A DNA stretch of 5,234 bases from Thermoleophilia bacterium. GTDB taxonomy: Bacteria > Actinomycetota > Thermoleophilia > RBG-16-64-13. This document shows positions 1 through 5,234 of this stretch, in pieces. The stretch lies in assembly GCA_016929985.1 (NCBI GenBank), contig JAFGIH010000045.1, forward strand, positions 1 through 5,234, written 5' to 3'. The notes beneath the pieces are model-generated. The model did not search any database. It was not told where the DNA came from and worked only from the letters and a program-made list of their open reading frames with translations. How positions within the stretch are numbered: position 1 is the first letter of the stretch; each line of letters starts with the position of its first letter. A program made the translations under genes and the position numbers.

Positions 1-852
1 GAGAACGCCAACAGCCCCATGAGCGGTTACCGGGCCGGCATGCTCTACCGCGACTGCATCCCCGCCGGTATGACCTCGCGTGAGGGCGGCTGCCGTTATC
101 CGGAAGGCAAGGCCTCTTGGGTGGGCGACAAGGGCATCTGCGACGTGGGCGACTACCTGACCGGCATCGAGTACCTGGTCTTCGATAAGAAGATGGTCAC
201 CATGGACGAGCTTCTCAAAGCCATGGACGCCAACTGGGAAGGTCATGAGGACATCCGCCAGATGTGCCTCAAGGCTCCCAAGTACGGCAACGATGACGAC
301 TACGCCGACAAGTGGTATGTCCGTGCCTCGCACGACACCCAGCAGATCCTGCTGAGCCGTCCTGACCCCATCACCGGTGCGAAGCCCATGCTGTTCAAGG
401 GCGCAGCCGCCGGTCACGTGACTCAGGGCAAGGCAATCGGCGCCATGCCGAACGGCCGCTTTGCGGGCACTCCGATCTACGACGGCGGCACCTCAGCCAT
501 GGCCGGTGGCGACGTCAACGGCCCGACCGCTCTCATCCTGTCGGCCACCAAGTACCCGACTCCGTACGAGTGCGCCGGTGTGGCCCACAACATGAAGTTC
601 TCCAAGGCCGTGCTCAACTCACCCGAGAAGCTGAGCAAGGTGGGTTCGCTCATCAAGACCTACATGAAGCGTGGTGGCTGGCATATCCAGTTCAACATCC
701 ACAGCGCCGAGGAGCTCATGGCGGCCCGCAAGGAGCCGGCGGCCCACAAAGACCTGCTGGTCAGGGTGGGTGGCTACAGCGCCTACTTCGTCGATCTGCC
801 GCCTGAACTGCAGGACGAGATCGTCGAGCGGACCATGCATGAGGTTGGCTGA
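1..852 (+). CDS. Glycyl radical enzyme, C-terminal part (5' end outside window)
   Basis: The frame is open from base 1, giving 283 residues of the C-terminal part of a PFL-like glycyl radical enzyme. Full-length members usually have about 780-860 residues, so roughly two thirds is missing upstream, including the loop with the catalytic cysteine. Family landmarks seen are the stretch around KAPKYGNDDDYAD (about residues 88-100), a segment reading GKAIGAMPNGRFAGTPIYDG (about 143-162), NGPTA (about 173-177), GGWHIQFN, and the radical loop RVGGYSAYF at about 763-789, followed by QDEIVERT. The radical-bearing glycine should be the second of the GG pair, codon 772-774, by analogy with RVxGY/F loops. 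The activase gene follows at once, as is usual for this family. These enzymes abstract a substrate hydrogen through a cysteine thiyl radical. The subclass (dehydratase, C-N or C-S lyase, decarboxylase, or fumarate-adding synthase) cannot be decided from this part. Family membership is very secure; substrate is unknown. Confidence 0.95.
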   Translation, partial: ENANSPMSGYRAGMLYRDCIPAGMTSREGGCRYPEGKASWVGDKGICDVGDYLTGIEYLVFDKKMVTMDELLKAMDANWEGHEDIRQMCLKAPKYGNDDDYADKWYVRASHDTQQILLSRPDPITGAKPMLFKGAAAGHVTQGKAIGAMPNGRFAGTPIYDGGTSAMAGGDVNGPTALILSATKYPTPYECAGVAHNMKFSKAVLNSPEKLSKVGSLIKTYMKRGGWHIQFNIHSAEELMAARKEPAAHKDLLVRVGGYSAYFVDLPPELQDEIVERTMHEVG

Positions 853-866
853 TCGATAAGCCTTCT

Positions 867-902
867 TACCTGGGGCGCCGCCGTCGGCGGCGCCCCAGGG
901 TA
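867..902 (+). terminator. Strong GC hairpin between GRE and activase (attenuator or weak terminator)
   Basis: A perfect inverted repeat spans 869-899: a 14-bp stem almost entirely of G and C with a GTC loop at 883-885. It extends by two more T-A/A-T pairs (867-868 with 901-902) if one G at 900 is bulged. It starts 14 bases after the GRE stop codon. The bases after it (TACTGTCTTT) contain only a short, interrupted T run, so full intrinsic termination is doubtful. It could act as a partial terminator or as an mRNA-stabilising 3' end that keeps GRE expression well above that of its activase. That fits the catalytic amounts of activase needed, but the functional reading is inference. Confidence 0.5.
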
Positions 903-917
903 CTGTCTTTCGCAATT

Positions 918-923
918 GAGGAG
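918..923 (+). promoter_or_regulatory. Ribosome binding site of the activase gene
   Basis: GAGGAG lies 6 bases before the GTG at 930 and 9 bases before a second in-frame GTG at 933. It supports a GTG start here, with 930 or 933 about equally acceptable. The N-terminal strand leading to the radical-SAM loop begins within ten residues, so no longer start is needed. Confidence 0.7.
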
Positions 924-929
924 TGAGCG

Positions 930-1844
930 GTGGTGACAAGCGCAACTGGGACCGTGTTCAACATCCAGAGGTACAGCATCGACGACGGTCCGGGCATCCG
1001 GACTACTGTCTTTTTCAAGGGCTGTCCGCTGAGTTGCGTGTGGTGCTCCAACCCGGAGTCACAGAACCTCGCGCCTGAGCTCATGCATCGGGACTCTCTC
1101 TGCAAGCGTTGCTATCGTTGCGTGGCGGCCTGTCCGGTGGGGGCCATCACCGTGGGTCCCAACGGCATCGAGATCGACCGCGACGTCTGCACTGTGTGCG
1201 GTGATTGCGTGGAGGTCTGCCCGCATGAGGCTCTGCGCATCACCGGCAAAGATATGACGGTCGACGAGGTCATGAATGTCATCCGGCGCGACGCCGATTT
1301 CTATGCCGATTCGGGCGGGGGCATCACCCTGTCCGGCGGTGAGGTGCTGTTGCAGCCGGAGTTCGCCCTGGCCATCTTCAAGGCCAGCAAAGAGGCGGGG
1401 TTCCACACCACCCTCGACACCGCGGGCCAGGGAGATACCGAGGCGCTGAAGCGACTGCTGCCCTATGTCGACCTGGTCTACTTCGATATCAAGCACATCG
1501 ATCCCAAGATCCATCGGGCGCAGGCCGGACGCACCAACGAGACCATTCTGCGCAACTTCCACGAAGTGGCCGCCAGCGGCGTGCCGTTCGTGGTGCGTGT
1601 GCCTGTCGTGCCCGGTTTCAACGACACGAGCGATGCCATCTCCGACATCGCCGACTTGGTCGCAACGGCTTCTCCCGGCGCGACCGTGCATCTGCTCCCG
1701 TACCACCGTTACGGACAGCAGAAATATGACATGTTGGGGTTGGACTATGAGCTGGGGGCGGCCGAGACGCCTTCCCCGGAGTTCATGAAGGCCGCCCGCA
1801 ATATCGTGGAAGGCCGTGGTCTCAAGTGTGAGGTCGCGGTCTAG
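930..1844 (+). CDS. Glycyl-radical enzyme activating enzyme (radical SAM, with two extra 4Fe-4S clusters)
   Basis: The product is a 304-residue radical-SAM activase that would install the glycyl radical on the upstream enzyme by reductive cleavage of S-adenosylmethionine. The CxxxCxxC cluster motif is C32-PLS-C36-VW-C39, preceded by the DDGPGIRT segment typical of these activases. It is followed by a ferredoxin-like insertion with two CxxCxxCxxxC motifs (C58, C61, C64, C68 and C87, C90, C93, C97). The GGE SAM-binding motif is at 136-138. Later family segments include YFDIKH, VRVPVVPGFND and LLPYHRYGQQKYDMLG. The inserted two-cluster domain is found in activases of GREs other than pyruvate formate-lyase (for example glycerol dehydratase, choline lyase and benzylsuccinate synthase types), and argues against a housekeeping PflA, which is shorter. 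The start is GTG at 930, served by GAGGAG. A strong hairpin upstream may lower its expression relative to the GRE. Nothing looks broken. Confidence 0.95.
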   Translation: MVTSATGTVFNIQRYSIDDGPGIRTTVFFKGCPLSCVWCSNPESQNLAPELMHRDSLCKRCYRCVAACPVGAITVGPNGIEIDRDVCTVCGDCVEVCPHEALRITGKDMTVDEVMNVIRRDADFYADSGGGITLSGGEVLLQPEFALAIFKASKEAGFHTTLDTAGQGDTEALKRLLPYVDLVYFDIKHIDPKIHRAQAGRTNETILRNFHEVAASGVPFVVRVPVVPGFNDTSDAISDIADLVATASPGATVHLLPYHRYGQQKYDMLGLDYELGAAETPSPEFMKAARNIVEGRGLKCEVAV

Positions 1845-1855
1845 TACTGACTTCT

Positions 1856-1865
1856 GATTCGAATC
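1856..1865. repeat. Short perfect palindrome GATTCGAATC
   Basis: A ten-base perfect palindrome sits in the 36-base gap between the activase stop and the next start, just before the GAGAG-rich stretch that probably serves as a weak ribosome binding site. It is too short to form a stable hairpin. It could be a small operator half-site pair or chance; no function is claimed. Confidence 0.3.
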
Positions 1866-1880
1866 GAGAGCGAGAGTGCC

Positions 1881-2312
1881 ATGGAGCAGCTAGGCTGTGT
1901 CATCACCGGGACCGTCGGCGTCGACGCCCACGTCATCGGGACCAAGATCGTCTCACGGGCTCTGCGCGAGGCCGGGTTCAAGGTGGTGGAGTTGGGCGCC
2001 CAGACACCCCCTGAGGAGTTCATCATGGCCGCCCAGGAGACGGCGGCGGACGCCATGATGATCAGCTCGCTGTACGGCATGGCCGAGATGGACCTCGAGG
2101 GCTTCCGCGACAAGTGCACGGAGGCCGGCCTCGAGGACGTGCTCCTCTACGTGGGCGGCATCCTCGGGGTCTCCCGACGCAACTTCTCCGACGACGAGGC
2201 CAAGTTCAAGAAGATGGGCTTCGACCGCGTCTACCCGCCTGAAAGCGACGTGCGGACGGCCATCGACGATTTGAAGGCCGACCTGGACAAAAAGCGGGCA
2301 GGCCGCCCGTAG
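1881..2312 (+). CDS. glmS: B12-binding small subunit, glutamate mutase sigma (GlmS/MutS)-like
   Basis: The product is a 143-residue stand-alone cobalamin-binding domain, close to the roughly 137 residues of the sigma subunit of methylaspartate (glutamate) mutase. The base-off B12 signature is complete: D15-x-H17-x-x-G20, with H17 the expected cobalt ligand, then S62-x-L64, then G92-G93. Segments such as SSLYG (62-66), EAGL (81-84), YVGG (90-93) and KKMGFDRVYPP near the C-terminus are characteristic of the glutamate mutase sigma subunit as I recall it, rather than of methylmalonyl-CoA mutase or corrinoid methyltransferases. Such subunits carry adenosylcobalamin and combine with a separate TIM-barrel subunit (GlmE) to shift a carbon fragment by a radical route. 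The GlmL homologue follows 38 bases later, as in clostridial glm operons. No GlmE is present in the window, so the real substrate may not be glutamate. The start is ATG 1881 with a weak GAGAG site 4 bases upstream; the first motif begins at residue 15, as in the family. Confidence 0.88.
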   Translation: MEQLGCVITGTVGVDAHVIGTKIVSRALREAGFKVVELGAQTPPEEFIMAAQETAADAMMISSLYGMAEMDLEGFRDKCTEAGLEDVLLYVGGILGVSRRNFSDDEAKFKKMGFDRVYPPESDVRTAIDDLKADLDKKRAGRP

Positions 2313-2319
2313 CGGCCTG
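2299..2319 (+). repeat. Inverted repeat over the glmS-like stop codon
   Basis: CAGGCCGC (2299-2306) and GCGGCCTG (2312-2319) form a perfect 8-bp stem with a 5-base loop that contains most of the stop codon. There is no T run behind it, so it is not a typical intrinsic terminator. It could affect ribosome movement or mRNA processing between this gene and the next, whose own ribosome binding site is weak. Confidence 0.4.
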
Positions 2320-2350
2320 GTCTGGGGCCGAAACGGGCAGGTCGACCGTC

Positions 2351-3721
2351 GTGAGAAGTACACGGAGCTTTGTAGATTTCGGGAGTACCTTCACTAAGCT
2401 CGTAGCCTTCGATCTCGAGGGTGAGGAGCTCCTCGCCCGGGTCCAAGTGCCTTCCACCGTCGGCCGCGACGTCACCATCGGTCTCGATCAGGCGTTCTCG
2501 CTGCTCGCCGAGACTGTGCCCATCGGCGAAGAGGAGCGGCGGCAGACCGTGGCCTGCAGCAGCGCCGCCGGCGGCCTGCGGGTGGTCTGCGTGGGCCTCG
2601 TCCCTGAATACACCACCGAAGCCGGCCGTAGAGCCGCGCTTGGAGCGGGGGCCAAGATCGTCGGCTCGTACTCGTTCGAGCTTGCTGAGGCCGAACTCCG
2701 CGAGATCCAGGACATCGCCCCCGACATAGTGCTGCTCACCGGGGGCACCGACGGTGGCAACAAGAAGGTCATCGCTCACAACGCGGCCATGCTGGCCCGT
2801 TCGGGCCCCGGCGTGACGAACATCATAGTCGCCGGCAACAAGTCGGCCTACGACGAGGTGGCGGCGCTGCTCGACGGCTCGGGCAAGAATGCCATCTATA
2901 CCAGCAACGTCATGCCCGAGATCGGCGTGCTCGAGGTCGAGGCCGCCAACCACAAGATCAGAGACCTCTTCATCGCCCGCATCACCGAGGCCAAGGGCAT
3001 CGGCCGGGCGCGCAGCATGATCGCCGACGTCATAATGCCCACGCCGGCGGCCGTCCTCGAGGCGGCGAAGCTCCTCGCCGACGGCGCTGGGGGGCAACCC
3101 GGTATCGGTGAGCTCCTCCTGGTCGACGTGGGGGGAGCCACCACCGACGTGTACTCCGTGGCCACGGGCGCGCCTACTTCCGGCACGGTGCGTTTCGTCG
3201 GCCTTCCTGAGCCCTACGCCAAGCGTACCGTGGAGGGCGACCTCGGTCTCTTCCACAATCTTGACACGCTCAAGGCCATCGCGGAGTCCGGGGGCGTGCC
3301 GGAGGGCTTCGAAGAGGCCGTTGCCGCCATGTGTGCGAAGAACAGCGTGCCTAGCGACGAGGAGCAGACGGCCTGCCACCTGCTGCTTTCAAAGGTGGCC
3401 GTGCGCTCCGCGGTCGACCGCCACGTGGGATCGCTGAAGAACATCGTGACCCCGAACGGCGAGGTGACCGTGCAGCGGGGCAAGGACCTCTCTCAGCTGC
3501 GCTGGGTGGTGGGCGCGGGCGGGCCAGTGTCGTTCTCGACCGACCCGGTTGAGGTGCTGCGGGGGGCCGTGTTCGAGAACGATCTCCCCATGCTGCTCAA
3601 GCCGAAGGAGCCGGAGTTCCTTCTCGACAGGCAGTACGTGCTCTTCGCCCTTGGCCTGCTCGCCCAGAGCGAGCCGGCCAAGGCGCTGCGGCTGATGCAG
3701 AAATATGTGGTGCATCTATGA
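2351..3721 (+). CDS. glmL: GlmL/MutL-like ASKHA ATPase, B12-mutase-associated
   Basis: The product is a 456-residue protein of the GlmL (MutL, glutamate mutase-associated) family, unrelated to the mismatch-repair protein of that name. It has the actin/Hsp70-like nucleotide fold: a phosphate-1 loop DFGSTFTK at residues 9-16, the family segment LLTGGTDGGN at about 128-137, a phosphate-2 loop DVGGATTD at 259-266, and a late glycine-rich motif VGAGGP at 387-392. Proteins of this family are thought to reactivate or load the B12 subunit of adenosylcobalamin mutases, exchanging damaged cofactor at the cost of ATP. The glmS-like gene directly upstream is its natural partner. The start is GTG at 2351. 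No strong ribosome binding site is seen (only AGG around 2339-2341), but the phosphate-1 loop begins at residue 9, so the start must be close to here. The length and motif order look intact. Confidence 0.9.
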   Translation: MRSTRSFVDFGSTFTKLVAFDLEGEELLARVQVPSTVGRDVTIGLDQAFSLLAETVPIGEEERRQTVACSSAAGGLRVVCVGLVPEYTTEAGRRAALGAGAKIVGSYSFELAEAELREIQDIAPDIVLLTGGTDGGNKKVIAHNAAMLARSGPGVTNIIVAGNKSAYDEVAALLDGSGKNAIYTSNVMPEIGVLEVEAANHKIRDLFIARITEAKGIGRARSMIADVIMPTPAAVLEAAKLLADGAGGQPGIGELLLVDVGGATTDVYSVATGAPTSGTVRFVGLPEPYAKRTVEGDLGLFHNLDTLKAIAESGGVPEGFEEAVAAMCAKNSVPSDEEQTACHLLLSKVAVRSAVDRHVGSLKNIVTPNGEVTVQRGKDLSQLRWVVGAGGPVSFSTDPVEVLRGAVFENDLPMLLKPKEPEFLLDRQYVLFALGLLAQSEPAKALRLMQKYVVHL

Positions 3722-3727
3722 GCGACG

Positions 3728-3735
3728 AAGGGAGA
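3728..3735 (+). promoter_or_regulatory. Ribosome binding site favouring the internal start of the first cupin
   Basis: AAGGGAGA contains a GGAG core ending 10 bases before ATG 3745. The alternative ATG at 3718, which overlaps the upstream stop as ATGA, has no comparable purine-rich site before it. This decides for 3745, although coupled re-initiation at 3718 remains possible. Confidence 0.55.
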
Positions 3736-3744
3736 TCGAAAGAC

Positions 3745-4212
3745 ATGGAGTCCGTCAGCGAGTGCCATTTCGTCGAAAGGCCGGCCTATGAGGTGGTGCC
3801 TGCCTTCGAGGTGCTGGGCCGCATACCGGCGATGACCCTCATGAGCAACAACCTCGTGCCAGGGGCGAACATGTACGTGGAAGCGGGCTGGATCGTCGGC
3901 ATGCCCGACCCCAATCCCTGCGTCGGCGAACACGTGCACGACTACGACGAGATCGTCATGCACATCGGCAGCGACCCCGGCGACCAGGAAGACTTGGGGG
4001 CCGAGATCGAGTTCGTGGTCGACGGGAAGCCTCTGCTCATCAACAAGACCTCTTCGGTCTACGTGTCGAAAGGCGTCAAGCATGGGCCTCTCACGTGGAA
4101 GCGCTTCACGAAGCCTCACATAGAGATGACGGTCATGATCGGGGCCGGCAGTCTCGCCGAGGCCGACCCCGGCGGCCACCAGGACAAGATGGAGCAGGGA
4201 GGCGAGAGTTGA
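3745..4212 (+). CDS. Small cupin-domain protein, first of a tandem pair
   Basis: The product is a single-domain cupin of 155 residues with no signal peptide. Cupin motif 1 is clear: G61-E-H63-V-H65-DYD-E69, giving the HxHx3E set that usually binds a divalent metal. Motif 2 is recognisable at SKGVKH (108-113), with H113 the expected fourth ligand, but serine replaces the usual first proline (PxGxxH). Residues 62-121 align without gaps to 76-135 of the next gene product with 24 of 60 identities, so the two arose by duplication. The role is unknown. Cupins this small include isomerases, decarboxylases, dioxygenases and simple ligand binders; in an anaerobic radical operon an oxygen-independent role is more plausible, but that is inference. 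The start at 3745 is chosen from its ribosome binding site; a start at 3718 would overlap the glmL-like stop codon and add nine residues. Its stop overlaps the next start. Confidence 0.85.
   Translation: MESVSECHFVERPAYEVVPAFEVLGRIPAMTLMSNNLVPGANMYVEAGWIVGMPDPNPCVGEHVHDYDEIVMHIGSDPGDQEDLGAEIEFVVDGKPLLINKTSSVYVSKGVKHGPLTWKRFTKPHIEMTVMIGAGSLAEADPGGHQDKMEQGGES
4196..4202 (+). promoter_or_regulatory. Ribosome binding site for the TTG-started second cupin
   Basis: AGGGAGG lies 6 bases before TTG 4209, inside the end of the preceding gene. It is the best Shine-Dalgarno match in the window and fixes the start of the second cupin. An in-frame ATG at 4095 would create a long arginine- and glycine-rich leader that is only the shadow of the upstream gene. 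Confidence 0.8.
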
Positions 4213-4673
4213 GCGAGTCGAAGTACGGCAAGTACATCCTCACCGAGGACCGTATGCCCCCGGAGCCGGAGGCCATGGTGAAGTCCATGGACGACCAGGC
4301 CAAGGAGGGCAAGATCCTCGACCGTACCATGCTGCTCGGCATCATGAACTCCATCGTGCCGGGCTGCTCGCTCTTCGTGGGCTGCGAGATATTGTGGGGC
4401 CTGCCGGGAGGCAAGCCGGTGGACATCGAGATACCTCACGCCCATGAGTTCGACGAGGTGATCGGCTTCGGGGGCACCAACCGCAACTACCCACGGGAAC
4501 TGGGGGGCGAGATCGAGTTTCACATCGGGGGAGAGACGCATGCCATCACGAAGACCTGCCTGATCTTCGTGCCCAAGGGGGTGGAGCACTGCCCCGTCAC
4601 CTTCAAGCGCATCGACACGCCCATCTTCATGTTCGAGGCGGCCAACGACCCCAACTATGTGAAACTGTTCTAG
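4209..4673 (+). CDS. Small cupin-domain protein, second of a tandem pair
   Basis: The product is a single-domain cupin of 154 residues beginning at TTG, which overlaps the previous stop codon as TTGA. Both cupin motifs are canonical: H77-A-H79-EFD-E83 for motif 1 and P122-K-G-V-E-H127 for motif 2, so a complete 3-His/1-Glu metal site is predicted. It shares blocks such as LGxEIEF, the I-K-T triplet and PxTxKR with the upstream cupin, and is a clear paralogue. Its N-terminus (about 35 residues, charged, rich in E, K and M) differs from that of its partner. The two may form a heteromer or act on related intermediates; this is inference. The protein is probably cytoplasmic, since neither a signal peptide nor a membrane segment is present. 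The exact reaction is not recognisable. Confidence 0.87.
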   Translation: MSESKYGKYILTEDRMPPEPEAMVKSMDDQAKEGKILDRTMLLGIMNSIVPGCSLFVGCEILWGLPGGKPVDIEIPHAHEFDEVIGFGGTNRNYPRELGGEIEFHIGGETHAITKTCLIFVPKGVEHCPVTFKRIDTPIFMFEAANDPNYVKLF

Positions 4674-4701
4674 ACACATTGCGCAGCCGGAGGGTACACA
4701 G

Positions 4702-5163
4702 ATGAAGATGACCTACGATGAAATGCTCGCCTGGATCGACGTGTATTTCGACGACTTCAACCGCTACGGCCAGAACCCAGAAACCATCCAGCGCATGGAT
4801 GAGTACTTCGCCAAGGATTTCGTTTTCAATCCGTTCGTGGCCCATGTGGGCAAGGTGGCCGGGCGGGACAATTGGTATAAGGTGCTCTTGTCGCATCCCT
4901 CTGGAATCGAGAAGCTGACGCCGGAGGATCTGGTCATCGACGAGCGCCGCCAGGCCTTCGTCGCACAGATCAAGGCGGAACTCTGGGACCGCGACACCAA
5001 CCAGCTGCTGCTTACCAAGCGCTACCTGGCCCGCTACCCGCTCATCGAGGAAGAGGGCAAGATGAAGATCGAGCGCTTGGACTTTTTCTGGGAGGTCCTG
5101 CCGGCCGGAGCGCTGGAGATCGACGACGTGTTCGAGCGCGATTGGAAGAAGGGACCGGCATGA
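4702..5163 (+). CDS. Small NTF2/SnoaL-like protein, first of a tandem pair
   Basis: The product is 153 residues with no signal peptide or membrane segment. The pattern suggests the NTF2-like cone fold: an N-terminal amphipathic helix (about 4-20), a second helix with IQRMDEYFAKDFVFNPF (29-45), a G-R-D-N-W segment (54-58), and then several long alternating strands ending in ERLDFFWEVLP. SnoaL-like members bind small hydrophobic or acidic ligands, and some act as isomerases, cyclases or dehydratases. No catalytic residue can be named here, although H48, D56 and H65 are candidates for pocket positions. GGAGGG at 4689-4694 lies 7 bases before ATG 4702. The stop overlaps the start of a paralogue. 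The gene is 28 bases behind the second cupin, so it belongs to the same operon. The fold assignment is from pattern only and moderately sure; the function is unknown. Confidence 0.75.
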   Translation: MKMTYDEMLAWIDVYFDDFNRYGQNPETIQRMDEYFAKDFVFNPFVAHVGKVAGRDNWYKVLLSHPSGIEKLTPEDLVIDERRQAFVAQIKAELWDRDTNQLLLTKRYLARYPLIEEEGKMKIERLDFFWEVLPAGALEIDDVFERDWKKGPA

Positions 5164-5234
5164 AGCCTACCTACCAAGAGATCGTGCAGTGGATGAAGGA
5201 CTACTTCGCCGAATACAACGCCAGCGCCCAGGAC
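5160..5234 (+). CDS. Second NTF2/SnoaL-like protein, N-terminus only (runs off window)
   Basis: The ATG overlaps the preceding stop as ATGA, with AAGGGA (5149-5154) 5 bases before it. The frame stays open for 25 codons to the window edge. Its N-terminus matches that of the upstream gene at 10 of 25 positions without gaps (M1, K2, T4, Y5, E7, W11, Y15, F16, N20, Q24), so it is a tandem paralogue, probably with the same fold. It is too short for any functional call. Confidence 0.75.
   Translation, partial: MKPTYQEIVQWMKDYFAEYNASAQD

What the first reader, a model, noticed from the sequence alone, without database searches (positions are those of the whole stretch)
1..3721. Glycyl radical enzyme and B12 radical mutase components in one operon
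A GRE with its activase is followed on the same strand, with short gaps, by a glutamate-mutase-type B12 subunit and its GlmL-type ATPase. Both systems do radical chemistry, yet they depend on different cofactors and are rarely expected side by side. Seen: the gene order and motifs. Known: in anaerobic hydrocarbon degradation a fumarate-adding GRE precedes a B12-dependent skeleton rearrangement, but that mutase is methylmalonyl-CoA mutase-like, not glutamate mutase-like. Inferred: this may be an undescribed anaerobic route in which a GRE product is rearranged (or a rearranged product is cleaved) as a free dicarboxylate or amino acid rather than a CoA ester.
Basis: partly seen in the sequence, partly recalled or inferred. 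Interest (0 to 1): 0.72.

Follow-up and report, generated by a model that had tools for sequence, protein, structure and literature searches.

The report
Glycyl-radical enzyme paired with glutamate-mutase-like enzyme
Several groups of uncultured, probably oxygen-avoiding bacteria keep genes for two very different radical enzymes together, an unclassified glycyl radical enzyme and an altered B12-dependent glutamate-mutase look-alike, which points to an undescribed way of handling organic acids.

Summary
The window holds the last 283 residues of a glycyl radical enzyme (GRE), its activase, GlmS, GlmL, two cupin genes and two NTF2-like genes (the second cut), on one strand. The missing mutase subunit GlmE lies 12-16 kb upstream in three Actinomycetota relatives, and is fused to GlmS directly after GRE-activase in an Acidobacteria and a Spirochaetes genome. 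In all 10 GRE-clade genomes examined, GlmS or a GlmE-GlmS fusion follows a GRE within two genes.

The GRE clade has no glutamate at Cys+2 (0 of 120), unlike six solved GREs aligned, and no arginine near Cys+15 (0 of 119). The GlmE keeps glutamate mutase's arginine claw (119-120 of 120) but has proline for Glu171, the amine contact (120 of 120). Methylaspartate ammonia-lyase reaches its cut-off in 0 of 10 genomes.

Substrate, step order and GRE chemistry are inferred. Our paper searches found no precedent.

The parts
1..852 (+). Glycyl radical enzyme, C-terminal 283 aa (5' part outside the window; begins at residue 573 of the 856-aa orthologue)
   Evidence: Pfam PF02901 and PF01228; 95% identical to the GRE in L001; start position by alignment
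763..777 (+). Glycyl-radical loop RVGGY; the presumed radical Gly codon is 772-774
   Evidence: Sequence motif; loop counts in the 120 homologues
870..898 (+). GC-rich hairpin between GRE and activase; possible uncoupling of the two expression levels (inferred)
   Evidence: z -4.1 in the window; a hairpin at the same place in L001, L002, L006, L008 and L003, the last not stronger than its shuffles; none in L009
930..1844 (+). Radical-SAM GRE-activating enzyme with two extra ferredoxin-type clusters
   Evidence: TIGR02494 355 bits vs cut-off 174; Cys motifs
1881..2312 (+). GlmS-type B12-binding mutase subunit, DxHxxG at 1923-1940
   Evidence: NF002612 and TIGR01501 above cut-off; motif
2351..3721 (+). 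GlmL-type mutase accessory ATPase
   Evidence: NF040745 519 bits vs cut-off 475; PF13941 503 bits
3718..4212 (+). Small cupin CupA
   Evidence: ORF; 68-75% identical to genes in L001, L002, L009, L010 and about 30-38% to CupB-type genes; no Pfam match of its own at E 0.001
4209..4673 (+). Small cupin CupB (TTG start), invariant H77, H79, E83, H127
   Evidence: 187 homologues; invariant columns; Cupin_2 matched by 22 of 22 members at E up to 1, below Pfam cut-off in the window member
4702..5163 (+). NTF2/SnoaL-like protein 1
   Evidence: SnoaL_2 in 9 of 14 aligned members, best E 3.2e-06; for the window protein itself only E 0.08
5160..5234 (+). NTF2/SnoaL-like protein 2, start only (cut by the window end)
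   Evidence: Reading; second NTF2 gene at the same place in L001, L002, L006, L008, L009

Best explanation
The window is the centre of a catabolic gene cluster, probably of an uncultured anaerobic actinomycete (Thermoleophilia-like; inferred from its closest relatives). SHOWN: a GRE of an unnamed clade and a GlmE-GlmS adenosylcobalamin mutase (with GlmL beside it in 7 of 10 genomes) are a conserved genetic unit across phyla; the GRE clade lacks the Cys-x-Glu dyad; the GlmE has kept the three carboxylate-binding arginines but lost the amine-binding glutamate. INFERRED (strong): the two enzymes act in one pathway, probably on consecutive intermediates, and the mutase substrate is a free, non-amino dicarboxylic acid R-CH(COO-)-CH2-CH2-COO- or its isomer R-CH(COO-)-CH(CH3)-COO-. 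INFERRED (moderate): the mutase interconverts the straight 2-R-glutarate and the branched 2-R-3-methylsuccinate by the fragmentation-recombination mechanism of glutamate mutase. The branched isomer carries R beta to the second carboxylate, so the GRE thiyl radical can make or break the C-C bond to R by hydrogen abstraction and beta-scission or addition, as X-succinate synthases do with fumarate but here with a mesaconate-type acid. SDR, AOR, OYE, NTF2, cupin and MmgE/PrpD enzymes of the cluster would prepare or dispose of the acids. In relatives without this GRE, class III CoA-transferase and enoyl-CoA hydratase genes stand near the mutase (profile-tested in G005 and G015).
For: GRE-(activase)-GlmS or GRE-activase-[GlmE-GlmS fusion] in 10 of 10 GRE-clade genomes and 10 of 11 GRE copies. 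GlmE on the GRE contig in G002, G003, G006, G007 and G009, upstream on the same strand or fused to GlmS. Co-occurrence in 7 of 8 GRE-positive vs 0 of 241 GRE-negative genomes. 12 exact contig-length coincidences above 7 kb between the 120 listed GRE and 120 listed GlmE hits; jitter control mean 0.10, maximum 2 in 2000 trials. Locus tags LBS10_10985 (GRE) and LBS10_10975 (GlmE), both Gracilibacteraceae and both on a 36,599-base contig. GlmE: R66 120/120, R100 119/120, R149 120/120, E171 to P 120/120, Y177 to W 118/120 (roles of these five residues from passages of PMC10947579). GRE: Cys+2 is Gly 114, Ala 6, Glu 0 of 120, whereas the six solved GREs whose alignments were printed have Glu there. 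Methylaspartate ammonia-lyase over cut-off in 0 of 10. MmgE/PrpD near GlmE by Pfam in G001, G002 and G005; class III CoA-transferase and enoyl-CoA hydratase by Pfam in G005 and G015.
Against: In G324 the GlmE is on another contig, and a second GRE-activase copy there has no mutase beside it. G367 has GRE-activase-GlmS but no GlmE was found. GlmL was not found at the G003 and G008 clusters. G006 GlmE is interrupted. Pelotomaculum thermopropionicum has a 64% GlmE but its genome length is not among the 120 GRE hits listed, so the mutase may also work without this GRE. The GRE and CupB lists share no contig length. The Actinomycetota clusters hold about 35 genes, so neighbours there could belong to several pathways. 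The GRE reaction is not read from any characterised close relative; its best PDB hit is deposited as 'benzylsuccinate synthase alpha subunit' (8iof), yet that chain has Cys-x-Glu and the synthases TutD and MasD score far lower (384 vs 263 and 275 bits); and the Arg that binds fumarate is absent. Two weak ammonia-lyase matches lie below cut-off (G006, G361). GlmE of G002 passes the methylaspartate-mutase equivalog cut-off, though barely (395.7 vs 390.1). Completeness of the genomes was not reported, so absences are weak.
Confidence: 0.62

Rival explanations
1. The cluster is an ordinary glutamate (methylaspartate) fermentation mutase that happens to sit beside an unrelated GRE.
For: Window GlmS and GlmL and the G002 GlmE all reach curated methylaspartate-mutase cut-offs.
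Against: Glu171, which contacts the glutamate amine, is proline in 120 of 120 close homologues. The GlmE-GlmS fusion of L003 stays below the GlmE cut-off (344 vs 390). Methylaspartate ammonia-lyase over cut-off in 0 of 10 genomes. Linkage to the GRE in 10 of 10 genomes examined.
Confidence: 0.08
2. The GRE is an elimination-type enzyme (dehydratase, C-N, C-S or C-O lyase) or an HPAD/IAD-like decarboxylase that makes the aldehyde or acid fed to the AORs, and the mutase works several steps away in the same pathway.
For: Most of the better PDB relatives of the full GRE are eliminases, at low similarity; aldehyde-oxidising enzymes (two AORs in L002, or two aldehyde dehydrogenases in the Acidobacteria locus) are near.
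Against: No Glu at Cys+2 in 120 of 120 homologues; Cys plus Glu1 is shared by HPAD and IAD (passages of PMC6181972) and seen in the six solved GREs aligned. No equivalog cut-off reached by two orthologues.
Confidence: 0.2
3. GRE and mutase belong to two separate pathways that share a catabolic island and a regulator.
For: Actinomycetota clusters are very large; one GRE-activase copy of G324 stands alone and its GlmE is on another contig.
Against: In Acidobacteria, Spirochaetes and G361 the linked set is small: GRE, activase, GlmE-GlmS or GlmS, with GlmL and/or CupB. Co-occurrence 7 of 8 vs 0 of 241.
Confidence: 0.1

Closest known systems
Glutamate (methylaspartate) mutase GlmES with GlmL (Clostridium cochlearium type)
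   Same: Same subunits, B12 motif, arginine claw R66/R100/R149 kept; K326 and E330 (roles recalled) kept in 116 and 120 of 120
   Different: Glu171 to Pro, Tyr177 to Trp, Phe216 to His; many GlmE-GlmS fusions (51 of 120 listed homologues are of fusion size); linked to a GRE; no methylaspartate ammonia-lyase over cut-off
PFL2/glycerol-dehydratase-like GREs (HypD, CutC, IslA, HpsG, glycerol dehydratase)
   Same: Fold family, Gly loop, radical-SAM activase with ferredoxin domain
   Different: No Glu at Cys+2; no equivalog cut-off reached; a group of 58-91% identity to the L002 query among the 120 hits listed, while other GREs of the same genomes are at most 39% except in short fragments
X-succinate synthases with methylmalonyl-CoA-mutase-type rearrangement (hydrocarbon degradation)
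   Same: A GRE paired with a B12 carbon-skeleton mutase acting on a dicarboxylate (analogy; pathway recalled)
   Different: Mutase is GlmES-type, CoA not implied; an Arg near Cys+15 is present in 0 of 119; activase below the BssD cut-off
bai-type operons (OYE + SnoaL-like dehydratase + SDR), recalled
   Same: OYE, NTF2/SnoaL-like and SDR genes clustered; OYE matches BaiCD and mycofactocin OYE models below cut-off
   Different: Contains AORs, GRE and mutase; no direct orthology shown

Membership tests
Glycyl radical enzyme superfamily | C-terminal glycyl-radical loop and activase gene | tested here: met
   PF01228 95 bits, RVGGY loop, TIGR02494 355 bits
Glycyl radical enzyme superfamily | Catalytic Cys | tested here: met
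   Cys in 120 of 120 homologues; the window itself does not cover this region
Elimination-type GREs (dehydratases, CutC, IslA, HypD) | Cys-x-Glu dyad | tested here: not met
   Cys+2 is Gly 114, Ala 6, Glu 0 of 120; Glu in the six solved chains aligned
Elimination-type GREs (dehydratases, CutC, IslA, HypD) | NCBIfam equivalog cut-off | tested here: not met
   Best 481 vs 1000 (L002); the PFL2-3 subfamily model 492 vs 678 (L006)
HPAD/IAD aryl-acetate decarboxylases | Glu1 at Cys+2 | tested here: not met
   definition from passages of PMC6181972
X-succinate synthases | Fumarate-binding Arg at Cys+15 (BSS 508, MASS 492) | tested here: not met
   0 of 119 homologues have Arg at Cys+10 to +21; residue roles from passages of PMC12358834. 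No alignment to TutD or MasD was printed, so an insertion could hide an equivalent
X-succinate synthases | Small accessory subunits | tested here: inconclusive
   PF08201 in 0 of 10 genomes, but no control rang either
X-succinate synthases | BssD-type activase | tested here: not met
   TIGR04003 228 vs cut-off 496
Glutamate mutase (methylaspartate mutase) | GlmS and GlmL at curated cut-off | tested here: met
Glutamate mutase (methylaspartate mutase) | GlmE subunit present | tested here: met
   Not in the window; in 9 of 10 GRE-clade genomes, interrupted in G006 and in two pieces in G361
Glutamate mutase (methylaspartate mutase) | Arginine claw R66, R100, R149 | tested here: met
   120, 119 and 120 of 120
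Glutamate mutase (methylaspartate mutase) | Glu171 amine contact | tested here: not met
   Pro in 120 of 120
Glutamate mutase (methylaspartate mutase) | Methylaspartate ammonia-lyase in the genome | tested here: not met
   PF07476 over cut-off in 0 of 10, with weak matches below cut-off in 2 of 10; controls 2 of 14 over cut-off, 11 of 14 with any match
Glutamate mutase (methylaspartate mutase) | Catalytic conversion of L-glutamate | not testable with these tools
   Needs an assay

The most novel reading that the evidence does not exclude
A CoA-free radical pathway in which a new AdoCbl carbon-skeleton mutase interconverts a 2-R-glutarate and a 2-R-3-methylsuccinate (no amine), and a new GRE type makes or breaks the C-C bond between R and a mesaconate-type acid: two new reactions, used by Actinomycetota, Acidobacteria and Spirochaetes and, on contig-length and locus-tag evidence, by some Bacillota.
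Probability: 0.25. Interest if true: 0.9.

Novelty: new variant of a known kind. Interest (0 to 1): 0.72.

Why it matters
It marks a conserved pair of radical enzymes with no assigned reaction that I could find. It gives specific predictions: a B12 mutase for non-amino dicarboxylates, and a GRE that works without the Cys-Glu dyad. It also suggests that automatic naming as 'methylaspartate mutase' is wrong for at least the 120 listed proteins whose amine-binding residue is lost. If the pathway is real it would extend anaerobic C-C bond chemistry, known to me mainly as fumarate addition, to free branched dicarboxylates.

Tried and rejected
Rejected: (1) GlmS as the corrinoid partner of the URO-D-like protein, because a GlmE is present in 9 of 10 GRE-clade genomes and fused to GlmS in the Acidobacteria and Spirochaetes loci. 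(2) Ordinary glutamate fermentation. (3) Filing the GRE as an X-succinate synthase or a known eliminase.

Led nowhere: viral-contig scan with the GRE alignment, 22 stretches but no relative; plasmid collection, 137 records, all under 60% identity; Spirochaetota sample, 1 of 344, the genome already known; Actinomycetota sample for the CupB alignment, 3 of 296, which showed an expanded cupin family rather than new clusters; BssC family search, uninformative because no control rang; paper searches that returned nothing or only unrelated papers. Passages looked for in PMC13298812 gave no hit. The neighbourhoods outside the fetched genomes could not be read; only contig lengths and locus tags speak for them. 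No alignment to TutD or MasD was printed by the tool, so the Cys-loop comparison with X-succinate synthases rests on residue spacing from a paper. The substrate could not be deduced.


Full report
WHAT IS THERE. The window carries, all on the + strand, a GRE C-terminus (1-852), its activase (930-1844), GlmS (1881-2312), GlmL (2351-3721), two single-cupin genes (3718-4212, 4209-4673), one NTF2-like gene (4702-5163) and the start of a second (5160 on). Two points were not visible to it: the GRE starts outside the window, so its catalytic-Cys loop is not in view (the fragment starts at residue 573 of 856), and the catalytic mutase subunit GlmE is not in the window.

WHERE IT RECURS. CupB has 187 homologues above threshold. 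An alignment of 21 of them with the window's CupB brought 17 loci from 16 genomes. In five Actinomycetota loci (L001, L002, L006, L008, L009) GRE, activase and GlmS stand in the same order, followed by CupB and two NTF2-like genes. GlmL was found between GlmS and the cupin genes in four of the five, but not in L008; CupA was found as well in three (L001, L002, L009). In the Acidobacteria locus L003 the order is GRE, activase, a GlmE-GlmS fusion of 637 aa, CupB. In the Spirochaetes genome G007 it is GRE, activase, GlmE-GlmS fusion, GlmL. A sample of 249 genomes of the class of G002 gave 8 with a GRE of this clade at E <= 1e-150, five of which were already known. The new ones were G324, where GRE is followed by GlmS-GlmL-CupB-NTF2-NTF2 without the activase between, while a second GRE-activase copy stands alone; G361 (GRE-activase-GlmS-GlmL); and G367 (GRE-activase-GlmS at a contig end). 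Together, 10 of 10 genomes and 10 of 11 GRE copies have GlmS, or the fusion, within two genes downstream. GlmL is beside it in 7 of the 10 (not found in G003 and G008; contig end in G367).

THE MISSING SUBUNIT. PF06368 (GlmE) is in 14 of 16 genomes that have a CupB relative. In G002, G006 and G009 it lies about 15, 16 and 12 kb upstream of the GRE on the same strand (the G009 GRE is split over two contigs); in G003 and G007 it is fused to GlmS. In G001 and G008 it lies on another contig, near a contig end in G001. In G324 it is on a different contig; in G361 it is in two pieces on two contigs; in G367 none was found. In the class sample, a GlmE of this type (72% identity or more) occurs in 7 of 8 GRE-positive and in 0 of 241 GRE-negative genomes; three GRE-negative genomes have only distant GlmEs of 32-37%. 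The two calls drew 249 genomes each with the same handles listed, and I take them as the same set. The genomes are related and the sample includes the five known ones, so this is not an independent-trials statistic.

BEYOND THESE GENOMES. The GRE has many close homologues: 705 over threshold, with 120 listed at 58-91% identity, including proteins that sources name as Thermoleophilia, Bacillota, Peptococcaceae, Oscillospiraceae, Gracilibacteraceae, Family XIII and Synergistaceae. The GlmE has 2116, with 120 listed, 51 of them of GlmE-GlmS fusion size and one named Pelotomaculum thermopropionicum SI. The two lists share 12 exact longest-contig lengths above 7 kb; random jitter of the lengths gives a mean of 0.10 and a maximum of 2 in 2000 trials. 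The GRE and CupB lists share no length and the GlmE and CupB lists share three, so CupB is a looser partner; the CupB list is mostly short contigs. I could not read these neighbourhoods.

THE GRE IS NOT A KNOWN CLASS. Two full-length orthologues reach no NCBIfam equivalog cut-off. In 120 of 120 listed homologues the Cys loop reads G-C-L-(G/A), so the residue two after Cys is Gly (114) or Ala (6), never Glu. Glu stands there in the six different solved GREs whose alignments were printed (8iof, HypD, isethionate lyase, glycerol dehydratase, the 6lon enzyme and, against another GRE, a choline lyase), and Cys plus this Glu is described for both HPAD and IAD (passages of PMC6181972). The best PDB hit, 8iof, is deposited as benzylsuccinate synthase alpha subunit, but it has Cys-x-Glu, and TutD and MasD score far lower. 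In X-succinate synthases an Arg 15 residues after Cys binds fumarate (BSS 493/508, MASS 477/492; passages of PMC12358834). Here no Arg lies between Cys+10 and Cys+21 in 119 of 119 sequences counted; one of 120 (P0167) was left out because the motif search missed it, and the part of its loop printed (up to Cys+20) also has no Arg there. The group has its own invariant residues, among them R384, R387 and R434 in the L002 query (22 sequences aligned), which could bind carboxylates (inferred). Caveats: I saw no alignment to TutD or MasD, and the window's own Cys loop is inferred from its 95% identical orthologue in L001. Other GREs of these genomes, at most 39% identical apart from short fragments, also vary at this loop.

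THE MUTASE IS NOT AN ORDINARY GLUTAMATE MUTASE. Aligned to the C. cochlearium enzyme, the GlmE of G002 keeps R66, R100 and R149, the arginine claw that holds the two carboxylates; but Glu171, which contacts the glycyl amine, is Pro, and Tyr177, which contacts the acrylate part, is Trp. The roles of these five residues come from passages of PMC10947579; K326, E330, Phe216 and others that I counted are recalled active-site positions. Over 120 homologues: R66 120, R100 119, R149 120, Pro171 120, Trp177 118. The GlmEs of genomes without this GRE differ at both positions (Ala/Ser, Glu/Thr, Asn/Gly, Gly/His, Glu/Gly; one partly unreadable). A second GlmE set in G001, G002, G006 and G008 has lost two of the three arginines, and a second GlmE of G007 has lost R66 and has Asp at 177, though Pro at 171. 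Methylaspartate ammonia-lyase passes its cut-off in 0 of 10 GRE-clade genomes, with two weak matches below it, against 2 of 14 controls over cut-off. Even so the G002 GlmE narrowly passes the methylaspartate-mutase cut-off (395.7 vs 390.1), so pipelines will name it so; the L003 fusion does not (344).

THE REST OF THE CLUSTER. In G002 the cluster spans most of a 44.6 kb contig: MmgE/PrpD, hydantoinase A and B, SDR, AOR, GlmE, a branched-chain-type ABC transporter (three of its genes profile-tested, the other two by eye), aldo-keto reductase, a GCV_T protein nearest to LigM/DesA O-demethylases but far below cut-off, a NuoF-like protein, a protein joining NuoG-type iron-sulfur domains to a pyridine-nucleotide oxidoreductase, a FAD_binding_2 flavoprotein, SDR, then the window's genes, then OYE, AOR, two SDRs, AOR, a weak URO-D match below cut-off and a molybdopterin oxidoreductase. 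The SDR and AOR before GlmE are named by similarity to SDR1 and AOR1. The matrix over 19 genomes is; it covers only the 3-104 kb fetched for each. Where the GRE orthologue is absent, Pfam finds class III CoA-transferase and enoyl-CoA hydratase near GlmES in G005 and G015, and MmgE/PrpD in G005; the like genes in G004, G010 and G013 are named by similarity or by eye. OYE plus SnoaL-like plus SDR recalls bile-acid dehydroxylation operons (recalled, not tested).

MECHANISM. Glutamate mutase is proposed to move a glycyl unit by fragmentation to acrylate and a glycyl radical (PMC10947579 passages). With the amine contact gone and the claw kept, the substrate should be a dicarboxylate with another radical-stabilising group R. 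The branched isomer 2-R-3-methylsuccinate then places R beta to the second carboxylate, which is the arrangement needed for radical addition or beta-scission at a mesaconate-type acid. A GRE without the proton-handling Glu is at home in such hydrogen-atom chemistry. I put about 0.25 on this specific chemistry and about 0.6 on the broader claim that both enzymes serve one CoA-free dicarboxylate pathway. The order of steps is open: the MmgE/PrpD neighbours fit a methyl-branched acid on either side.

PRIOR ART. A search for GRE with glutamate mutase returned 2 papers (a review whose passages I saw, and an isoleucine paper seen in the listing only) and GRE with methylaspartate mutase returned none. 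Fumarate addition with glutamate mutase returned none. A five-term search, three terms required, returned 4 (listing only beyond the review). The library holds open-licence PMC papers only, so precedents in subscription journals could be missed. No paper was read whole; passages were seen of PMC12358834, PMC11194802, PMC8473912, PMC10947579 and PMC6181972.

Noticed in passing
window 870-898: GC-rich hairpin between GRE and activase, with different sequence but the same place in L001, L002, L006, L008 and L003 (6 of 7 loci; not L009). z-scores -2.4 to -4.6, except -0.6 in L003. May lower activase expression relative to the GRE.
   Followed up: partly
L060 (G008:C10) 2942-10527: A second mutase set (GlmE2-GlmS2-GlmL2) sits between a CupB-like gene and an activase followed by a GRE cut by the contig end; its GlmE2 has R66 to Gln, R149 to Asn and E171 to Asn. 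A possible parallel GRE-mutase pairing for another substrate.
   Followed up: partly
genomes G002 and G202: The CupB cupin family is expanded: 11 matches in G002 and 7 in G202, scattered over contigs. Function unknown.
   Followed up: no
L014, L052 (G012:C41), L053 (G010:C8), L055 (G015:C54): Chloroflexi carry SDR1-GlmE-GlmS (with GlmL in three of the four, and CaiB-like genes in G010 and G015) without the GRE orthologue; position 171 of their GlmE is Glu, Asn or unreadable rather than Pro.
   Followed up: partly
L042/L043 (G006:C40, 98021-99483): GlmE of G006 is interrupted by a stop codon or assembly gap; described only, not mended.
   Followed up: no
L017 (uncultured Gordonibacter): A distant CupB relative (31%) in a genome with no GlmE match and no GRE match to these queries.
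   Followed up: no
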